Source: Ordospora colligata OC4
Lineage: Eukaryota; Microsporidia; Ordosporidae
Reading direction: 5' to 3'
Assembly: GCF_000803265.1 (NCBI RefSeq)
Contig: NW_014575404.1
Location: 186,001-250,000, forward strand
Length of the DNA stretch: 64,000 bases
Below, piece after piece: positions 1 to 64,000 of the stretch. Positions within the stretch are counted from its first letter, which is position 1, and every line of letters begins with the position of its first letter. The position numbers and the translations under genes were made by a program. The notes beneath the pieces were generated by a model that was given only the letters and a program-made list of their open reading frames with translations, was not told the origin of the DNA and did not search any database.

Positions 1-90
1 TGCAATGACATTATCCTGACGTCTTCTGGAGGACTTGCTACGGTTTCTGCTGGATGCGAGTTTAAGAAGGTTGCGAGAAATAGTGATTAA
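1..90 (+). CDS. 3' end of a truncated upstream gene
   Basis: Thirty codons are open from the window edge to a TAA stop at 88-90, in frame 1. The visible tail contains LTSSGGLATVSAG followed by a short basic end. The hydrophobic-polar alternation with a Gly-Gly turn resembles the last strand of a beta-propeller or a similar beta-rich protein, but 29 residues are too few to assign a family. Supporting its reality, the next gene starts 78 bp downstream on the same strand with its own start signal. The rest of the gene lies outside the window. Confidence 0.5.
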   Translation, partial: CNDIILTSSGGLATVSAGCEFKKVARNSD

Positions 91-168
91 AGGTTTATTG
101 GTTTCTGAGTTGTTCTAGTATGTGGAGAAGGATGAGATGAATGAAAGGCGAAAATTTTTGAGCCCTGA

Positions 169-1623
169 ATGGATTTTGGGCAGACACACCTTGGAGGGCT
201 GATATCGAATTCTCAGCAGGATGAGAAGGCGAAGCACTATGTGGTTGGCTCACGGATAAAGATGGGTTGTGAACTGATGAAGAATCTGTATGGAAAGTCA
301 TGGCATGTAAAGCTTGTGGAGAATAGCTATGGACAGGTTATTGTAACGTCGCAGGCGAGTGTGATATATGACAGTGTGAAAGCGAACCATCCGTTTGTGA
401 AGTTACTACAGGAATATGTAAAGAAGATGGATGTGGTTGGAGATGGATCAAAGCTGTTTGTCCTTCTTGTGTCTGAATTGTTATCTGAGATGCTTATCGG
501 GGTTAACAAGGGAATGAAGCCTGCGTTATTGAGTGGGATGCTTAGGGAGATGTATAAGGAGATTGATGGAATGGCAGGAAGCTTGATGATTGAGCATGAG
601 ATTGACTTTGAAGATGTGGAGAGCATAAAGAAGGTACTCCGAGGGGTGGTGAAGGATGAGCATCTTGAGAGGATAGTGAGTGAAGGAGTGAGATGCACGA
701 AAGGATTTGAGAGTGAGGATATAAGGGTATGCAAGGTTGGATGCGGAAGTATGGAGGATAGTTATGTTGTTGAGGGGATGGTGTTTAACAGAGCGCCTGA
801 AGGAGAGGTTAAGAGTGTGAAGAATGGAAGGACGTCGATATATAACTGTGGATTGGAGATTAGCAGGACTGAGCTGAAAGGAACTGTTCTTCTGAAGACA
901 GCTGATGAATTACTAGCGTTTAGCAAGGATGAGAATATAAGGACACGTGAGATGGTTGAGTCTTTGAGTGCGGATGTGATTGTGTGCAGTGGGAAGGTTG
1001 ATAAGATATATCTTGATTTTTTGAATAAGTGTGAAAAGCTGGTGTTTAAGGTGAGCAGCAAGCATGACCTACGGAGGATACGAGAAGTGATGGGAGGACA
1101 TATTTCATCGAGTCTGTGCACACAGGCGGAGGACTTTATGGGAGAGATAGATGAAGTGGTGGTGTTTAGTGAGGGGAAGGAGAAGTACACGAAGTTTGTA
1201 TCGAAGAGCAAGAGGAAGTATACGCTGGTGTTGAAGAGCTCTGTAAAGGCTGTGCTTGATGAGCATGAGAGGATTGTTCAGAAGGCGCTGACTGTTTTGA
1301 GCAAGAATGTGAATAATGGAAAGATATGGCTGGTTGAAGGGGCAGGAAGGTTTGAACGAAGGATGTCTATGAAGATGATGGAGAGGAGCGGTAGTGAGAG
1401 TGGCTCTCGAGGGTTTGTGTATAAGTGTGTTGGGAACGCTCTTGGACGATATAAACAATATGATGAGGAGATATATGATGTTTACAATGCGAAGGTGAAG
1501 GCGCTGAAGTATGCGGTTGAGTTTATTGCTATGTTTTTTGAAACGAGTGATTATTTGATTGGAAAACCTGAGGCGATGAGTATCAGTGCACGAGAGAATC
1601 AGAATTGGGACGAGGACCACTGA
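169..1623 (+). CDS. CCT8: CCT chaperonin subunit theta, divergent
   Basis: This is a group II chaperonin (TRiC/CCT) subunit, which would be one member of the cytosolic double ring that folds actin and tubulin. It has 484 residues against about 540-550 in the family. The equatorial segment reads HPFVKLLQEYV...VVGDGSK (GDG at residues 91-93). The apical part has the theta-like segment KHDLRRIREVMGG, matching the KWDLRRLCKTVG region of CCT8, and the C-terminus LIGKPEA...NWDEDH matches the theta ending IMAKPA...DWDDD. Several ATP-site elements are altered: the usual TNDxAT is TSQAS, and the Gly triplet before the last helices is GAG. The start is chosen because CCC lies 3 bp before the ATG (gagccctgaATG). 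Assignment to theta rests on these two segments; family membership is firmer than the subunit type. Confidence 0.83.
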   Translation: MDFGQTHLGGLISNSQQDEKAKHYVVGSRIKMGCELMKNLYGKSWHVKLVENSYGQVIVTSQASVIYDSVKANHPFVKLLQEYVKKMDVVGDGSKLFVLLVSELLSEMLIGVNKGMKPALLSGMLREMYKEIDGMAGSLMIEHEIDFEDVESIKKVLRGVVKDEHLERIVSEGVRCTKGFESEDIRVCKVGCGSMEDSYVVEGMVFNRAPEGEVKSVKNGRTSIYNCGLEISRTELKGTVLLKTADELLAFSKDENIRTREMVESLSADVIVCSGKVDKIYLDFLNKCEKLVFKVSSKHDLRRIREVMGGHISSSLCTQAEDFMGEIDEVVVFSEGKEKYTKFVSKSKRKYTLVLKSSVKAVLDEHERIVQKALTVLSKNVNNGKIWLVEGAGRFERRMSMKMMERSGSESGSRGFVYKCVGNALGRYKQYDEEIYDVYNAKVKALKYAVEFIAMFFETSDYLIGKPEAMSISARENQNWDEDH

Positions 1624-1783
1624 GAATGATTAAAATTGATGATTTGATGTTATATTGTGATTGTGGAGTGATTATGAGATCTATTGGAAAGGGGATATAT
1701 GAAAAGATTGCGAAGATCTGATTTTGTAACGGTTGTGTGATTTGATATATAAAATTGATTAATTTATGGGCTGTGATTAGAGA

Positions 1784-2179
1784 ATGCGATTGAAAGCTGG
1801 AAAGAAGGAAAAGAAAGTGAAGTTTATTGATTCTACAAATGAGATAATAAAGCACATGAATACGTCTGAGAATGGAAAGCGATCAAGGCTCAGACTGAAT
1901 GCACAGCAAGCAAGTATTCTGGAGCAAAGCTTCAAGAATGGTAGTCACCCAAGTAATAAAGTCAAAGCAGAGCTGGCGATGGTTTTATGTATTCCTTTGA
2001 AGAATGTGCAGATTTGGTTCCAAAACAGACGAGCGAAGGAGAAAATTGGAGTAGGAGCAATGAAAGTAGTAGATGGAGAGGAAACAGAGATGATGAGATT
2101 TGATGAGAGGGCAGAATACCAGACTACGTGCTCAATTGATTTTCCTGTTGATGAGAAGTATTTTTCTGAGTACTATTAA
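1784..2179 (+). CDS. homeodomain transcription factor
   Basis: A small protein of 131 residues with one homeodomain at about residues 31-88. The third helix carries the diagnostic VQIWFQNRRAKEK (W78, N81, R83), and helix 1 has LNAQQASILEQSF. Known homeodomains bind TAAT-type sites, so a nuclear sequence-specific DNA-binding role is expected. The N-terminal arm is Lys-rich; the 40-residue tail is acidic and ends in SEYY. A GGG 17 bp upstream (atgggctgtgattagagaATG) supports the first ATG; a second possible start is the Met at residue 25. Microsporidian genomes carry a small set of homeobox genes; I cannot tell which one this is or whether it is related to mating-type loci. Confidence 0.9.
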   Translation: MRLKAGKKEKKVKFIDSTNEIIKHMNTSENGKRSRLRLNAQQASILEQSFKNGSHPSNKVKAELAMVLCIPLKNVQIWFQNRRAKEKIGVGAMKVVDGEETEMMRFDERAEYQTTCSIDFPVDEKYFSEYY

Positions 2180-2230
2180 TTTTGAAGATCTCATGACGAT
2201 TTGAGTTTATCAGTAAATGATTTGATTAAT

Positions 2231-2302
2231 AGATAGTTTTTTATAAGTAGATAATTTTTCATAAGTAGATAATTTTTTACAAGTAGATAATTTTTTATAT
2301 TT
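2231..2302. repeat. 18-bp tandem repeat, four copies
   Basis: Four consecutive 18-bp units lie at 2231, 2249, 2267 and 2285, with core agataatttttnataagt. Each differs from its neighbours by one to four bases, and the last decays into T/A. They sit about 50 bp downstream of the homeodomain gene in a 405-bp gene-free stretch. They are AT-rich and nearly C-free. No function is evident. Confidence 0.85.
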
Positions 2303-2400
2303 TATATAAACATGGATGTGAATATCAATGTGTTGGTATGAAGCGATCATTTAGATATATTGAGATATTGTGAATGCAAATATATTATGATTGTGAATAA

Positions 2401-2499
2401 CCCTGCTTTCTGAGTCGCCTTTTCTTTATGGTGTAAGGTGCTATTAGAAGCAATAGTAATGGCATTCTATGTAAATGACTGCATGGTGCCAACATTTTT
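2401..2499 (+). ncRNA. possible small structured RNA (weak)
   Basis: In the 2180-2584 gap this 100-bp part is visibly richer in G and C than its surroundings. It can fold into three successive hairpins: cgcc/ggtg (2416-2419 with 2430-2433), ctatt/aatag (2441-2445 with 2452-2456), and ggca/tgcc with an inner atgt/gcat (2461-2490). It ends at a TTTTT run (2495-2499), as a Pol III transcript would. It matches none of the spliceosomal, SRP or RNase P signatures I know; the GCCTTTT in hairpin 1 recalls the U5 loop but is followed by CT rather than AC and is partly base-paired. No open frame is present. Treat as a lead only. Confidence 0.2.
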
Positions 2500-2584
2500 G
2501 TCTAATGTTTGATTTGGAGATTTGTGAATGTGTTTGTATAAGATGTGATGTAACGAAAGAAGAATGATTTAGAAAACCCCTTGG

Positions 2585-3442
2585 ATGCTGATTTTTGCGA
2601 ATTTATGTAAAGACGTTGAGTTTGAAGTACAGAATGTGAACGGAAGAGTGTTTTTGAACGGAATGGTGGAGGGAGTGGGATTCAGAGGAGTTGAGAGGAA
2701 TTCGCCATGCAACTTTTGGGTTGTTAAGGCAGGCAATGGAGAGATTGATATGAAGAGCGCAGTGCAAGCGAGAATGGTTTCTGTTGAGACGGTGTATGAA
2801 AGCGGAGCAGTGAGTAGGGAAGCTGGAATTGACGAGCTGTACATGTCTTTTGGAAACAAGAGGATGATGGATTATGTCAAAAGAAAGATCATTGACCGAA
2901 GCAATGGAACGTTTGTGAGATCTAAGATTCAGGCAAAGATACAAATTCTACCGCCAATAAATGAAAATGCAAAGGATGTAGAGGAATATTTTGTGCTTGA
3001 AAGGATGTTTCCGACGAGTGTTCTTGATGAGTTTTCGAAGATTAATCTCGGATCTGTGGAACTACATGCAGATCTTGAGACATTTAAGCAAGATATAGGG
3101 ATGAAGATACACTTTTTGCTGGCTGATTGTATTATGAAGGTGCTAGAGAAGAAGTATGTAACAAGAGATTGCCTGAGCGACTCTGAGTATTCGAGTTTTT
3201 TTGATGTGATCAAGAATGAGATTGAAGAGATGAGGCTGACGCCTCTGTGCAGAGATCGACTTGCAGTTCTTTGCTATATTCTATTGTTTCAGATTGAAGG
3301 GTTTTGTGTGCACTATGACATGCTACCGAAGTTTGGGTTTGGGAAGGAAAAGGTAGTGAGTATACTTAAGCTGATAGGGTGCGAATATTTGAAAGCTAAA
3401 GAGATGTATTCAATGACCAAGAAGCCCAAGAGACTGGGATAG
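2585..3442 (+). CDS. RPA49: RNA polymerase I A49-like subunit
   Basis: A 285-residue protein that I read as the A49 subunit of RNA polymerase I, which stabilises Pol I initiation and elongation on rDNA. The middle has the A49-type motif LYMSFGNKRMMDYVKRKI after a beta-rich N-terminal half. The C-terminal half has RLAVLCYILLFQIEGFCV, then phenylalanine/lysine-rich helices and LIGCEYL, as in the tandem winged-helix domain of A49 (KLL.YIF...VD.F....LGC). Yeast A49 is about 415 residues, so this copy is trimmed. CCCC lies 4 bp before the ATG (gaaaaccccttggATG). Two other Pol I subunits lie in this window, which agrees with but does not prove the call. Confidence 0.58.
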   Translation: MLIFANLCKDVEFEVQNVNGRVFLNGMVEGVGFRGVERNSPCNFWVVKAGNGEIDMKSAVQARMVSVETVYESGAVSREAGIDELYMSFGNKRMMDYVKRKIIDRSNGTFVRSKIQAKIQILPPINENAKDVEEYFVLERMFPTSVLDEFSKINLGSVELHADLETFKQDIGMKIHFLLADCIMKVLEKKYVTRDCLSDSEYSSFFDVIKNEIEEMRLTPLCRDRLAVLCYILLFQIEGFCVHYDMLPKFGFGKEKVVSILKLIGCEYLKAKEMYSMTKKPKRLG

Positions 3443-3480
3443 AAGAAGTGTGCAAAAAGGACAGAGGTTAACAAGAGAAA

Positions 3481-4047
3481 ATGTTAGAGAGATTGAATCC
3501 CTGGATGAAGAGCAGTAGCTTTGAAAGGCGACTGTTTGAGAGGTATGGGGAAGGGCCTATACCGAAGGAGGATGTTGGAATGGTTCTTGAAGAGGCTGTT
3601 GCTAACAAGATGATAGAAAGAGGCGAGATCAAGGATTACAAAAGTAGGGAGTATGAGGTTGCAGAGCTATTGGGGATGATAAGGGGATGGCGAACTGACT
3701 TTTTGAAGGAGTCATTTAGTTTGAATGATATTTCATGCCAGGAAGAAAGCAGTGTTTTAGAGAGAAGTGAAATTGTTGACGAAGGGATGAGAAGCTGTAG
3801 TGCAGATTGGAGAGGAGAGTCGTTTTTGATGAGGGACGAGGAGCTTTTGTCGTCCTTGAGAGACAAGACACGAATGATTACGTCTAGAGGAGGGCTTAAT
3901 GGAAAGAAGATGGCAAGGAATGTTCTGAAGGCATGGGAGGAGTATGAAGAACGGTATGCTCGAGTGAGTGGAAGGAGATATTGGTATTTGTGTGTATTGT
4001 TGGTTGTGATTCCATTGTATTGTCTGTATGTTCCAAGGCCATTTTAG
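3481..4047 (+). CDS. tail-anchored membrane protein, unknown
   Basis: I do not recognise this 188-residue protein. It is mostly charged and helical. It ends in one hydrophobic segment (about residues 166-182, YWYLCVLLVVIPLYCLYV) followed by only five residues, the layout of a tail-anchored protein whose body faces the cytosol. The stretch before it, KKMARNVLKAWEEYEERYARV, could form a coiled coil, so a degenerate SNARE or an ER/Golgi tether is possible; no SNARE zero-layer residue can be placed with confidence. It starts 38 bp after the A49-like gene, and its stop is 3 bp before the first possible ATG of DPM1. No C/G run precedes its ATG. Confidence 0.7.
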   Translation: MLERLNPWMKSSSFERRLFERYGEGPIPKEDVGMVLEEAVANKMIERGEIKDYKSREYEVAELLGMIRGWRTDFLKESFSLNDISCQEESSVLERSEIVDEGMRSCSADWRGESFLMRDEELLSSLRDKTRMITSRGGLNGKKMARNVLKAWEEYEERYARVSGRRYWYLCVLLVVIPLYCLYVPRPF

Positions 4048-4050
4048 TTG

Positions 4051-4773
4051 ATGAGGTATATTAAATTTGAAGCATTACAATCCATGTATAATGTAATAAT
4101 ACCAACATATAATGAGAAGGATAACATTGGTACGTTGCTGCTTATGGTTTCTGATGTTATGAAAGAGGTTGGAAAGCCATTTAAGATTGTGGTTGTTGAT
4201 GACGGGAGTCCTGATGGAACCTGTGATGTTGTAAGGAGGATGAAGATTGATGAAGTACATCTGGTGGAGAGGGAAAAGAAGCTGGGCTTGGGAAGTGCAT
4301 ATAGAGCTGCACTTGAGTACTGTGAGTATGAGTTTACGGTAATGATGGATGGAGACATGTCGCATGATCCGATTTACATTAAGGAAATGATCAAGATTCA
4401 AAAGAATGGGGCAGACATTGTGGCAGGGAGTAGATACAATGGAGGTGGTGTTTATGGATGGCCAATGAGCAGAAAGGTTGTGAGTGTAGGATCGAACAAT
4501 TTAGCAAGGATTTTTTTGGGGATTGGTATTTCTGATGTTACGGGAAGTTTCCGACTGTACAGGACGGATGTATTGAAGCTTTTAGTGCAAAAGTCGAGAT
4601 GTATGGGATATTCGTTCCAGATGGAGTTGATTTGTCTAGCGCTGAGACATGGATTTAAGGTGAGTGAATGTCCGATTGTTTTCCATGAGCGATGCAGGGG
4701 TGCTTCTAAGCTGAGTGTGAAAGAGATTCTGATGTATGCGAAGACAGTAGGTGTGTTGTTTATGAGCATTTGA
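4051..4773 (+). CDS. DPM1: dolichol-phosphate mannose synthase, catalytic subunit
   Basis: A GT-A glycosyltransferase of family 2 that transfers mannose from GDP-mannose to dolichol phosphate at the ER face, supplying Dol-P-Man for protein O-mannosylation and GPI anchors. Visible motifs: IPTYNEKDN near the N-terminus, VVVDDGSPDGT, the metal-binding MMDGDMSHDP, GYSFQMEL and the conserved FHERCRGASKL. It ends at VLFMSI with no C-terminal membrane helix, the human/fission-yeast type that depends on DPM2 and DPM3 for ER anchoring, unlike budding yeast Dpm1. ATGs at 4051 and 4084 are both possible; the second gives MYNVIIPTYNE, the more typical N-terminus. No C/G run marks either. A DPM2 candidate lies near 40.3 kb. 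Confidence 0.93.
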   Translation: MRYIKFEALQSMYNVIIPTYNEKDNIGTLLLMVSDVMKEVGKPFKIVVVDDGSPDGTCDVVRRMKIDEVHLVEREKKLGLGSAYRAALEYCEYEFTVMMDGDMSHDPIYIKEMIKIQKNGADIVAGSRYNGGGVYGWPMSRKVVSVGSNNLARIFLGIGISDVTGSFRLYRTDVLKLLVQKSRCMGYSFQMELICLALRHGFKVSECPIVFHERCRGASKLSVKEILMYAKTVGVLFMSI

Positions 4774-4908
4774 TTAAATTTTGTGGATGATGTTGTTTTA
4801 TGCTGATTTGAATGATTGTGCATGAGTTATCTTGGACCATGAATTGATGCAGGTAGACGTGTGGCTTATTTTAGATGCGTGATGTAACTGTGGCATTGGC
4901 AGCCCTGG

Positions 4909-7158
4909 ATGAGGATATTGAATGTTGCGGAAAAACCTTCTGTTGCGAAATCGATATCACTGGTGTTGTCTAGTTCGTTGAGCATCAAGAGGGGACTGCA
5001 TCAATGCTGTCCGAACATACAATTTGACAATGGAAACGAGATGGTTTTCACAAGTGTGCTAGGACATCTGTTTTCGAGCGACTTTGAGAGCAAGTGCCGA
5101 TGGAATGAAATTGATCCCGAGCAGCTGTTTACAGAAAGGATTGTGAAATATGTGCAGCCTGATTTCATGCGCATTAAGGAGAATATTGAGAGAGAGGCGC
5201 AGAGAGCGGACATGGTTATTATATGGACGGATTGCGACCGAGAGGGAGAGAATATTGGACGGCAGATAAGGGATGTGGTGTATGGAGTAAAGCGGATCCA
5301 AGTGAGGAGAGCAAGGTTTTCAGGGATTACACGAAAGGATGTACAGAATGCGCTTGACAATCTGGAGGATGTGAATGAAGCTGAGGCAGATGCGGTGGAC
5401 TCGAGGATTGAGCTTGATTTACGAATAGGTTCAGCATTTACAAGATTACAGACACTGTCGATTGGAAGTGAGTGCAAGGATAAGAAGATTTTGAGTTTTG
5501 GACCATGCCAGATACCTACGCTAGGATTTGTGGTTGAACGAGCAAGGGAAAGGGAGAAGTTTATTTGTGAAGCTTTTTGGACACTGAGGTATATAGTGAA
5601 GAACGAAGGACGTGAGAATATGTTTTTGTGGAGACGAGGATCTGTGTTTGATAGGAATTGTGTGATTTATTTTTTTAGGCGATTGGAAAAACAAGAGGCA
5701 AGGATAGTGTCTAGGAAGGTTATAGAGAGAACCAAGTATAAGCCACTGCCATTGAGAACTGTTGAGCTGCAGCGTAAGTGCTCGAGCTATTTCAAGATGA
5801 GCGGGCACATGATTATGGAGATAGCGGAAGGATTGTACAATAAGGGATATATTAGCTATCCAAGGACTGAGACGGATGTTTTTGACAAGAAATTTGATTT
5901 TATGCATGTTATTCTGAAGATATGTAAGGATTCAAAAGTTGGAGTTCATGCAAGTAAGCTGAAAGATGGGTTTAAGCACCCACGAAGTGGAAAGAACAAT
6001 GACATGGCGCATCTACCGATATATCCATTGAGGGATGGCGAAGGACTGAGTGGAAAAGACAGGGATGTGTATGAGTTTGTGTGCAGAAGGTTTTTGGGAT
6101 GCCTGAATGATGATGCAAAAGGCTTAGAGACGTGCTATGAGATGATGGTTGGAGATGAGGTGTTTGAGATGAAAGGACTGCAGGTTGTTGAGAGGAACTA
6201 TCTGGAGGTGTATTACTATGAGAAATGGGACGAGAAGGAAGTGAGTGCGTTTGTAGAAGGAGAGGTAGTGAAGGGAAATATGAGTGTAGAAGAAGGAAAG
6301 ACAAGTGCGCCTGAGTATTTGAATGAAGCTGAGCTGATAAGTTTAATGGACAAGAATGGGATAGGGACTGATGCAACAATACATGAGCACATTCACAAGA
6401 TTCAGGAAAGAGGATACGCTAGAAGGGTTGGTGAGGAAATACGACCTTTGAGTCTTGGAACAGCGCTTATTGATGCGTATGAGATGTTTGGACTGGAAGT
6501 GAGCAAGTCCAAGTTGAGGAAGGAGCTTGAGCAGAAGCTGAAGGAGATATCATCTGGAAGAATGGAAGGAAGAAATGTTGTTGAGAATGAGATTTTAGTG
6601 TACAAGAGAATATATGGTGTTTTGAAGAGGAATATTGCAGAGTTTGCGAGAGTGGTTATTAAAGGAATTGATTGTGAGGAGAAGCCTATGAAGGAAGAAA
6701 AAAGCCGAAGAGGAGAAGAAAGGAAGTTTGTGAACTATTCTAATGAAAATACTGAAAAGCGAGTTGTTAAAGAGAATGTGAGGAATGGCAGTTTTAAGAC
6801 AAGTGATATAAAGGGAATGAAAGTCAAGGAGGAAGTTGGACAAGTGAAGAAGAGTGAGGGGAGTTCAAAGAAGATTTGCGAGTGTGGGGTAGAAGGGAAG
6901 GTTTTGGAGGTGAAGCAGGGAAGCAATTCAGGAAGGAAGTTTTACTGTTGTGGTAGGTATCCGAAGATGTGTTATTTCTTTGAATGGATGGATGATCGAG
7001 TTGATGGAATGAGAAAGGAAGCAAATGAAGGGATTAAGTGTCATTGTGGATATGAGCCACAGCTTTTGACTGCAAATACTGAGAGCAACAAGGGAAGGAA
7101 GTTTTACAAGTGTAAGAAGGTTTACAAGCCATGTAAGTTTTTTGAATGGGAGGAATAA
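4909..7158 (+). CDS. TOP3: DNA topoisomerase III
   Basis: A type IA topoisomerase of 749 residues that passes single strands through a transient nick; with an Sgs1/BLM-type helicase it resolves recombination intermediates. The TOPRIM domain starts at NVAEKPSVAKS and contains TDCDREGENIG. The active-site tyrosine is Y317 in GYISYPRTETD. The C-terminus has two GRF zinc fingers, beginning CECGVEG (about 657-693) and CHCGYEP (about 711-749), each with the GRKFYxC core. They are joined to the core by a Lys/Glu-rich low-complexity linker (about 590-655). Two GRF fingers make it more like animal TOP3-alpha than yeast Top3, which lacks them. The start follows CCC by 3 bp (cagccctggATG). Confidence 0.95.
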   Translation: MRILNVAEKPSVAKSISLVLSSSLSIKRGLHQCCPNIQFDNGNEMVFTSVLGHLFSSDFESKCRWNEIDPEQLFTERIVKYVQPDFMRIKENIEREAQRADMVIIWTDCDREGENIGRQIRDVVYGVKRIQVRRARFSGITRKDVQNALDNLEDVNEAEADAVDSRIELDLRIGSAFTRLQTLSIGSECKDKKILSFGPCQIPTLGFVVERAREREKFICEAFWTLRYIVKNEGRENMFLWRRGSVFDRNCVIYFFRRLEKQEARIVSRKVIERTKYKPLPLRTVELQRKCSSYFKMSGHMIMEIAEGLYNKGYISYPRTETDVFDKKFDFMHVILKICKDSKVGVHASKLKDGFKHPRSGKNNDMAHLPIYPLRDGEGLSGKDRDVYEFVCRRFLGCLNDDAKGLETCYEMMVGDEVFEMKGLQVVERNYLEVYYYEKWDEKEVSAFVEGEVVKGNMSVEEGKTSAPEYLNEAELISLMDKNGIGTDATIHEHIHKIQERGYARRVGEEIRPLSLGTALIDAYEMFGLEVSKSKLRKELEQKLKEISSGRMEGRNVVENEILVYKRIYGVLKRNIAEFARVVIKGIDCEEKPMKEEKSRRGEERKFVNYSNENTEKRVVKENVRNGSFKTSDIKGMKVKEEVGQVKKSEGSSKKICECGVEGKVLEVKQGSNSGRKFYCCGRYPKMCYFFEWMDDRVDGMRKEANEGIKCHCGYEPQLLTANTESNKGRKFYKCKKVYKPCKFFEWEE

Positions 7159-7190
7159 TGAATTAATGAGTAGATGTGGAGAGTAAGTAA

Positions 7191-7256
7191 GTAATATAGA
7201 GTAAGTAAGTAATAGAGAAGTGAGTAATATAGAGTAAGCAAGTAATAGAGAAGTGT
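7191..7256. repeat. 33-bp tandem duplication
   Basis: Two adjacent 33-bp units (7191-7223 and 7224-7256) differ at one internal base and the last base. Each is itself made of gtaagtaa/gtaatag-type words. The 265-bp gap after TOP3 that contains them has almost no C on this strand (one C in 7141-7260). The GTAAGT words here are part of the repeat and not splice sites, because no gene spans them. Confidence 0.85.
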
Positions 7257-7424
7257 GTGATTGAGTGATTGATGAGTAAATCAATCGATGGAAATGATTG
7301 AGCGAAGAGTGAATTCTCCTTTATGTGTGATTTATGAGAATTGATGTGATATTTATTGATAGTGTCAGGTATGCAAACCCCTTTTAAGGTATAAAAATTA
7401 TGGAATGGGAAGACTGAGCAGTAG

Positions 7425-7898
7425 ATGAATACGGAGACGAGTAGCAAACACTCAGCAGATATTTCTAAGGGAGTTGAAGGAGAGATAAGTAAAAATGAAG
7501 TAGATAAAGCCGAAGTGAACAAGAGTGAAATAATAGAAGGAACAAACATGCACACTCAAGAGTTGAGCGCAGCGAAACCTGAATTGAAAGCAGAGAACAG
7601 TGTTAATGCAAAATCTAAGAATGTGAGCGAGGAAGATAAATGCATTACAAAAACACCAGAAGGTGTAGTGATAGTTTCGATGGATGAGCTTATGAAGTAT
7701 AGTGACGAGAAGTATAGCGACAAAGAAGGAAAGAAGATGATATTTGGGATGTGGCTGAATGCGGAGTTTAAGAATGAGCTACAGAGAAGCAAGAACAATG
7801 TGAAGATATTTAAGATTCTATCTATTGTGTCTGCAGCAGTGATTATTGGAATAGTAGTGTATGTGATTATTAAGGTTGTAAGCAGCTTTCTATCATGA
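7425..7898 (+). CDS. second tail-anchored protein, unknown
   Basis: Not recognised. The 157-residue protein has a Lys/Glu/Ser-rich, probably disordered N-terminal half. A more ordered part follows (VVIVSMDELMKYSDEKY, then KKMIFGMWLNAEF). It ends in a single hydrophobic helix (about 129-154, KILSIVSAAVIIGIVVYVII) with four residues behind it. This predicts a cytosol-facing tail-anchored membrane protein. A GGG lies 18 bp upstream of the ATG; a CCCC and a TATA-like ggtataaaaat lie about 30-50 bp upstream. No family resemblance is strong enough to name it. Low-complexity composition makes distant homology hard to judge. Confidence 0.65.
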   Translation: MNTETSSKHSADISKGVEGEISKNEVDKAEVNKSEIIEGTNMHTQELSAAKPELKAENSVNAKSKNVSEEDKCITKTPEGVVIVSMDELMKYSDEKYSDKEGKKMIFGMWLNAEFKNELQRSKNNVKIFKILSIVSAAVIIGIVVYVIIKVVSSFLS

Positions 7899-7973
7899 AC
7901 AAGGGAAGAGCGACCAAATATGGTATTAAATGTATTTTGAGTAGTATGTGAGAATAGGAGAGCAAGCCCTTTG

Positions 7974-9002
7974 ATGTATGTTGTTGGGGATGTGATTTCA
8001 TCGACTGTTGATATTGGGAGTGAGACATATAAGATTGGATATTGTGGTAGTAAGTTGCCTAGTGTGTATGGATCTTCAATGCTATGGAGGGATGAGATTG
8101 TGCAGCCTGTGAAGCGATCAGTGATTGGGGATGTTGCTTCGTACCTTGGGATATTGAGTGGAGGGATTCCGAGGGATACTGAGTCGTTAGTGGTTTGTGA
8201 GAACAGTATGGAAGAAGAGGGGGTGAAAAGGAAGGTTCTAGGGTATTTGATGGAGAAGAGATTGTGCAGCTCTGTTTTATTTGTGAAGAGCGGGATTCTG
8301 GATGTTTTTTCGTATGGACGAAGCAGTGGAGTGGTGGTGAGTTTTGGTGGAGGAAGCACACAGGTATGCAGTGTTGTTGAAGGACTCATTACTTGTAGAA
8401 GGCAGATTGATGTTGGAGGGATTGATTTTACAGTTGAAGTGAGGAGAGCGATTGAGAGCGCAGGAGTCGATTTTGAGAAAGAGAGTGGAAAGGTATGGGG
8501 AGCGATGCCTGTGGAAAGAAGGGAGTTTGAGAAGAACGAGATATGTAGATATGTGAAGGAAGCGGTATGTGAATATGGAGAGAAAGAGATGATGGAATGG
8601 AGATATGAGTTAAGAGATAGAAAAGTGGTTGATTTTGATGCAATAAGGAGAGAGATATGCGAGAAGATAACGCAAGTGTGTAGGATAGTGATTGAGGTGA
8701 TTGAGATGAATGCAGGAGGAGTAAAGTCGATGCTTGCCGGGAATATAATGGTGAGTGGAGGATTAGGGATGATGAAAGGGATTGAGGCAATGATGAATTG
8801 TGAATTTGAAAAGGAAAAGCCGAAGTGGAAGATTCGGGTGACTGTGGATAGGAATAGGTTTAGTACGTTTTGTGGAGGATCTATAGTTGGGTCGATGGGA
8901 AGTGCAAAGAGCCTTTATATTGGGATTAGGGATTATGACGAATATGGAGAAGGAATTGTTGATAGGAAGAGAAGTGAATGGATAGTGGAAGCAGGAGAAT
9001 AG
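7974..9002 (+). CDS. ARP4: actin-related protein, Arp4-like
   Basis: A 342-residue actin-fold protein. The N-terminal phosphate-1 region reads VDIGSETYKIGYCG; the phosphate-2 region reads VVVSFGGGSTQVCSVVEGL followed by IDVGGIDFT, like the VVDIGxxxTSVTPVxDG...GG segment of nuclear Arps; the adenosine region is GNIMVSGGLGMMKGIEAM. It is shorter than actin (375) and lacks most actin-specific inserts. The pattern best fits Arp4/BAF53, a nuclear subunit of INO80, SWR1 and NuA4; Arp7/Arp9-type proteins are the main alternative. An IES6-type INO80 subunit also lies in this window (42.8 kb). The ATG at 7974 follows a CCC by 4 bp (aagccctttgATG). Confidence 0.7.
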   Translation: MYVVGDVISSTVDIGSETYKIGYCGSKLPSVYGSSMLWRDEIVQPVKRSVIGDVASYLGILSGGIPRDTESLVVCENSMEEEGVKRKVLGYLMEKRLCSSVLFVKSGILDVFSYGRSSGVVVSFGGGSTQVCSVVEGLITCRRQIDVGGIDFTVEVRRAIESAGVDFEKESGKVWGAMPVERREFEKNEICRYVKEAVCEYGEKEMMEWRYELRDRKVVDFDAIRREICEKITQVCRIVIEVIEMNAGGVKSMLAGNIMVSGGLGMMKGIEAMMNCEFEKEKPKWKIRVTVDRNRFSTFCGGSIVGSMGSAKSLYIGIRDYDEYGEGIVDRKRSEWIVEAGE

Positions 9003-9174
9003 AGGGGATATTTAGAGGAAGTAGAGTGATGGAGAAGTGAAGGAATTAGAGTATTGAGATGGAGTGATGGAAAACTACAGATAGTAGATGAATATGGAAA
9101 TGAATGAAAGTGTATTGAATGAAATATATGAACTACAGAATAAAAGATGGAGAAGTATAAAAAAAAAATTTAAG

Positions 9175-9181
9175 CCCCCCC
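9175..9181 (+). promoter_or_regulatory. C7 start-site signal of EF-1alpha
   Basis: Seven consecutive C residues lie 5 bp before the EF-1alpha ATG, with a TATA-like stretch gtataaaaaaaaaattt ending just before. This is the longest C-run start signal in the window and sits at what should be one of its most highly expressed genes. Confidence 0.7.
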
Positions 9182-9186
9182 TTACA

Positions 9187-10617
9187 ATGGCTGAGAACAA
9201 TGAAAAGAAGCAGCTGAATGTTTGTGTGATAGGACATGTGGACTCTGGAAAGAGTACGACAGTTGGACAGTTTTTGTACAAACTTGGAACAGTGAATGAC
9301 CGAGATCTTGAGAAGAACAAGAAGCTGGCGCAGGAGTATGGAAAGGACTCGTTTGAGTATGCGTTTGTGACTGACAAGACAGCAGAGGAAAGGCGAAGAG
9401 GAATTACAATAACTACCACTCTTGTGAAGGCAAGTACTGAGAAGTATGAATTGAATATTCTTGACTGCCCAGGACACATTGATTTTATCAAGAACATGGT
9501 GACTGGAGCAGCACAGGCAGATGTGGGAGTAGTAGTTGTGCCTGCTGATGGATTTGAAGCGTGCCTTGGTAAGAATGGAACTCTGCAAAGTCATATTATG
9601 ATAGCAGGAGTGCTTGGATGCAAGAAGCTGGTTGTGTGTATTAACAAGATGGACTCGCCTGCGATCCCTGTGAATGAGAGAGCAAAGAAGTTCAATGACG
9701 TGAGGACGGAGATGGTGAAGACTGTGATCAGGAAATGCCATCCTGACAAGGACCCTATAGTAATACCGATATCTGCAAAGATGGGAGTGAATTTGATTGA
9801 GAATGGAGAGAAGTATGATTGGTTTGAGGGATGGAGTGACTCTAAGAACCCGGATGCACCAAAGATACATACGCTTGAGGCAGCACTGAATTACCAGACG
9901 ACACCTGAGAGACCAAGTGACAAACCGCTAAGGATAGTTATATCTGGAATACACAAGATATCTGGAATTGGTAATGTGTACACGGGACGAGTTGACTCTG
10001 GAAAGATATTGACGAATATGAAGGTGGTGATACAGCCGGCAGGTGTGTATACTGAGGTGAAGAGTTTGGAGATTCATAGGCAGGCAAAGAAGGAGGTTGA
10101 GTGTGGAGAGAACTGTGGAATAGCATTTAAGAATGCATCAAAGGGAGACTTTGATCATGTGAAGACTGGACATGTGATATCCAAGGACGATGAGACAGCA
10201 GCGAAGCTGTATCCAGCAGCTGAGGCTAACATTGTGGTAACAGATAGGCCTACTGGATTTACTGCAGGATACAGTCCGTTCATATGCTTTGGAGTGCTAG
10301 GAGTGTCTACTGTGGTTGCATTTTTGAAGAAGAAGATGAATAAGCAGAGGATTGCAGAGGAGAATCCCGAGAGGATGGAGACTGGAGAGAGTGGAACTGT
10401 GGTTATTATACCTCAAAAGGCAGCAGTGTTTGACTCTGTAACGGAGTTCCCGTCTCTTGGAAGGTTTGCAGCGATGGACTCTAAGCAAGTGGTGTTTATT
10501 GGAAGTATTGTGCGACCGTTGACAGCGGAAATGCTACAGAGTGAGTATGGAATTACTGCGGATTCTGTAGGAGCCAAGGATGCTACTGCAGCAGCAGCAG
10601 GAAAGAAGAAGAAGTAA
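9187..10617 (+). CDS. TEF1: translation elongation factor 1-alpha
   Basis: GTP-dependent delivery of aminoacyl-tRNA to the ribosome. The 476-residue protein carries the full set of GTPase motifs: GHVDSGKST (residues 16-24), DCPGH, and NKMD, followed by domains II and III ending in a Lys-rich tail (GKKKK). An in-frame extension back to 9088 adds 33 residues with no family match; the ATG at 9187 sits 5 bp after a C7 run and gives the normal N-terminus. The internal divergence of the sequence is typical of microsporidian EF-1alpha. The upstream gene ends 184 bp before, and the following gene is convergent with about 100 bp between stops. Confidence 0.98.
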   Translation: MAENNEKKQLNVCVIGHVDSGKSTTVGQFLYKLGTVNDRDLEKNKKLAQEYGKDSFEYAFVTDKTAEERRRGITITTTLVKASTEKYELNILDCPGHIDFIKNMVTGAAQADVGVVVVPADGFEACLGKNGTLQSHIMIAGVLGCKKLVVCINKMDSPAIPVNERAKKFNDVRTEMVKTVIRKCHPDKDPIVIPISAKMGVNLIENGEKYDWFEGWSDSKNPDAPKIHTLEAALNYQTTPERPSDKPLRIVISGIHKISGIGNVYTGRVDSGKILTNMKVVIQPAGVYTEVKSLEIHRQAKKEVECGENCGIAFKNASKGDFDHVKTGHVISKDDETAAKLYPAAEANIVVTDRPTGFTAGYSPFICFGVLGVSTVVAFLKKKMNKQRIAEENPERMETGESGTVVIIPQKAAVFDSVTEFPSLGRFAAMDSKQVVFIGSIVRPLTAEMLQSEYGITADSVGAKDATAAAAGKKKK

Positions 10618-10719
10618 GTGTGAGGGGTGAACAGAAACAGCAAGTGATTGCTTGATGGAGCCTGAACAAAAATACTTATTTGGAAGGAGTTTTATATTAA
10701 AAGTTCTTCTATTAGTGGT

Positions 10720-11688
10720 TTATTTATGGTGTTGTTTTGACTCATAATGAATTTGTTTGAGTTTTTGTGAGATGATTGATTTTATGACGTGGGTGAATGT
10801 GCTGAAGAGTGCTTCCATCTCGAGTTTTTTGCCCAATTGCTTGATGAATAATGCATCTGATGCAAGCTCATCTATTTGTTCAAGTTTGTTGATCATGGAG
10901 ATGTCGTACTTGTTAAGATCCATGAAGTCAGAGGTGTATATGTTATATGATGTGATGTGTTCTGCATGTATTCCTATTCGTTGGATCGAATTGATTCCAA
11001 GATTTGATGATGTCTTGGCACCGTATTTATACACGCTGTATATATGGATTCCAAATGGATCGAAGTCAAAAAGGCCCAGGATTGCAGCAGAGCTTTTCTC
11101 AAGCATTCTTAGCAATGTTATTGTGTTCCTACAAGGATATCCTTTGCCACATACAAACAATATCTGACTAAAGTAAGGCTCTTCAGCGAGCACAGCAGCG
11201 ATTCTATGAAGGATTGTATCTTTTTCAACAACCACTATAATCGGATGAAGTGTAAATGCATCTGTGACACACGACATATCTGGAATAAGCTGTGGACTGA
11301 GTGATTGCGAACATAATTTTTCCACAGATGAAGTAAGGTTGGATTTATCGGTTCTTATAAGCGCGATGCTTCCAATGAATGTTCCTTTGAGTGTGTTTCT
11401 GATGCCGAGATTGGCTTTTGAAAGTCCTGTTTCATGCATAACGCCTGAAATAAGCCTATTCAGTGATTTTTGTGATCCAAATGTGTTTACAGCCATGTAG
11501 AAGATTTCTCTTTCGTTTCTTGTGGTGCCTGACAGCGCCATGTCGAACAGGATTTCATAGAGCTTGATCTTCATGAATGTGTTTTTTGCGTATGATCTAC
11601 AGAGCATTTTCTCCACTACGTGTCTTATTGCACCGGCAACTGTCTGTTTATCTGACTCCATTGTTTTGCAGAGGCATAAATCATGCAT
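10720..11688 (-). CDS. SPO11: meiotic topoisomerase-like Spo11
   Basis: The catalytic subunit that makes meiotic DNA double-strand breaks by a topoisomerase VI-A-like reaction. With start 11688 it has 322 residues. The 5Y-CAP domain contains NEREIFYMAVNTFGSQ, whose Y64 is the expected nucleophile. The Toprim part has VVVEKDTILHRIA (metal-binding Glu) and GLFDFDPFGIHIYSVYKYG (the DxD). I chose the ATG at 11688 because it is preceded by GGG 10 bp away and leaves the divergent neighbour free; the reading frame continues upstream to an ATG at 11736, which would overlap that neighbour. Its presence implies the organism can do, or recently did, meiotic recombination. Confidence 0.92.
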   Translation of the reverse strand: MHDLCLCKTMESDKQTVAGAIRHVVEKMLCRSYAKNTFMKIKLYEILFDMALSGTTRNEREIFYMAVNTFGSQKSLNRLISGVMHETGLSKANLGIRNTLKGTFIGSIALIRTDKSNLTSSVEKLCSQSLSPQLIPDMSCVTDAFTLHPIIVVVEKDTILHRIAAVLAEEPYFSQILFVCGKGYPCRNTITLLRMLEKSSAAILGLFDFDPFGIHIYSVYKYGAKTSSNLGINSIQRIGIHAEHITSYNIYTSDFMDLNKYDISMINKLEQIDELASDALFIKQLGKKLEMEALFSTFTHVIKSIISQKLKQIHYESKQHHK

Positions 11689-11698
11689 ATTGGTGAAA

Positions 11699-11701
11699 CC
11701 C
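11699..11701. promoter_or_regulatory. shared start signal of a divergent gene pair
   Basis: The 26 bp between the SPO11 ATG (11688, -) and the ATG at 11715 (+) contain one CCC. On the plus strand it is CCC 13 bp before the right-hand ATG; on the minus strand it reads GGG 10 bp before the SPO11 ATG. One motif could therefore serve both genes. Confidence 0.45.
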
Positions 11702-11714
11702 TCGGACAGTTTGA

Positions 11715-12221
11715 ATGCTGTATACCATTGAAGCATATGAAAAGGTTGCACGAGTGCTTGAAAACCTTTGCATGAGTCGCAATAAGGGAAAAAAGAGTGT
11801 TTTCAAAGTAGTCAAGTACATGTCGAAGGAGCCGGTGTATTTAGTTAGATTGGATGGGAATGCGATGTATATTGTAAATGGCGAGAACTTTGTGCTTGAG
11901 AACATGGATTTTGAGATTGACGTTCCTGTGGAAAAGCGGGTTACGATTGAGTTCCATAGATTTGTGGCATGCATGAGTAATGAGATGAAAGGTGATATAG
12001 AGATGCAATGGACAGACACACCGTTGTTAGAGATAGATGTAGGAACGATTATGTGTGATGGAAAAGCCAATGGCACATTGATTATTTCAAGAGGGAAGCA
12101 TGGATTGAAGTCTATTGAGAATATGTTAAAGAAGTTTGTAAGGATTGATTCGTGGATAAGCAGTAAGGGTGGAATAGAAAAGTCTATTGTGAATGCTCTT
12201 GTCTTGAATAAGATGATTTGA
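11715..12221 (+). CDS. unknown conserved-looking protein
   Basis: I do not recognise this 168-residue protein. It begins MLYTIEAYEKVARVL and appears to be a mixed alpha/beta domain with regular strands (PVYLVRLDGNAMYIV, GTLIISRGKHGL). It has no membrane segment or signal peptide. The ordered composition and the start signal (CCC 13 bp upstream, shared with SPO11) argue for a real gene. A region of direct repeats begins right at its stop codon. Divergent pairing with SPO11 does not by itself imply a meiotic role. Confidence 0.65.
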   Translation: MLYTIEAYEKVARVLENLCMSRNKGKKSVFKVVKYMSKEPVYLVRLDGNAMYIVNGENFVLENMDFEIDVPVEKRVTIEFHRFVACMSNEMKGDIEMQWTDTPLLEIDVGTIMCDGKANGTLIISRGKHGLKSIENMLKKFVRIDSWISSKGGIEKSIVNALVLNKMI

Positions 12222-12362
12222 ATAGGAAGTTCAAAGAGTAAGTTGATGATAGGATGATGAATGATTTTGAATAAGAAGTTCAAAGAGGATATTAAATGAG
12301 ATAATTTCAAGAATGATTTGAAGAATGATTTTTAATAGGAAGTTCAAAGAGTAAGTTGATGA
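12221..12362. repeat. 29-bp direct repeats between genes
   Basis: The 29-bp word starting aataggaagttcaaagagta occurs at 12221-12249 (overlapping the upstream stop codon region) and identically at 12334-12362. A shorter degenerate copy (aataagaagttcaaagagg) lies at about 12270-12288. The whole 216-bp gap up to 12437 is C-poor and repetitive in gatgatt/gaatgatt words. No gene or RNA is visible. Confidence 0.85.
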
Positions 12363-12437
12363 GTAAAAGTTGATGATTATTTTGAATAAGACAATTTGAA
12401 CAATTCTTTGATTGATGATATTTGGCATAAACAAACA

Positions 12438-13433
12438 ATGGATATCAAGAGAGATGTAAGGAATAACATGCTGATTCTGATACTTATTGGTCTGGTGCTT
12501 TGCAGAGAGAATGCAGTAATACTGATTTTATGCAGAAATGGAGACAAGGATGGGATAACAGGGAGTATAAAGAATTTTGAGGAAGTATTCAACAGGAAGT
12601 TTGGATACCCGTATGTGTTTCTGAATGATGAGGAGTTTACGGAAGACTTCAAGAGATCGATCAGAGAGGTTGTGTCGAGTGATGTTGAGTTTGGAAAGCT
12701 GGAGGCACATGAGTGGGAGGTTCCTGAATGGATAGATATGCAGCGTGCAAACGAGGAGATGAGGAAGATGGAGGAGAGGAAGGTGATATATGGAGGATCA
12801 CTGTCATATAGGAAGATGTGCAGGTTTTTTTCGGGATTTTTCTATAGAAATAAGTTAGTACAAAAGTACGAATATTACTGGAGGATTGAACCTGATGTAA
12901 GATTTCTCTGTGAAATAGACTATGATCCGTTCAGGTACATGAGGGAAAGCAACAAGAAGTATGGGTTTGTGATATCTCTCGGAGAGTTTATGGAGACGAT
13001 TCCCAATCTATTTGGAGAGGTTGTAAAGTTTATTACCAACAATATGAATATAATGAAGAAGGTGAATGGAAACAATTTTTTGCTAAATGCAGACAAGTCG
13101 TACAACGGATGCCATTTCTGGACAAATTTTGAAATAGCAAGTTTTGATATTTTCAGGAACGATGTTTATCAGAAGTACTTTGACTGGTTGGATAAGGCAG
13201 GAGGGTTTTTCTATGAAAGATGGGGAGATGCGCCTGTTCACAGCATTGCTGCATCGCTATTTTTGGACAAGAATCAGGTGCATTTTTTCAGCGACATGGG
13301 ATATGAGCATCCTCCATTCAAGAATTGTCCAAAGGAGGCCTCTATGAAGATGAAGTGCAAATGTGACTCCACGCCTTCACAAGACATTTCATTTAATGCA
13401 TGTATTAACCAGTACCTGAGGTCTAGGTTATGA
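12438..13433 (+). CDS. KTR1: alpha-1,2-mannosyltransferase, KRE2/KTR family
   Basis: A GT15 Golgi mannosyltransferase that extends O-linked mannose chains. The 331-residue type II protein has a short signal-anchor (about residues 9-22, NNMLILILIGLVLC). Its catalytic domain carries the family hallmarks: YWRIEPDVRFLCEIDYDPF, HFWTNFEIASFDIF (with the Glu proposed as catalytic in Kre2), GGFFYERWGDAPVHSIAA and GYEHPPFKNCP. Fungal members are usually 390-440 residues, so the stem is shortened. The ATG at 12438 is used; an in-frame extension of 14 codons upstream has no ATG. No C/G run precedes it. It pairs functionally with DPM1 in this window. The exact KTR paralogue cannot be set. Confidence 0.93.
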   Translation: MDIKRDVRNNMLILILIGLVLCRENAVILILCRNGDKDGITGSIKNFEEVFNRKFGYPYVFLNDEEFTEDFKRSIREVVSSDVEFGKLEAHEWEVPEWIDMQRANEEMRKMEERKVIYGGSLSYRKMCRFFSGFFYRNKLVQKYEYYWRIEPDVRFLCEIDYDPFRYMRESNKKYGFVISLGEFMETIPNLFGEVVKFITNNMNIMKKVNGNNFLLNADKSYNGCHFWTNFEIASFDIFRNDVYQKYFDWLDKAGGFFYERWGDAPVHSIAASLFLDKNQVHFFSDMGYEHPPFKNCPKEASMKMKCKCDSTPSQDISFNACINQYLRSRL

Positions 13434-13527
13434 GTATTGAATAATGAAATATTGTATGAATGAGCATAAAATGAGTATGAAATTAAACTAGATGAATATT
13501 TTTGGTGTATTTTTGTCCCGACTGAGA

Positions 13528-16272
13528 ATGGAATCTGAGAAAGATGAAAAGAAAAGGATTAAAGAGGAGAAGAAAAGACAGAAGCTTGAGAAGTTTCTAC
13601 AGAAGAAAACACAGGAAGTGAGTGTGACAAAACCCAGAGGAGAGTACAAATCAGGAGGATACGACCCTATGGAGATTGAAAGTAAATGGTATAAGTACTG
13701 GGAGAGCAATGGTCTTTTTAAGCCAATGCGCAGTGAGAAGAAGTATGTTATTCCCATTCCACCGCCAAATGTGACTGGAAATCTGCATATTGGGCATGCT
13801 ATGATGGTTTCTATACAGGATGCGATATGCAGGTATAAAAGGATGTGTGGATATGAAGTTCTGTATATTCCCGGGACCGATCATGCAGGAATAGCAACAC
13901 AAAGTGTTGTTTCTAAGCAATTGGCCAAGGAAGGAGTGGTTGATGTTGATCGAGGAAGGTTTTTGAAGAGAGCATGGGAATGGAAGAATACGCATGGAAG
14001 TAAGATATATGAGCAGTTTAAGAGACTGGGTACCAGTGTTGATTTTTCAAGGGAAAGATTTACTCTTGATCCTGGGATGAGTGATGCAGTTAGTGAGGCT
14101 TTTGTGAGATTGTATGAGAAAGGACTGATATACAGGGAGCCAAAGATAGTGAATTGGTGTGGGAAGTTGTGTACGACTATAAGTGATCTTGAGGTGAATC
14201 ATGAAGAGATTGAACCGAATACTGTTATTCAGGTTGATGGAGGTATGTATGAGTTTGGAGTCATTTATCATGTGAAGTATCCATTAACTACATGTGCAGA
14301 ATATAAAGGATGTGTTAGTGAACTACCAAGTGTTGAGATAGCAACCACAAGACCTGAAACGATTCTTGGAGACACAGCTATATGTGCGAATGCAAATGAC
14401 GAACGATTTGGCAGTGATGGGATAAGGAAGATGTTTGGAGATGTATCTCGAGATACAAAGGTGTATGGAGTGAATCCATTGACAAAGAGAGTGATTCCTG
14501 TGATATTTGATGATTATGCAGACATGAGTTTTGGAACGGGCGTACTGAAGGTGACACCTGCACATGATGCAAATGATTTTGAGTTGTCTAAGAGACATGG
14601 GCTTGAATGTATTGTTGTATTTGATGAAAATAATAAAGTGAGTGTTGAGGGAGAGTTTAAAGGGCTTGGAAGGTTTGAAGCTAGGAAGGCGGTTATATGC
14701 GATCTTAAGTCTATGGGACTGTATGTGGGTAAGAAAGGACATCCTCAAGTGATTCCAAGATGCTCTAGATCGAATGATGTTATTGAGCCTATGATCAAAA
14801 GTCAGTGGTGGATGGATTGTAAGGAGATGGCAAGAAAAGCAATTGATGTGGTTAGGAATGGTGAGATGGATATTCTACCACCAGGTGCTGAGAAGCAATG
14901 GTATAAGTGGCTTGAGAATATAAGAGATTGGTGTTTATCAAGGCAGTTGTGGTGGGGACATAGGATACCAGCGTATAGAGTATCTGATGGACAGTGGGTA
15001 GTTGGAAGAACGAAGGAAGAGGCGTATGAGAAGATGAGAAAAGAGTATCCTGAGTGCAAGTGTACAATTGATGAAATGGAGCAGGACGAGGATGTATTAG
15101 ACACCTGGTTTTCATCTGGGCTATGGCCATTTGCAGTGCTTGGATGGCCTAATATAGCAGATGATTATGCGCGATATTATCCAACTACGCTTCTTGAGAC
15201 TGGTAGTGATATTCTTTTTTTCTGGGTTGCCAGGATGGCAATGCTAGGGATAGAACTTACGAGAAAGATCCCGTTTGATCAGGTTCTTCTGCATGGGATA
15301 GTTAGGGATGCACATGGAAGAAAGATGAGCAAAAGTCTTGGGAACGTGATAGACCCGATATTTGTGATAGATGGATGCAGCTTGAATGAACTTATTGCAA
15401 CGATGAAGAGTGGAAACCTTGATGAGAAGGAAGTGAAAGTTGCTGAAGCAGCTTTGCGTAAAGACTTTCCGAACGGAATACCTAGATGTGGTGCAGATGC
15501 ACTTCGTTTTACGTTACTCTCTTACACTTCAGGAATGAAAGACATTAATTTAGATGTGCTTAGGGTTGAAGGATACAGAAGGTTCTGCAATAAGATTTGG
15601 AATGCACAAAAGTTTGTTAAGATGATGGTTGATGAAGCAAAGGATTGCCTGAGCTCTGAATGTGGATATGCAGAGTATACTTTAAATGTCTCTGACCTTA
15701 CTAATGGATTTGATTCTGGGCCGATTGAATGGATCCTTATGAAAAGAAACGAAACAATAGAGTATGTCAAAGAGATGATGGAGATGTATAAGTTTATGGA
15801 GGCAACACAGGCAATTCATCAGTTTTTTATGTATGACATTTGCGATGTTTTTATTGAGATTGTGAAAGGAAACAAGGAAAAGATGTATGTCAGTGTCTTA
15901 CTGACAGTGTTTATTGACTCTATGAAGATATTTCATCCGTTCATGCCTTTTATTACTGAAGAAGTGTTTTCAAGCTACTTTGATACATCAATTTCAACAT
16001 CGGAATATCCAGTAAGTGATGGTAATGCTCACAACAATAATTTTGGTGCAACATTACAACTGGTGAAGCATCTGAGAGGTTTATTGGAGACGAATGGGCC
16101 TGGAGGAATGAATGTGCTTGAGATTGTCCCTGGACCTGAGATTAACCACCATGATTTGAAATTTATCCATCTGCTTTGTAGAAGGATATGCAGTGTTGAA
16201 ATATTATGCGATTATGACGAGAGGTTCTTGGACTTCGGAGGCACAAAAGCATATCTTCGGAAAATTGAATAA
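13528..16272 (+). CDS. VAS1: valyl-tRNA synthetase
   Basis: Class Ia synthetase charging tRNA-Val in the cytosol, 914 residues from this start. Signature GNLHIGHAM (HIGH at 87-90), the CP1 editing domain with [16 protein letters not shown], and KMSKSLGN (KMSKS at 599-603). The anticodon-binding helical domain follows. The N-terminus is a short Lys/Glu-rich helix, and the C-terminal coiled coil seen in bacterial enzymes is missing, as is common for compact microsporidian enzymes. An ATG 36 bp upstream (13492) is in frame, but CCC lies 10 bp before 13528 (gtcccgactgagaATG), so the later start is preferred. It ends 90 bp from the convergent Pom33-like gene. Confidence 0.97.
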
Positions 16273-16362
16273 AAGAACATTGCTTATGTTTTATTGGGAT
16301 TCATGTGGAGATGTAAGTGCTCTTTTGTTTTAGATTATGATTCAAAGACAAACACATATGCT

Positions 16363-17013
16363 TTAATTTAGCTTCTTGGCTGTGTGAGTGGACACCAAAA
16401 AATCTCTGCCTTTCCGGTAGTATTCCTGTATATCAGCTGGACAACTAAGGATCCACTTGTCCATGAGCACACGTATTTCTCCAAACACACTCTTCATTGC
16501 TGGATTGGTGAAGTATTGCTGCCTCACCATTGCAACAAGCGCCGTGCATGTGACAATGCTAGACTTCCTGAAGAAGATCATCAAGAACGAGACTGGAACA
16601 GTAAATGCTTCTGCAAGCAATGCCAGTCTACCAAGTGCAACATGATGTGCAGACAGTGACACACACACTGGATAAATACATGATGTTTCGAATATTTTTC
16701 TATTAGACAACACAAATGAGCTCATGTGATATATCGCCAGCAAATAGAACGGAAGTAGGAGCATTTCGTGAGGAAAAGTAAGAAAGACTGCGATACAATA
16801 CACATTTGGCTGTGCAACCACTTCACCTATTGAAGATAGATGCGGAAGCAACGATATAGAATAAGACAACACCAGACTCATGACGTTGACGAAGTTCGGA
16901 AGTGGATACAGAGGAATTCTTAGCAAATGGAGAATTACGTACAGTGAGTAGTTTGCCACAAACAGCATATTCAGCGACATCCATACTTTCTTTGTAGGAG
17001 TTAGTTTAGGCAT
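16363..17013 (-). CDS. POM33: Pom33/TMEM33 family membrane protein
   Basis: A 216-residue protein with several hydrophobic segments (about 15-35, 40-60, 70-100, 130-152) and a soluble C-terminal part. The tail QYFTNPAMKSVFGEIRVLMDKW matches the RYSSRRNPYCRTLFNELRIVVE region of TMEM33, and the MFHE/AEAF block fits the same family. Yeast Pom33 and fission yeast Tts1 shape ER membrane and help position nuclear pores. CCC lies 14 bp before the ATG (taacccttgaaagaaaagaATG). The 242-bp gap to the divergent PDH gene contains only AT-rich sequence with a catgcatg palindrome. Confidence 0.68.
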   Translation of the reverse strand: MPKLTPTKKVWMSLNMLFVANYSLYVILHLLRIPLYPLPNFVNVMSLVLSYSISLLPHLSSIGEVVAQPNVYCIAVFLTFPHEMLLLPFYLLAIYHMSSFVLSNRKIFETSCIYPVCVSLSAHHVALGRLALLAEAFTVPVSFLMIFFRKSSIVTCTALVAMVRQQYFTNPAMKSVFGEIRVLMDKWILSCPADIQEYYRKGRDFLVSTHTAKKLN

Positions 17014-17255
17014 TCTTTTCTTTCAAGGGTTACCACAGTCATCTATAATACTTGTGGGTTGTTGGTTGAACGTGTATATAGAAAAGCAAGTCATTCATGC
17101 ATGAATGATTATTTAACTTACAAAATACTTTAGTATCATGTAATGTTTACTAGAATTAATGCAAAGATTAAATATAATCGCATGTGATGTTATGCATTGA
17201 GTAGCAGGTACATCTGAAACACATCAATAATAACCAGATACCAAATACAAAACAC

Positions 17256-18233
17256 ATGATTACTGTCAGAGATGCATTGAATCAGGCAATTGAGGAAGAA
17301 ATGGAGCGAGAAGAGCGTGTGTTTGTGATTGGGGAGGAGGTTGGTGTATCTGGAGGATGCCACGGTGTTACTAGAGGCCTTTATTACAAATATGGCTGTT
17401 GGAGAGTTCGTGATACTCCGATCAGTGAGATGGGATTCACAGGATTGGCCATAGGTGCTTCTTATCTTGGACTGAGACCAATAGTTGAGTTCATGACATG
17501 GAACTTTGCTCTGCAATCAATAGATCACATAATCAACTCATGTGCAAAGACACTGTATATGTCTGGAGGAATGATTAGCTGTCCGATTGTGTTTAGAGGA
17601 CCAAATGGATTCAATCCGGGATACGCAGCGCAGCATACACAGGACTTCTGCGGGTATTACGGCGCAATTCCAGGACTGAAGGTGGTTGCTCCATACACAG
17701 CCAGAGATCACAAAGGCTTAATGAAAGCAGCAATCAGAGATAACAATCCGGTTGTTTTTCTTGAGAATGAGACACTTTACGATGATGTGTATGATGATAT
17801 TACAGATGAATATGTGCAAGAGCTTGATAAAGCTGTTATTGAGGTTGCTGGAGCAGATGTTACCTTAATTGGCGTTTCTATTTCTGTAAAGATCTGCCTG
17901 GAGGCTGAAAAATTGTTAAGAACAAACGGAATATCAGCAGAGGTCATCAACCTTGTATCTGTAAGGCCCATAGACAAGCAAACCATTGTTGCATCGGCCA
18001 TGAAAACACGAAATGTATTTGTTGTTGACTATGCATGGCCCTCCTTCAGCATAGCCTCTGAAATTTCTGCAATTATCCACGAGAACTGTTTTGACTCTCT
18101 ACAGGCACCTGTGCAAAGGATAAGCGGTAAAGATATTCCAACGCCATACTCTGAGAACCTAGAGAAGATGTCTTTTCCAACACATCTTGATGTTGTAGAA
18201 GCAGTTATAAATACATACAGAAAGAAACAATAA
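17256..18233 (+). CDS. PDB1: pyruvate dehydrogenase E1 component, beta subunit
   Basis: The beta chain of the thiamine-diphosphate E1 heterotetramer that decarboxylates pyruvate. The 325-residue protein starts directly with MITVRDALNQAIEEEM, the beginning of the mature E1-beta fold, so no mitochondrial presequence is present. Typical segments: EEVGVSGGCHGVTRGL, DTPISEMGFTGLAIGAS, FRGPNGFNPGYAAQHTQDF and PVVFLENETLY. Some microsporidia are reported to keep E1 alpha and beta while lacking E2 and E3, leaving an E1 of unknown use. No E1 alpha, E2 or E3 is in this window. No C/G run lies before the ATG. Base use is more balanced than in the (+) genes of the first 13 kb. Confidence 0.96.
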   Translation: MITVRDALNQAIEEEMEREERVFVIGEEVGVSGGCHGVTRGLYYKYGCWRVRDTPISEMGFTGLAIGASYLGLRPIVEFMTWNFALQSIDHIINSCAKTLYMSGGMISCPIVFRGPNGFNPGYAAQHTQDFCGYYGAIPGLKVVAPYTARDHKGLMKAAIRDNNPVVFLENETLYDDVYDDITDEYVQELDKAVIEVAGADVTLIGVSISVKICLEAEKLLRTNGISAEVINLVSVRPIDKQTIVASAMKTRNVFVVDYAWPSFSIASEISAIIHENCFDSLQAPVQRISGKDIPTPYSENLEKMSFPTHLDVVEAVINTYRKKQ

Positions 18234-18253
18234 ATAATATCCGTTTTATTCTA

Positions 18254-18613
18254 CTAAAGCATTTCTTCAAAGTCAATCAATGCAAATCCCTGATCATCTA
18301 TTGAGAAGGTATCATCTTTTATCTCGCCATCGTCCTTCAGGATCTTGATTTCCTTGGGCATGTATTTCCTATCGATGTCTGCCTTCTTATCATCGCCATC
18401 TCTTATGCGTAGCAGCACTATGTCGCCAGGTCCCATCCTAACTCTTCTATAATCTCTTCCACGTATCTTTGCTATCCTTGCAACGCCATCAGAGCAGTTT
18501 ACTCTGAACATACACTGTCCAAGCGGTGCAATTATTTGGCCATACGTTGTCTGCTCCTCCTCAGCAAACGCAAGTGCTCTGTCTCCGCTTTTATCTCCCC
18601 TCTTACCCCCCAT
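18254..18613 (-). CDS. TIF11: translation initiation factor eIF1A
   Basis: Promotes 43S scanning complex formation and start-codon selection. The 119-residue protein has the OB-fold core GQIIAPLGQCMFRVNCSDGVARIAKI (read in two halves), then RDYRRVRMGPGDIVLLRIRDGDDKKADIDRKY, which is diagnostic. The acidic C-terminal tail ends DFEEML; the N-terminal tail is short and basic. About 145 residues is usual, so both tails are trimmed. CCC is 7 bp before the ATG on its strand (tgcccagataATG). Its stop lies only 20 bp from the stop of the convergent PDH gene. Confidence 0.93.
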   Translation of the reverse strand: MGGKRGDKSGDRALAFAEEEQTTYGQIIAPLGQCMFRVNCSDGVARIAKIRGRDYRRVRMGPGDIVLLRIRDGDDKKADIDRKYMPKEIKILKDDGEIKDDTFSIDDQGFALIDFEEML

Positions 18614-19017
18614 TATCTGGGCAAGAGTATTGCAATTTTATCATCTCATCAGCATAGACATAACTTCTATTATTATTACACGTCTCGGGGCTTGATGTAA
18701 TTCCTGCGTATGATATATCAAAATACTGAATGTATATGCTGTATCCATACAAATAGGCTAATCAGGTGCGAGTAATAACATATTTAGATAATAATTCATA
18801 TATACGCATAATACTTAATAGTGTTTTACTAACATAACATATCATCTATGATAATGAGCTGCGGATCTGATTGTTCAATTAATCATGTTTGATTTTGTTG
18901 TATCTATCTTTATGTCTTGATTCGGTTATTGTCATACTTGACAGTTTATTACTGCTTGTATGTTCCATTTATGGTATGAAGATATATTGTTTAACAAGAC
19001 GTGTGATCACCCCAATA
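18614..19017. other. 404-bp gene-free divergent promoter region
   Basis: Between the eIF1A start (-) and the transporter start (+). It is AT-rich with no credible gene or tRNA. From 18889 the frame of the transporter is open and hydrophobic, with an ATG at 18976; however the C/G run lies further down, so I leave this part untranslated. A TACTAAC word at 18827-18833 looks like a branch site but has no paired splice sites. Confidence 0.6.
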
Positions 19018-20232
19018 ATGAAAGATAGTCTAGGAACGATCTCCGCTGTGGTAACGATGGTGACTTCAATGATGGGCACAGGAATCAATTTCATGCCGGT
19101 TGCATTCCAAAATGTGGGATATGTCAGGGGTATTATTTTGATTAACTTTGTGGGGTTTCTGACATTTTTTTCACTGTTTGCAATTTCAGTAGCAGCACGC
19201 ATGTCTAAGGACAGTGTGCCGACATACTCGTCTCTTGCATCGCACATATCGAAGTATTTGAAAATTCTGGTGGATGTTTCTACGTTTGTCAGCTGCTTTG
19301 GATCAAACATATTTTTCTACAGATACCTTGCAGGACTTATACAAAAGGTGATTGTGTCTTTCTTTGGATATGCAGATATTAGTTCTGAGATGGGAAGGAA
19401 GGCGATCGTTATAGCGATGCTTGTTCCTTTCTGTTTATTGTCTCTGAAGAAGAACTTGTCAAGTCTTAAGATTTCATCGTACATTACAGTTCTCTCTGTG
19501 AGCTATCTTGCACTGCTGATGGTTGCATACTGTGTATTCATAGGAGACACATGCTCAGACGAGCTAATCAAGATGCATGGACCTAACTTTTCAAGTGGAA
19601 TCTCATACTTCATTCTAGCACTGTCATGCCAGGCAAACATGGTGAAGACATACACTGAGCTGGAGGTGCAGACAGTAGGCAGTATTGTGAAGGTGGCGCT
19701 GGGAGCATCGCTTTTTGGAACACTGATATACGGAACAGTTGGCCTGTGTGGATACATTGTCTTTGGAGATTCAATAAGAGGGTCTGTGATAGACTTGCTG
19801 ATTGATCCGAGCAGTAACATCAACATATACCTGAAAAAACACACAATTGACTCATATGCAATATCATCAAAGATTGCATGCTTTGGGGCAATAATGGTTT
19901 TGTTTGGAGCGTTTCCTATGCAAATGAACCCGATGTGCGAGATCATACTGAGCTACATGGCAAAGGATAGCAGAAACGTAGATATGCTTTGGAAGAGGGT
20001 GATCTATGTAGTTATGGCCGCCTTTCTTTTGCTTGCGCTGATGAAGGATCTCAATATTGACACCATATTGCAGTTTGTGTCAATAACTGCGATCAACTTA
20101 ACATCTTTTACGTATCCTTCAATATATTACTTGTTTGCCAAGAAAAATGTAAGTATAACAACGATTCTGGCAGGAGTCATGGGAATAGGCAGCATTGTTT
20201 CCATGGTGTACATGACACTTGACATACTGTAA
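19018..20232 (+). CDS. amino-acid transporter, AAAP family
   Basis: A polytopic membrane protein of 404 residues from this start, with about 11 hydrophobic segments. The first reads MMGTGINFMPVAFQNVG, matching the GAGxLxLPxAFxxxG signature of amino acid/auxin permeases (yeast Avt, animal SLC36/38). LIYGTVGLCGYIVFGDS is the equivalent of the conserved GxxGYxxFG segment. Such proteins exchange neutral amino acids across plasma or vacuolar membranes; an intracellular parasite would use them to import host amino acids. CCCC 5 bp upstream of 19018 (caccccaataATG) sets the start; the ATG at 18976 would add 14 residues. Substrate cannot be read from sequence. Confidence 0.88.
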   Translation: MKDSLGTISAVVTMVTSMMGTGINFMPVAFQNVGYVRGIILINFVGFLTFFSLFAISVAARMSKDSVPTYSSLASHISKYLKILVDVSTFVSCFGSNIFFYRYLAGLIQKVIVSFFGYADISSEMGRKAIVIAMLVPFCLLSLKKNLSSLKISSYITVLSVSYLALLMVAYCVFIGDTCSDELIKMHGPNFSSGISYFILALSCQANMVKTYTELEVQTVGSIVKVALGASLFGTLIYGTVGLCGYIVFGDSIRGSVIDLLIDPSSNINIYLKKHTIDSYAISSKIACFGAIMVLFGAFPMQMNPMCEIILSYMAKDSRNVDMLWKRVIYVVMAAFLLLALMKDLNIDTILQFVSITAINLTSFTYPSIYYLFAKKNVSITTILAGVMGIGSIVSMVYMTLDIL

Positions 20233-20337
20233 TTATTCTGTGGTTGACTCCAATCCGATCTTGATTGGATGAATCAGTGTAGTCTTTTAATTATTAAAGG
20301 TTTATTGATGGATTTGATGTGTCTTACAGGAAATAAT

Positions 20338-21372
20338 TTATTCCAACCTCTTTAATAGCTCAAATATTCCTTTCTGTACCTCCTCATTGCGGAAAAACAA
20401 GGTTCTGTGGCACTGCTCATTCATCTGGATGCATAGCCATTTGTTAATGAAATGCACAGGATCTTTTGCAAACTCATTCAAAACCTTTTCTCGCTCTTCA
20501 CATTTCTTCAGAATCTGTCTGAGAGATTCAATCTTCCTATCAACTGCATGTATCCTCTTTGAGTACAACACTGGATGTTGATACAAATCGTCCCATTCAA
20601 ATGGAATGTCGAATATATTGGTGTATCCATGTTGTACAGGAACATTCACAGTCAAGAAATCAAGGGGAAGAAGGTGCGGCACAATCATATCTGTGAGTTC
20701 AGTCAACACAAATTCGTCTACGCCTAAGATCTCTTTAAGTGATCCATCACACTTAACTAAGTCAGATCCAGTTTTCATTAATCCATTCTTGTTAACATAT
20801 CTCCACAGATGTGTGATTACATTTGGCTTGGTATCTGTGTATCTCATCAGTAATTTACTCAACTTTGGCGAAAGTCTCCAGATGTCTCTTGGATTCTCAA
20901 GTTCAAAAATCAATCTTATGCTTTCTGGCTCTTTCTTCGTACTCACTTCAAATGCCTCTATGTCTTCTTTACCTTTTGCCCATTCAAAAAAATCATTTAC
21001 ATCCATATTTTTGCTGACATGACTTGTATCATGTTTTACATCATGCTGTATATCTTCGTTTATACCATCAGTTTCAAATTGCTCAGTATACAGCTCAGAT
21101 GTGGAGCGAATGTTGTTGTTCAATACAACACAGAATCTCTTCACTACATCTGAAAATTTCATTTCTCCTCCGCTCTTATAGTCATTAATTACCCTGCTGT
21201 CCATCCGTATAAACATGCCGTTGTTCACTTCAACCTTTACATAGCATCTCAGAGTCTTTCTGCACTTTATTCTCTTGAGATATTCTGCTTCTATGCTCAA
21301 CTTCCTTTGCAAGCACATCTTATCAACTTCCTTCTCAATTCTTCGTAACTTTTCATCCACGCCGTCACTCAT
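20338..21372 (-). CDS. RSC6: SWIB-domain chromatin remodeller subunit, RSC6-like
   Basis: A 344-residue protein with a SWIB/MDM2 fold at about residues 175-240 (LSPKLSKLLMRYTDTKPNVI, then HLWRYVNKNGLM and EILGVDEF). N-terminal helices and a C-terminal coiled coil (KRIHAVDRKIESLRQILKKCEE) flank it. That layout is the BAF60/Swp73/Rsc6 family, a core subunit of SWI/SNF-type remodellers. A mid-protein acidic low-complexity part (about 100-140) interrupts the N-terminal half. CCC lies 7 bp before the ATG (tagccctggctgtaATG). Whether the complex is RSC-like or SWI/SNF-like is unknown. Confidence 0.8.
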   Translation of the reverse strand: MSDGVDEKLRRIEKEVDKMCLQRKLSIEAEYLKRIKCRKTLRCYVKVEVNNGMFIRMDSRVINDYKSGGEMKFSDVVKRFCVVLNNNIRSTSELYTEQFETDGINEDIQHDVKHDTSHVSKNMDVNDFFEWAKGKEDIEAFEVSTKKEPESIRLIFELENPRDIWRLSPKLSKLLMRYTDTKPNVITHLWRYVNKNGLMKTGSDLVKCDGSLKEILGVDEFVLTELTDMIVPHLLPLDFLTVNVPVQHGYTNIFDIPFEWDDLYQHPVLYSKRIHAVDRKIESLRQILKKCEEREKVLNEFAKDPVHFINKWLCIQMNEQCHRTLFFRNEEVQKGIFELLKRLE

Positions 21373-21530
21373 TACAGCCAGGGCTATTCATGCAAACTTA
21401 TTGCAAAACATGTGAGTTCCATACACATTGTATATGTTGTCAGTTCATCACATATGCAGCAAATGCTTGTACATCAGTATCAGCACTATATGGTCTTGCC
21501 ATTGAATTGTTTTGTGTGCTTAAACCCTGA

Positions 21531-23948
21531 ATGAATCGAAAAGAGCTCTATGAAATGTTTGGGCTCGACAATTCTACTGGCGATACTGAGATTGTAGATG
21601 AAGATGAAGCTGAATGTATTCGGTTGTCTTTTATCAATAATACATCTACAGATGTTCTTAAAAACATTATATCAAGATACAAAGCATCATACAACGATGA
21701 ATGCATCAGGTTTTTCATTGATACTATTTCAATGATTGTCAATGACTCAAAAACAGTAATTATGGCAAGCAGCGTGATGTCGCTTCTTCCTCTCTTGACG
21801 AATGCATTTGAGGCAGAGTACTTCGATGCTGTGGATTGCTTCGAACGACTGGGAGAAGTAGAAGGGATTGCACAAAAGGTCTTTGTTCCAATGATATATG
21901 GACTATCATTCAGATGCTCGCAAACAGAAATAATGTCTGATGCAGGGCGGTATGTGGCTGCGCTTGGCGTGCTTATGGGACTTCCGAATGTGATTCAAGA
22001 GTTAAGAAACGAACAATACTGGGGATTGGGAGACAGTGGCTTAGTTTATGCCAAGCAAATTGGCGTTCCGATGCATTTTGGGGTTTTGAGTGAGCATGCA
22101 TGTTTTTTGGATGGATTTTTCGAACCTTTTATTTACAAGAAGTGCGAATATGGAGTGCCCGTACAGGAGTATTTCGGAATGCAAACGAAGGATGTAATTG
22201 AAATGTCACGAAAGGCATACCGTGCACTTAGCGAATATTCATACAAGATGTACGACGTGATATTCACAGCAATACGTGCATCGCCAGATGTAAAACATAA
22301 TTTCATGAGATACATTTCAAAGGTGGTCTATATCAGTAAGGAAAGAAGCAAGACAGTTTTTGATTGGAAAGTGAACATAAGTGATGGATTTGCATTTAAT
22401 TTATGCATGCTGATGAGCAGATTTAACAAAAAGATAGTGGACGAAAAGATGATTGAGAAGATTGATCCGGAATGTGTGGAGGAGATTTCATTAACCTCGT
22501 TTCCGACATTCTGCTATTTCTCCAAAATTCATATGATGCAGGTATCGTATTTTAAGTTTGGAGAGTATGTAAAGACACTTGCATATGAGTACCGCACATT
22601 TGAAGGTGAAGGAGGAGAAAGGGTAGAGGCGTACAGAAAGGGAATAAACTCGAAGATAAGTGCATTGAACGGACTTTTGTTTGCAACTGATCTATTTGTA
22701 GACGAGAAGGATTTTGTTGAGTTTATTGCGGAATACACAGCAGAGGTTGAATATCCATGGCCAGACTTCTACTACAAGACGTTTTTGTGGATGCAGGAGA
22801 TGATGTTTGAAATTGTCCGATCTGCCGATATTTCTGAATCGCTGTGGAAGGTGATGGAGGGCATCATGACCTGGAAGAGCCTTGCATTCAAGAAAGATGT
22901 GGTGAAGATTCTGAGTCACAGAAGCAGTTCGATAAAGTTCAAAATGATCAATCACATCATAGATTACTATAACTCACTGGAGAGGGATGAGACACGAATG
23001 GATGTAAGGTGTGTGATACATACAATTCTGAAGGATGGGGAAGTATTCTCAAAGATGAACATATGCAAGAGAAATGTGACTTTTATCAACTGCATGATGA
23101 AGGATTTTGAGAATAGGTTATCTGAGGGGTTGTCCTCGATCAAGGAGATAAAGGAAGATTCAAAGGCACTCGATGAACAGATTGTCGAGCTCAAAAATAT
23201 AAAGGAAAAGAGTGTAGATGAGTATGAGAATGATGAACAAATTGAGGCTTTAGAGGAAAGAATACGGTCTTTAAAAAAGATGATACGTTTTCTAACAAAC
23301 AAGGCAAAGGGATGTTTTATGTATGTTAATGGATGCTTTGATCTGTTTATGCACATCCTTGATGAAAGACCTGATCTGTTTTTGGTAGAAGAGATGATAT
23401 TCAACTTTGTAAGGGTATTGAACTGTAACCTGAAGATAATCACTGGGCCAAAGTGCGCAGATCTTGTGATAAAGTCGCCTGAGAAGTATGGATTTGATGC
23501 AAAAAGTCTTTTGAAAAGAATGGTTATGGTTTATATAAAAACATCCTCTAATAAGTTTATAGATGCAGTTGCAAATGACAGGATGTATTTTGACATTGGA
23601 TTTTTCCACACTGCACTTGAGATATGTGAGAGTAAGTATTTGATTGGAGAGGCTCAGATATGCGAGCTGCGTGATTTGGTTTGTAAACTTGAGAAGGTTG
23701 TCGTATCGTCTGACATAGTAGAACTTGTGCCTGATGAGTTTATTGATCCATTAACATTCAATCCAATAAAGAATCCAGTGAAGTTGCTGACATCAAGGAT
23801 TACAGTGGACAGGTCGACATATGATATGCTGATGATGAACGGAGGTATTGATCCATTTAACAGGATGCCACTCAATGACGATATGGTGGTTGAAGATGAG
23901 GAGTTCAAGAAAAGGATGAACGAGTACAGGCGATCAAAAGATTTATGA
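21531..23948 (+). CDS. UFD2: ubiquitin chain elongation factor E4 (U-box)
   Basis: E4 ligase that lengthens ubiquitin chains on substrates handed over by Cdc48. The 805-residue protein is mostly alpha-helical repeat (the Ufd2 core), including LDGFFEPFIYKK and a coiled-coil part at about 540-580. It ends in a U-box from about residue 733: VPDEFIDPLTFNPIKNPVKL, then DRSTYDMLMM and DPFNRMPL, near-identical in pattern to yeast Ufd2 and UBE4B. Yeast Ufd2 is 961 residues, so the core is compact. CCC is 3 bp before the ATG (taaaccctgaATG). It is followed 69 bp later by thymidylate kinase on the same strand. Confidence 0.93.
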   Translation: MNRKELYEMFGLDNSTGDTEIVDEDEAECIRLSFINNTSTDVLKNIISRYKASYNDECIRFFIDTISMIVNDSKTVIMASSVMSLLPLLTNAFEAEYFDAVDCFERLGEVEGIAQKVFVPMIYGLSFRCSQTEIMSDAGRYVAALGVLMGLPNVIQELRNEQYWGLGDSGLVYAKQIGVPMHFGVLSEHACFLDGFFEPFIYKKCEYGVPVQEYFGMQTKDVIEMSRKAYRALSEYSYKMYDVIFTAIRASPDVKHNFMRYISKVVYISKERSKTVFDWKVNISDGFAFNLCMLMSRFNKKIVDEKMIEKIDPECVEEISLTSFPTFCYFSKIHMMQVSYFKFGEYVKTLAYEYRTFEGEGGERVEAYRKGINSKISALNGLLFATDLFVDEKDFVEFIAEYTAEVEYPWPDFYYKTFLWMQEMMFEIVRSADISESLWKVMEGIMTWKSLAFKKDVVKILSHRSSSIKFKMINHIIDYYNSLERDETRMDVRCVIHTILKDGEVFSKMNICKRNVTFINCMMKDFENRLSEGLSSIKEIKEDSKALDEQIVELKNIKEKSVDEYENDEQIEALEERIRSLKKMIRFLTNKAKGCFMYVNGCFDLFMHILDERPDLFLVEEMIFNFVRVLNCNLKIITGPKCADLVIKSPEKYGFDAKSLLKRMVMVYIKTSSNKFIDAVANDRMYFDIGFFHTALEICESKYLIGEAQICELRDLVCKLEKVVVSSDIVELVPDEFIDPLTFNPIKNPVKLLTSRITVDRSTYDMLMMNGGIDPFNRMPLNDDMVVEDEEFKKRMNEYRRSKDL

Positions 23949-24017
23949 GTCTGTGATTAGCAGATATTATGTATTGGAGTAGGATATGATTTACTATTGT
24001 ATGGAGCCCCTTGTGCG

Positions 24018-24611
24018 ATGACGAAAGGTATTTTTGTTGTTTTTGAAGGGCTGGATAGGTCTGGAAAAACAACGATGGTTAATGCATTGCATGAAAGGAT
24101 GTCGAAAGATATGGTGATTAGGAAGATTGGGTTTCCCAACAGATCCACAGCACTTGGAAGGGTAATTGATGGATACCTGAGGAAACAGATCAAACTTGAG
24201 GATGAGACAATACACTTGGTATTCAGTGCAGACAGGTATGAACACAAGGAAATGATTGAACAGCTGAGAAAAGAAAACGTGGTGCTGTGTGACAGATATT
24301 CTATGAGTGGCGTGGTCTATTCAGCAGCCAAAGGGCTAGATCTCCAATGGTGTGAAATGACTGAGGAGTTGCTTCCAAAGCCCGATTTGACGGTTTTCAT
24401 AGATGTGCCAACTGATGAGCTATGCAAGCGAAAGGGCTTTGGAGAGGAAGTTTATGATGACATGAAGTTTCAGAAGAAAGTTTATTCACTTTATGCATCT
24501 CTACTTAAAAAAGAAAAAAACGTTTTGATTATTGATGGAACATGTGCTGTTGAAGATAACATAGAGAAAGTAATGCATGCGATAATGGTAAATAAAAATA
24601 GCATTGCCTAA
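24018..24611 (+). CDS. CDC8: thymidylate kinase
   Basis: Phosphorylates dTMP to dTDP for DNA synthesis. The 197-residue protein has the P-loop FEGLDRSGKTT, the DR motif with substrate contacts in LCDRYSMSGVVYSAAKGL, and a LID segment after FIDVPTDELCKRKGFGEE. Length is normal for eukaryotic enzymes (about 205-215). CCCC 8 bp before the ATG (gccccttgtgcgATG) fixes the start; seven in-frame codons upstream have no ATG. The C-terminus is slightly extended (MVNKNSIA). Confidence 0.95.
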   Translation: MTKGIFVVFEGLDRSGKTTMVNALHERMSKDMVIRKIGFPNRSTALGRVIDGYLRKQIKLEDETIHLVFSADRYEHKEMIEQLRKENVVLCDRYSMSGVVYSAAKGLDLQWCEMTEELLPKPDLTVFIDVPTDELCKRKGFGEEVYDDMKFQKKVYSLYASLLKKEKNVLIIDGTCAVEDNIEKVMHAIMVNKNSIA

Positions 24612-24711
24612 ATGTTTATTAATTGTTTTTGTGGAATACATATGGTTGTGTGATTTACTCTTAATCATTGGGACTTGTAAAACAGGTGTGTTGAATTGAT
24701 GTAATAAAGTA

Positions 24712-25773
24712 TCATTCATCCTCGGATTCCTTTTCATTTGCCTTATCATCAAAAATATTTTTCACGTCTAAGTCATGAGAAATATATCTAATCATGTATG
24801 ATTGTGTTTGGCCTGCATTTTTGCACGAGTCTTCAAATAAGTCTCGGATATTGAAGTGTGCTTTCTGTACCACAACACTGAATAATTGTGATCTATCTTC
24901 AATAAACGCCATCTTCACAAACAATAGATGGTACTCGCAAAGATTGTGCAGAAACTTCTTGTTTCCAAACCCTTTGAACTGAGAGGGTGTTTCTGGATAA
25001 TATTTCGGATCCTGAATGTCAGTATGTATTTCATTAATGATTTTATGAGCACTCTCACGAATCTTGTCTAAGTATAGGCTTATGTATTCATTCCATCTGT
25101 TCTCAGAATCTATCACATTTACACTTGCTGCATCTATATCAATACTCCGTTCCTTCTCAAACGATTTAAGCATCAGCATGTACATGAATGACTCAAATTC
25201 AATATCTTCAGACTGCTCTTTTTTATATTCATCAATTTTATGTTTAAAAAGACTTAAAATATACTCAGTAGTTCGCTTTTCAGTCTTGGCATTTCTTCTA
25301 TACTTTTTTTCACCTGCTGTATTTAGTTTTTTTATCTCTTTATCACTTATATTATTAACAACTTCATTGCTGTGTTTTAAATCACTCTTTTTGGTTGCTT
25401 CTATTTGCACGTTATCATTTTTGTCCTTCTTATCATTCTTTAGCTGCTCTCGTAATGATCTTGATTCCCATACACTTAGAACCTTTTTTGCACTGTAAGG
25501 TAACTCTCCACGATAAACAAAAAAGTCATTCAAATTACACTCAACCATCACAGCCTGTGTTTCTCCTTCAAATGGCTCTATAAATGGATCGTTATAGTCG
25601 TATTCATCTATTCTCTTTGGCCTTTTGCTTTCCTTAGTTTTCTTTTTTAGATCTATCTCTACAGATTTCATAACGTCAATCTGAATCACTATTCCGTTCT
25701 TTCCATTCATTGTAATGGGTCTTAAAATCTGCCATATTCTGAAATCCATTAGATAAGATGCAAATGCACTCAT
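24712..25773 (-). CDS. HPC2: HPC2/ubinuclein-like histone chaperone subunit
   Basis: A 353-residue protein with an Hpc2-related domain at about residues 56-92: EYDYNDPFIEP...NDFFVYRGELP, matching the YDLDDPFIDD...GFFVYxG core through which Hpc2/ubinuclein binds H3-H4 and tethers to the HIR complex. The N-terminus (LMDFRIWQILRPI) is hydrophobic and could be a partner-binding helix. The middle is Lys/Asp-rich and disordered (about 100-175); the C-terminal half is helical and ends with an acidic tail. The ATG at 25773 is used; two upstream codons start with GTG. The rest of HIR is not in this window. The call rests on the one short domain. Confidence 0.72.
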   Translation of the reverse strand: MSAFASYLMDFRIWQILRPITMNGKNGIVIQIDVMKSVEIDLKKKTKESKRPKRIDEYDYNDPFIEPFEGETQAVMVECNLNDFFVYRGELPYSAKKVLSVWESRSLREQLKNDKKDKNDNVQIEATKKSDLKHSNEVVNNISDKEIKKLNTAGEKKYRRNAKTEKRTTEYILSLFKHKIDEYKKEQSEDIEFESFMYMLMLKSFEKERSIDIDAASVNVIDSENRWNEYISLYLDKIRESAHKIINEIHTDIQDPKYYPETPSQFKGFGNKKFLHNLCEYHLLFVKMAFIEDRSQLFSVVVQKAHFNIRDLFEDSCKNAGQTQSYMIRYISHDLDVKNIFDDKANEKESEDE

Positions 25774-25923
25774 ATCCACTTAAACATATCAGTATATATA
25801 AGGAGATCATCATCATCTATCAGAATTCATACATCAAAATCAAATGTGTTTTATTAATTATGAATAAGTTCTCCAAAATCACTCCCAGCCATCATATCCT
25901 TCATCATATTTTAATTATATCCC

Positions 25924-26640
25924 TCAATCACTGCACTTGTATCCCTTTACCTTTCTAAGCCTTAACTCTCTGAGATCCTGCTTGTTTATATGCAGCGTAC
26001 CTATCTTGTCATTGAACACATTCTTCTTAATGTTCTTAAATCCCTTTCCAGGCTCGTCCAGTGCCTTCTTGTACACCTCTTCATCACAATGATGACTTCG
26101 TATCAACTGCATCTCAAATAGCGGTCCACAATCCTCCGTGCTCATATCTTTCATCACCCTAACATACTTTAACACATATCCTGTTTCAGTCCTTGCAAAC
26201 ACCCAACAATACTTGATATTCTCAAGACATACTTTGTTGCTCTTCATGTTCAGCATGTCCACCACAAGATTTTCAAGTCGAACATCGCCAATATTATGGA
26301 CAACTACAAAATACTTCATGTGTAATTCCGGCGACACGCATTCAAAATCAGAAACACTCATGTACTTGTCAATACTAAATTCAATAATATCAATCATCTC
26401 ATCATTAAAGACCCTCCCAATAACCAATCTTTTCTCCTTCGTCACAGAAAAAAATAATCCGCATCGCTTTTTTTTCATAAGTCTTTCAATCTTCTCGACA
26501 CAGTCAAACGGATTCACATTCTCCTCGACATTAACTGTATCTCCCCTTATGGTCGAAATCTCCTTCTGAATTCGCTCTCCTTCATCATTGCTAACAACGG
26601 ACAGCAAAGTCTTTCTTTCGTCAGATTTCTTTGGCTTCAT
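25924..26640 (-). CDS. RPF2: ribosome production factor 2 (Brix domain)
   Basis: Nucleolar protein that, with Rrs1, loads the 5S RNP onto pre-60S particles. The 238-residue protein has a Brix domain: RLVIGRVFNDEMIDIIEF matches the NLIFGRMYDHQLLDMVEFG segment of Rpf2, followed by MKYFVVVHNIGDVRLENL, LENIKYCWVFARTETGYV and the conserved CGPLFEMQLIRSHHCDEEVY. The C-terminal tail is basic (INKQDLRELRLRKVKGYK), as in Rpf2. Yeast Rpf2 is 344 residues; the N-terminus and the tail are shorter. CCC lies 6 bp before the ATG (tacccacggaaATG). Confidence 0.86.
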   Translation of the reverse strand: MKPKKSDERKTLLSVVSNDEGERIQKEISTIRGDTVNVEENVNPFDCVEKIERLMKKKRCGLFFSVTKEKRLVIGRVFNDEMIDIIEFSIDKYMSVSDFECVSPELHMKYFVVVHNIGDVRLENLVVDMLNMKSNKVCLENIKYCWVFARTETGYVLKYVRVMKDMSTEDCGPLFEMQLIRSHHCDEEVYKKALDEPGKGFKNIKKNVFNDKIGTLHINKQDLRELRLRKVKGYKCSD

Positions 26641-26791
26641 TTCCGTGGGTAAAAATTACAGCTACATACACGCGCTTGCATCACATTTCAAATACACCTG
26701 TCGCTTATAGAATAAAATGTTTCTACATCTAGCAACTAATAAACTAAGCTAATCCTTTAGGCACTTATCGATCACCCTTGACGACCTTGCA

Positions 26792-27880
26792 ATGAATATA
26801 AATCTAAGCGACATATTCACGACAGCAGGACGACAACACACACAGAAGGAAGACAGATACACAAAAAACACAATTGGAATACACACAAGCATCCTTGCAA
26901 GTACCAAGATATCCACGTTTCCTCGAAGCTCAAGAATAAAAAACAGGCACATTGACACATCTCCTCATCGCATCCTTGATGCGCCAGGAATGCTTGATGA
27001 TTACTATCTGAACCTTCTAGACTGGAGCACTACAAATATAGTTGTGATTGGGCTTGGAGAGGCAGTGTATGGATATAGTGTTCACGACAAGAGTGTGGTT
27101 GAGATGTATTCAGGGAGCGATTATGTTTCGTCTGTGAAGACCAGCGGAAATATGCTGTGCATTGGTAATTCAGACGGATCGATGAATCTTATTGATATGT
27201 GCACCAACAAAGTCATGCAAAGCATAAAAAATCATAATGCAAGAATTTCCTCATTGAGCTGGAATGGAAATATAATTAGTAGCGGAGATAAAGCCGGAAG
27301 GCTTTGCAACATGGACATACGATCAGGACAAGTATCTGCAATAGGAGGGCATTCTCAAGAGATCTGTGGACTTGCATGGAGTGCAGACCTTAGGTATTTG
27401 GCTAGTGGAGGAAACGACAATACAATACGTATCTGGCAGCTTGGAAATAACAATTCGCAAACTCTTTCAGGGCATAAATCTGCAGTCAAGGCACTGGCAT
27501 GGTGCCCATGGAGATCAGGCATCTTAACATCTGGAGGAGGAACAAAAGACATGACAATCAAATTCTGGGATGTCACAGAAAACAAACTTGAAAGAAGCAT
27601 CGACACACACTCACAAGTATGCACACTCACATACCTTCCAAAATACAAGGAAATCATCTCTTCACACGGATACAGTGAAAATGACATACGGATATGGAAA
27701 GCATCAACCATGAGCCTGATCTCATCGTTTGGTAAGCATGGCTCAAGAGTCCTTCACGTTGCTCCAAGCCCTGATGGATCAGAGCTCGCTTCTGCATCTG
27801 CAGATGAAAACCTGAAGTTCTGGAAACTATTCAGTGTAGAAAAGCCAGTACCAAGAAGAGACAGTCTTCCTTTCAGATGA
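26792..27880 (+). CDS. CDC20: APC/C activator, Cdc20/Cdh1 type
   Basis: WD40 protein that recruits substrates to the anaphase-promoting complex. The signature RILDAPGMLDDYYLNLLDWS precedes seven blades; others read WSADLRYLASGGNDNTIRIW and LTSGGGTKDMTIKFWDV. The N-terminus is only about 60 residues, against about 160-250 in yeast proteins. A C-box-like DRYTKNT is at about 21-27, where the consensus DR(F/Y)IPxR is not fully met. The C-terminus ends LPFR rather than the canonical IR. It may act as both Cdc20 and Cdh1 if it is the only copy. CCC lies 18 bp before the ATG (atcacccttgacgaccttgcaATG). Confidence 0.92.
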   Translation: MNINLSDIFTTAGRQHTQKEDRYTKNTIGIHTSILASTKISTFPRSSRIKNRHIDTSPHRILDAPGMLDDYYLNLLDWSTTNIVVIGLGEAVYGYSVHDKSVVEMYSGSDYVSSVKTSGNMLCIGNSDGSMNLIDMCTNKVMQSIKNHNARISSLSWNGNIISSGDKAGRLCNMDIRSGQVSAIGGHSQEICGLAWSADLRYLASGGNDNTIRIWQLGNNNSQTLSGHKSAVKALAWCPWRSGILTSGGGTKDMTIKFWDVTENKLERSIDTHSQVCTLTYLPKYKEIISSHGYSENDIRIWKASTMSLISSFGKHGSRVLHVAPSPDGSELASASADENLKFWKLFSVEKPVPRRDSLPFR

Positions 27881-27983
27881 CTATCTGTGGTCTCCAATGT
27901 GCTATTTACATCTCATGGCAGTTGTTTTCAGTCACATATGAAGTCTTTATAATATAAATTTAATCAAAATCAACCAGGTATTT

Positions 27984-29858
27984 TTATACACAAAACAAAT
28001 GGTCCATCTCATCCTCTTCATAATATACATCACAGTCTATTAATGGCTTGTCATTTGAAATCAAGGACAGATTCTCCTCGATCATATCATCATTCTTATC
28101 ATTGCTAGCCAGCTCAATAATCACCTCTATCGCCTTGCTCTTGCACATGCTCTCAACAATATTTGCTAATCTTCCCTTAATCACTCTACTGCTACTTATC
28201 ATTCTCGCATATATCTCATCCGTTCTTTTGCTAAGATTATGCGGCGTATCGACAATTATGTTCCCCATGCGATACTTATCATATATTTGTGCATGTATAC
28301 ATTGAGGTGCTGAAAACACGCACAACCTGTGTCCAAGCACTTCATCAACACTTACTTCATCTGCATACATAAATTTAGGCATAAACGTTCTTAGTATGGA
28401 TTTGTAAAGCTTGTCTTTGAATGTCACAGATAAAATCCTTCTATCAAGAACAACCAATAGCATATCACTGCATTTACTTTGTGCAAATGCTTTCCTTTGC
28501 CATTCTAAAAAATATCCTTGTAAAAGTCTCTTACGTATAGTTTCGCTCACAAACCTAATCACGCTTGCATTCACAAACTCATCAAGAATTTCCATACAAA
28601 CACTTCTTATAACTTCCTTTTGTATGTGCATATCCGTTCGTTCTCCATCCAGATTGCCTATTGATCTTTCATTCTTAATAACATATTTTGTTTGTGCTTC
28701 TTCTAGCATAATTTCATGTATGTCATGTGTATTCAAATCATTATCACTGTCATTCATTGAATATTTCATTCCATTACTCACTTCTTGCACACATGTCAAT
28801 CTTTCTATCCTTCTGTACACGATCTTACGCAATGCATACCTGAATATTTCATATTCAGCACATTCTAACGGCATAAAACATTCAGGATGCCTTACATGCG
28901 TCAAAAGCTTCTTAAATACCATAGAAGACTTTGAATCTTCATTCACACCTTTGCTCTCAAAATCAACTATTCCTGCTTTCACAACAATTCCATTCAATCT
29001 CATCATTTCTATCATCTCATCCTGCTCAAGCTCAAAAAAATCTCTCATCGCCTCAACACTCAGCTTCTCAACCAATACCTTCTTAAAACCATCTGCACAC
29101 CTCATTCTGAGTGTTCCTGTAAACCCTTGTGCTATGCAGAATCCAAGAAAATCCAATCTTCTAATCTCCTTCAAAAACCCATAGATGTTGCCTTGTCTAT
29201 ACTTCACCATCACATCGCTGCACACATTCATCATTGGCCCATGTACATGCCTATTCATTACTGGAAAACACTTAGAATCCAAATTCACAAGCATGTAGTA
29301 ACAACGGTATTGTTCTCTTCTCCACAAATCTTCGTCACTGACAGTATCATCTTGGTCGTAATACTTCAGAAGATCTCCCAATATTCGCTTCATCTGGCTA
29401 ATATTCATGTCTCTATCAAAATGTGGATGATTATACAAGATGTACCGGAAAACAGTATATATACGTACAATCTTCTCAACCACACTTGCTACACCTGCAC
29501 AGCTTCCTTTCTGAAACCTAAGATCGCTTAAAACAGCCTTGAATCTGTTGTCCACAAACTTATACATCTGTATACTTTGATTTCGCATGCTTAGTTTAAT
29601 AAGGTGATCAACAACATTACACAATACATTCATAGGCCTTATATCGTCAATATGCTCTCTTCCAGATCCAGGTATTGGTTTACGATGCTTCTTCACCATA
29701 ACTTCATTTTCATATGCTGATACATCATTCTTGAGTGTCCGTTCTAAACCCTCAACCTCCGGGCAAAAGGTCATGCACCTTCCATCAGATCCACTGTGAT
29801 TGCGAACATTTTTCCTTGCCTCAATCAAGCCATTATATCTTGCATTCAAGTCATCCAT
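27984..29858 (-). CDS. SAC3: SAC3/GANP family mRNA export factor
   Basis: Scaffold of the TREX-2 complex linking transcription to nuclear pores. With start 29858 it has 624 residues. Family motifs: GRCMTFCPEVEGLERTLKNDVS matches the GTCxDMCPxxE...R......E entry of Sac3, and KHRKPIPGSGREHIDDIRPM matches the KxxxRPSAG...LPSDVRPP block. A long helical PCI-like region follows (WRREQYRCYYMLVNLDS). The second half is poorly conserved and helical, possibly the CID region that holds Sus1/Cdc31. CCC 9 bp before 29858 (tatcccttgtttgctATG) supports that ATG over an in-frame one at 29897. Yeast Sac3 is about 1300 residues. Confidence 0.86.
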   Translation of the reverse strand: MDDLNARYNGLIEARKNVRNHSGSDGRCMTFCPEVEGLERTLKNDVSAYENEVMVKKHRKPIPGSGREHIDDIRPMNVLCNVVDHLIKLSMRNQSIQMYKFVDNRFKAVLSDLRFQKGSCAGVASVVEKIVRIYTVFRYILYNHPHFDRDMNISQMKRILGDLLKYYDQDDTVSDEDLWRREQYRCYYMLVNLDSKCFPVMNRHVHGPMMNVCSDVMVKYRQGNIYGFLKEIRRLDFLGFCIAQGFTGTLRMRCADGFKKVLVEKLSVEAMRDFFELEQDEMIEMMRLNGIVVKAGIVDFESKGVNEDSKSSMVFKKLLTHVRHPECFMPLECAEYEIFRYALRKIVYRRIERLTCVQEVSNGMKYSMNDSDNDLNTHDIHEIMLEEAQTKYVIKNERSIGNLDGERTDMHIQKEVIRSVCMEILDEFVNASVIRFVSETIRKRLLQGYFLEWQRKAFAQSKCSDMLLVVLDRRILSVTFKDKLYKSILRTFMPKFMYADEVSVDEVLGHRLCVFSAPQCIHAQIYDKYRMGNIIVDTPHNLSKRTDEIYARMISSSRVIKGRLANIVESMCKSKAIEVIIELASNDKNDDMIEENLSLISNDKPLIDCDVYYEEDEMDHLFCV

Positions 29859-29988
29859 AGCAAACAAGGGATACAGATACTTACACTCAACTATCATGTT
29901 CTATTGATATTCAACATACAATGAACTAAAATCAATTATCATGATCTACCGGCACCCAACACTCAATCAACTACAATCACTTTATTCC

Positions 29989-30672
29989 TCACACAAACTC
30001 CGAAAGTCCAGCTCTGCGCCACATACATCTCAAAACCTCATCACTCACGTTCACCTTGTAGCTGTCTCCTTTCCTTGTCACATACATTTTCTTAATCAAG
30101 TCGTTCAATTTCATCTTCAGTACAAATCCATTGCATAAACTTGCATCAATTTCATTTACACCGTTTAGAATGTCTACAAACCTACTCTTACGTTTCACAA
30201 CAAGCATGATTATGCTTTCAAAATAATTTAATCCTCTTGAAAAAAAATCTTCGTATGCAAGTTGCTTCTTACAGGTAATTCGTCTAAGCGCGGTGATGCT
30301 CTTTAATTTATGCGCATAAACAACATATTTATATCCAACAACCGCAAGTTTCTCTTCAATAGTGGGGCGCAACACAATCTGCACAAACTCCCTGTGGCGC
30401 TTATTACTCAGCAGAATGTATCTTCCATTCTCAGGAATATCATAATCATCACTGTCAGCCAGAATAAGCACTGGAAGAGAGCAGGGCTTTAGGTTGGAAC
30501 TGAACTGTCGTACATACTTAACATGTCTGTCCGCAAGCGCTTCTTCAAAAACATCGTATGATTCAAGAGTTATTATTTGTATCTTGAAGCATCGCTCATT
30601 CTGTAATATCTCAAACAAAGCATCCAAGTCCTTGAAATCTACTTTTCCATCTGAGCCAGACTTCAAATCCAT
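29989..30672 (-). CDS. unknown protein with winged-helix-like C-terminus
   Basis: Not recognised. With start 30672 it has 227 residues. It shows an alternating strand/helix N-terminal half (KIQIITLESYDVFEEAL, LPVLILADSDDYDIP) and a C-terminal segment (SRFVDILNGVNEIDASL through KKMYVTRKGDSYKVNVSDE) that could be a winged helix. The N-terminal half faintly recalls the lid and sensor part of an ORC/Cdc6-type AAA+ protein, but no Walker motifs are present, so this is only a thought. CCC 4 bp upstream (ggcccttagcATG) picks this ATG out of three nearby. It is divergent from the acyltransferase gene, 79 bp apart. Confidence 0.65.
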   Translation of the reverse strand: MDLKSGSDGKVDFKDLDALFEILQNERCFKIQIITLESYDVFEEALADRHVKYVRQFSSNLKPCSLPVLILADSDDYDIPENGRYILLSNKRHREFVQIVLRPTIEEKLAVVGYKYVVYAHKLKSITALRRITCKKQLAYEDFFSRGLNYFESIIMLVVKRKSRFVDILNGVNEIDASLCNGFVLKMKLNDLIKKMYVTRKGDSYKVNVSDEVLRCMWRRAGLSEFV

Positions 30673-30751
30673 GCTAAGGGCCATCATACAACACAATCAC
30701 TTTCTGTCGATACCATGATTTACAAACAAACTCAATCCAAAACCCTGCTGA

Positions 30752-31594
30752 ATGCAAAAAATACAGAGAATATTCTTGAAATGGCTTGTTGCACTCTGCA
30801 TAATTCCTGTATTTATTATGGGAATACCAGTTTTCATCATTGTATATCCAATCAGCTTGTTTAACAGAAAGCTGGTCGTTCGTATATCAACATTATTCAC
30901 GTACCTGACATGGTCGATCACAAGCATCCTGTTCAACATATCATGCAGAGTTGAAGGAAACAACATTTTAGACAACAAAAATTATTTTGTAATTAGCAAT
31001 CATTTAGGATCAGTTGACTTCATGCTAATAAATGAGATAGCCAAGATGAATAATATGATTGCACATTCAAAATATACGATCAAGGAGGGATTGAAAGTAT
31101 TTCCAGTGCTGTATCAAGGGATGGTATCCGTGGGATTTTTAGTTCTTAAGCGATGCTTCGAGAAGGATCGAAAACGAATCATTCGGTATTTTGAGTTCTT
31201 CAAGGCCAATGATATTCCAATCTGGTTTATTCTGTATCCCGAAGGCTCAAGGTTCAAGAAGCAGGCCCAAGCAATCAGCTGGGAATATTCAGACAAAAAC
31301 AACGTTCCAAGGATGAATAATGTTCTTTTCCCAAGATACAAGGGATTCAAGCTCATATGTGAGCAACTCAGAGGCTCAAGAATATCAGAGATTGCAGACA
31401 TCACATTTTCATATTCAGAAGGCGAGGTCCCACCACTCTGGAAATTCTTACTCTGCGACGTTACTGGACACTTCAAATACAACATAAGAATAGTTCCAAT
31501 AAATCAGATCTCAGATTACGAATCATTCCTATACAAGGCCTTTGAACGAAAAGATGCATTAATAACTGAATGGAAAACATTGAAGAGCAAATAA
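30752..31594 (+). CDS. lysophospholipid acyltransferase (PlsC family)
   Basis: Adds an acyl chain to lysophosphatidate or a related lysophospholipid at the ER. The 280-residue protein has N-terminal hydrophobic helices (about 12-38 and 45-65). The catalytic block is NHLGSVDFMLINEIAKM (the NHxxxxD box, with Leu in place of Gln/Arg), and FILYPEGSRFKKQA is the EGxR box. The spacing and KYTIKEGLKVFPVLYQGM match the AGPAT3-5/LCLAT1/Cst26 branch, not Slc1. Members of that branch are about 370 residues, so the C-terminal membrane part is missing. CCC is 6 bp before the ATG (aaaaccctgctgaATG). Substrate is uncertain. Confidence 0.88.
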   Translation: MQKIQRIFLKWLVALCIIPVFIMGIPVFIIVYPISLFNRKLVVRISTLFTYLTWSITSILFNISCRVEGNNILDNKNYFVISNHLGSVDFMLINEIAKMNNMIAHSKYTIKEGLKVFPVLYQGMVSVGFLVLKRCFEKDRKRIIRYFEFFKANDIPIWFILYPEGSRFKKQAQAISWEYSDKNNVPRMNNVLFPRYKGFKLICEQLRGSRISEIADITFSYSEGEVPPLWKFLLCDVTGHFKYNIRIVPINQISDYESFLYKAFERKDALITEWKTLKSK

Positions 31595-31673
31595 ACTATC
31601 TTGATACTTTAATCATCAATTCAATAGTAAAGCAGCCAAATGGTTGATCGATCCATAAACCCTAATGTGTTTA

Positions 31674-34340
31674 TCATAGGTACAGGCTTGGTAAAAATAT
31701 CACATCGCGCTTCATGGATTTAGATGCATCCTCAATCTTTTTTTCAAGATCCTTATCACCTATCATCACTGCTACACTTATCAACTCTCTACAGCACTCT
31801 TCAAGCCTCAATATAAGCCTTACAAACGAGCCTTCAGGCACTCCATACTTCGACACTATTTTTGAGAGCGATGACCCACAGCACCACTCATGAACGGCAT
31901 CCACCAATGAAAAGTTCAAGGCTGCAAACGGAGGAATCCCAAGATCGCTCATCTCTTTAGACATCTCGAAAAAGTAATTCTCTATCATCTTTGTTTCATT
32001 ATACAAGGTCTCTTCTTCTGGGCTTTCCAATGCTTCCTCATACACCATCGAAGACATCAACGATATGATCTTCTTTCCATCCATGAATTCAAACTCATTT
32101 GAAAATATCATCTCAACTACAAGCACCTCGTTAACTGTGCGGATTTCTGCAGCAGCCTTTCCCTTCAATGTAATTGTTCCATCCACAAATCCTCTCTTTG
32201 CTAAAAACTCCATGCGTTTGTTATATTCATCAATCATATGAAGACTAGAAATGTTATATCTGGTTCTTATTGCCTCTGCTTCTCTTCTATTACTCATCTT
32301 CGTGATTGCTTCTGTATAGTGCTGCTTCATCTTTTCACATCCATCATGCCTACCTTCCAGGCTAGCACAAACCTCACTAAGCCGCTTTACTTCCAACACA
32401 TCTGTCACATTTGTCAATCCATAATTCCAAAATGATCTCCCATCTTTTAGAACACAAAATATTTCAGACACATTCACCTTATTTTTGTTCAAAGGCCTTC
32501 TAATGCTTATAGGATACAAAAGCATCCCTATAGAGCCAGCAGAACCATTTGGCTCATGCTTAGTAACCCCTTCACTCAGTCCATGCTCAATATTCTCTCT
32601 ATATTCTTCCACTTCCTCACATCTATCCACGGTTACAGTAGTTTCATTCACACTATTTACTACACATGTAGAATTGTCTTTCAACAACAGCTTAGTCCCC
32701 TTACACAAAATAGGAGACTTGCAAATCAACTTCCAGTTCTTACTGCATATTTCTTCAATAGCGCAGAGATACTCCATCATATCGCCACACTTAACACACA
32801 CTTCATCCTCTGCTTCCAATTCCCGTAGTCTATTCATGTCCTTGTCATAGTTCTTCTGGTTTCTGTGCTCTCCATAGCTTCTTCTCATCAACTCTTCAAC
32901 TTTAACATTAGATCTCAATGACAATAATATCAATCCAAAGCTCAACTTGAATTGACTTGACAGGCTGAGTGGACATCCCTTGATAATCCTTCTAATCACT
33001 TCAATATTCGGTAGCTTTGGATCCGCAATCATCACAGTACCCACAGCGTCCATACCTCGCCTCCCTGCACGTCCACTCATCTGGATATATTCTCCAGACG
33101 AAAGATATCTAAAAGTTCCATTATCAATCTTACTCAGAGATAGAAATACACAGCACTTAGCAGGCATGTTCACACCCATTGCAAAAGTTTCTGTGGCCAG
33201 TAATATTTTCACCAGATTCATTGAAAACAACAGCTCAACACATTCTTTTACAAACGGAAGCAAAGATCCGTGATGGACCGCTATTCCATTCATCACCATT
33301 GATGTCATGCTTACAACCTGAGGTAGGCATCTATCTTCTGCAGAAAGACACTTGATAGCTTCGTTTAAAAATGCTCGCACATGTCCCTTGCTCTGCTCAT
33401 CATTCAAGTTCAATGGTCCAAGAATCTCTGCATATTCCTCACACTTTTTTTTAGAAAAGCAGAAAAATATCGCTGGCACCAAACGCTTCTTCATGATAAA
33501 GTTTGCTACATCACATATCTTGAATCTTGCTTGTATCTTTGCCTTTTTGCTTAAAGGCATTGGTCCCTCCTTGAAATTCGATGCTCTTTTCTTCTCCGTC
33601 TCATCTTCAATTGCATAAACATTCCAATCACTATAAAGTACATGCTCCAGAGGAACTGCTCGTTTGTTTGTAGATATCACATATATAGTCCTGCTCTGTG
33701 TTCTGCCAACCCACTCACTGAATTCAAGTCCATTTGGGATCGTCGCACTCAGCATAATCAGACTTATGTGCTTTGGAAGCATAATTATGCATTCCTCCCA
33801 CACTACTCCACGATCGCTGTCATTTATGTAATGCACCTCATCAAATACAACAAACTCAGTATCTCTAAGTAAATCTCCGTTCCTGTACACCATGTTCCTC
33901 AGGATCTCAGTAGTCATCACAAGGCACTTTGCAGAAGGATTCACCTGCACGTCCCCAGTTACAATCCCAACGTCCTTGTACTTCATCTTAAAGTCATGGT
34001 ACTTCTGGTTGCTTAGTGCCTTGATTGGAGACGTATAAATCGTTCGTGTGCCATGAAATTGAGATAGCGAGATCGCATACTCCGCAACAAGTGTCTTTCC
34101 GGAGCTTGTGTGTGCAGACACAAACACCGACATCCCTCTGCTCAAGAAATAGAATGCCTGCTTCTGAAAAGCATCTGTTTCAAAGTTTACATTCAGAATA
34201 CTTTCGTTAACATAGTTCTTGTAATCATCAGGGATCCATCCCTGATTCGTCATTACACAATGCTTCTTTTCAGTGCGCTGCACATTCGTTATTCCACTCT
34301 CTGCATTTACCTCACTTTTGTTTGTATTTTCATTGTCCAT
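31674..34340 (-). CDS. SKI2: Ski2-type DEVH RNA helicase
   Basis: Helicase feeding RNA to the cytoplasmic exosome. From 34340 it has 888 residues. Motifs: AHTSSGKT (76-83), TSPIKALSNQKY, MTTEILRNMVYR, FDEVHYIND, SATIPN, MGVNMPAK and QMSGRAGRRGMD. I prefer Ski2 over Mtr4 because the sequence after motif III reads EFSEWVGRTQSRTIYVISTNKRAVPLEH, matching the WIGRT...IYVISTPKRPVPLEH of Ski2; Mtr4 has different residues here. A helical C-terminal domain with VDAVHEWCCGSSLSKI follows. The N-terminal Ski-complex extension of about 300 residues is almost absent. CCC sits directly before the ATG (ttggcccATG), excluding an in-frame ATG at 34364. Confidence 0.88.
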   Translation of the reverse strand: MDNENTNKSEVNAESGITNVQRTEKKHCVMTNQGWIPDDYKNYVNESILNVNFETDAFQKQAFYFLSRGMSVFVSAHTSSGKTLVAEYAISLSQFHGTRTIYTSPIKALSNQKYHDFKMKYKDVGIVTGDVQVNPSAKCLVMTTEILRNMVYRNGDLLRDTEFVVFDEVHYINDSDRGVVWEECIIMLPKHISLIMLSATIPNGLEFSEWVGRTQSRTIYVISTNKRAVPLEHVLYSDWNVYAIEDETEKKRASNFKEGPMPLSKKAKIQARFKICDVANFIMKKRLVPAIFFCFSKKKCEEYAEILGPLNLNDEQSKGHVRAFLNEAIKCLSAEDRCLPQVVSMTSMVMNGIAVHHGSLLPFVKECVELLFSMNLVKILLATETFAMGVNMPAKCCVFLSLSKIDNGTFRYLSSGEYIQMSGRAGRRGMDAVGTVMIADPKLPNIEVIRRIIKGCPLSLSSQFKLSFGLILLSLRSNVKVEELMRRSYGEHRNQKNYDKDMNRLRELEAEDEVCVKCGDMMEYLCAIEEICSKNWKLICKSPILCKGTKLLLKDNSTCVVNSVNETTVTVDRCEEVEEYRENIEHGLSEGVTKHEPNGSAGSIGMLLYPISIRRPLNKNKVNVSEIFCVLKDGRSFWNYGLTNVTDVLEVKRLSEVCASLEGRHDGCEKMKQHYTEAITKMSNRREAEAIRTRYNISSLHMIDEYNKRMEFLAKRGFVDGTITLKGKAAAEIRTVNEVLVVEMIFSNEFEFMDGKKIISLMSSMVYEEALESPEEETLYNETKMIENYFFEMSKEMSDLGIPPFAALNFSLVDAVHEWCCGSSLSKIVSKYGVPEGSFVRLILRLEECCRELISVAVMIGDKDLEKKIEDASKSMKRDVIFLPSLYL

Positions 34341-34693
34341 GGGCCAAATCATATAAACAATCATCTCCTATTCACTTACAATCAAACAAACATGAAAAGC
34401 CGCATAAAAGCAAGATAAACATGCATTTTGTATATTATACATAAATATTAGTAATTTATTATAAGCATGTCTTGTAATCAGTAATCCAAACACATCAATT
34501 CCACTCTCATATATTTATTTATTGTTTTAAAGGTTTTGTCTAGAATTTTCAAAGATATTTTGTGTTTATCCTCAGACGCTTTCCATTGGTATTTTCAAAG
34601 ACTTTCTCTCATATATTCAAACATTTAATTTAGAATTTTCAAACATCTTATCTTGTATCTTCAAAATCTTCCATTAGTATTTCCAAACCTACT
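34341..34693. repeat. gene-free stretch with a ~90-bp imperfect duplication
   Basis: This 353-bp gap between two minus-strand genes is AT-rich. Its right half repeats itself: tagaattttcaaa is identical at 34541-34553 and 34631-34643, and ttccattggtatttt at 34581 recurs as ttccattagtatttc at 34669, giving a period of about 88-90 bp. The word ttcaaa occurs repeatedly (for example at 34549, 34595, 34617 and 34639). It may be promoter material for SKI2 or a decayed tandem repeat. No gene or RNA is visible in the left half. Confidence 0.7.
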
Positions 34694-35647
34694 TCACTTC
34701 TTCAAAAGCTTTTTTTCATTCGAATACTCAAAATAGCATTCAGGCCCAAGCATGGATTTGATAGAACTGAACTTTCTTACAAACACATTTGCTTCCTTCT
34801 CGTCTCTATACTCAATAAACCCGTATCCCTTGTTCTTCTTGTTATCTCCGTACGGAACAACAATATCTACTGGCTTGCATCCTGCACCAGCAAGAATCGT
34901 TCTAATATCAACAATCGAGTGCTTTTTTGTAAGGCCACCAAGAAAAAGTCTCTTTTTGTTTTGCACAGGCGCTTTAACTCTTTCAATATATATAGGCTTA
35001 CTGTTCATCACCACCTCATCCCTGATAACTGCTTTGTTCTTAAATATTATAATAGCCTTTCCTGTGGATATATTGTACTTGTTCTTCTTTATGCTAATCT
35101 TCTCAATCTTGCCATACTTGCTGAACTTCTCAGAAATCGTTTCCTCCGTTTCTTTATATGACAAGTTCATTAGAATGAATTTGGTGTTCATGTATTCCTC
35201 AACCAATTCACTTTTCTTTCCTGAAGGTCGTCTGTTGGTCTTCATGTCAACAAGCGCATGCTCTTTACTCGGATACTCCAATAGATATCCTCTTTCAATT
35301 ACAGTTATTGCTTTGGGATTACTAAACAGCTCTTTCACTCTTTCCAATGTTCCTGCACATTCCAACTTGATTGAGCACATTTGTTCATCAAACTCCATCT
35401 TGAATATTTTCAGTCTTGCACTGTCGCTTCCATTACCTGTTCTTAATCGTTTAGTTTCATCACTATGCATTCCAATGTCTCTCTTTCTGTCATTACCGTT
35501 CTGCCGTTGGTATTTACCATCATCACACTTTCCGTGTTTTGATCCACTTACGTATGCTAGCTTGGTATCCACATTACTTGATTTTCGTATGTGTGGCTTC
35601 GATCTATCGATATATTTGTTTCTGGACTGCTTTGCACTGTTTGCCAT
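34694..35647 (-). CDS. multi-RRM RNA-binding protein, probably nucleolar
   Basis: A 317-residue protein with a basic, disordered N-terminal 75 residues and up to three RNA recognition motifs. The central one starts TKFILMNLSYKETEETI and has an RNP1-like KAIIIFKNK. The last starts KRLFLGGLTKKHSIVDI and has NKGYGFIEYRDEKEA as RNP1. The first half (KIFKMEFDEQMCSIKLEC) may be a degenerate third. The arrangement resembles pre-ribosomal factors such as Nop12 or Nop4, but hnRNP-like roles are equally possible. CCC lies 11 bp before the ATG (tagcccatccgaagattATG). Confidence 0.8.
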   Translation of the reverse strand: MANSAKQSRNKYIDRSKPHIRKSSNVDTKLAYVSGSKHGKCDDGKYQRQNGNDRKRDIGMHSDETKRLRTGNGSDSARLKIFKMEFDEQMCSIKLECAGTLERVKELFSNPKAITVIERGYLLEYPSKEHALVDMKTNRRPSGKKSELVEEYMNTKFILMNLSYKETEETISEKFSKYGKIEKISIKKNKYNISTGKAIIIFKNKAVIRDEVVMNSKPIYIERVKAPVQNKKRLFLGGLTKKHSIVDIRTILAGAGCKPVDIVVPYGDNKKNKGYGFIEYRDEKEANVFVRKFSSIKSMLGPECYFEYSNEKKLLKK

Positions 35648-35830
35648 AATCTTCGGATGGGCTAAATATCCACAGCTCTCAACAAATCAATCCAAATGTA
35701 CAATACAAATAATACAAGTAACGCCAGTAATGCAATAACCATGCCCATATCCATGCTTCTATGCTGAATCTCAGTATCTGCATCCCACAGGCACAGCATA
35801 AAACACGGAAAAAATTTACCCTGTAACACG

Positions 35831-36250
35831 ATGTCTGAGGAGTTTCTGAGCCCAAATCCGCTGGTTGAGATAAAGAATGCATACAGCAAGAAGAAAGTGT
35901 TTTCAAGACACCATTCGGATAAATACAAGAGGATAAAGCCATCGTGGAGAAGACCACACGGTATTGATAGCAAGGTCAGGCTGAGAATGAAGGGAGAGAA
36001 GGAGATGCCTGGCATTAAGTACAAGAAGCCAGATGAGGTTCGCTTTCTTCTTCCAAATGGACTCAGGAAGGTTAGGATATTTAATGTCAACGATCTTACG
36101 CCTTTGGCATCGCTGAATAGGTTCTATTGCGGAGAGATTGCACATGCTGTTGGCGCAAAGAAGAGAATTGCGATTGTCAACAAGGCAAAGGAGCTTGGAA
36201 TCTGCATAATCAATGCAAATGCACGCCTTGTGTCATCATTTGAGGAATAA
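35831..36250 (+). CDS. RPL32: 60S ribosomal protein eL32
   Basis: Large-subunit ribosomal protein of 139 residues. Core motifs: [27 protein letters not shown] (contains the conserved WRRPxGIDxxVR), [17 protein letters not shown] and [21 protein letters not shown]. The C-terminal [12 protein letters not shown] is typical. The N-terminal few residues are acidic rather than the usual basic start. CCC is 9 bp before the ATG (taccctgtaacacgATG). No intron is visible. It is divergent from the RRM gene with 183 bp between, and the TRM82-like gene follows 22 bp later. Confidence 0.96.
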
Positions 36251-36272
36251 ATATTTGCCGAATGTATTTTTG

Positions 36273-37100
36273 ATGGATGAGACTAATACAGTAAAAGTTT
36301 TAAGTTGCCTGAATTATTATAAGAAATGCTTATCCTTTGTAAGTATGGGTTTGCTGTCTACTGAAGGAGATGAAGTTGTTTTATATATAAAAGATGCGCT
36401 TATGCGCATAGATGTGGCAACAAAAACGGTGAGACAGATTGAGATTCCATTCTCTGTATCTTTTTTGTGTGGAAAGTATCTGACTGATAGAGAGAAGAAT
36501 TTTTATGCTCTAGATAATATGGAATTGAGAAAGATTGCGAAGTTGAAGCGAAATATATTCTGTCTGCAGGAGAAAGATGAAGCGGTTTATGTAGCAGATA
36601 GGTTTGGAGATGTGTATAGGATTGAAAATGGCACGTGCAGTTATTTCCTTGGAATAATTTCTTATATGACTGGAATGACAATACACAACCAGAACATTCT
36701 ACTGAGTGACAAATACGGTAGGATACGTGTTAGTGAACTTGATGGAAAAATAATGAAGTATGTATTTTTACATGAGCCGATAGAATCGTTGATATGTATC
36801 GATCATAGTGTGATATCAGTTAGTAAATGCCGTGTTGTGCTGCTTAATGAAACTTATGCTGTGAAGGACGAGTTTGTATTTTCAAAAGAGCAGAGCATTG
36901 TAAAGTGTTTATGCAAGGGAAATGATGAGCTTGTAGTTATTACAAATGATTCATATCATGTGTTTAGAATAAGTAATAGAATTGATCATATTTTTAGTGC
37001 AGATGAAACAATTGTTGATGCAACCTGTGTTGGGTCTGTACTTTACAAGATTCAAAATCTCAAAGTGATTGATACAGATGGAAATGTGGTTTATGAATGA
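36273..37100 (+). CDS. TRM82: TRM82/WDR4-like tRNA methyltransferase subunit
   Basis: A 275-residue beta-propeller-like protein. The segment EAVYVADRFGDVYRIEN, then YFLGIISYMTGM, then NILLSDKYGRIRVSELD matches Trm82/WDR4 (VADKxGDVY...LGHVSMLT...ITADRDExIRVS), the non-catalytic subunit that stabilises Trm8 for N7-methylation of G46 in tRNA. About 400 residues is usual, so one or two blades are lost. The first true ATG of the frame after the eL32 stop is 36273; an in-frame extension into the eL32 coding region is disregarded. Trm8 is not in this window. A generic WD40 protein is the alternative. Confidence 0.62.
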   Translation: MDETNTVKVLSCLNYYKKCLSFVSMGLLSTEGDEVVLYIKDALMRIDVATKTVRQIEIPFSVSFLCGKYLTDREKNFYALDNMELRKIAKLKRNIFCLQEKDEAVYVADRFGDVYRIENGTCSYFLGIISYMTGMTIHNQNILLSDKYGRIRVSELDGKIMKYVFLHEPIESLICIDHSVISVSKCRVVLLNETYAVKDEFVFSKEQSIVKCLCKGNDELVVITNDSYHVFRISNRIDHIFSADETIVDATCVGSVLYKIQNLKVIDTDGNVVYE

Positions 37101-37273
37101 AATCATGATATTAGTAGTGATGATGAAACTGGATAATAAAGCACTTATCTTAGGGCTACCTGATCATGTGATTGCTATGGATAGTAGAAGTAATCGATGT
37201 GTTGCCAGGAATGGCTTATTCAATGAATTTGAAGTGAGTTTCATAAAATACGTTGTGTATTGTAAAGCCCTTT

Positions 37274-37996
37274 ATGAAATCGGACATCGATTTACCTAAT
37301 GATAGAGCATGTGAATCTGAAGAATGCAATATGTCATCTCATAGTCATGATGAAGAGTCAAACGATGAATTGTCTGATGAACAGATTGATTACGAAGTAA
37401 TTGACTATAATACATGTATGGATGAACAGGTAGCGATGGTTATGGCCCAAGCAAAAGTGTTTGGAGCATTTATGAGTCTTTTTAAATGTTTTTTCTGTCC
37501 GAAGGCATTGGTCAGCGGTGATTTGGTTTTATCATTCGGTGTGTTTATTCCGTTATCAAGCATAAATATGACATTCAATGAAAGATTTGGGAAGGAAATA
37601 AACTTACTGATTACCAAGGCAAATAATAAGGTTTCAGTGGATGATGTTTATGTGTTTTGTATTGAACGAGCAGGAGACATTCCACTGGAGATGATTTTGG
37701 ACATGTACAGAACCTTGAAGTATGCCGATCAGAAGCATATTGTTTTCATTTCAAGGGTTGTGCAATGCAAAGTAGCCGATGCAAGAGAGGCAGCAAAGGA
37801 ATTTAGAGAATATAAACAAACTGATTTGAATCTAATGCCAGTTAGAGGAGAGGAAGTGTTGCTGCTATCTTCTTATATCTGTAAGTCTGATTTGAGAATT
37901 GATCGAAGTGTATTTAGATTGTTTTTATTAAGCAGCAAGATGTTTGGATCGTTTGTGAGTCGTTTTGGGAAGGAAGTAGAAAGAGGAAGAGATTAA
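37274..37996 (+). CDS. unknown protein
   Basis: I do not recognise this 240-residue protein. The first 60 residues are acidic and polar (Ser/Glu/Asp-rich) and probably disordered. The rest is ordered and rich in Phe/Leu/Met, with KVFGAFMSLFKCFFCPKALV and VLLLSSYICKSDLRIDRSVF; no segment is a convincing membrane helix. CCC lies 4 bp before the ATG (aaagccctttATG), fixing the start. The next gene, NOC4-like, follows 23 bp later with its own CCC signal, so the two appear to be separate genes, although together they are close to full-length Noc4. Confidence 0.65.
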   Translation: MKSDIDLPNDRACESEECNMSSHSHDEESNDELSDEQIDYEVIDYNTCMDEQVAMVMAQAKVFGAFMSLFKCFFCPKALVSGDLVLSFGVFIPLSSINMTFNERFGKEINLLITKANNKVSVDDVYVFCIERAGDIPLEMILDMYRTLKYADQKHIVFISRVVQCKVADAREAAKEFREYKQTDLNLMPVRGEEVLLLSSYICKSDLRIDRSVFRLFLLSSKMFGSFVSRFGKEVERGRD

Positions 37997-38019
37997 ATCG
38001 TTTATGGATTATAGCACCC

Positions 38020-38856
38020 ATGATGGCTCGTGGAGATAAAGAGCTAAAGTGTTTGGGTCGAGAAGTTGAGCAATTGAAGCATGCTCTTGAAAGCAAGCAT
38101 TGGAATGCGTCTAGTTTGGTTATGGAGGCCTTGAATTGTATTGTTGAATGTGCCAATAAGTTCAGTGCCGACTTAGATTTGGAATGTAAACTTGATGAAA
38201 TGATTGTTGATGCATTCAACATGATTGATGAACCAGATAGGGAGAAATTTGTGCTTCTTCTTCCGGATCTTGTATTTTTCATGCGAGATCCAAGAAACAT
38301 ATACCCATCGATAGAGCGATACTTTGTGCCTGGATGTCTTTTCTGCTTTGACATTGCAGAGCTGGTTTTTGTCATGAAAAAGGAGTTTGGATTTGAGTTT
38401 GATGAGTTTTTTAAGAACCTGCTGTTCTGTATGAATCCAGTAACGATAGGACACCGCATAGAAAAGAGACTGATGCTGTTGATGATGGTGCTTGAAGACA
38501 AATCCTCAACTCTGACGACAGTCAAGGCAGTAATCAAGAAGTTGTGTAGTATTTCGTTGTTAGTTGGATCTGCAGATTGCCACAAGATTCTTTGGACAGT
38601 GCTGTGGATTATGAGACTGCATCCCATGGCATATTCAATGGCACGAGCGGAATCATTTGTGAAAGAGTTGGAGTGGACATCCAGGATTACATTTGATGAA
38701 TTCCAGCCGTATCTGTTTGAACTTGATATTCTAAGTGAATCTGTGAAGGGGATAAGGAACGTCATAAGACAAATAAAGGATGAAGCATGTGATGTAAAGA
38801 AGCGACCAAGGCTCATAACATTTACGAATTTTATGTTTCCTGAGCTTGAGATATAG
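38020..38856 (+). CDS. NOC4: NOC4-like ribosome biogenesis protein (CBF domain)
   Basis: A 278-residue all-helical protein. The segment LEDKSSTLTTVKAVIKKLC, then ILWTVLWIMRLHPM resembles the Noc4/CBF region (SSxLPAYLVAAFIKRLxRLAL...LPFIYNLLRRHP), and FQPYLFELDIL recalls the LESSLWELDTL block that follows. Noc4 partners Nop14 in 40S maturation and export. It is half the length of yeast Noc4 (552), keeping only the CBF part. CCC sits directly before the ATG pair (cacccATGATG). I rate the family as likely, not certain; other ARM/HEAT-like nucleolar proteins could look similar. Confidence 0.55.
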   Translation: MMARGDKELKCLGREVEQLKHALESKHWNASSLVMEALNCIVECANKFSADLDLECKLDEMIVDAFNMIDEPDREKFVLLLPDLVFFMRDPRNIYPSIERYFVPGCLFCFDIAELVFVMKKEFGFEFDEFFKNLLFCMNPVTIGHRIEKRLMLLMMVLEDKSSTLTTVKAVIKKLCSISLLVGSADCHKILWTVLWIMRLHPMAYSMARAESFVKELEWTSRITFDEFQPYLFELDILSESVKGIRNVIRQIKDEACDVKKRPRLITFTNFMFPELEI

Positions 38857-39049
38857 ATAAACTGCAAGATGATTCATTTCAAAGTATTTTAATGTGTTGG
38901 TGATTCTTGTAATGCATCTTATCATGCATCATAAAAGCACTGTAGCAACTGTATTATATGAAGATTTGCAAATAATAGAACTATATACAGTAAATACCTA
39001 TAATTCCATAATTAAGGTTATATATGATTGTGGCATACATCAAGACTAT

Positions 39050-39841
39050 TTAACGCTTTCTAAGAATCCAATTCATAAAATATTCTTTTGCATTTTTCTT
39101 AATGAATTTTCTTCGTATTTTAACATCTGTAAGATCTTCAAGGGATTCTGCTTTAATTATGTTCTTAACTGTCTTAACGATGGCTCTGAGCTGAGTAATC
39201 TCTATAAGAACCTTAAGACCAAACTGATTGTAAGATGTTTGGATGCTTTTGTTTCTTATGAAGTAGGCCATGCACAGCAGATATGGATTTGTGCGTCTAT
39301 TTCTTGTGCATATCCTAATAAATCCATCTAGATCAGAGTCTTTGAATGCTTCTTGCTGTTTCAAATCATTTTGAGTTCTTCCTCGGCAATAGAACTCCTT
39401 TGTTCTGTTGAATATTGCAGTCAAATACTCAATTGACATGTTTATGTATTCGAAGTCCTTGAGGACAACCCGTTTGACATAAATCATGTGCTGCAGCATA
39501 TATGGCTGAAGATCGTGATATGATATTGGGTAATCATTCATCTTCAGAACATAATAGATCGCACCAAGAACTTTGCTGTTTGGATTTATCCTGCGAACAA
39601 ACTCCTTGGATTTTAAAAGCTGCTTAACCTGCTCACTGTATTCGGATACATTCAGAATACCAAGCAAAGACTCTGCGCATCGTTCATACCGCCCAATCCT
39701 ATTTATGACAAAATACTTGAACTTTGTAGGGATGATGAATCTACAAGGCGTATATGAAGACACATAATCTGTATCCTCGATGCACAAACCACATATTTTG
39801 CAAACACCATTATATGTATCCTGATGTGTGCAGTCTTCCAT
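39050..39841 (-). CDS. zinc-ribbon protein, TFIIB-like layout (uncertain)
   Basis: A 263-residue protein with an N-terminal zinc ribbon (CTHQDTYNGVCKICGLCIED, residues 4-23) and a helical body suggestive of a cyclin-type fold (YEYINMSIEYLTAIF, NPYLLCMAYFIRNKSI). Zinc ribbon plus cyclin-like helices is the layout of TFIIB and Brf1, but no TFIIB-specific motif (B-finger, TBP contacts) is evident. The ribbon has His in one ligand position, as in the Fcp1-type C-T-H motif. Function is therefore open. CCC lies 13 bp before the ATG (agccctggagatttttacaATG). The C-terminus is basic (KKNAKEYFMNWILRKR). Confidence 0.7.
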   Translation of the reverse strand: MEDCTHQDTYNGVCKICGLCIEDTDYVSSYTPCRFIIPTKFKYFVINRIGRYERCAESLLGILNVSEYSEQVKQLLKSKEFVRRINPNSKVLGAIYYVLKMNDYPISYHDLQPYMLQHMIYVKRVVLKDFEYINMSIEYLTAIFNRTKEFYCRGRTQNDLKQQEAFKDSDLDGFIRICTRNRRTNPYLLCMAYFIRNKSIQTSYNQFGLKVLIEITQLRAIVKTVKNIIKAESLEDLTDVKIRRKFIKKNAKEYFMNWILRKR

Positions 39842-39907
39842 TGTAAAAATCTCCAGGGCTGTCAGTTGCCAAACACATTTAAAAACACAAAAGGCAATCC
39901 TTTTTAT

Positions 39908-40198
39908 TCATGCTGCTGCAACAGTCTCATGTGCAGGAATGCTCTCCTCGGTAAAAACCAGTTCTCCCCTGAGCTTCTCCTCTCCAAGAGGTGTCAAGAA
40001 GAAATACGAGTGTCTCCACACATATATCTTCTCAACATATCCGTAAGAAACCATTGTCTTCATAAATATTTTCATGTGCAAGTTTGAAATGCCAAGCGTC
40101 TTGTGCTCACCAAGAACCGTGTCCTCAACCAGCAGTGCCTTCTTTTCCAACAGCTGTCTCTTGATCTTATACTTGTCTTTTGTAGGAACCAAAGCCAT
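39908..40198 (-). CDS. RPS10: 40S ribosomal protein eS10
   Basis: Small-subunit head protein of 96 residues. KDKYKIKRQLLEKKALLVED matches the KxxRxAIYEyLFKEGVxVAKKD start, and NLHMKIFMKTMVSYGYVEKIYVWRHSYFFLTPLG (read in parts) matches the NLxVxxAMQSLxSRGYVxExFxWRHxYWYLTxEG core. The animal and fungal C-terminal tail is absent and replaced by a short AHETVAAA. Directly upstream of the ATG is a 33-nt intron-like element (described separately); after its removal the G6 start signal would be 7 nt from the ATG, as at unspliced genes. Confidence 0.93.
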   Translation of the reverse strand: MALVPTKDKYKIKRQLLEKKALLVEDTVLGEHKTLGISNLHMKIFMKTMVSYGYVEKIYVWRHSYFFLTPLGEEKLRGELVFTEESIPAHETVAAA

Positions 40199-40231
40199 CT
40201 AAAATTATACATGTTACAGTCGATCACTTAC
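40199..40231 (-). other. 33-nt spliceosomal intron in the eS10 5' leader
   Basis: On the minus strand this stretch starts GTAAGT and ends TAATTTTAG directly against the eS10 ATG. The last nine bases are identical to those of the intron in the neighbouring gene at 40373-40395. No ATG lies between the G6 run and the intron, so the intron would be in the leader. Removing it places the G6 run (40239-40244) 7 nt before the ATG; unspliced it would be 40 nt away. Confidence 0.72.
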
Positions 40232-40238
40232 TTTTTCA

Positions 40239-40244
40239 CCCCCC
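40239..40244 (-). promoter_or_regulatory. G6 start-site signal of eS10, interrupted by intron
   Basis: Six G residues (minus strand) mark the start region of eS10. Distance to the ATG is 40 nt in genomic DNA and 7 nt after removal of the proposed 33-nt intron. If transcription begins at or near such runs, the leader would be only about 10-15 nt long after splicing. Confidence 0.6.
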
Positions 40245-40297
40245 TGCACAATTTTTTATTTGTTTGTTTGCGTGAATAAGGTCCTGTAGCCGTCCCC

Positions 40298-40611
40298 ATG
40301 GGATATGCAAGTATTATGCTTGTGGTGTCTACAGCAGCATATGCTTTTATTGTTTATGCACTGGCTATAAAGGTAAGTTATTATTGTAATTTTAGCCACT
40401 TATTGCTGAACCTGATATCACAGAAAGCTTTTTGATTATTTTTTCATCGGTAATTGTTTTCGTTATACTTATGACTCACATAATGTTAGGACAGCATGGT
40501 AAAGAAAGGAATGATGACACAACAGTGAATGGCAGGAAGTGTAGAATAGAAAATCATCATACAGTAAGCAAATACTGTAAATGCAGCAATAAATGTTGTA
40601 AAGTACAATAA
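40298..40611 (+). CDS. DPM2: spliced two-helix membrane protein, DPM2-like
   Basis: Two exons, 40298-40372 and 40396-40611, encode 96 residues. Exon 1 begins MGYASIMLVVSTAAYAF; unspliced translation stops soon after the intron, while splicing opens a frame with a second hydrophobic helix. The order helix 1 (about 5-24), KPLIAEPDITES, helix 2 (about 37-54), then HIMLG is that of DPM2 (TM1, LPFID..., TM2, SYVML), the small ER subunit that anchors and regulates DPM1. The tail of about 40 residues is Cys/Lys/Asn-rich and is not expected for DPM2. CCCC sits directly before the ATG (gtccccATG). DPM1 of this genome lacks its own membrane anchor. PIG-P or an OST/V-ATPase accessory subunit are alternatives. 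Confidence 0.58.
40373..40395 (+). other. 23-nt spliceosomal intron
   Basis: GTAAGT at the left end, TAG at the right, with TGTAATTTTAG as a combined branch and 3' splice region, giving 23 nt in total. It falls between codons 25 and 26 (phase 0), and its length is not a multiple of three, so retention shifts the frame and truncates the protein about 12 codons later. Introns this short are known from microsporidia. Confidence 0.78.
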
Positions 40612-40753
40612 ATGGATTTCATTGATTGATAGTGTGTTTATAGATGCATTATGCCAAAATCAGACACAATGCATATGTTTAATTTTATACTGTTTGATAC
40701 AGCTGAGGTTCCCTCCAAAATAAAATACTTAATACAATGACTGATAGACAGGG

Positions 40754-41797
40754 ATGAATCTGTCGAGAGTGTTAGTCCAAAGGCTTATTGGAAGTCAAAG
40801 TGCGATCTTTAGAGCGATATATATGGAGAAGAGAATGAGTAAGGCACAACTGAAGGATGTTTGTATATCTTCTGTAGTTGCTGTCGTTATGAATGAAGAA
40901 GTGCCTGTTGATATTGGAGGTCTTGTTATTGCTGGGTTGAGCAAGATTTTGTCAAGAAAGTTAAAGTATTTATCAGAAGAGTGTGGAGGAATGGTACATG
41001 TGATGTGTGAAGGATCTGCAGAGAAGGTGAAAAAAATAGGCCAGGGAGTGGTTAAGGAAATAACTCTGGGAATGGAAGGACTGTATATTGACGACGATAT
41101 GATTGATCCTGAGGAGTTTATTGTTCTTGAGGAGCCTGAGGAGGATATGGGAATAAGCATTGATGATATGAGTTTTGGAGCAAATATGAGTGGAATTTCA
41201 CTTGCTGAGCAGATTAGAGATGACTATGACGATGGATCTATGGGAAGGAGTGCAACTGAGGTGACTCAGATTCCGATTGAAGAGTACAGGGAGAAGAGAA
41301 GAAGGATAGTCGATGATGGCGAGACTGAGTATGATGCACAAATGTTCAGAGAGAATCTGCGTGATACAAGAGATATTGTATGTATGAAGAGAATTGATTT
41401 TATGGATGTGATGCGATCAAGGCTGTTTGTTGCACCTGAGATTCTGTGTAGGATCAGAGATGAAAGCATGATGCGTAGAGAGAGTGTTGAGGGAGTGCGT
41501 GATGAGATGTTAATGGATTCATATATGGACATTAGCTTTAGAAATGAAATAGAAACTGATAATGAGCATAATGAAGTTGATAGTGAAAACGATAGTGAAA
41601 ATGAAGAGAATGGAACGAAGATGTATTTTGAGATTGGAGAGCTGGGAAAGAGTTTCAGTTTTAACAGTGCGGTTGGAAACAAGAGTAGATATGAAAGAAG
41701 CAAATCTTTTTTTTGTCTTTTGAGTTTACTTGGGCAGGGTAAAGTGATTGCTAACCAGACAGTGCCGTATGACGTGATTAAATGTGAATTGTGTTAA
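40754..41797 (+). CDS. SCC1: cohesin kleisin subunit (Rad21/Rec8 type)
   Basis: The kleisin closes the cohesin ring by bridging Smc1 and Smc3. The N-terminal Rad21/Rec8 domain shows SAIFRAIYMEKRMSKAQL, then DIGGLVIAGLSKILSRKLKYLSEEC, matching the GPLAKIWLAAHWxKKLTK...SGxLLLGVVRIYSRKxxYLLxDC pattern. The C-terminal winged helix shows RYERSKSFFCLLSLLGQGKVIANQ. At 347 residues it is about 60% of yeast Scc1; the linker is acidic and shortened. Separase sites cannot be assigned with confidence. It could be the meiotic Rec8 or a single kleisin doing both jobs; SPO11 is also present in this window. GGG sits directly before the ATG (acagggATG). Confidence 0.85.
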   Translation: MNLSRVLVQRLIGSQSAIFRAIYMEKRMSKAQLKDVCISSVVAVVMNEEVPVDIGGLVIAGLSKILSRKLKYLSEECGGMVHVMCEGSAEKVKKIGQGVVKEITLGMEGLYIDDDMIDPEEFIVLEEPEEDMGISIDDMSFGANMSGISLAEQIRDDYDDGSMGRSATEVTQIPIEEYREKRRRIVDDGETEYDAQMFRENLRDTRDIVCMKRIDFMDVMRSRLFVAPEILCRIRDESMMRRESVEGVRDEMLMDSYMDISFRNEIETDNEHNEVDSENDSENEENGTKMYFEIGELGKSFSFNSAVGNKSRYERSKSFFCLLSLLGQGKVIANQTVPYDVIKCELC

Positions 41798-41974
41798 GAC
41801 TGATTATGTGTTTAATAAAGCTTTGATGATCTAGTAGATGTATAATTTATGTGCTTGATGAAGCTTTATTGATCTAGTGGATTTATGGCTACTATAAATG
41901 CCAGTGGGGATACTGAATATGAATGAGAGTAAGCAAGGAGCAAAATTTGAGTGTCTGAAAAAATAGCCCCGGAA

Positions 41975-42571
41975 ATGGAGAACAGCGATCATATTGTGGT
42001 TGATGCTACAGGGCATGTTGCAGGCAAACTTGCAGGGAAGATTGCAAAGTTGCTTCTGAACGGAGTGAAAGTAAGTGTGGTGTGTGCTGAGAATGCACTG
42101 TTGATGAGGACAATGGAGATGGCAAAGGCAGACTTTAAGGAGTACCTGAATAAGAGATGCATTGTGAATCCAAGGAGAGGACCGTTCCACTACCGAGAGC
42201 CTAAGATGCATCTTGCAAAGATAATCCGAAGAATGATTTCGTATAAGAAGTGGCGTGGAAAGACTGCCTTGACTAGGCTGAGTGTTCATGAAGGGATTCC
42301 AGCGGAGTTTGAGAACTGCAAAAGGCATAAGTTTGCCAAGAGCATGTACTACTACAACAGCAAGCCTCATAAGAATGTTTCTCTGGGTGATCTCTTGAGT
42401 GAGTTTGGATGGAAGCACGGAGAGCAAGTGAAAAAGCTTACTGAAAGGGTACGTGAAAGAGAAAGTCTGGAGGTGCTAAGAAAAGAGGAGACTGAGAAAC
42501 GATGCAAGGAGATCAAGGAAACTAAAGACTTTAGCGAGGAATTAAAGAGAAGGATGGCAATGTTTGCCTAA
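41975..42571 (+). CDS. RPL16: 60S ribosomal protein uL13
   Basis: Large-subunit protein of the L13a/uL13 family, 198 residues. VVDATGHVAGKLAGKIAKLLL and SVVCAENALLM at the N-terminus, then RGPFHYREPKMHLAKIIRRM (RGPxHxRxP...R.VRGM-type) and YKKWRGKTALTRLSVHEGIP are clear. The C-terminal half is a long charged helix (VRERESLEVLRKEETEKR), as in eukaryotic L13a. CCCC is 4 bp before the ATG (tagccccggaaATG); eight upstream in-frame codons have no ATG. Confidence 0.96.
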   Translation: MENSDHIVVDATGHVAGKLAGKIAKLLLNGVKVSVVCAENALLMRTMEMAKADFKEYLNKRCIVNPRRGPFHYREPKMHLAKIIRRMISYKKWRGKTALTRLSVHEGIPAEFENCKRHKFAKSMYYYNSKPHKNVSLGDLLSEFGWKHGEQVKKLTERVRERESLEVLRKEETEKRCKEIKETKDFSEELKRRMAMFA

Positions 42572-42608
42572 ACCATTAAATTCTTATTCTTGATTTATTC
42601 TTATTCTT

Positions 42609-42790
42609 GAGTGTATGAATTATTACTCTTAAATTGTACTGATTTATTATTCTTCTTATGCTGAATTATTCCTGAGTGTATGGATTATTGTTAAGTTGTA
42701 CTGATTTTTATTGTTAGTGATGTATGAATTATTTCTAAACTATATCGATTATTCCTAAGTTATATCAATTATTGATAGTGATATGAAAAA
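42609..42790. repeat. degenerate direct repeats after uL13
   Basis: Words of the type gagtgtatgaattatt recur at about 42609, 42674 (one change) and 42719 (partial), each followed by aa(g)ttgtactgattt or a decayed form. The 243-bp gap between uL13 and IES6 is thus largely imperfect repeats of about 45-65 bp. No gene is visible. Confidence 0.6.
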
Positions 42791-42814
42791 GTGTTAACAA
42801 CCCTTGGAATAGAG

Positions 42815-43123
42815 ATGCAAGGCTATAAGAGAAATACTTACATAGGCCAGGGGATGCGGTTCAAATCAGTAAAGCATATGTGTGCTGAGTTTACAGAGAC
42901 CAATAGGAAGTATATTCAGATATCTAGTAGAATATCAGCAAAAGCAGCGATGAAGCTATGCGATATCACTGGTCTTCCTGCACTATACAAATGCCCTTAC
43001 ACAAGACTAGTATATTATGATTCTTCAGTTTATAAAAGAATATGTGAGTTTTCAAGCGAAAATGTTCAGAGATTGTTCAAATTGAAAGAGTTTGGGAAAA
43101 CACTCGTTCCATTTAAAAAATAA
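42815..43123 (+). CDS. IES6: YL1-C domain protein, INO80 subunit Ies6-like
   Basis: A 102-residue protein dominated by a YL1_C domain: YIQISSRISAKAAMKLCDITGLPALYKCP followed by TRLVYYDSSVYKRI (read in two parts) matches the CDITGxxAxYxxPxTxLxYHxxxVYxxI pattern. YL1_C occurs in Vps72/YL1 (SWR1) and Ies6 (INO80); the short length with no acidic H2A.Z-binding part favours Ies6. An Arp4-like protein of the same complex lies at 8 kb. CCC lies 11 bp before this ATG (aacccttggaatagagATG); eight upstream in-frame codons have no ATG. Confidence 0.78.
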   Translation: MQGYKRNTYIGQGMRFKSVKHMCAEFTETNRKYIQISSRISAKAAMKLCDITGLPALYKCPYTRLVYYDSSVYKRICEFSSENVQRLFKLKEFGKTLVPFKK

Positions 43124-43263
43124 TGATGCATTTGCATAAACAAGAAATGCACGAATTGGATAAAGTACTCTACTTCAATGCTGTATGATATGTATATGAT
43201 AATCATAATGCTATTGAATCATTTAAAATAAATAAGCATTGTGAAAATCTGATTTTAAGAAAG

Positions 43264-46200
43264 TTAGGTTTTATTAGAAATGCCAATAGAATGCATTAAA
43301 CTAAATGAACCAGTTCCACACTCAATAGGATTCCCTACGACCAGAGATGCGGATGGCACAGAAAGATTATCTTCTTGATGGAAGATTGCGTTTGATTGAA
43401 GCATGCTGTAACAGCTTTCGAAGCTCATTCTCAAAAAAGGCGAATCTGAAGCACCCAATCCACCTCTATTAAAAGGTGTGTATTCTCCATTTCTAGTCAT
43501 GTAGTCTGCAATCAGTAGCAGATGGCGTGAATCCACTGATATCCCATAAGCATCAAACACTCTTTTCACTTCGTTGACTATTGAATGCCTTGCAGCTTCT
43601 ATCCCAAGAACCTGGCGCACATTATAAATATCGTTAGATTCCGAACTGTATATGTCAATCGCATCTAATAGACTGACTGTGTTTCCTGGGCCAATGTCCA
43701 CACTTTTCGCTAATGAACATAAGTCCCTTGTCTCAACAAACAGGATGTTGTCAGATATGTTTGCTTTAGTTATTCCAGCAATCTCTTTTACAGAAATAAC
43801 CGGAAGAATCGATTCAATAAGCCAAGTAATCATTTCGTTCATTCCAGAAGGATACAAAACCTCAAAAACAAGCACATTTTTTGATTTTCTTGTGAAGTTA
43901 ATGAACTCTCTATCTCTATCTTCATATTCATCATTCACTTCATCGATATCATCAACTTCCTCACTACTATTTTCATGGTTAGGCAGTGTATCATTAGCAA
44001 ATTCATCCGAAAACGCTTCTTTGCGATTTACTTCATTACCATTACCTTCATTATTGCTATCACTATCACTATCATCACTATTGCTATCATTGGCTTTCTC
44101 TTTATCATTATCATTTATATCTTCATCATCGCAATCATCATCGCAATCTTCTGCTTCATCTTGCTTCCCCTTGACTTTAGATGTTTCTGTTATTCCACTT
44201 GTAGGACTCATGCATGCCAAGTTCTTCAGCTTCTTTCCAAACACTTTCAGGAACTTCTTGTCCAGTGCTTCTGCTGCCAAATCTACATAACAGCCTAGTT
44301 CAAACTCCATCACAATCTTCTTCTGGAACACTTCATCAACCATCACAATCTCTTCGTTGACACTAAACCTCGTCACACAGTCCTTGAGTGTCACTCTCTT
44401 CAGGCATTCTACTACATCAAACTCCACAGAATTCTTTATAGGAACACTTACTATAGGCGTTTTAATGTTCTTAGATGATGTTATTAAAATCTCTCTAAGT
44501 CTTGGGATTCCAAGTGTCATATTTTTTGCTCCCACTCCTGCAAGATGGAACGTGTTCAACGTCATCTGAGTAGATGGCTCTCCTACAGACTGTGCTGCCA
44601 ATACTCCCACACACTCTCCAGGATTAACAAGTCCGTTTATGTACCTTCCTACTAAAAAGTTTCGGAACCTTTTGTCATCAACGCCATCAAGCATCTCCTG
44701 GAACCTTTGAGAAACCATTCCATACTCTCTACATCCCTCACTAACACACGAGTTCCTGAACAGTTTTTCATTTTGCTTATAGAATTCAAACTGCTCCAAA
44801 TAGCTGGCTTTTGTGCTATCAATCCCGTCTTCACCATACATAAACTGAATGGTTGTATTTTCTGCTCGCACCGACATGTCATACTCAACCTTCATCCTTT
44901 CCATGTGCTTCACAAGGCATCTTTGCAGATAACCTGAATTCGCTGTTTTTACTGCCGTGTCAATCAACCCTTCTCTACCTGCCATACAATGGAAAAAAAA
45001 CTGTGGCGGCGCAATTCCTGATAAAAACCTTTCGTATATATATCCTGCAGAGCGAGGATCTGCATCAAGACGTCCAAAACACGGCAATGTCTTTCCACTG
45101 GCCATTACAGGAACTCTCTTGCCTTCAAGCTCCTGTTGCCCCAATCCTCCAGATATCTGACTCAGATTCACAATCGATCCCTTTGCTCCAGTCATAACAA
45201 TCAATCCAATATTATTATTAGGAAAGCACTTATTCTGTCCAGATGGTACAGACACACTTACTATTGCAGACGTTACCTTATTCATCTCCTCTCTCATTAC
45301 AGAATCAATGTAGCTGATTTTATCAGAATGCAAGTAATAATCTGGATTTTCAGACAAGAACTTTTGTTGAACCTCTGCAGCTTGTGCATTCTTGATCCTG
45401 ATTAGCTCTTTCCTCGCCATATCTGCATCAGATGAAAGTAATAAATCATCAATCCCTACTGTAATTCCATACATAAGCAGATATCGATTAATTACCCTGC
45501 CGATGTATGTCATAAGATCATTGCATGCGGATCCTCCCATCACTTCTGAACATGCATGAACCAAAGACATCGAACTTTGACCTAATGAGTTTTTATCCAA
45601 CACGCCTGTAAGAATGTTTCCATCTCTTACAAGAACTTTTTCTTCTTCCGTATGCCCTTTCCAGAACTCCTTTTTGATTTTCGTATCAATCTCCATGCAT
45701 ATTTTCAATCCCATGTTCTTGATGATTGTAGAAATTATTTGCTTTCCAGAATACAACTTTTTTGGCTTGATTATGCAAGGCTTTTCTAAAGTAATTCGTC
45801 CACTTGGGAGTCCAGAAGACACCAACGAAAAGTAGACATCTTTTGTAAAGAAAGAATCCTTCATCGTAAGGATCGTTGCGCCTATTATGTAATCCTGTGT
45901 GAGTCCTCTTATTGGGCTTCCATCGGTAGGCACCAGGTAGTTGAAGTCATTCATCAGTATAAGTCTTGCTTCAGACTCTGCAGCATAGCTCTGTGGAAAG
46001 TGAATGTTCATCTCGTCTCCATCAAAGTCTGCATTATACGACTTACAATTTACATAGTGCATCCGCAGTGTCTTTTCACCCTTGAGAACCTTACACTTAT
46101 GTGCCATAATGCTTACTTTATGAAGAGTAGGTTGCCTGTTAACCAAGACAACATCTCCATCTATCAGGTGTCTCCAGACTACCTTATTTCCATCAAGAAT

Positions 46201-47499
46201 CTGGTTTGCAAGTGCATATCTTTTGTCCTCAGGCATGTGGCTCAGGCTCAGTAATGCATCGTTGTCTTGGACGTATAAGCTTCCTGGATAGCTTGTTCCG
46301 TTGAGAACCGCCTTTCTAAGCCTGTCTGCATTGAATGTATTCACTTTTTCTGGGAATGTCAACTTCTCTGCAAAAATCATTGGAATCCCGATCTCCCTGG
46401 TTTCAAGGTTTGGATCTGGCGATATCACTGTACGCCCTGCAAAGTTAACTCTCTTGCCCATCATGTTCTTTCTGAACAAGCCCTCCTTCTTTTCAAGAAC
46501 CTGCTTGTACCCAGATGGAGCAGCTGATGATGCATTTCCCCACTTTGGCATTTTTGTACTATCGAATAATGAGAACACGCATAATTGTAACTGTGGCCAA
46601 TACGATACATCTGCCATCATCATCATGTTGCATCTCAAAATATCGCATAATAAAAGGTTGTCGAAGGATTCTGTCCTTTTGCCATTCACAAAAGTGACTG
46701 GACGGAACCTATTTGGCGTGACAGCAATACTCTTCATAAAAAACATCTTGTAATTGGAAGAGCAAAATATAGACTTGAGAAGATCCTCCTCATTCAAAAA
46801 CAAATCGCAGAAGAGTTCTTCAATTGCTTCTGGAGAAAAAAACTCAAGATACTTTTCCTCATTTCCTCGTTCACTGTCTCCCTTGAAGTCCTTAAACACC
46901 TTGAGAGTTGATCCAGCAACAATCTTTGGGTTTTTGTATCCACATCTTACACATTTCTTTCTGTTTGCTATGCTTGAGAAAAAGTCATTTGCCAGTGCTT
47001 GGTGATTATCGATCAGTGTGTTGGTTTTGCATGCCTCTGAAGCCTTGATCTTTTCCATTACGGTATTATAGATTTCATCCTCATCTTGCACTGTATACAG
47101 ACTGTCTAGTCCGTTGATACTTGTTCCATTCCTAAGTAGTGAGAATTTGCAGAACATGATGAGTCTGTCATGGTTTGTAATTCGAAGATTCCTGCATTTG
47201 ATGCAAGCAGCCTTCAGAATAGACATCATCTGTTTAAAAGCCAACGGATTCAGAACAGCCTTGCAGAGCTTTATATACCCAAAGTGTCCAGGACAGTTGA
47301 AAAATGACAGGTTGCAAGTTTTGCAATTTGATGCCAGATCGATCGGGCCCATTCTCAAGTCATACAATCCGCCAGCAACAGGATGTCCAAAGCCATCAAA
47401 TGCGGTGGTTTCGGTGACTTCAACCGAGCTGAGCCTTTGAATGTCCTCTTCATTGTAGAATCCAAAAGATATCTTTTTTGGACGGAGAGCAACAGTCAT
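43264..47499 (-). CDS. RPA190: RNA polymerase I largest subunit
   Basis: Catalytic subunit of Pol I, which makes rRNA precursor. From 47499 it has 1411 residues. Clamp zinc site: CKTCNLSFFNCPGHFGYI. Active site: YNADFDGDEMN, N489 to D495, whose three Asp bind catalytic Mg. Pol I identity: no heptad CTD; an acidic Asp/Asn/Ser-rich insert near the jaw (about residues 1135-1210); and the C-terminus DYMTRNGEYTPFNRGGLG then SPFLRMSFES and SASLVVGNPIECGTGSF, as in Rpa190 (DYMxxxGxYxPxNRxG...SPxxxMTFET...SACLVVGxxxxxGTGxF). Yeast Rpa190 is 1664 residues. CCC 6 bp before 47499 (ttggccctcacgaATG) supports that start over 47538. Confidence 0.95.
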   Translation of the reverse strand: MTVALRPKKISFGFYNEEDIQRLSSVEVTETTAFDGFGHPVAGGLYDLRMGPIDLASNCKTCNLSFFNCPGHFGYIKLCKAVLNPLAFKQMMSILKAACIKCRNLRITNHDRLIMFCKFSLLRNGTSINGLDSLYTVQDEDEIYNTVMEKIKASEACKTNTLIDNHQALANDFFSSIANRKKCVRCGYKNPKIVAGSTLKVFKDFKGDSERGNEEKYLEFFSPEAIEELFCDLFLNEEDLLKSIFCSSNYKMFFMKSIAVTPNRFRPVTFVNGKRTESFDNLLLCDILRCNMMMMADVSYWPQLQLCVFSLFDSTKMPKWGNASSAAPSGYKQVLEKKEGLFRKNMMGKRVNFAGRTVISPDPNLETREIGIPMIFAEKLTFPEKVNTFNADRLRKAVLNGTSYPGSLYVQDNDALLSLSHMPEDKRYALANQILDGNKVVWRHLIDGDVVLVNRQPTLHKVSIMAHKCKVLKGEKTLRMHYVNCKSYNADFDGDEMNIHFPQSYAAESEARLILMNDFNYLVPTDGSPIRGLTQDYIIGATILTMKDSFFTKDVYFSLVSSGLPSGRITLEKPCIIKPKKLYSGKQIISTIIKNMGLKICMEIDTKIKKEFWKGHTEEEKVLVRDGNILTGVLDKNSLGQSSMSLVHACSEVMGGSACNDLMTYIGRVINRYLLMYGITVGIDDLLLSSDADMARKELIRIKNAQAAEVQQKFLSENPDYYLHSDKISYIDSVMREEMNKVTSAIVSVSVPSGQNKCFPNNNIGLIVMTGAKGSIVNLSQISGGLGQQELEGKRVPVMASGKTLPCFGRLDADPRSAGYIYERFLSGIAPPQFFFHCMAGREGLIDTAVKTANSGYLQRCLVKHMERMKVEYDMSVRAENTTIQFMYGEDGIDSTKASYLEQFEFYKQNEKLFRNSCVSEGCREYGMVSQRFQEMLDGVDDKRFRNFLVGRYINGLVNPGECVGVLAAQSVGEPSTQMTLNTFHLAGVGAKNMTLGIPRLREILITSSKNIKTPIVSVPIKNSVEFDVVECLKRVTLKDCVTRFSVNEEIVMVDEVFQKKIVMEFELGCYVDLAAEALDKKFLKVFGKKLKNLACMSPTSGITETSKVKGKQDEAEDCDDDCDDEDINDNDKEKANDSNSDDSDSDSNNEGNGNEVNRKEAFSDEFANDTLPNHENSSEEVDDIDEVNDEYEDRDREFINFTRKSKNVLVFEVLYPSGMNEMITWLIESILPVISVKEIAGITKANISDNILFVETRDLCSLAKSVDIGPGNTVSLLDAIDIYSSESNDIYNVRQVLGIEAARHSIVNEVKRVFDAYGISVDSRHLLLIADYMTRNGEYTPFNRGGLGASDSPFLRMSFESCYSMLQSNAIFHQEDNLSVPSASLVVGNPIECGTGSFSLMHSIGISNKT

Positions 47500-47608
47500 T
47501 CGTGAGGGCCAAGTAACAACGATCTTGAAACACTGCATAATGCATGATTGATTCGAAATACAGAATCGACATGTGCAAAATGGAATGACAAAGTTGGATC
47601 TTATTTAA

Positions 47609-47680
47609 AGCATGGTGGCGCAATGGAAGCGCGTTGGGCTCATAACCCAAAGGTTGTTGGTTCGAATCCATCCTATGCTA
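47609..47680 (+). tRNA. initiator tRNA-Met (CAU)
   Basis: A 72-nt cloverleaf. The acceptor stem agcatgg/ctatgct has one G-U pair, followed by discriminator A. The D arm is gcgc/gcgc. The anticodon arm is ttggg-ctCATaa-cccaa, and the T arm is gttgg-ttcgaat-ccatc with one T-T mismatch. Initiator identity comes from the A1-U72 pair, the three G-C pairs GGG/CCC at the base of the anticodon loop, and the D arm tggcgcaatggaagcgc typical of eukaryotic initiators. The T loop is the ordinary TTCGAAT instead of the ATCGAAA usual for eukaryotic initiators. No intron. A T5 terminator (47681-47685) follows at once. Confidence 0.93.
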
Positions 47681-47685
47681 TTTTT
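47681..47685 (+). terminator. Pol III T5 terminator of tRNA-iMet
   Basis: Five T residues immediately follow the discriminator base, the usual Pol III stop. Confidence 0.75.
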
Positions 47686-47782
47686 ACATTACTAATGCAT
47701 CGCATCATGCATGATACATGACATTTATGCATCAACTCTAATCAACAGCAAATAGAAAACCTGTCTTTATTAAATATAGCCA

Positions 47783-49645
47783 TTAGGCATAAACTGTTGT
47801 GAAAAAATCATCTCCAGGTCCATCGTGGCATTGTATTCGCTTCCTTCCTTCCACGCCTTTTCTACACTCAGGCTTCTTTTTGTATGTATACACTGTGTTG
47901 TAAACCGTTTTTGGCTCATGACGTCTGTTCACAGTCTTTACTACAGTCTTTGTCAGTGTTTTTATTTTTTCTGGCTCAACTACCTCTTTGTCTCTATCAA
48001 TTGTATTCAATTCTCCATCTGTGCTGCTTTCGTCTTCGTTGTTGATCATTATCTTCCTAATGAGAGGAATTAGCTCATCAACTACATCCTGCTTAGTAAA
48101 CTGTAACTTAGCGTCTTTGAGCGGGTGTTTGTCCATATATATACTTGTAGGAGATGCACTAATGCTTTCTACAGGTTTGGAATGATTCATAGTGGTTATA
48201 GCACTTTCCTGGTATTCTGTTGGTTTGGTGTTCGTGACAGTGCTTTGTGTGTTGTTACATTGCTCACACACTGTTGAAGATGATGCTAAGCTGTTTTCAG
48301 GTGATAAAGACGATGAGCAGTCCTCAGTGCAAGGTGATTTATCTTGTATTTTTGTGACGGTAAGTAGGGAAACAATAGGTTTGATCACCGTTGTATATAT
48401 TATCTCAGGCTGATCGATCATACTAGGCTGCTCAGATACAGATGTTGTTTGTTGAACTTCATCTACTGCTTGATGCTCAGGATCGGTTTGGCTCTGTTCT
48501 AATGAAATTTGCCTGGCATTTGAGGATAATACTTTTGAAATATGTGCACTACTGGGTGATTCTACATAGTTTTGTATTTCAAAAGATGTTGATTTAGGCG
48601 AATGGTACTGTGTTTGCGTAACTGTCTCTGTTTTGATGCTGCTTTCTGTCTTGGTTTCTGTTGTAATTTCTTTAACTGTGGTAAGCTTGTAATTGATAAC
48701 TGGAATTTCATTCTTAACTGTTGTAGTGACTTCTCTATACAATGTAATTGGCTTTTCTACACTGACTGTCTTATAGAATACTCTAGTGACTGTTATGATG
48801 TTCTGATTGTAATCTTGTTCTGAATCATTTTCTTCTTTATCTCGTTCTAAATCATTTTCATCTTGCTCAGGTGTATTATAATTGTAATTGTAATTGTCTT
48901 CTTCTGAGGCGGAGTCAGTTGTTTGTGGATACTTCACAGATGCAGATATATTATTTCGACTTTTATTCTTGGCTAATCGCTCTCGCTTTGATGTATTTTG
49001 ATGTTCAGAATGTATTGGCATTTCAAGTGTTTTGAATATTGTTTTTACATCATCTTGCACTGTTGTCAATGAATTTGAAACCTGAGAGATAGGTATGGTT
49101 TGTGGTGTAACGTTCTCATCAACTACAGTGGTTGTGATTTTTTCAGAAACTGTTTCTGTCTTTGTTTCAATAACAGTTACACTCTTATATGACATATGTA
49201 GTTGGTTATTGGAATCCAGATTGCCAGTTGAATCTGTTTCAGTGCTTCGGTCTGCATTGTGATGGATCACATGAACCATTGGGAAACTCCTGTCTGGATT
49301 GTGATGTTTTTTTTGTAACACACCGTCACATTCGGCAGCACAAGCATCCCCCTTACAGTTGAGGCACTTGTTAATATCCTTGTAGACAACTGCTACACAC
49401 TGTTCTTTATTGCAGCTTGAGTCGCGTATGATTGGCATGTTGAAGCTCTGTAGATAGTCATCATACTCTTTCTTTGGAATGTATACTGAGTTCAGACAGT
49501 CATTGAGGCTTATTCCGTACTTCTGGCATCTGGCAGCAAGGCCTGTCTGCATTGCATTAATACATGCAATTATCATCATAATGATCATGCGCAGAAAGTG
49601 TTTGTTTTGCATACAAAAGAATAATATTTGTGACGAGAGTTTCAT
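47783..49645 (-). CDS. secreted Thr/Ser-rich, cysteine-containing protein, unknown
   Basis: Not recognised; likely lineage-specific. The 620-residue protein has an N-terminal hydrophobic signal (about 12-34, around FLRMIIMMIIACINA), then a cysteine-rich domain of about 75 residues (CQKYGISLNDC...SSCNKEQC...NKCLNCKGDACAAEC), then a long Thr/Ser/Val/Glu-rich region. Repeated motifs there include ETKTETV, EITTETKTESS, EVTTTVKNE and TVYNTVYTYK. There is no second membrane helix or GPI signal; it ends ECRKGV...DDFFTTVYA. Such mucin-like proteins in fungi are O-mannosylated and surface-located, so a spore-wall, polar-tube or secreted role is my inference. ATGs at 49645 and 49609 are both possible. 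The open frame continues upstream across tRNA-Pro, which I discount. Confidence 0.75.
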   Translation of the reverse strand: MKLSSQILFFCMQNKHFLRMIIMMIIACINAMQTGLAARCQKYGISLNDCLNSVYIPKKEYDDYLQSFNMPIIRDSSCNKEQCVAVVYKDINKCLNCKGDACAAECDGVLQKKHHNPDRSFPMVHVIHHNADRSTETDSTGNLDSNNQLHMSYKSVTVIETKTETVSEKITTTVVDENVTPQTIPISQVSNSLTTVQDDVKTIFKTLEMPIHSEHQNTSKRERLAKNKSRNNISASVKYPQTTDSASEEDNYNYNYNTPEQDENDLERDKEENDSEQDYNQNIITVTRVFYKTVSVEKPITLYREVTTTVKNEIPVINYKLTTVKEITTETKTESSIKTETVTQTQYHSPKSTSFEIQNYVESPSSAHISKVLSSNARQISLEQSQTDPEHQAVDEVQQTTSVSEQPSMIDQPEIIYTTVIKPIVSLLTVTKIQDKSPCTEDCSSSLSPENSLASSSTVCEQCNNTQSTVTNTKPTEYQESAITTMNHSKPVESISASPTSIYMDKHPLKDAKLQFTKQDVVDELIPLIRKIMINNEDESSTDGELNTIDRDKEVVEPEKIKTLTKTVVKTVNRRHEPKTVYNTVYTYKKKPECRKGVEGRKRIQCHDGPGDDFFTTVYA

Positions 49646-49708
49646 AGTATGATTGCGAGTATGTTGGTACACATTACAGTGACCTGAGAGGATATAGCAA
49701 AACAGGCA

Positions 49709-49781
49709 GGTTCGATAGTCTAATGGATATGATTTCCGCTTTGGGTGCGGAGGGTTCCGGGTTCGAATCCCGGTCGGACCC
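49709..49781 (+). tRNA. tRNA-Pro (UGG)
   Basis: A 73-nt cloverleaf. Acceptor ggttcga/tcggacc has one G-U pair and discriminator C. The D arm is gtc/gat-type. The anticodon arm is tccgc-ttTGGgt-gcgga (anticodon at 49742-49744), and the T arm is ccggg-ttcgaat-cccgg. G37 follows the anticodon, as expected for proline tRNAs. No intron. T5 follows at 49782-49786. It lies between the divergent secreted-protein gene and the gene at 49905, 63 bp from the former. Confidence 0.95.
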
Positions 49782-49786
49782 TTTTT
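49782..49786 (+). terminator. Pol III T5 terminator of tRNA-Pro
   Basis: Five T residues directly after the discriminator base of tRNA-Pro. Confidence 0.75.
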
Positions 49787-49904
49787 GCACCTTGAGACTA
49801 TACAACAGAAACAAATGTGCAGTATGAATAGGAAGATAAATTCCAGTTGTCTATGCATGGCATGATGCTTGTACGACTTGAGATTCCTTTTGATTGGCAA
49901 CCCC

Positions 49905-50942
49905 ATGGATGAGTGCGAATATACCCTGTGTTCATCAAGCACCGAACAAGGAGAAATCCCAATAATACACGTAAAGCGATCAAAGACCAAAGCATTACCA
50001 TTCCCAAGAACAAAGTCACAGATCCAATACATGTACCTTCCGGGATCATCGCTCTTCATTGGTACAAACACCATCCCAAGATCATGCGATTATCAGGTTG
50101 ATGTGCTTACCACTAAACTGAAGAAGAGGCTTAAACAAGACTTCCCGTATCCGTTCCAGTGCCTATCCATGAAGGAAGACAAGGCGTTTTTCGAGAATGG
50201 GTTCAATCATGTTTGTAACATTAGCGATGATCAACAGATTTGCCTGAACTTTGTTAAAACCATTGAAAATATTGTAGATGCACGTAATGCAATAGAAGAG
50301 AATAATGAGCAACTGGAAACACAGATTCCACATGTTAAAGATAAACAAAATGACAGATATGCCAAAATATGCCAGGAATTCATGACTGGTATTCTGCTGC
50401 ATGATATGACTAAGAAGCAAAAAAATATCATAATCAGAGATTATATGCTGTGTAGTATACACAGCAAAGATGCATACATTCGGTTTACTATAAAAAGCTC
50501 AAATAACCACACATATATTGTTTTTGATGAAATGTATACCAAAGAAATAAGGTACTATGAATATCTAAAGATGTATGGGATTGAAGTTGTTAAATCCTTA
50601 GGTTCGTCAGAAGCTAGGGCATACACTAGTGATGAAGGCACACTTATAGTGTATTCATCAACTTTATTTGAAAATTCAAAAGGAGTGCAGAGACTGTTCA
50701 GTGGAGTAGATATCAAGAAGACTGTTGAAGTGGTAACGAATATAGAGAGCGTAAAACTCATACCATGCACTGATGGATTGAAAGATGAAGCTGGCATGCT
50801 TTTTGGAATTACACTTGATGATGGAGAGTATGTCTTCAACAACGGAGATGTGTATGAAATTAACGTAAATGGAGATAAACACAAATTCAATGGGGTTATG
50901 TTTACAGACTTCATTGCAGACATGGAAATACTCAATGAATGA
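49905..50942 (+). CDS. unknown protein
   Basis: I do not recognise this 345-residue protein. It has no membrane segment or signal. Its N-terminal third alternates strands and polar loops (PIIHVKRSKTKALPFPRTKS, YMYLPGSSLFIGTNTIP). The middle has amphipathic helices (FVKTIENIVDARNAIEENNE), and the C-terminal third looks like a beta-rich domain (LFGITLDDGEYVFNNGDVYE). CCCC sits directly before the ATG (caaccccATG), a strong start; twelve in-frame codons upstream have no ATG. Its stop overlaps a possible ATG of the elongin C frame, but the likely elongin C start is 26 bp further on. Confidence 0.7.
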   Translation: MDECEYTLCSSSTEQGEIPIIHVKRSKTKALPFPRTKSQIQYMYLPGSSLFIGTNTIPRSCDYQVDVLTTKLKKRLKQDFPYPFQCLSMKEDKAFFENGFNHVCNISDDQQICLNFVKTIENIVDARNAIEENNEQLETQIPHVKDKQNDRYAKICQEFMTGILLHDMTKKQKNIIIRDYMLCSIHSKDAYIRFTIKSSNNHTYIVFDEMYTKEIRYYEYLKMYGIEVVKSLGSSEARAYTSDEGTLIVYSSTLFENSKGVQRLFSGVDIKKTVEVVTNIESVKLIPCTDGLKDEAGMLFGITLDDGEYVFNNGDVYEINVNGDKHKFNGVMFTDFIADMEILNE

Positions 50943-50968
50943 TTTATTCGATGTTTGTTTGTTTTCAC

Positions 50969-51259
50969 ATGCAAAATAAAGTAAAGGTGATTTCATCCGA
51001 TTCAAAAGAGTTATTTCTTGATTATGAGGTTGCTATACAGAGCCAGATACTAAAGGCATTCTTTGGACGTCCATCAATGTTCAAGGAATCTGTCTCAAGA
51101 ACAATAGGTTTGCCTATAAAAGCAAAATACCTGAAGAAAGCAATTGATTTTCTTGAATATAAGCGCTCTTTCGATCCATCCAAGGATCATGAGGAGTTCA
51201 AGATCGAAGACACTGAAGCTTTGGATATTCTTGACATTGCAGCATATCTGAAGATTTGA
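50969..51259 (+). CDS. ELC1: elongin C
   Basis: BTB/POZ-fold adaptor of 96 residues. VKVISSDSKELFLDYEVAIQSQILKAFF matches the VKLISSDGHEFIVxREHALxSGTIKAML entry; KAIDFLEYK matches VCMYFTYK; and the C-terminus EEFKIEDTEALDILDIAAYLKI matches PEFxIxxExALELLMAANFLDC. It links substrate receptors to cullins in ligases, and in yeast joins a Rad7-Cul3 ligase. The first Met of the elongin homology region (50969) is used; ATGs at 50939 and 50951 are in frame. It is convergent with GID2, 14 bp between stops. Confidence 0.88.
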   Translation: MQNKVKVISSDSKELFLDYEVAIQSQILKAFFGRPSMFKESVSRTIGLPIKAKYLKKAIDFLEYKRSFDPSKDHEEFKIEDTEALDILDIAAYLKI

Positions 51260-51273
51260 AGATTATGCATGAC

Positions 51274-52275
51274 CTAGTCTATACTAAGCTTCATCAGGCT
51301 TCCATACCTAGATAATTCAGGGCAATAAGGGCATTTGAAGCTGCTTGATGCGCCTTCTCTAGACAGCACCGTGGCAGCGTCGAAAGAAATTACATGCCCA
51401 CACTCTAGTATGCATGGTGGATTACTTTTAGTGCACAAACTTTTAAGTACCGGACATACAAAAAGAGAATGGTAATATGATTCTTTGCCCAACTGTATCT
51501 CCACAGGAAGCGTGCATTCATCTTGATCAATCAGTGGATTACCTGACTCCAGAAGTTGTTTTAATGCACAGGTTCCAGCCATGAAAAGATTCTTAAGATG
51601 GCATCTGCTCGGAATATCATCTGCTCGGAAGTATTGCATCTTGAGTGTCTCAATCAATATTTGTTTGCTCGCATGAATTGTTGCCTCTATGCCTGTAGGA
51701 TCGATTAAGAATCTAAGCATGCGCTTGATTTTCTGCGAATGTAGCGGATAATATGCCTTTATTTCATTAAGGCATGATCTTAATGCCTGGTTTGAGTTTC
51801 CATTACAAATCAGTATCAGAAACTCATACAGGCTAGTCTGCAATCCAAGATCATTCAGCGCTTCTTTGCCAATAAATTCTTTTAAAAGAGTAAAAATATC
51901 ATCTTCTATTTGCAGAGCCATCTTTCTGAAGTGTGAATAACTGGCTTTGACCTTTATTAACACATCTTTTTCATCGTGCACCTCAGATATCAATGCATCA
52001 AGAACATCATCAAGGTCATTCTCAAGGAGATAGAATGCAATCAAGAGCATCGTTGTGTGTTTGCTTTTTGGATAGTGTTGCTCACCTATTCTAAGATCAA
52101 GTTCACATAGCTCATGATCATCGGCTTGCACATCTCTCCAAATGTTGAGAAGCATCTCTTCTGCATTCAAACCTGTATCTGCATGATGGGCTTTGCCTAA
52201 AGCATAACGTGCCTGTATTTCCGATATCAATCTATTTGTTTCAGACCTGAGGACTTGGAAATCTATAGTTGACAT
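51274..52275 (-). CDS. GID2: GID/CTLH ubiquitin ligase RING-like subunit
   Basis: A 333-residue protein of the RMND5/Gid2-type family. The C-terminus has the degenerate RING: FVCPVLKSLCTKSNPPCILECGHVISFDA (read in parts), then SSFKCPYCPE, matching FxCPILRQQSTDxNPPMxLxCGHVIS...LKCPYCP of Rmd5. A helical CTLH-like core precedes it (EDDIFTLLKEFIGKEALNDLG...LYEFLILI). The complex degrades gluconeogenic enzymes in yeast. A paired Gid9/MAEA subunit is not in this window. An in-frame extension of 33 codons upstream overlaps the divergent small gene and lacks homology; ATG 52275 has CCC 17 bp upstream, in the same trinucleotide that precedes the divergent ATG at 52296. Confidence 0.8.
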   Translation of the reverse strand: MSTIDFQVLRSETNRLISEIQARYALGKAHHADTGLNAEEMLLNIWRDVQADDHELCELDLRIGEQHYPKSKHTTMLLIAFYLLENDLDDVLDALISEVHDEKDVLIKVKASYSHFRKMALQIEDDIFTLLKEFIGKEALNDLGLQTSLYEFLILICNGNSNQALRSCLNEIKAYYPLHSQKIKRMLRFLIDPTGIEATIHASKQILIETLKMQYFRADDIPSRCHLKNLFMAGTCALKQLLESGNPLIDQDECTLPVEIQLGKESYYHSLFVCPVLKSLCTKSNPPCILECGHVISFDAATVLSREGASSSFKCPYCPELSRYGSLMKLSID

Positions 52276-52340
52276 TGCTTTGATATGCACGAGGGATGTA
52301 TGCGTTGACAAATATGGATGCGCAATGCACCCACAAACAA

Positions 52341-52535
52341 ATGGGAAATGCCTGTGGGCAGAACAACCAGCCAAATATCAACAAAAGGATATTTACAAGG
52401 CTTATAGAGGCAATAGAAAGCCTCTCATGTGATCAAGACAAAGCAAGTATACAGCAAGATAACAGCAACAAAGTACATGAAAAATGGAGTGAAGAGAAAA
52501 TACAGTTTATGAGAAAGTACGGGCACATGAGATGA
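52341..52535 (+). CDS. possible N-myristoylated microprotein
   Basis: A 64-residue frame starting MGNACGQNNQPN, a good N-myristoylation signal (Gly2) with a Cys at 5 for palmitoylation. An amphipathic helix (KRIFTRLIEAIESL) and a polar tail follow. CCC is 9 bp before this ATG (cacccacaaacaaATG). An in-frame ATG at 52296, with GGG directly before it, would give 79 residues and bury the myristoyl site. Small dually acylated proteins often anchor complexes on vacuole or vesicle membranes (Ego1, LAMTOR1, BORC myrlysin); no sequence match to these is claimed. It may be a chance frame. Confidence 0.42.
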   Translation: MGNACGQNNQPNINKRIFTRLIEAIESLSCDQDKASIQQDNSNKVHEKWSEEKIQFMRKYGHMR

Positions 52536-52720
52536 TGTAAGTGGATATCATACCTACCATAAATTAGATTCTAAGCGAACGCTCGATATATTCAGCTGAA
52601 TTTTAATCCAAATGTTCCAAGATACTTTACAAGGTTAAAAGAATAGATAAATGAAGAAGTGTGTGTACAGAGAATAAAAATGAAGAGAAAAAAAACTAAC
52701 CCTTAGAAAAGTAGTTCTGA

Positions 52721-53317
52721 ATGGATGCACCAGATCTTTACTATGAACATCAAGAGACTAATGTCACCAATAGATCGGGGATAATCCCTGCACTTCAAAA
52801 TGTAGTAGCAACTGTGAACCTGAACTGCAAACTTGATTTAAAGAACATTGCACTGCGTGCCAGAAATGCAGAATACAATCCGAAGAGATTTGCAGCAGTT
52901 ATCATGAGGATACGCGAACCCAAGACAACAGCATTGATATTTGCCTCAGGAAAGATGGTGATAACTGGTGCAAAGAGCGAAAAGAGCTCAAAAATGGCTG
53001 CACAGCGATATGCAAAGATAATCCACAAATTAGGATTCAATGCAACTTTCGATGACTTCAAGATACAAAATATCGTCTCTTCATGCGACATCAAATTTAG
53101 CATCCGATTGGAAGGACTAGCATATGCGCATAGCAACTACTGCAGTTACGAGCCAGAGCTTTTCCCAGGCTTAATATACAGAATGGTGAAGCCAAAGATT
53201 GTTCTGTTGATCTTTGTCTCTGGGAAGATTGTTCTTACAGGTGCAAAGGTGAGAGATGACATATACCAGGCATTTGAAAATATATATCCGGTCCTTACAC
53301 AATACAGAAAGACGTAG
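52721..53317 (+). CDS. SPT15: TATA-binding protein
   Basis: General transcription factor used by all three nuclear polymerases, 198 residues. Two imperfect repeats of the saddle: [20 protein letters not shown] to [17 protein letters not shown], and [20 protein letters not shown] to [36 protein letters not shown] and [20 protein letters not shown] are the conserved DNA-contact strands. The N-terminal tail is short (about 25 residues). CCC lies 21 bp before the ATG (aacccttagaaaagtagttctgaATG). Confidence 0.97.
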
Positions 53318-53402
53318 CTTGTTGCATGTGCTTTTTGGGCTATGCAATAGACTAATAAAGTATTTTATTGTTGTTTGTTTAAGAATGTTTCTGAAGTTTC
53401 AA

Positions 53403-53804
53403 TCAATCAGACCTAGTGCCTGATATGGTCATGAGTGGTGATTTTGGATTTGATTGTATCTGTCTTATTGTAAGCATCCCTGTATATTCTGTATCTCCAT
53501 CGACTTCGATTTGGAAAATGCCAAAGGCACGTCCGTCTATAGACATTATTCGGTCTCCTTCTAACAGAACAAATACAATGTACTCTACAAGCACAGAGAT
53601 TAAAACATCGCCCGAGTCTGAAGATATGCATCCTGTGTTGTTTATACCTATTATTGAAAATGACAGCGGTGTGGCATGAACTCTTGATGAATAAAACAGT
53701 ATATGTGATGCGATCTTTGCATATACTGCCTTATGTGGATTTGAAAGGCATCGCGGACTGATTTCTACTTGAACCATGGCTCTTATCGACTTGAACCCAG
53801 CCAT
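53403..53804 (-). CDS. RPA43: RNA polymerase I A43-like subunit (Rpb7 family)
   Basis: A 133-residue protein matching the N-terminal tip domain of the Rpb7/A43 family: VQVEISPRCLSNPHKAVYAKI, then ILFYSSRVHATPLSFSIIGI. The latter resembles the LxxYxPxLxGVxLAYSNI of A43 better than the corresponding Rpb7 segment. VLISVLVEYIVFVLLEGDRIM corresponds to the strand that ends with the FxPxxGxxLxG turn. The OB domain is reduced (about residues 95-133). A43 forms the Pol I stalk and binds Rrn3. Yeast A43 is 326 residues. CCC 7 bp upstream (tgatcccagatagATG) supports the start. Rpc25 or Rpb7 are the alternatives. Confidence 0.52.
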   Translation of the reverse strand: MAGFKSIRAMVQVEISPRCLSNPHKAVYAKIASHILFYSSRVHATPLSFSIIGINNTGCISSDSGDVLISVLVEYIVFVLLEGDRIMSIDGRAFGIFQIEVDGDTEYTGMLTIRQIQSNPKSPLMTISGTRSD

Positions 53805-53851
53805 CTATCTGGGATCAAAAATAATGAGTAATTCAGATCATGGACCCCAAG

Positions 53852-55933
53852 ATGGACCTTATTACAGGGTACTTCAGACACACAAGAAAAATAAAATACA
53901 GATGTGATGCATCGATCAGTTTGGTGTATGTTTCTGAGATATCTGATCCAAACATGCCTGATGAGTACTTGGTGTTTGATGAGTATGGATCTATGCTCAT
54001 ATTTACCTGTGTTAAAGATAATAAGACTTTTGAGGGATGCCTGAAGTACAAACTAGGGAGTAAAAACAAATGCTTTGAACTTTCTGCACATCCATGCGGT
54101 GATGTGAGTATTCTGATAGACGGTAAGTGCCTTTATGTGCATTCCAAAGATTCAGACACACCTACAAGACATTTAATATTTTCAGAAGGAATGTTAAAAG
54201 ACAGTTGCAATACATCATGCCTAGAACAATCAGAAAGCGAAGAATCGAGATATTACGGCGGTAACGAGGATATTTGTGAGCAATACCAAAAATGCAATTC
54301 CACAGGACATGCATTTATAGTAGTTTCATTTCTGAAGTCAATAGTGCCTGAGTGTCATACAAAATTCTCGCACTTTTGCATTTCTAATGCTGAACCAGTA
54401 TATGGACAGGTGCTGGCTTGTTATGCTAATGGAGTGATTGTCTATCACACTATTACATCACCTGTATTCTTAAATTTCAACGAACTATTTTCTAAACAAC
54501 AGTATTTCACAAAGCTCAGTGGCATTCCATACTTTCCACACACTAACTTCATCATAAGCAGCGATTGGAAGCAAATATACGAGTCAAGGGAGTATGCGTT
54601 TAGATATAGCTATCCATTTAAGTTTCTTCGCAAGGTGTTAGGATTGATCTTGCTGGAGGAGAGGATTATGTTTTATTCAGCACAAGACTCGTCTCTAAAA
54701 GTGATGCAAATCCTGGATCTTGCAAGACCATTCAAATGGCATCATATTTTATGCATGCCTCTTGTTGATGAGATGCGTGAGATTCTTAACAGCCCCTTGC
54801 CATTTATTGTATGCACAAGCCACAGAATTGAAATAAAAGACGTTATGATTGTTGACTTGGATCGCTTAACAATTCATGGATGTAAAAGAAGCAGCATTCC
54901 ATTACGAGAGAGTAAAGAAAGCATTGCTAATAAAAGCAGCATAGAGAGCATAAAAAGTTGTATCAGGTCAATAGTTATCGAAGTGACTTTCTGGAGAGAG
55001 TATTTGATCAAAAGACATGGAAGTGAGATTCTAGAGCTGATTGTGGACGATCCTTCTGCATTCCTTGGCAAAAATCACGGGTTCTACTGCGATTTTTTCA
55101 AGACACGGATGTTTTTGATGTTTTTTACAAGAATGCAGGCACATTTATGCAGATACTTGGTAGAGATTGGAAGTGAAATGTCAGTGACGTTGCTTCCATA
55201 TGTTTTACTGAGCCAAGAGGTAAGGCCAGCGATTATGAATCTTTGGATTGAATTGTTTGATGGAGATATGAACTCTGTTATAGATTATCTTTTATGCAAA
55301 AACATGCTTCAAGAGGCAGCAGGTGCTGTTTTAAAGAGATTAAGCCATGAAAAGAACCATGATGGAATAAGGAAAATCATTTCACATCTTAGTACTCCAA
55401 AACACGATATCTTCATGAATATCAACTCTGTTTCTGAGATGCCATGCATGGACTTTGGAGATCTCTACTTCTACAAGATATTTCATCTGAAAGCATGCGA
55501 ATGCAGAGCTTTGGAGTTTGACAATGAAAGTCTTGAACCAAATTCTAATTGGAATGGCAGGGAGAAAATGCGATCTGAAATACGAAGTATATTAACAAAC
55601 ATGGATCAAGATGTCTTTGACGAAAATATATCTAAATGCAAAGGATGTACAACCAAAAGATCAATGATCCTTATTTGTGGTCCTAATGAGTATGCATATC
55701 TTTGCTTCTTACTTGCACATGAAAATATAATACCTATGCTAAAGTACTTTGGATACAGCAATGCATTTGAGAAAGCACCACAAGCATATTGGAGCATTGT
55801 AGTCTACTTTATGTATTTCAATTTTCCATTGAAGGGAGGTCTTGTGGATAAGAAAGTTGATATTCTAATGAAAGAGCTTCCGGATCTTGACCTTCGACTA
55901 GATGGCAGGCCTTTGTTGTATATCAATCCATAG
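53852..55933 (+). CDS. large unknown protein with a DENN-like segment
   Basis: A 693-residue soluble protein. The N-terminal 200 residues are beta-rich. A central segment, ILCMPLVDEMREIL, then PLPFIVCTSHRIE, then DVMIVDLDRLTIHG, resembles the cDENN core (LPxxLxDxLxAPxPYIxGVxS...VVIVDLDxxxI). FFTRMQAHLCRYLVEIG and a helical C-terminal third follow. DENN proteins are exchange factors for Rab GTPases; a TBC GAP lies at 63 kb. The match is short, so a helical-repeat trafficking or pore protein cannot be excluded. CCCC is 3 bp before the ATG at 53852; an in-frame ATG is at 53840. Confidence 0.72.
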   Translation: MDLITGYFRHTRKIKYRCDASISLVYVSEISDPNMPDEYLVFDEYGSMLIFTCVKDNKTFEGCLKYKLGSKNKCFELSAHPCGDVSILIDGKCLYVHSKDSDTPTRHLIFSEGMLKDSCNTSCLEQSESEESRYYGGNEDICEQYQKCNSTGHAFIVVSFLKSIVPECHTKFSHFCISNAEPVYGQVLACYANGVIVYHTITSPVFLNFNELFSKQQYFTKLSGIPYFPHTNFIISSDWKQIYESREYAFRYSYPFKFLRKVLGLILLEERIMFYSAQDSSLKVMQILDLARPFKWHHILCMPLVDEMREILNSPLPFIVCTSHRIEIKDVMIVDLDRLTIHGCKRSSIPLRESKESIANKSSIESIKSCIRSIVIEVTFWREYLIKRHGSEILELIVDDPSAFLGKNHGFYCDFFKTRMFLMFFTRMQAHLCRYLVEIGSEMSVTLLPYVLLSQEVRPAIMNLWIELFDGDMNSVIDYLLCKNMLQEAAGAVLKRLSHEKNHDGIRKIISHLSTPKHDIFMNINSVSEMPCMDFGDLYFYKIFHLKACECRALEFDNESLEPNSNWNGREKMRSEIRSILTNMDQDVFDENISKCKGCTTKRSMILICGPNEYAYLCFLLAHENIIPMLKYFGYSNAFEKAPQAYWSIVVYFMYFNFPLKGGLVDKKVDILMKELPDLDLRLDGRPLLYINP

Positions 55934-56022
55934 ACGTACAAAAGAGCATTACTCAGCTAATATAAATGTGCTGCTTTACGAATACAATGCGATGCATAAT
56001 GTATACAAACTATGTTTATTGT

Positions 56023-57252
56023 CTATAAAACCATGTGATTAATGTCTATATCTGCACTTTCAATCTTATTTGTAATTATGTATGTATATATTGGCACTGT
56101 TATGCCATGGATAATGACACTCATAAAAACAGTGCAGGTTACAAAGTCTATTGTAAGCGAGTCTTGGATCTTGTCAGTAAGAAGAGCATAATAAAGCGAG
56201 CCCACGCCTATTGGGCCAAACCATCCAACGAACAAAGCCTCTTTGAGAGATTTAAGTTCTGGAATGCACTTGTATAGCATCATACAGATAAGAGGCCTTC
56301 TGATAAATATAACAGCCAACGAAATGCCTACATTGAATGCAGTGAATTTTTCGAAGTATATCCTCGATCCAAAGAACATGAAGAATGAAGTGCTTAAGAT
56401 TGTGTCTGTGATTTCTTGTAGATTTGAGTTCTTGATTTCTAGTATAAACCACTCATCAAAAGAAAACATTATTCCAGCAAAGAATATGCATATGAGTTCG
56501 CTTCCTCCAATGAACTCCATGAATGACATCGAGAACACCGTAAGAACAATGGTATGCACAAAGAATGATTCCATACCAACGAGTTTCCATGTGTAGCAGT
56601 ATCTCAGTGCCTGTCTTGAAACAATGCCAGCAAAAAGGCCCACCACTGCAGAAACAAAAACCTTGAGAAACAGGTTGTCAATAATGAATGAACGGATGTT
56701 GTTTGTGGCAATATTCAATCCAAGAAATAGAAGGATGATTCCCATTCCGTCATTTATCCCACTTTCTGCTGCAAGTAGCAATCTTATTCTTTCAGGAACC
56801 AGTTTAGTAGCAACTTTTCCTTGGATAATGCTAGAGCTCAGGATTGGATCTGTAGGAGTTAAACACGATGCAATGGACCATGAAATAAGTTTGCTATATC
56901 CACTAAATAGGTAGATCATGCCAAATGAAAACATGCACTTAAGCATACCAACAACAACCACAAGAACAAATACCGACTGCCATTTTGCCATTACATAGTT
57001 TTTAGGCAAAGACATTGCCACAGTCATTGTCTGAATACAAAGGATAGCTCTTGAGAAGTTGTACATTGCAGCTTTTGAGTATGTATTGTTCATGTCTAGG
57101 ACGCCCAACACACTATGACCAAGGAATATTCCAACCAACACAGAAATCAAAGGTTCTGACAGCAACAGTTTCTCCTTTATGTATTTGGACACCAATCCAA
57201 ACACCAATACGAATGATGAGGAAGCCAAGAGTAATTTGAAAGCATCCTCCAT
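56023..57252 (-). CDS. NHA1: Na+(K+)/H+ antiporter, NHA1 type
   Basis: Plasma-membrane cation/proton exchanger of the CPA1 fungal Nha1/Sod2 branch, 409 residues with about 12 hydrophobic segments. Diagnostic: SCLTPTDPILSSSIIQGKVA and LLAAESGINDGMGIILLFLG, in which the ND pair is the ion-binding site. KYIKEKLLLSEPLISVLVGIFLG and GWFGPIGVGSLYYALL are also as in the family. It stops soon after the last membrane span, lacking the long cytoplasmic tail of yeast Nha1 (985 residues). It would manage salt and pH across the parasite membrane. No C/G run precedes its ATG. It is convergent with the previous gene. Confidence 0.93.
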   Translation of the reverse strand: MEDAFKLLLASSSFVLVFGLVSKYIKEKLLLSEPLISVLVGIFLGHSVLGVLDMNNTYSKAAMYNFSRAILCIQTMTVAMSLPKNYVMAKWQSVFVLVVVVGMLKCMFSFGMIYLFSGYSKLISWSIASCLTPTDPILSSSIIQGKVATKLVPERIRLLLAAESGINDGMGIILLFLGLNIATNNIRSFIIDNLFLKVFVSAVVGLFAGIVSRQALRYCYTWKLVGMESFFVHTIVLTVFSMSFMEFIGGSELICIFFAGIMFSFDEWFILEIKNSNLQEITDTILSTSFFMFFGSRIYFEKFTAFNVGISLAVIFIRRPLICMMLYKCIPELKSLKEALFVGWFGPIGVGSLYYALLTDKIQDSLTIDFVTCTVFMSVIIHGITVPIYTYIITNKIESADIDINHMVL

Positions 57253-57463
57253 TGCTGTATATCTTTAAGATTGTTATACTTTAATGCTTATTCCAATTAA
57301 AACATGTTGCAACTTGAAACAGAAGCATATTATATTGTAGGAAATCTTTGAGTCTTGAGCTACTGTAAATGCAGTTACAACAAATTAAGGCATTATGAGT
57401 TTGAAACCAAAAGTCAACTAATAAACAATAATATAAAATTGAAATTTATGAACCAACGCATAT

Positions 57464-58147
57464 TCACTCTTCTTCTGAATAGCTCTTGAAGGTGTAATTT
57501 AATTTTGAATCGTTCGTATCCAACGCCAATGATACATCCTGTACAGCTTTCTTTCCAACCGATGCAATTCTTGAAACACCTGTACTGTCTCGTATGATCA
57601 TCTTGAATTTCGGAGTCTCACTTGATATAAGTTGTCTAACATACTCAAGTTTCTTCTTGCATTCTTCATGGCTTGCCTGGACATCAACAAACATTGATGA
57701 ACCAAATCCAGTGGAGTAGTCTCCTTCCCCACATGCATTCTTTAGTTGATCTTCTGCTTTTACAAGGATAGATTCAACTATGCATGTTGAAGGCGTATTA
57801 CTTTCATAGGTGTAAGAAAATTCTTCTGAGATTATTTCGACTGATGTCATTGCAGTTAGGTTCATTTCCCTGGAAAGGTCGCTTTTATCATCAAACTCGC
57901 ATTCTATACACACACTTCCGACTGCATTGCATCCATCGCCTAAAACATCCACGGTTTTTTGCCCACATGCATCACAAGCAAATACACAAACAACTTCATG
58001 TGGCTCGACTGCAGTAATCCTCACTGTTCTTATCTCTCCCTGCTCGCCACATGCAAAACAAGGTATCTTGTTTACTTGAATGGCTTCTTTTATTTCTTCT
58101 TCATAACCAGTATATTCCATGAAGGGATCTGAAGATATTTGCTTCAT
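57464..58147 (-). CDS. ZPR1: half-length ZPR1 zinc-finger protein
   Basis: ZPR1 proteins normally carry two tandem modules, each a C4 zinc finger plus a double-stranded beta-helix (about 450 residues). This 227-residue protein has one: CFACGEQGEIRTVRITAVEP, then HEVVCVFACDACGQKTVDV, then DKSDLSREMNLTAMTSVEI, CIVESILVKAEDQL and PKFKMIIRDSTGVS. ZPR1 acts as a folding chaperone for EF-1alpha in yeast and also in snRNP and cell-cycle contexts. The one module seems complete and ends in an acidic tail. No C/G run marks the ATG. A second module could be encoded elsewhere or lost. Confidence 0.8.
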   Translation of the reverse strand: MKQISSDPFMEYTGYEEEIKEAIQVNKIPCFACGEQGEIRTVRITAVEPHEVVCVFACDACGQKTVDVLGDGCNAVGSVCIECEFDDKSDLSREMNLTAMTSVEIISEEFSYTYESNTPSTCIVESILVKAEDQLKNACGEGDYSTGFGSSMFVDVQASHEECKKKLEYVRQLISSETPKFKMIIRDSTGVSRIASVGKKAVQDVSLALDTNDSKLNYTFKSYSEEE

Positions 58148-58181
58148 TTTTCACAACAATGCTATAAGTATATGATATATC

Positions 58182-58267
58182 CTTGAATATAACTGAACTT
58201 ACCGTTAAGAATATCAAAAGTAGACTTGAATATAACTGAACATACTATTAAGGTTATCAAATGCACA
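58182..58267. repeat. 43-bp tandem duplication
   Basis: Two adjacent 43-bp units (58182-58224 and 58225-58267) share cttgaatataactgaac exactly and about 33 of 43 positions overall. They lie in the 211-bp gap between the ZPR1 start and the end of the LisH/WD gene, both minus strand. Confidence 0.75.
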
Positions 58268-58358
58268 TGCTGTTAAAAATATGCATTACATTATTAACGC
58301 TCTTCTAGGATCTTTAATGCATGAAAAAACTCACTAAATATATCCAGTCAACAATACT

Positions 58359-59846
58359 TTAATCTTCAAGACATTTAACCAGCATCTTGCACTCGCCACC
58401 AGCACTACAGCTAACAATGCTTGACTTTCTAAACACATTTACACATTCAAGTCCTATTACATTTGTATCATGAAGCTTAACTCTACTCAACGATTTTCCG
58501 TTATTAAACCAAACGTTCTGGAATGATGCAACTACAAGATTCCCATCAATCAACGCCGCAGTCTTAACTCCCTCATTTATGCTCAGTGTCTTCACTTTCT
58601 GAACCCTCTTGTCCAGCCATATTGCCTGGTTATTAAACACTATAATAAACCCTTCTTTAATCCTCTTAATCTCAGTTACCTGTCCCTTTAGGATCTCCAT
58701 CATCTCAATGTTAAGCTCAAAGTCATACACATACACTCGATTTTTATCTGCAAACATAAAATTATCTTCAGAAATGCAACATATGTGAGCTATATCTCCG
58801 CTCAGGACCTCCTCTCGCTCAAAAACTCCATTCATGTTCCATTTTCTCATAATTCCTGCACTGTCCAGTGAGTGAATAAAATCAAGAACCTCATAACTAA
58901 CTATAGGCGCATTATGCCCCTTCAGCACATTTGAAATCTCCAGATGCACTCCTCCCTTCATTTCGCACCTTAAAATCAAGAGATCATTCCCTCCAATTCC
59001 ACACACAATAACAACCTGATCCTCATACTCTTTTATCTTCATATCATGCACCTGCTCAATCGTTTCTATCATGGACTCGGTTTTTCCAGACAGTAGATTC
59101 ACTACCATTATGGTCTTGCTTGAAAATGAGACAATCAGCATTTTGTGTTCTTGTGCAACCGCACTGCAAATAATCGTAGCCTCTCCAGGTACAAAACACA
59201 TTACCTCCTTCAATCCAATACTTCCATCAGTATGCTGACGCTCTGCTAAAGTATGGCCCATTGATGATTCTAGTACATCTGACCGTTCATCTACATGCCT
59301 TCTAGAAGGTTTTGATCCAATCGTATTCTGCTCATCGAACCAATTCTGCCTGGTACTCATGTGTGGCATCCTGTACCCACCAGGCATCTGCTTTCTTGGA
59401 TCATAAAATCCAGACATTCCCTCGGAGCTTGGAGGCGTTTGCTGTCCATATATCTTTCTTTGATCATATTGCTGCTGATAAGGCATAGACTGCCTCTTAT
59501 ATGCATCCATTCCTCTTCCATATCCTCCAACTGCTCCATCCATCTTGCCTATTTGCTGCTGCCGCCGCTTTTCATTCTCAAGCCTCATCATAATCCCCTC
59601 GATCCTTGCAAGGTCTTGAGAGTTCGACAAAAAGCCAGACCTTACTGCAGAAATCTCGTGAAATACCGAATACCACTGTGCAAGGACAGGTGCCCCCTCA
59701 TTCGACTTAAACTCCCCAAGGCCTGCCTCACTACAAAACATTTTTGCAGATCCTTCATAGTTCATCTTCATCAGATAATCATACACCAGCATATTCAGCA
59801 CATCATAAGCACTCGATTCCTTCTTTTTATAGGCATGATCTCCCAT
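58359..59846 (-). CDS. LisH/LUFS domain WD-repeat protein, LEUNIG/Flo8-like
   Basis: A 495-residue protein. The N-terminus is a LisH motif in a LUFS context: DVLNMLVYDYLMKMNYEGSA, then GAPVLAQWYSVFHEI, matching LNxYIYDYLxKxxxxxxA...GFLxEWWSVFWDI of LEUNIG, Flo8 and SSBP. A Gln/Tyr/Gly-rich linker (about 90-190) leads into a beta-propeller (VLKGHNAPIVSYEVLDFIHS, IMRKWNMNGV). LEUNIG-type proteins are Tup1/Groucho-like co-repressors; Flo8/Mss11 are activators without propellers. Full seven blades are hard to count; the propeller is poorly conserved. CCC lies 12 bp before the ATG (aacccttgaaatttaaATG). Confidence 0.68.
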   Translation of the reverse strand: MGDHAYKKKESSAYDVLNMLVYDYLMKMNYEGSAKMFCSEAGLGEFKSNEGAPVLAQWYSVFHEISAVRSGFLSNSQDLARIEGIMMRLENEKRRQQQIGKMDGAVGGYGRGMDAYKRQSMPYQQQYDQRKIYGQQTPPSSEGMSGFYDPRKQMPGGYRMPHMSTRQNWFDEQNTIGSKPSRRHVDERSDVLESSMGHTLAERQHTDGSIGLKEVMCFVPGEATIICSAVAQEHKMLIVSFSSKTIMVVNLLSGKTESMIETIEQVHDMKIKEYEDQVVIVCGIGGNDLLILRCEMKGGVHLEISNVLKGHNAPIVSYEVLDFIHSLDSAGIMRKWNMNGVFEREEVLSGDIAHICCISEDNFMFADKNRVYVYDFELNIEMMEILKGQVTEIKRIKEGFIIVFNNQAIWLDKRVQKVKTLSINEGVKTAALIDGNLVVASFQNVWFNNGKSLSRVKLHDTNVIGLECVNVFRKSSIVSCSAGGECKMLVKCLED

Positions 59847-60057
59847 TTAAATTTCAAGGGTTTCCATTTTCAAAACTTTAGGCATGCTTGAAATCGTTGT
59901 ACCTGACAAACATTTACAGCTCTATTGTTCACTTCTTCATTTATAAAATTATTTCTAAGTTTTGGATTTGGCATTCATGCGCTTCTTAGTCTATTACATC
60001 AGCATTAGCAATTAACTAAATCATAAATCTTTTATTTCACTTTATAGCGCGATTACC

Positions 60058-61137
60058 TTAATTTACTATCACAACGCAGAAATCATTTCCAACATCAAAA
60101 TCAACCACCTCAGGAAAATCAAACGGAATCCTTCTAGGCGTGGCAACAATCTCTTCATCAAATCCAAGTGCTCCACCAAAACCCATTCCCCATGAGTACA
60201 GATCATTTCCCACTAAGCATACACTAAAATCACTATAGGAACGCACCATCCTGACATTCTTAAGCCCTATCTTAACAAGACTATGCGAGTCTTCTGCTTT
60301 TATAATCCCAAGCTGACTCTCAATGTTTCTACCACATCCATAAATATCTCCACTTTCAGTGACAAACAGACTGTGGTATCCTCCTCCACATACCTGAGAT
60401 ATTCCATCAAGGTCTACCTTATATTTCCTAATTGTGCTTTCTGCTTTATGATGCCCTAGTTGTCCATATACATTAGATCCCCAGCAGTATGCCTCACCAC
60501 ATGTGTTCAATGCTATTAAATGGCTCAGTCCACATCCTATGCTACTGAATCTATAATTTTTCAGACGAGTCCTGATATTTGTCACTGCATCAGGCATCAG
60601 AGCTCTTACTTTGTTCCGTTCAGATGTCTTTCGTCCTAGCACTCCAAACTGGTTCGATCCAAATGTAAAAACAATTCCTTTCGAGTCAATTGCTGCTACA
60701 AAGCCATGCCCAGCATAAACAGACTTTATGTTCTTCAAAGCAACCCTCATCGGCTTAAACGAAATTCTCTTAGACGGTGTCAGCCCAAACACACCGTTAG
60801 AAGTTCTGAATGTTCCCCAAATATACACATGTCCTCTCTTGGTTAATGCAACAGATATAGATATCCCGCAATCCATATCAATAACCTTTTCATTAATAGT
60901 TATTTCTGCAGGAGTAGACTCATCACCATCCCGTCCCAGTGCACCTTCATCGTTACATCCCCATGAGTATAAAACACCTTCTGAACTCAATGCAAGCGCA
61001 TGCATAGAGCCACATCTGACCTTCGTGATCAATATGTCATCAAAGAACCCCAGCCTTGTTGGAACACGTGTACTTTCACCGTCTTCACCTAAACCTAGCT
61101 GAGAAACTGCATTCGAGCCAAACACAAATACAGCCAT
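60058..61137 (-). CDS. PRP20: Ran guanine exchange factor RCC1
   Basis: Seven-bladed RCC1 propeller of 359 residues, which charges Ran with GTP on chromatin to drive nuclear transport. Repeats start VFGSNAVSQLGLGEDGE, VLYSWGCNDEGALGRDGDES, VFTFGSNQFGVLGRK, AYCWGSNVYGQLGHHKAE and DIYGCGRNIESQLGI. Each has the GxxxxGQLG pattern and the CGxxHxxAL turns (CGSMHALALS, CGLSHLIALN, GGGYHSLFVT). Length is near the minimum for seven repeats, so there is no nuclear localisation tail. RCC1-like proteins with other roles exist, but a lone RCC1 domain in a compact genome most likely is the Ran GEF. It is divergent from the ARC1-like gene, 61 bp apart. Confidence 0.9.
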   Translation of the reverse strand: MAVFVFGSNAVSQLGLGEDGESTRVPTRLGFFDDILITKVRCGSMHALALSSEGVLYSWGCNDEGALGRDGDESTPAEITINEKVIDMDCGISISVALTKRGHVYIWGTFRTSNGVFGLTPSKRISFKPMRVALKNIKSVYAGHGFVAAIDSKGIVFTFGSNQFGVLGRKTSERNKVRALMPDAVTNIRTRLKNYRFSSIGCGLSHLIALNTCGEAYCWGSNVYGQLGHHKAESTIRKYKVDLDGISQVCGGGYHSLFVTESGDIYGCGRNIESQLGIIKAEDSHSLVKIGLKNVRMVRSYSDFSVCLVGNDLYSWGMGFGGALGFDEEIVATPRRIPFDFPEVVDFDVGNDFCVVIVN

Positions 61138-61198
61138 TTAGAGGCTGATGATTTTCGTAAAATTTGTTCGACTGTTTTTGCTTTTGCAGCTGATACCC

Positions 61199-62056
61199 AT
61201 GCGACTTGAATTTTCAAGTGAGTTTGAAGACATTGCATTTGTAGTCAAGTATTTCAACAGAGATGCATACTTAGAAAGAGCAGACGAAGGGATACGCCTG
61301 TTTGACGGTAAAGATACACATAATGGGCTCGATGCTGTTCTAAAAGCTTTGTATACTATGCATGAGCAAGATTCAGATGAAAAGAGAATACGAGAGGCCA
61401 AAAGACTCAGAGGATGCCCTGAGGTTCGAAAGATAGAAATATGCATTGGTACACTTATTTCTTTCCACAACATTTACCGTATGGCTATACTACAAGGGAG
61501 TTTAAAGAACAAAGGTTTTATTGATGGAATGGCAGAAGAAATCAGTAAGAAGATGGCAATCGATGTAGATATTCAGTTGCTGGATATACAGGTTGGCGAA
61601 ATAGCAAGCGTGGATGATGTTCCAGGTCTTGATAAACTTTATGCAGAGGAGGTTAATGCAAAAGAAAAGATTCATGTGCTGAGTGGATTGAAAGAGCATG
61701 TTAGAAGAGAGGATCTGCGGGGAAAGAAGTTTTTGTTTGTTACAAACATCAAACCGATCAAGTTCAAAGGAGAGACGTCTGAAGGAATGATTCTATGTGC
61801 AAAAGATGAGAATGGACGGATTGAGCCGATACAAGTATCATATACTGCAGATAATGGAGCAAGACTTTGCTTGGAAAACAAGGAGCAGATAATGAGTGAC
61901 TTTTTATCTGGAAAGGTTGATATGAAGAAAAGTTCATATGAAAATGTGATAAAATCTCTGAGGATTGTTGATCATGTGCTGATGTTCAAGGATACAAAGG
62001 TTTTATGCAACAGAGAGTATATCAGAACCCAAGTTGCAAATGGATCTGTAAGTTAA
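61199..62056 (+). CDS. ARC1: ARC1/AIMP1-type tRNA-binding cofactor
   Basis: A 285-residue protein. The C-terminal half (about 125-285) is an EMAP II-type OB-fold: LDIQVGEIASVDDVPGLDKLYAEEV, then HVLSGLKEHVRREDLRGKKFLF and NIKPIKFKGETSEGMILCA (the last matching NLKPxKMRGVxSxGMVLCA). The N-terminal half is helical and may be a GST-like docking domain for synthetases. Arc1 brings tRNA to MetRS and GluRS in yeast; a C-terminal domain of a split TyrRS is the alternative. CCC sits directly before the ATG (atacccATG). An in-frame start 51 bp upstream would add a hydrophobic leader and is not preferred. Confidence 0.86.
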   Translation: MRLEFSSEFEDIAFVVKYFNRDAYLERADEGIRLFDGKDTHNGLDAVLKALYTMHEQDSDEKRIREAKRLRGCPEVRKIEICIGTLISFHNIYRMAILQGSLKNKGFIDGMAEEISKKMAIDVDIQLLDIQVGEIASVDDVPGLDKLYAEEVNAKEKIHVLSGLKEHVRREDLRGKKFLFVTNIKPIKFKGETSEGMILCAKDENGRIEPIQVSYTADNGARLCLENKEQIMSDFLSGKVDMKKSSYENVIKSLRIVDHVLMFKDTKVLCNREYIRTQVANGSVS

Positions 62057-62119
62057 TAAACTCTGTGATCTGTTTTAGAAATTATGTGGTAATTATTAAA
62101 TGTGAAGTTGGTATAGGGG

Positions 62120-62905
62120 ATGGATGAAAGGATTGAGTTATGTGTTGGGATAGACTATATGGCCAGGGGATCACGCAGCAAGATTACGGATTCGGTGTGT
62201 ATAAGAAAACCTGTAGTGGTTGTGAGTCCATACAAAAGCAAATGCTTGGATATAATGATCGCAGTGAAGGGAATGCAAGAAATTGTAGTTACGCCAAATG
62301 ATCTTGTTGAGCTTCTTGATGGTGTAGATGGAGATAATTATGCTGAACTGTCAAAGCAGACACATATTATTGTTGAAAATGGACAGCTCATGGAGTCTTT
62401 TGGATATCTGCCTGAGTTACTAGAATTGAAGAGAAGAGGAAAATCATTTGTGATTTTGAACATGAGCAGTCAGCCTGTGTTTGCAAGCAATGCGGTTGTA
62501 TTGACTCTTGACAAATACTTTATAGAAGCAAATGGAGATGATAGATATGCAGTAGTGTTTATGTTATGCAGGATATATAAGAGAGTGTGCATAGTATGCA
62601 GAGAATATAAAAGAATGAGGATGTTTGCGGATATATTTAAGCTTGAAGTGCTTGTATGCAGGCATAAAGATGTAAATGTAGGAAGTGGTGTTGTTGTTGT
62701 TATGGATGAATTTCGAGAATTTGAGTGTGAGGTTCTGTTCTATATTGGGAAGTCATGCAAAGGCTTGCAAAGAAAGAGACTGGATGCAAGTAAGATGGGG
62801 AAGTACTTGTACAGGGTTAGAGATGTGTGTGGGGCACTTAGCCCAAATGTTGTTAGTGGTAAGCAGAAGCTGGATGCAGGGAGGTTCTGCAATATAGACA
62901 GATAA
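62120..62905 (+). CDS. degenerate DBP9/DDX56-like helicase, catalytic motifs lost
   Basis: A 261-residue protein that aligns by eye with Dbp9 but lacks the helicase machinery. HIIVENGQLMESFGYLPELLEL corresponds to LVIDEADLxLSFGYEEDLK, with ENGQ where DEAD should be. DRYAVVFMLCRIYKRVCIVC corresponds to the DKFLLLYxLLKLxLIxGKxLIF start of RecA domain 2. MGKYLYRVRDVCGALSPNVV corresponds to the Dbp9 hallmark FRYRxxDxxRxVTxxAV. No Walker A, no SAT, no HRIGR-type motif is seen. Dbp9 works in 60S assembly (about 590 residues), so a structural remnant there is my inference. GGGG sits directly before the ATG (tataggggATG), and the frame is intact, so it appears to be an expressed gene and not a decaying pseudogene. 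Confidence 0.55.
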   Translation: MDERIELCVGIDYMARGSRSKITDSVCIRKPVVVVSPYKSKCLDIMIAVKGMQEIVVTPNDLVELLDGVDGDNYAELSKQTHIIVENGQLMESFGYLPELLELKRRGKSFVILNMSSQPVFASNAVVLTLDKYFIEANGDDRYAVVFMLCRIYKRVCIVCREYKRMRMFADIFKLEVLVCRHKDVNVGSGVVVVMDEFREFECEVLFYIGKSCKGLQRKRLDASKMGKYLYRVRDVCGALSPNVVSGKQKLDAGRFCNIDR

Positions 62906-62944
62906 ATGCGTGTGTCTACTAAAGCAGACGACCCCTTGACAGGG

Positions 62945-63904
62945 ATGGCAACATCTGGAGAACAGTTGTTTGGAAATGAAGTGATTGATGAAAAGCTATT
63001 ACGAGACCTGTGTTTTGGAGGAATAGAAAGCAAGTATCGGGGAATAGCTTGGAGAGTGATTTTTCACATTGTTGGCCTTCGGAAGCGAATGCATATGAAG
63101 GAGATAGAGACGAAGCACATGAAATATATTGAGATGGCATCGAAGATTGGATATGTATGTCAAGGAGGATATGGAGCAGAATGCAAAGGCTGTGAAAGCA
63201 AGAAGGATACGGATGTGATGATCTGTGGAAAGAAGAAGACTTTGAATGTATCTAAGAAGATTATGCATCAGATAGACATTGATGTGAAGAGAATAGACAT
63301 GAAGTATAGGATATGCCTGGGTATGGATATTTCGTATGTTTATTACCGTGTATTATTGTTGGTTGCATATAGAAGACCTACGCTAGGATATATTCAAGGG
63401 ATGGCAGACATATTAGTTCCTTTTATTGTTGTATTTTCTCAGGAGAACAGTGAAAAGATGGAGAGCAGTGCATATTTCTGCTACTCAAGGCTACTGGATG
63501 AAATACAGCACAATATGACAGGCCTGCAGGTGAAGATGATTAAGAGACTGGATGCAGTGATCAGGACAATAGACCCGGATTACCATGCCTTTTTGAAAGA
63601 TGTTGGCATTGAGATGCACATGTTTGCTTTTAGATGGTTTAATTGCTTTTTTATAAGGGAGTTTAAGGTTCCAACTATATACAAGGTGCTTGACACTATT
63701 TTTGCTTCTGATAATATCTGTGAGTCTTTACTGTATTTTGGAGTTGCATTGTTGATGAAGTTCAAGAATGCGCTTATTGGCAATGACTTTTCGCATGGTA
63801 TTTTATTTTTGCAGAATATATATGAAAATGAATGGGAAGAGGCTGAAATTGAGCTAATGCTGTCATCGGCAAAATTTTATAGAAGCGTGATGTCTGGTCA
63901 ATGA
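62945..63904 (+). CDS. GYP1: TBC-domain Rab GTPase-activating protein, Gyp1-like
   Basis: A 319-residue protein from this start, nearly all TBC domain. GIESKYRGIAWRVIFHIVGL is the entry motif. HQIDIDVKRIDM holds the catalytic Arg finger (QIxxDxxRT box, with Ile in place of Thr). PTLGYIQGMADILVPF holds the Gln finger (YxQGM). HMFAFRWFNCFFIREF, then LDTIFA completes the core. Both fingers are present, so activity on a Rab is expected; the TBC1D22/Gyp1 branch fits best. A CxxC-bearing insert (AECKGCESKKDTDVMICG) in the first half is unusual. GGG precedes ATG 62945; an in-frame ATG at 62906, directly after the preceding stop, would add 13 residues. Confidence 0.88.
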   Translation: MATSGEQLFGNEVIDEKLLRDLCFGGIESKYRGIAWRVIFHIVGLRKRMHMKEIETKHMKYIEMASKIGYVCQGGYGAECKGCESKKDTDVMICGKKKTLNVSKKIMHQIDIDVKRIDMKYRICLGMDISYVYYRVLLLVAYRRPTLGYIQGMADILVPFIVVFSQENSEKMESSAYFCYSRLLDEIQHNMTGLQVKMIKRLDAVIRTIDPDYHAFLKDVGIEMHMFAFRWFNCFFIREFKVPTIYKVLDTIFASDNICESLLYFGVALLMKFKNALIGNDFSHGILFLQNIYENEWEEAEIELMLSSAKFYRSVMSGQ

Positions 63905-64000
63905 TCCAGCAAGAAGGTACGATAAAGAGGTTCAGACTTGATGCCTATAGTTATATAGAACAAAGGAAAGTTATTGCGATTTCAGCCTGTAGATGCTATG
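63901..64000 (+). CDS. 5' end of a gene running off the window
   Basis: An ATG at 63901 overlaps the TBC stop codon (ATGA) and opens a frame through the window edge (33 codons), beginning MIQQEGTIKRFRLDAYSY then QRKVIAISACRCY. The IKRFRLDAY...VIAISA pattern recalls the first strand of a WD-repeat protein such as an Utp4-like factor, but that is a guess. No C/G run lies just upstream. It could be a chance frame. Confidence 0.45.
   Translation, partial: MIQQEGTIKRFRLDAYSYIEQRKVIAISACRCY

Follow-up and report, generated by a model that had tools for sequence, protein, structure and literature searches.

A probable intron in the 5' leader of the eS10 gene of Ordospora colligata, placed like the run-proximal introns of other genes

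The analysed window is a stretch of 64,000 nt from the microsporidian Ordospora colligata OC4, a highly reduced parasite related to fungi (contig NW_014575404.1, positions 186,001 to 250,000), which corresponds to C4:186001-250000 of the searched genome. It contains the gene for 40S ribosomal protein S10 (eS10) on the minus strand, head to head with a divergent neighbour. The features of the locus are listed below in window coordinates.

39908..40198, minus strand: coding sequence of eS10, 96 aa plus stop, Pfam PF03501
40199..40231, minus strand: putative leader intron of 33 nt, GTAAGTGA...TAATTTTAG, adjoining the eS10 ATG
40199..40207, minus strand: branch-like motif and 3' splice site TAATTTTAG, with TAAYT placed as in the other tabulated introns
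40232..40238, minus strand: putative exon 1 of 7 nt, TGAAAAA, without AUG, directly 3' of the G run
40239..40244, minus strand: run of six G (G6), corresponding to the microsporidian CCC start signal in its GGG form
40249..40257, minus strand: AAAAAATTG, resembling the AAATTT-like signal of ribosomal protein genes, an inexact match to AAATTT
40072..40212, minus strand: frame of 46 codons, starting at an intronic AUG and open only upon intron retention
40298-40372 and 40396-40611, plus strand: exons of the divergent neighbour gene, separated by a 23-nt intron (40373-40395)

The eS10 product matched S10_plectin in Pfam (E=7.2e-17). It shared 93% identity with a protein of Ordospora pajunii and 65-75% with six other microsporidian entries. 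A preliminary description of this DNA had placed a 33-nt GTAAGT element directly against the eS10 ATG, and re-reading of the coordinates confirmed this: the complete intron sequence, from 40231 to 40199, is GTAAGTGATCGACTGTAACATGTATAATTTTAG, and the ATG lies at 40198. Its spacing of G6 to ATG, 40 nt before splicing and 7 nt after, was reproduced as well, as was the lack of an ATG in the would-be exon 1. An additional feature, absent from that description, is an AUG at 40212, within the intron and in another frame than eS10.

Read directly on the minus strand, the start-signal block upstream of eS10 is AAAAAATTG-TGCA-GGGGGG. Microsporidian ribosomal protein genes have an AAATTT-like signal followed by CCC, more rarely GGG, directly before the start, and leaders mapped by RACE in Encephalitozoon cuniculi were shorter than 7 nt, as reported in PMC2803860. 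In eS10, the intron comes after both of these signals.

After removal of its intron, the divergent neighbour encodes a protein that is 99% identical, from end to end, to O. colligata CWI42_041820, and the 96 aa of this product equal the published length of the O. colligata protein exactly. The intron of the neighbour has the same consensus as that of eS10, on the opposite strand and 141 bp away. The first half of the neighbour protein is hydrophobic. A promoter region of ~50 bp is common to these two intron genes. Elsewhere in the window, we found a 347-aa ORF (40754-41797, plus strand) with a weak match to the Rad21/Rec8 N-terminus (E=8e-5, just above the curated cut-off), and a homeodomain protein of 131 aa (1784-2179, plus strand; Pfam E=1.1e-16).

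A C/G run 0-20 nt before the ATG had been described as the normal arrangement in this window. This held as a tendency, but not as a strict rule. Among 52 window ORFs, chosen mechanically, 29 had CCC or GGG within 20 nt of the first ATG, compared with 91 of 577 internal in-frame ATGs. When any in-frame ATG among the first 60 codons was allowed, 36/52 had a run at most 10 nt away, a figure that is inflated because several ATGs were tried per gene.

Chance expectation was estimated with 300 dinucleotide shuffles of the window. The intron consensus (GTAAGT...TAAYTT..AG) appeared on average 0.13 times per shuffled window and twice in the real one, in eS10 and in its neighbour. When a C/G run 4-11 nt upstream was added to the pattern, the shuffle mean was 0.017, and the only observed site was eS10, counted four times because of its G6. 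For the consensus directly before an ATG, the mean was 0.007, with one observed case. The run 4-11 nt before GTAAGT alone gave 7 counts at three sites (15260, 40231 and 42841), which is unremarkable given a shuffle mean of 2.0 (maximum 9). A chance match as the source of the eS10 element was rejected on the basis of the shuffles and the run distance.

Introns in the genome (2.28 Mb, 13 contigs) were identified by pattern searches of all contigs and splice-and-translate tests, which gave a consistent set. In 11 other genes, a C run was followed by an intron after 7-11 nt (mean 8.5, SD 1.2), the distance in eS10 being 7 nt. The distance from the run to the 5' splice site and the sequence of exon 1 were as follows.

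eS1: 7 nt, exon 1 TAGAATG
eS17: 7 nt, exon 1 AAGAATG
eS8: 8 nt, exon 1 TGAAATGG
SEC61: 8 nt, exon 1 AATGTCAT
eS30: 9 nt, exon 1 TTTGAAATG
uL18: 9 nt, exon 1 TGCAAAATG
eL43: 9 nt, exon 1 ATGGAAATG
eL6: 9 nt, exon 1 TCAAAAATG
eL37: 9 nt, exon 1 AAAGAAATG
eL19: 7 nt, exon 1 TGAAAAT
membrane-protein gene: 11 nt, exon 1 AAAAATGAATG

Comparison of the run distances and exon 1 sequences placed the eS10 intron as in these genes, with an exon 1 that lacks an AUG. Pfam supported 10 of the 11 genes, nine of them through N-terminal fragments; the N-terminal fragment of eL6 had no match, and its whole product did. The product of the membrane-protein gene had no Pfam match. This membrane-protein-like gene, of 151 aa, had two tiny introns, of 25 and 23 nt (L050, C9:104799-104823; L012, C9:105104-105126). 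In all 11 genes, translation from the first AUG downstream of the run would end after 1-42 codons with the intron retained and extend over 60-474 codons once it was spliced.

The 5' splice site GTAAGTGA was shared by eS10 and eight of the other 11 run-proximal introns, the remaining three beginning with GTAAGTCG, GTAAGTGG and GTAAGTTA. The eS10 intron has GT-AG ends, and its 33 nt fall inside the published microsporidian range of 22-76 nt given in PMC3629993. All 16 tabulated introns, eS10 included, contained the motif TAAYT, the second A of which lay 6-7 nt from the 3' end of the intron. After splicing, the run would lie 7 nt before the ATG in eS10 and 0-6 nt before it in the 11 other intron genes. 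The pattern GTA[AG]GT...TAATT..AG, used in PMC3486916 to search for introns of Trachipleistophora hominis after comparison with E. cuniculi and Nosema ceranae, fitted eS10 and 10 of 12 others tested, the exceptions being eS30 and eL43. The 5' splice site, branch and 3' end, length and run distance of the proposed leader intron all match the introns of this genome, from which we infer the splicing itself.

In the 11 genes, the position of the 5' splice site scattered less when measured from the run (SD 1.2) than from the AUG (SD 2.3, or 1.7 when the second ATG of eL43 was used). The smaller SD is a weak hint that the 5' splice site may be set from the transcript start.

Genome-wide, GTAAGT...TTTTAG had 17 matches, compared with 105 for a backward control, which reads the pattern reversed and differs from it in composition. 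Five of 14 loci examined from this and other pattern searches (L002, L006, L008, L010 and L013) were classed as non-introns, partly by eye, with open unspliced frames or no spanning frame. The pattern GTAAGTN{4,34}TAAYTTN{0,3}AG had 24 matches, and its backward control 46; raw match counts are therefore weak evidence, and the case is made by position and frame. Fifteen of the 24 were introns found earlier, including eS10 and its neighbour, and one (C12:108709) was a false match in an open frame. Among the eight new ones, five gained frame upon splicing (L016, L108-L111), two were ambiguous (L112, L113) and one was uL5. The eS17 intron lies outside this pattern.

With a run close before GTAAGTGA, 9 of 12 loci were introns, eS10 among them, and L027, L036 and L039 were judged non-introns. 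Three further loci comprised two introns (L049, L050) and one rejected candidate (L046). GGG 4-11 nt before GTAAGT occurred in 36 rows, of which 26 were covered: eS10, 14 inspected by eye over 1.8 kb each, none of them convincing, and 11 as short fragments, most of which stopped before a 3' splice site could be judged. Among CCC-before-GTAAGT rows, 14 of 15 new places were evaluated, with one intron, that of eL19.

Leader introns were sought through splice patterns abutting an ATG. GTAAGT...TAGATG had 16 matches genome-wide, and only eS10 was convincing as a leader intron. The other 15 were rejected: in 14, the frame opened by the ATG extended for at most 33 codons, and in one (L056), CCCC stood just before the ATG. 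GTAA...TAATT..AGATG had six matches, of which only eS10 and uL5 (RPL11) were at gene starts; the other four lay inside open frames.

The candidate leader intron of uL5 (C2:36201-36227; locus L107, C2:36071-36357) abuts the ATG and begins GTAAGTTG. The 5' region reads AAAAAATTTGA CCCC GGTACAATATTTAAGAAG [GTAAGTTGAAGGCCTGAGTAATTTAAG] ATGAATCCAATG, and the intron lies 18 nt from the run, farther than the remaining introns. Neither exon 1 nor the intron of uL5 contains an ATG. Translated in frame, exon 1 gives T-I-F-K-K, and the earliest Met follows immediately after the intron. The uL5 proteins of E. cuniculi and E. hellem start with MSSKKINPM and MSSKKTNPM, and those of two further relatives with MNPM. 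In E. cuniculi uL5, the signal was reported three nt before an ATG, with the start marked as mispredicted there (PMC2803860). In uL5, it looks as if an upstream start codon was lost and a new start arose behind the intron. As a candidate second leader intron, uL5 is a weaker case than eS10, in view of its distance from the run, the effect of its retention and the signal near an ATG in E. cuniculi. Retention of the uL5 intron adds no AUG, so that a block upon retention is not general to leader introns. For eS10, all six non-Ordospora homologue entries start with M-L-[VI]-[PS]-T. Relocation of its start across the intron is not supported, because the ATG of these relatives is contiguous with the body of the protein, assuming that the genes were called unspliced.

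The intron of eL19 (26 nt, C7:10125-10150, L075) splits the start codon between AT and G, and the unspliced RNA reads AUG UAA at this point. An AUG split by an intron in eL19 is known from other microsporidia (PMC2685015, Figure 1 legend). The eS10 intron resembles it in its place after the run and in its exon 1 (TGAAAAA, against TGAAAAT in eL19), and in both genes a translatable AUG would be formed or placed by splicing only. They differ in that eL19 joins AT to G, whereas eS10 has a complete AUG in exon 2.

In its strict donor and branch motifs, its position at the 5' end of the gene and its length, the eS10 intron is like the 5'-proximal introns of 22-76 nt described for ribosomal protein genes of E. 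cuniculi and N. ceranae (PMC3629993, PMC2685015). Unlike the 5'-proximal introns described there, it lies wholly before the AUG. An intron in so short a leader had been called unusual in the preliminary description. This stands for the position of the AUG behind the intron; the run-proximal placement itself is shared with 11 other genes, and uL5 is a candidate second case of a leader intron. A literature search, which covered part of the microsporidian intron surveys, found no microsporidian leader intron. Ribosomal protein genes of yeast also have introns in the 5' UTR; these are hundreds of nt long and lie in longer leaders, in an organism with a fuller spliceosome.

We consider the eS10 element to be a spliceosomal intron located wholly in the 5' leader, with transcription from the G6 run and with retention blocking eS10, at a probability of about 0.83. 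The intron is probably real, a variant of the known run-proximal introns of microsporidia, as judged from its sequence and position. With transcription starting at or just after G6, exon 1 would be ~7 nt long and would lack an AUG. The spliceosome would then connect this exon directly to the ATG, bringing the AUG to ~7 nt from the 5' end, and the resulting leader would be of the very short type reported for microsporidia. If the intron were retained, a scanning ribosome would first meet the intronic AUG, after intron nt 19, and would read the 46-codon frame past the eS10 start, so that no eS10 would be made. This frame, which differs from that of eS10, extends from the AUG at 40212 to 40072 and covers the eS10 start, and splicing is for this reason probably needed for eS10.

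Quite unlikely, in our view, is that the element stays unspliced, with transcription starting within the 33 nt to give a short leader directly and the splice-like sequence being due to chance or to a decayed intron. A start inside the element could also produce leaders of the length found by RACE in E. cuniculi, where a predicted intron of one ribosomal gene was unspliced by the same method (PMC2803860). However, 40199-40238 contains no CCC or GGG, compared with 29/52 window ORFs that have one within 20 nt, the whole arrangement is expected by chance only ~0.007-0.017 times per window, and the 5' splice site is at the run distance of 11 other intron genes. Far less probable still is that G6 is the C6 of the divergent neighbour's promoter and that eS10 uses another start signal. 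The genes are indeed head to head, with 53 nt from the run to the neighbour ATG, but a CCCC at 40294-40297 immediately precedes the neighbour's own ATG, and assignment of the run to the neighbour was rejected on this ground. Moreover, no other run is nearer to eS10, and the AAATTT-like signal and G6, read on the strand of eS10, have the same order as reported for ribosomal genes.

The chances are about even that the leader intron is real but has no regulatory role, being a constitutively spliced relic that persists because the AUG stands, or came to stand, behind a fixed intron. This is compatible with the blocking leader intron favoured above, and the odds of the two overlap. The resemblance of uL5 to a relocated start codon and the intron-split AUG of eL19 are in line with a relic, as is the low average splicing across E. 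cuniculi introns (PMC3629993). Against it, the out-of-frame AUG in the intron means that removal matters for the eS10 protein. Also, all six non-Ordospora eS10 entries begin M-L-[VI], with a contiguous ATG if, as assumed, they were called unspliced.

Returning to the leader intron whose retention would block eS10, the visible cause, if splicing gates translation, is the intronic out-of-frame AUG, and not spacing alone. According to PMC3629993, fewer than 50% of transcripts were spliced at 30 of 37 introns of E. cuniculi, its intron-containing genes had short leaders only, and splicing was apparently confined to the intracellular stage. The intronic AUG, together with such low and stage-limited splicing, means that eS10 could be gated by splicing. 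Since E. cuniculi introns are mostly poorly spliced, splicing of eS10 could be inefficient without being regulated. We infer from the sequence that regulation of eS10 by splicing may occur.

More tentatively, and with the odds clearly against it, first introns might have their 5' splice site placed 7-11 nt past the C/G run by its distance from the start of the transcript, and not by the coding sequence. The AUG would then be free to precede the intron, to be split by it or to follow it, and splicing of eS10 would act as an on/off gate: mRNA that keeps the intron would be read from the out-of-frame AUG, and eS10 synthesis would be limited to the stage in which splicing takes place. Genes whose AUG precedes, is split by or follows the intron form a natural series for asking whether the splice site is positioned relative to the cap. 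For annotation, leader introns would escape intron searches confined to coding sequences, and eS10 reads that retain the intron may represent mRNA that is not translatable.
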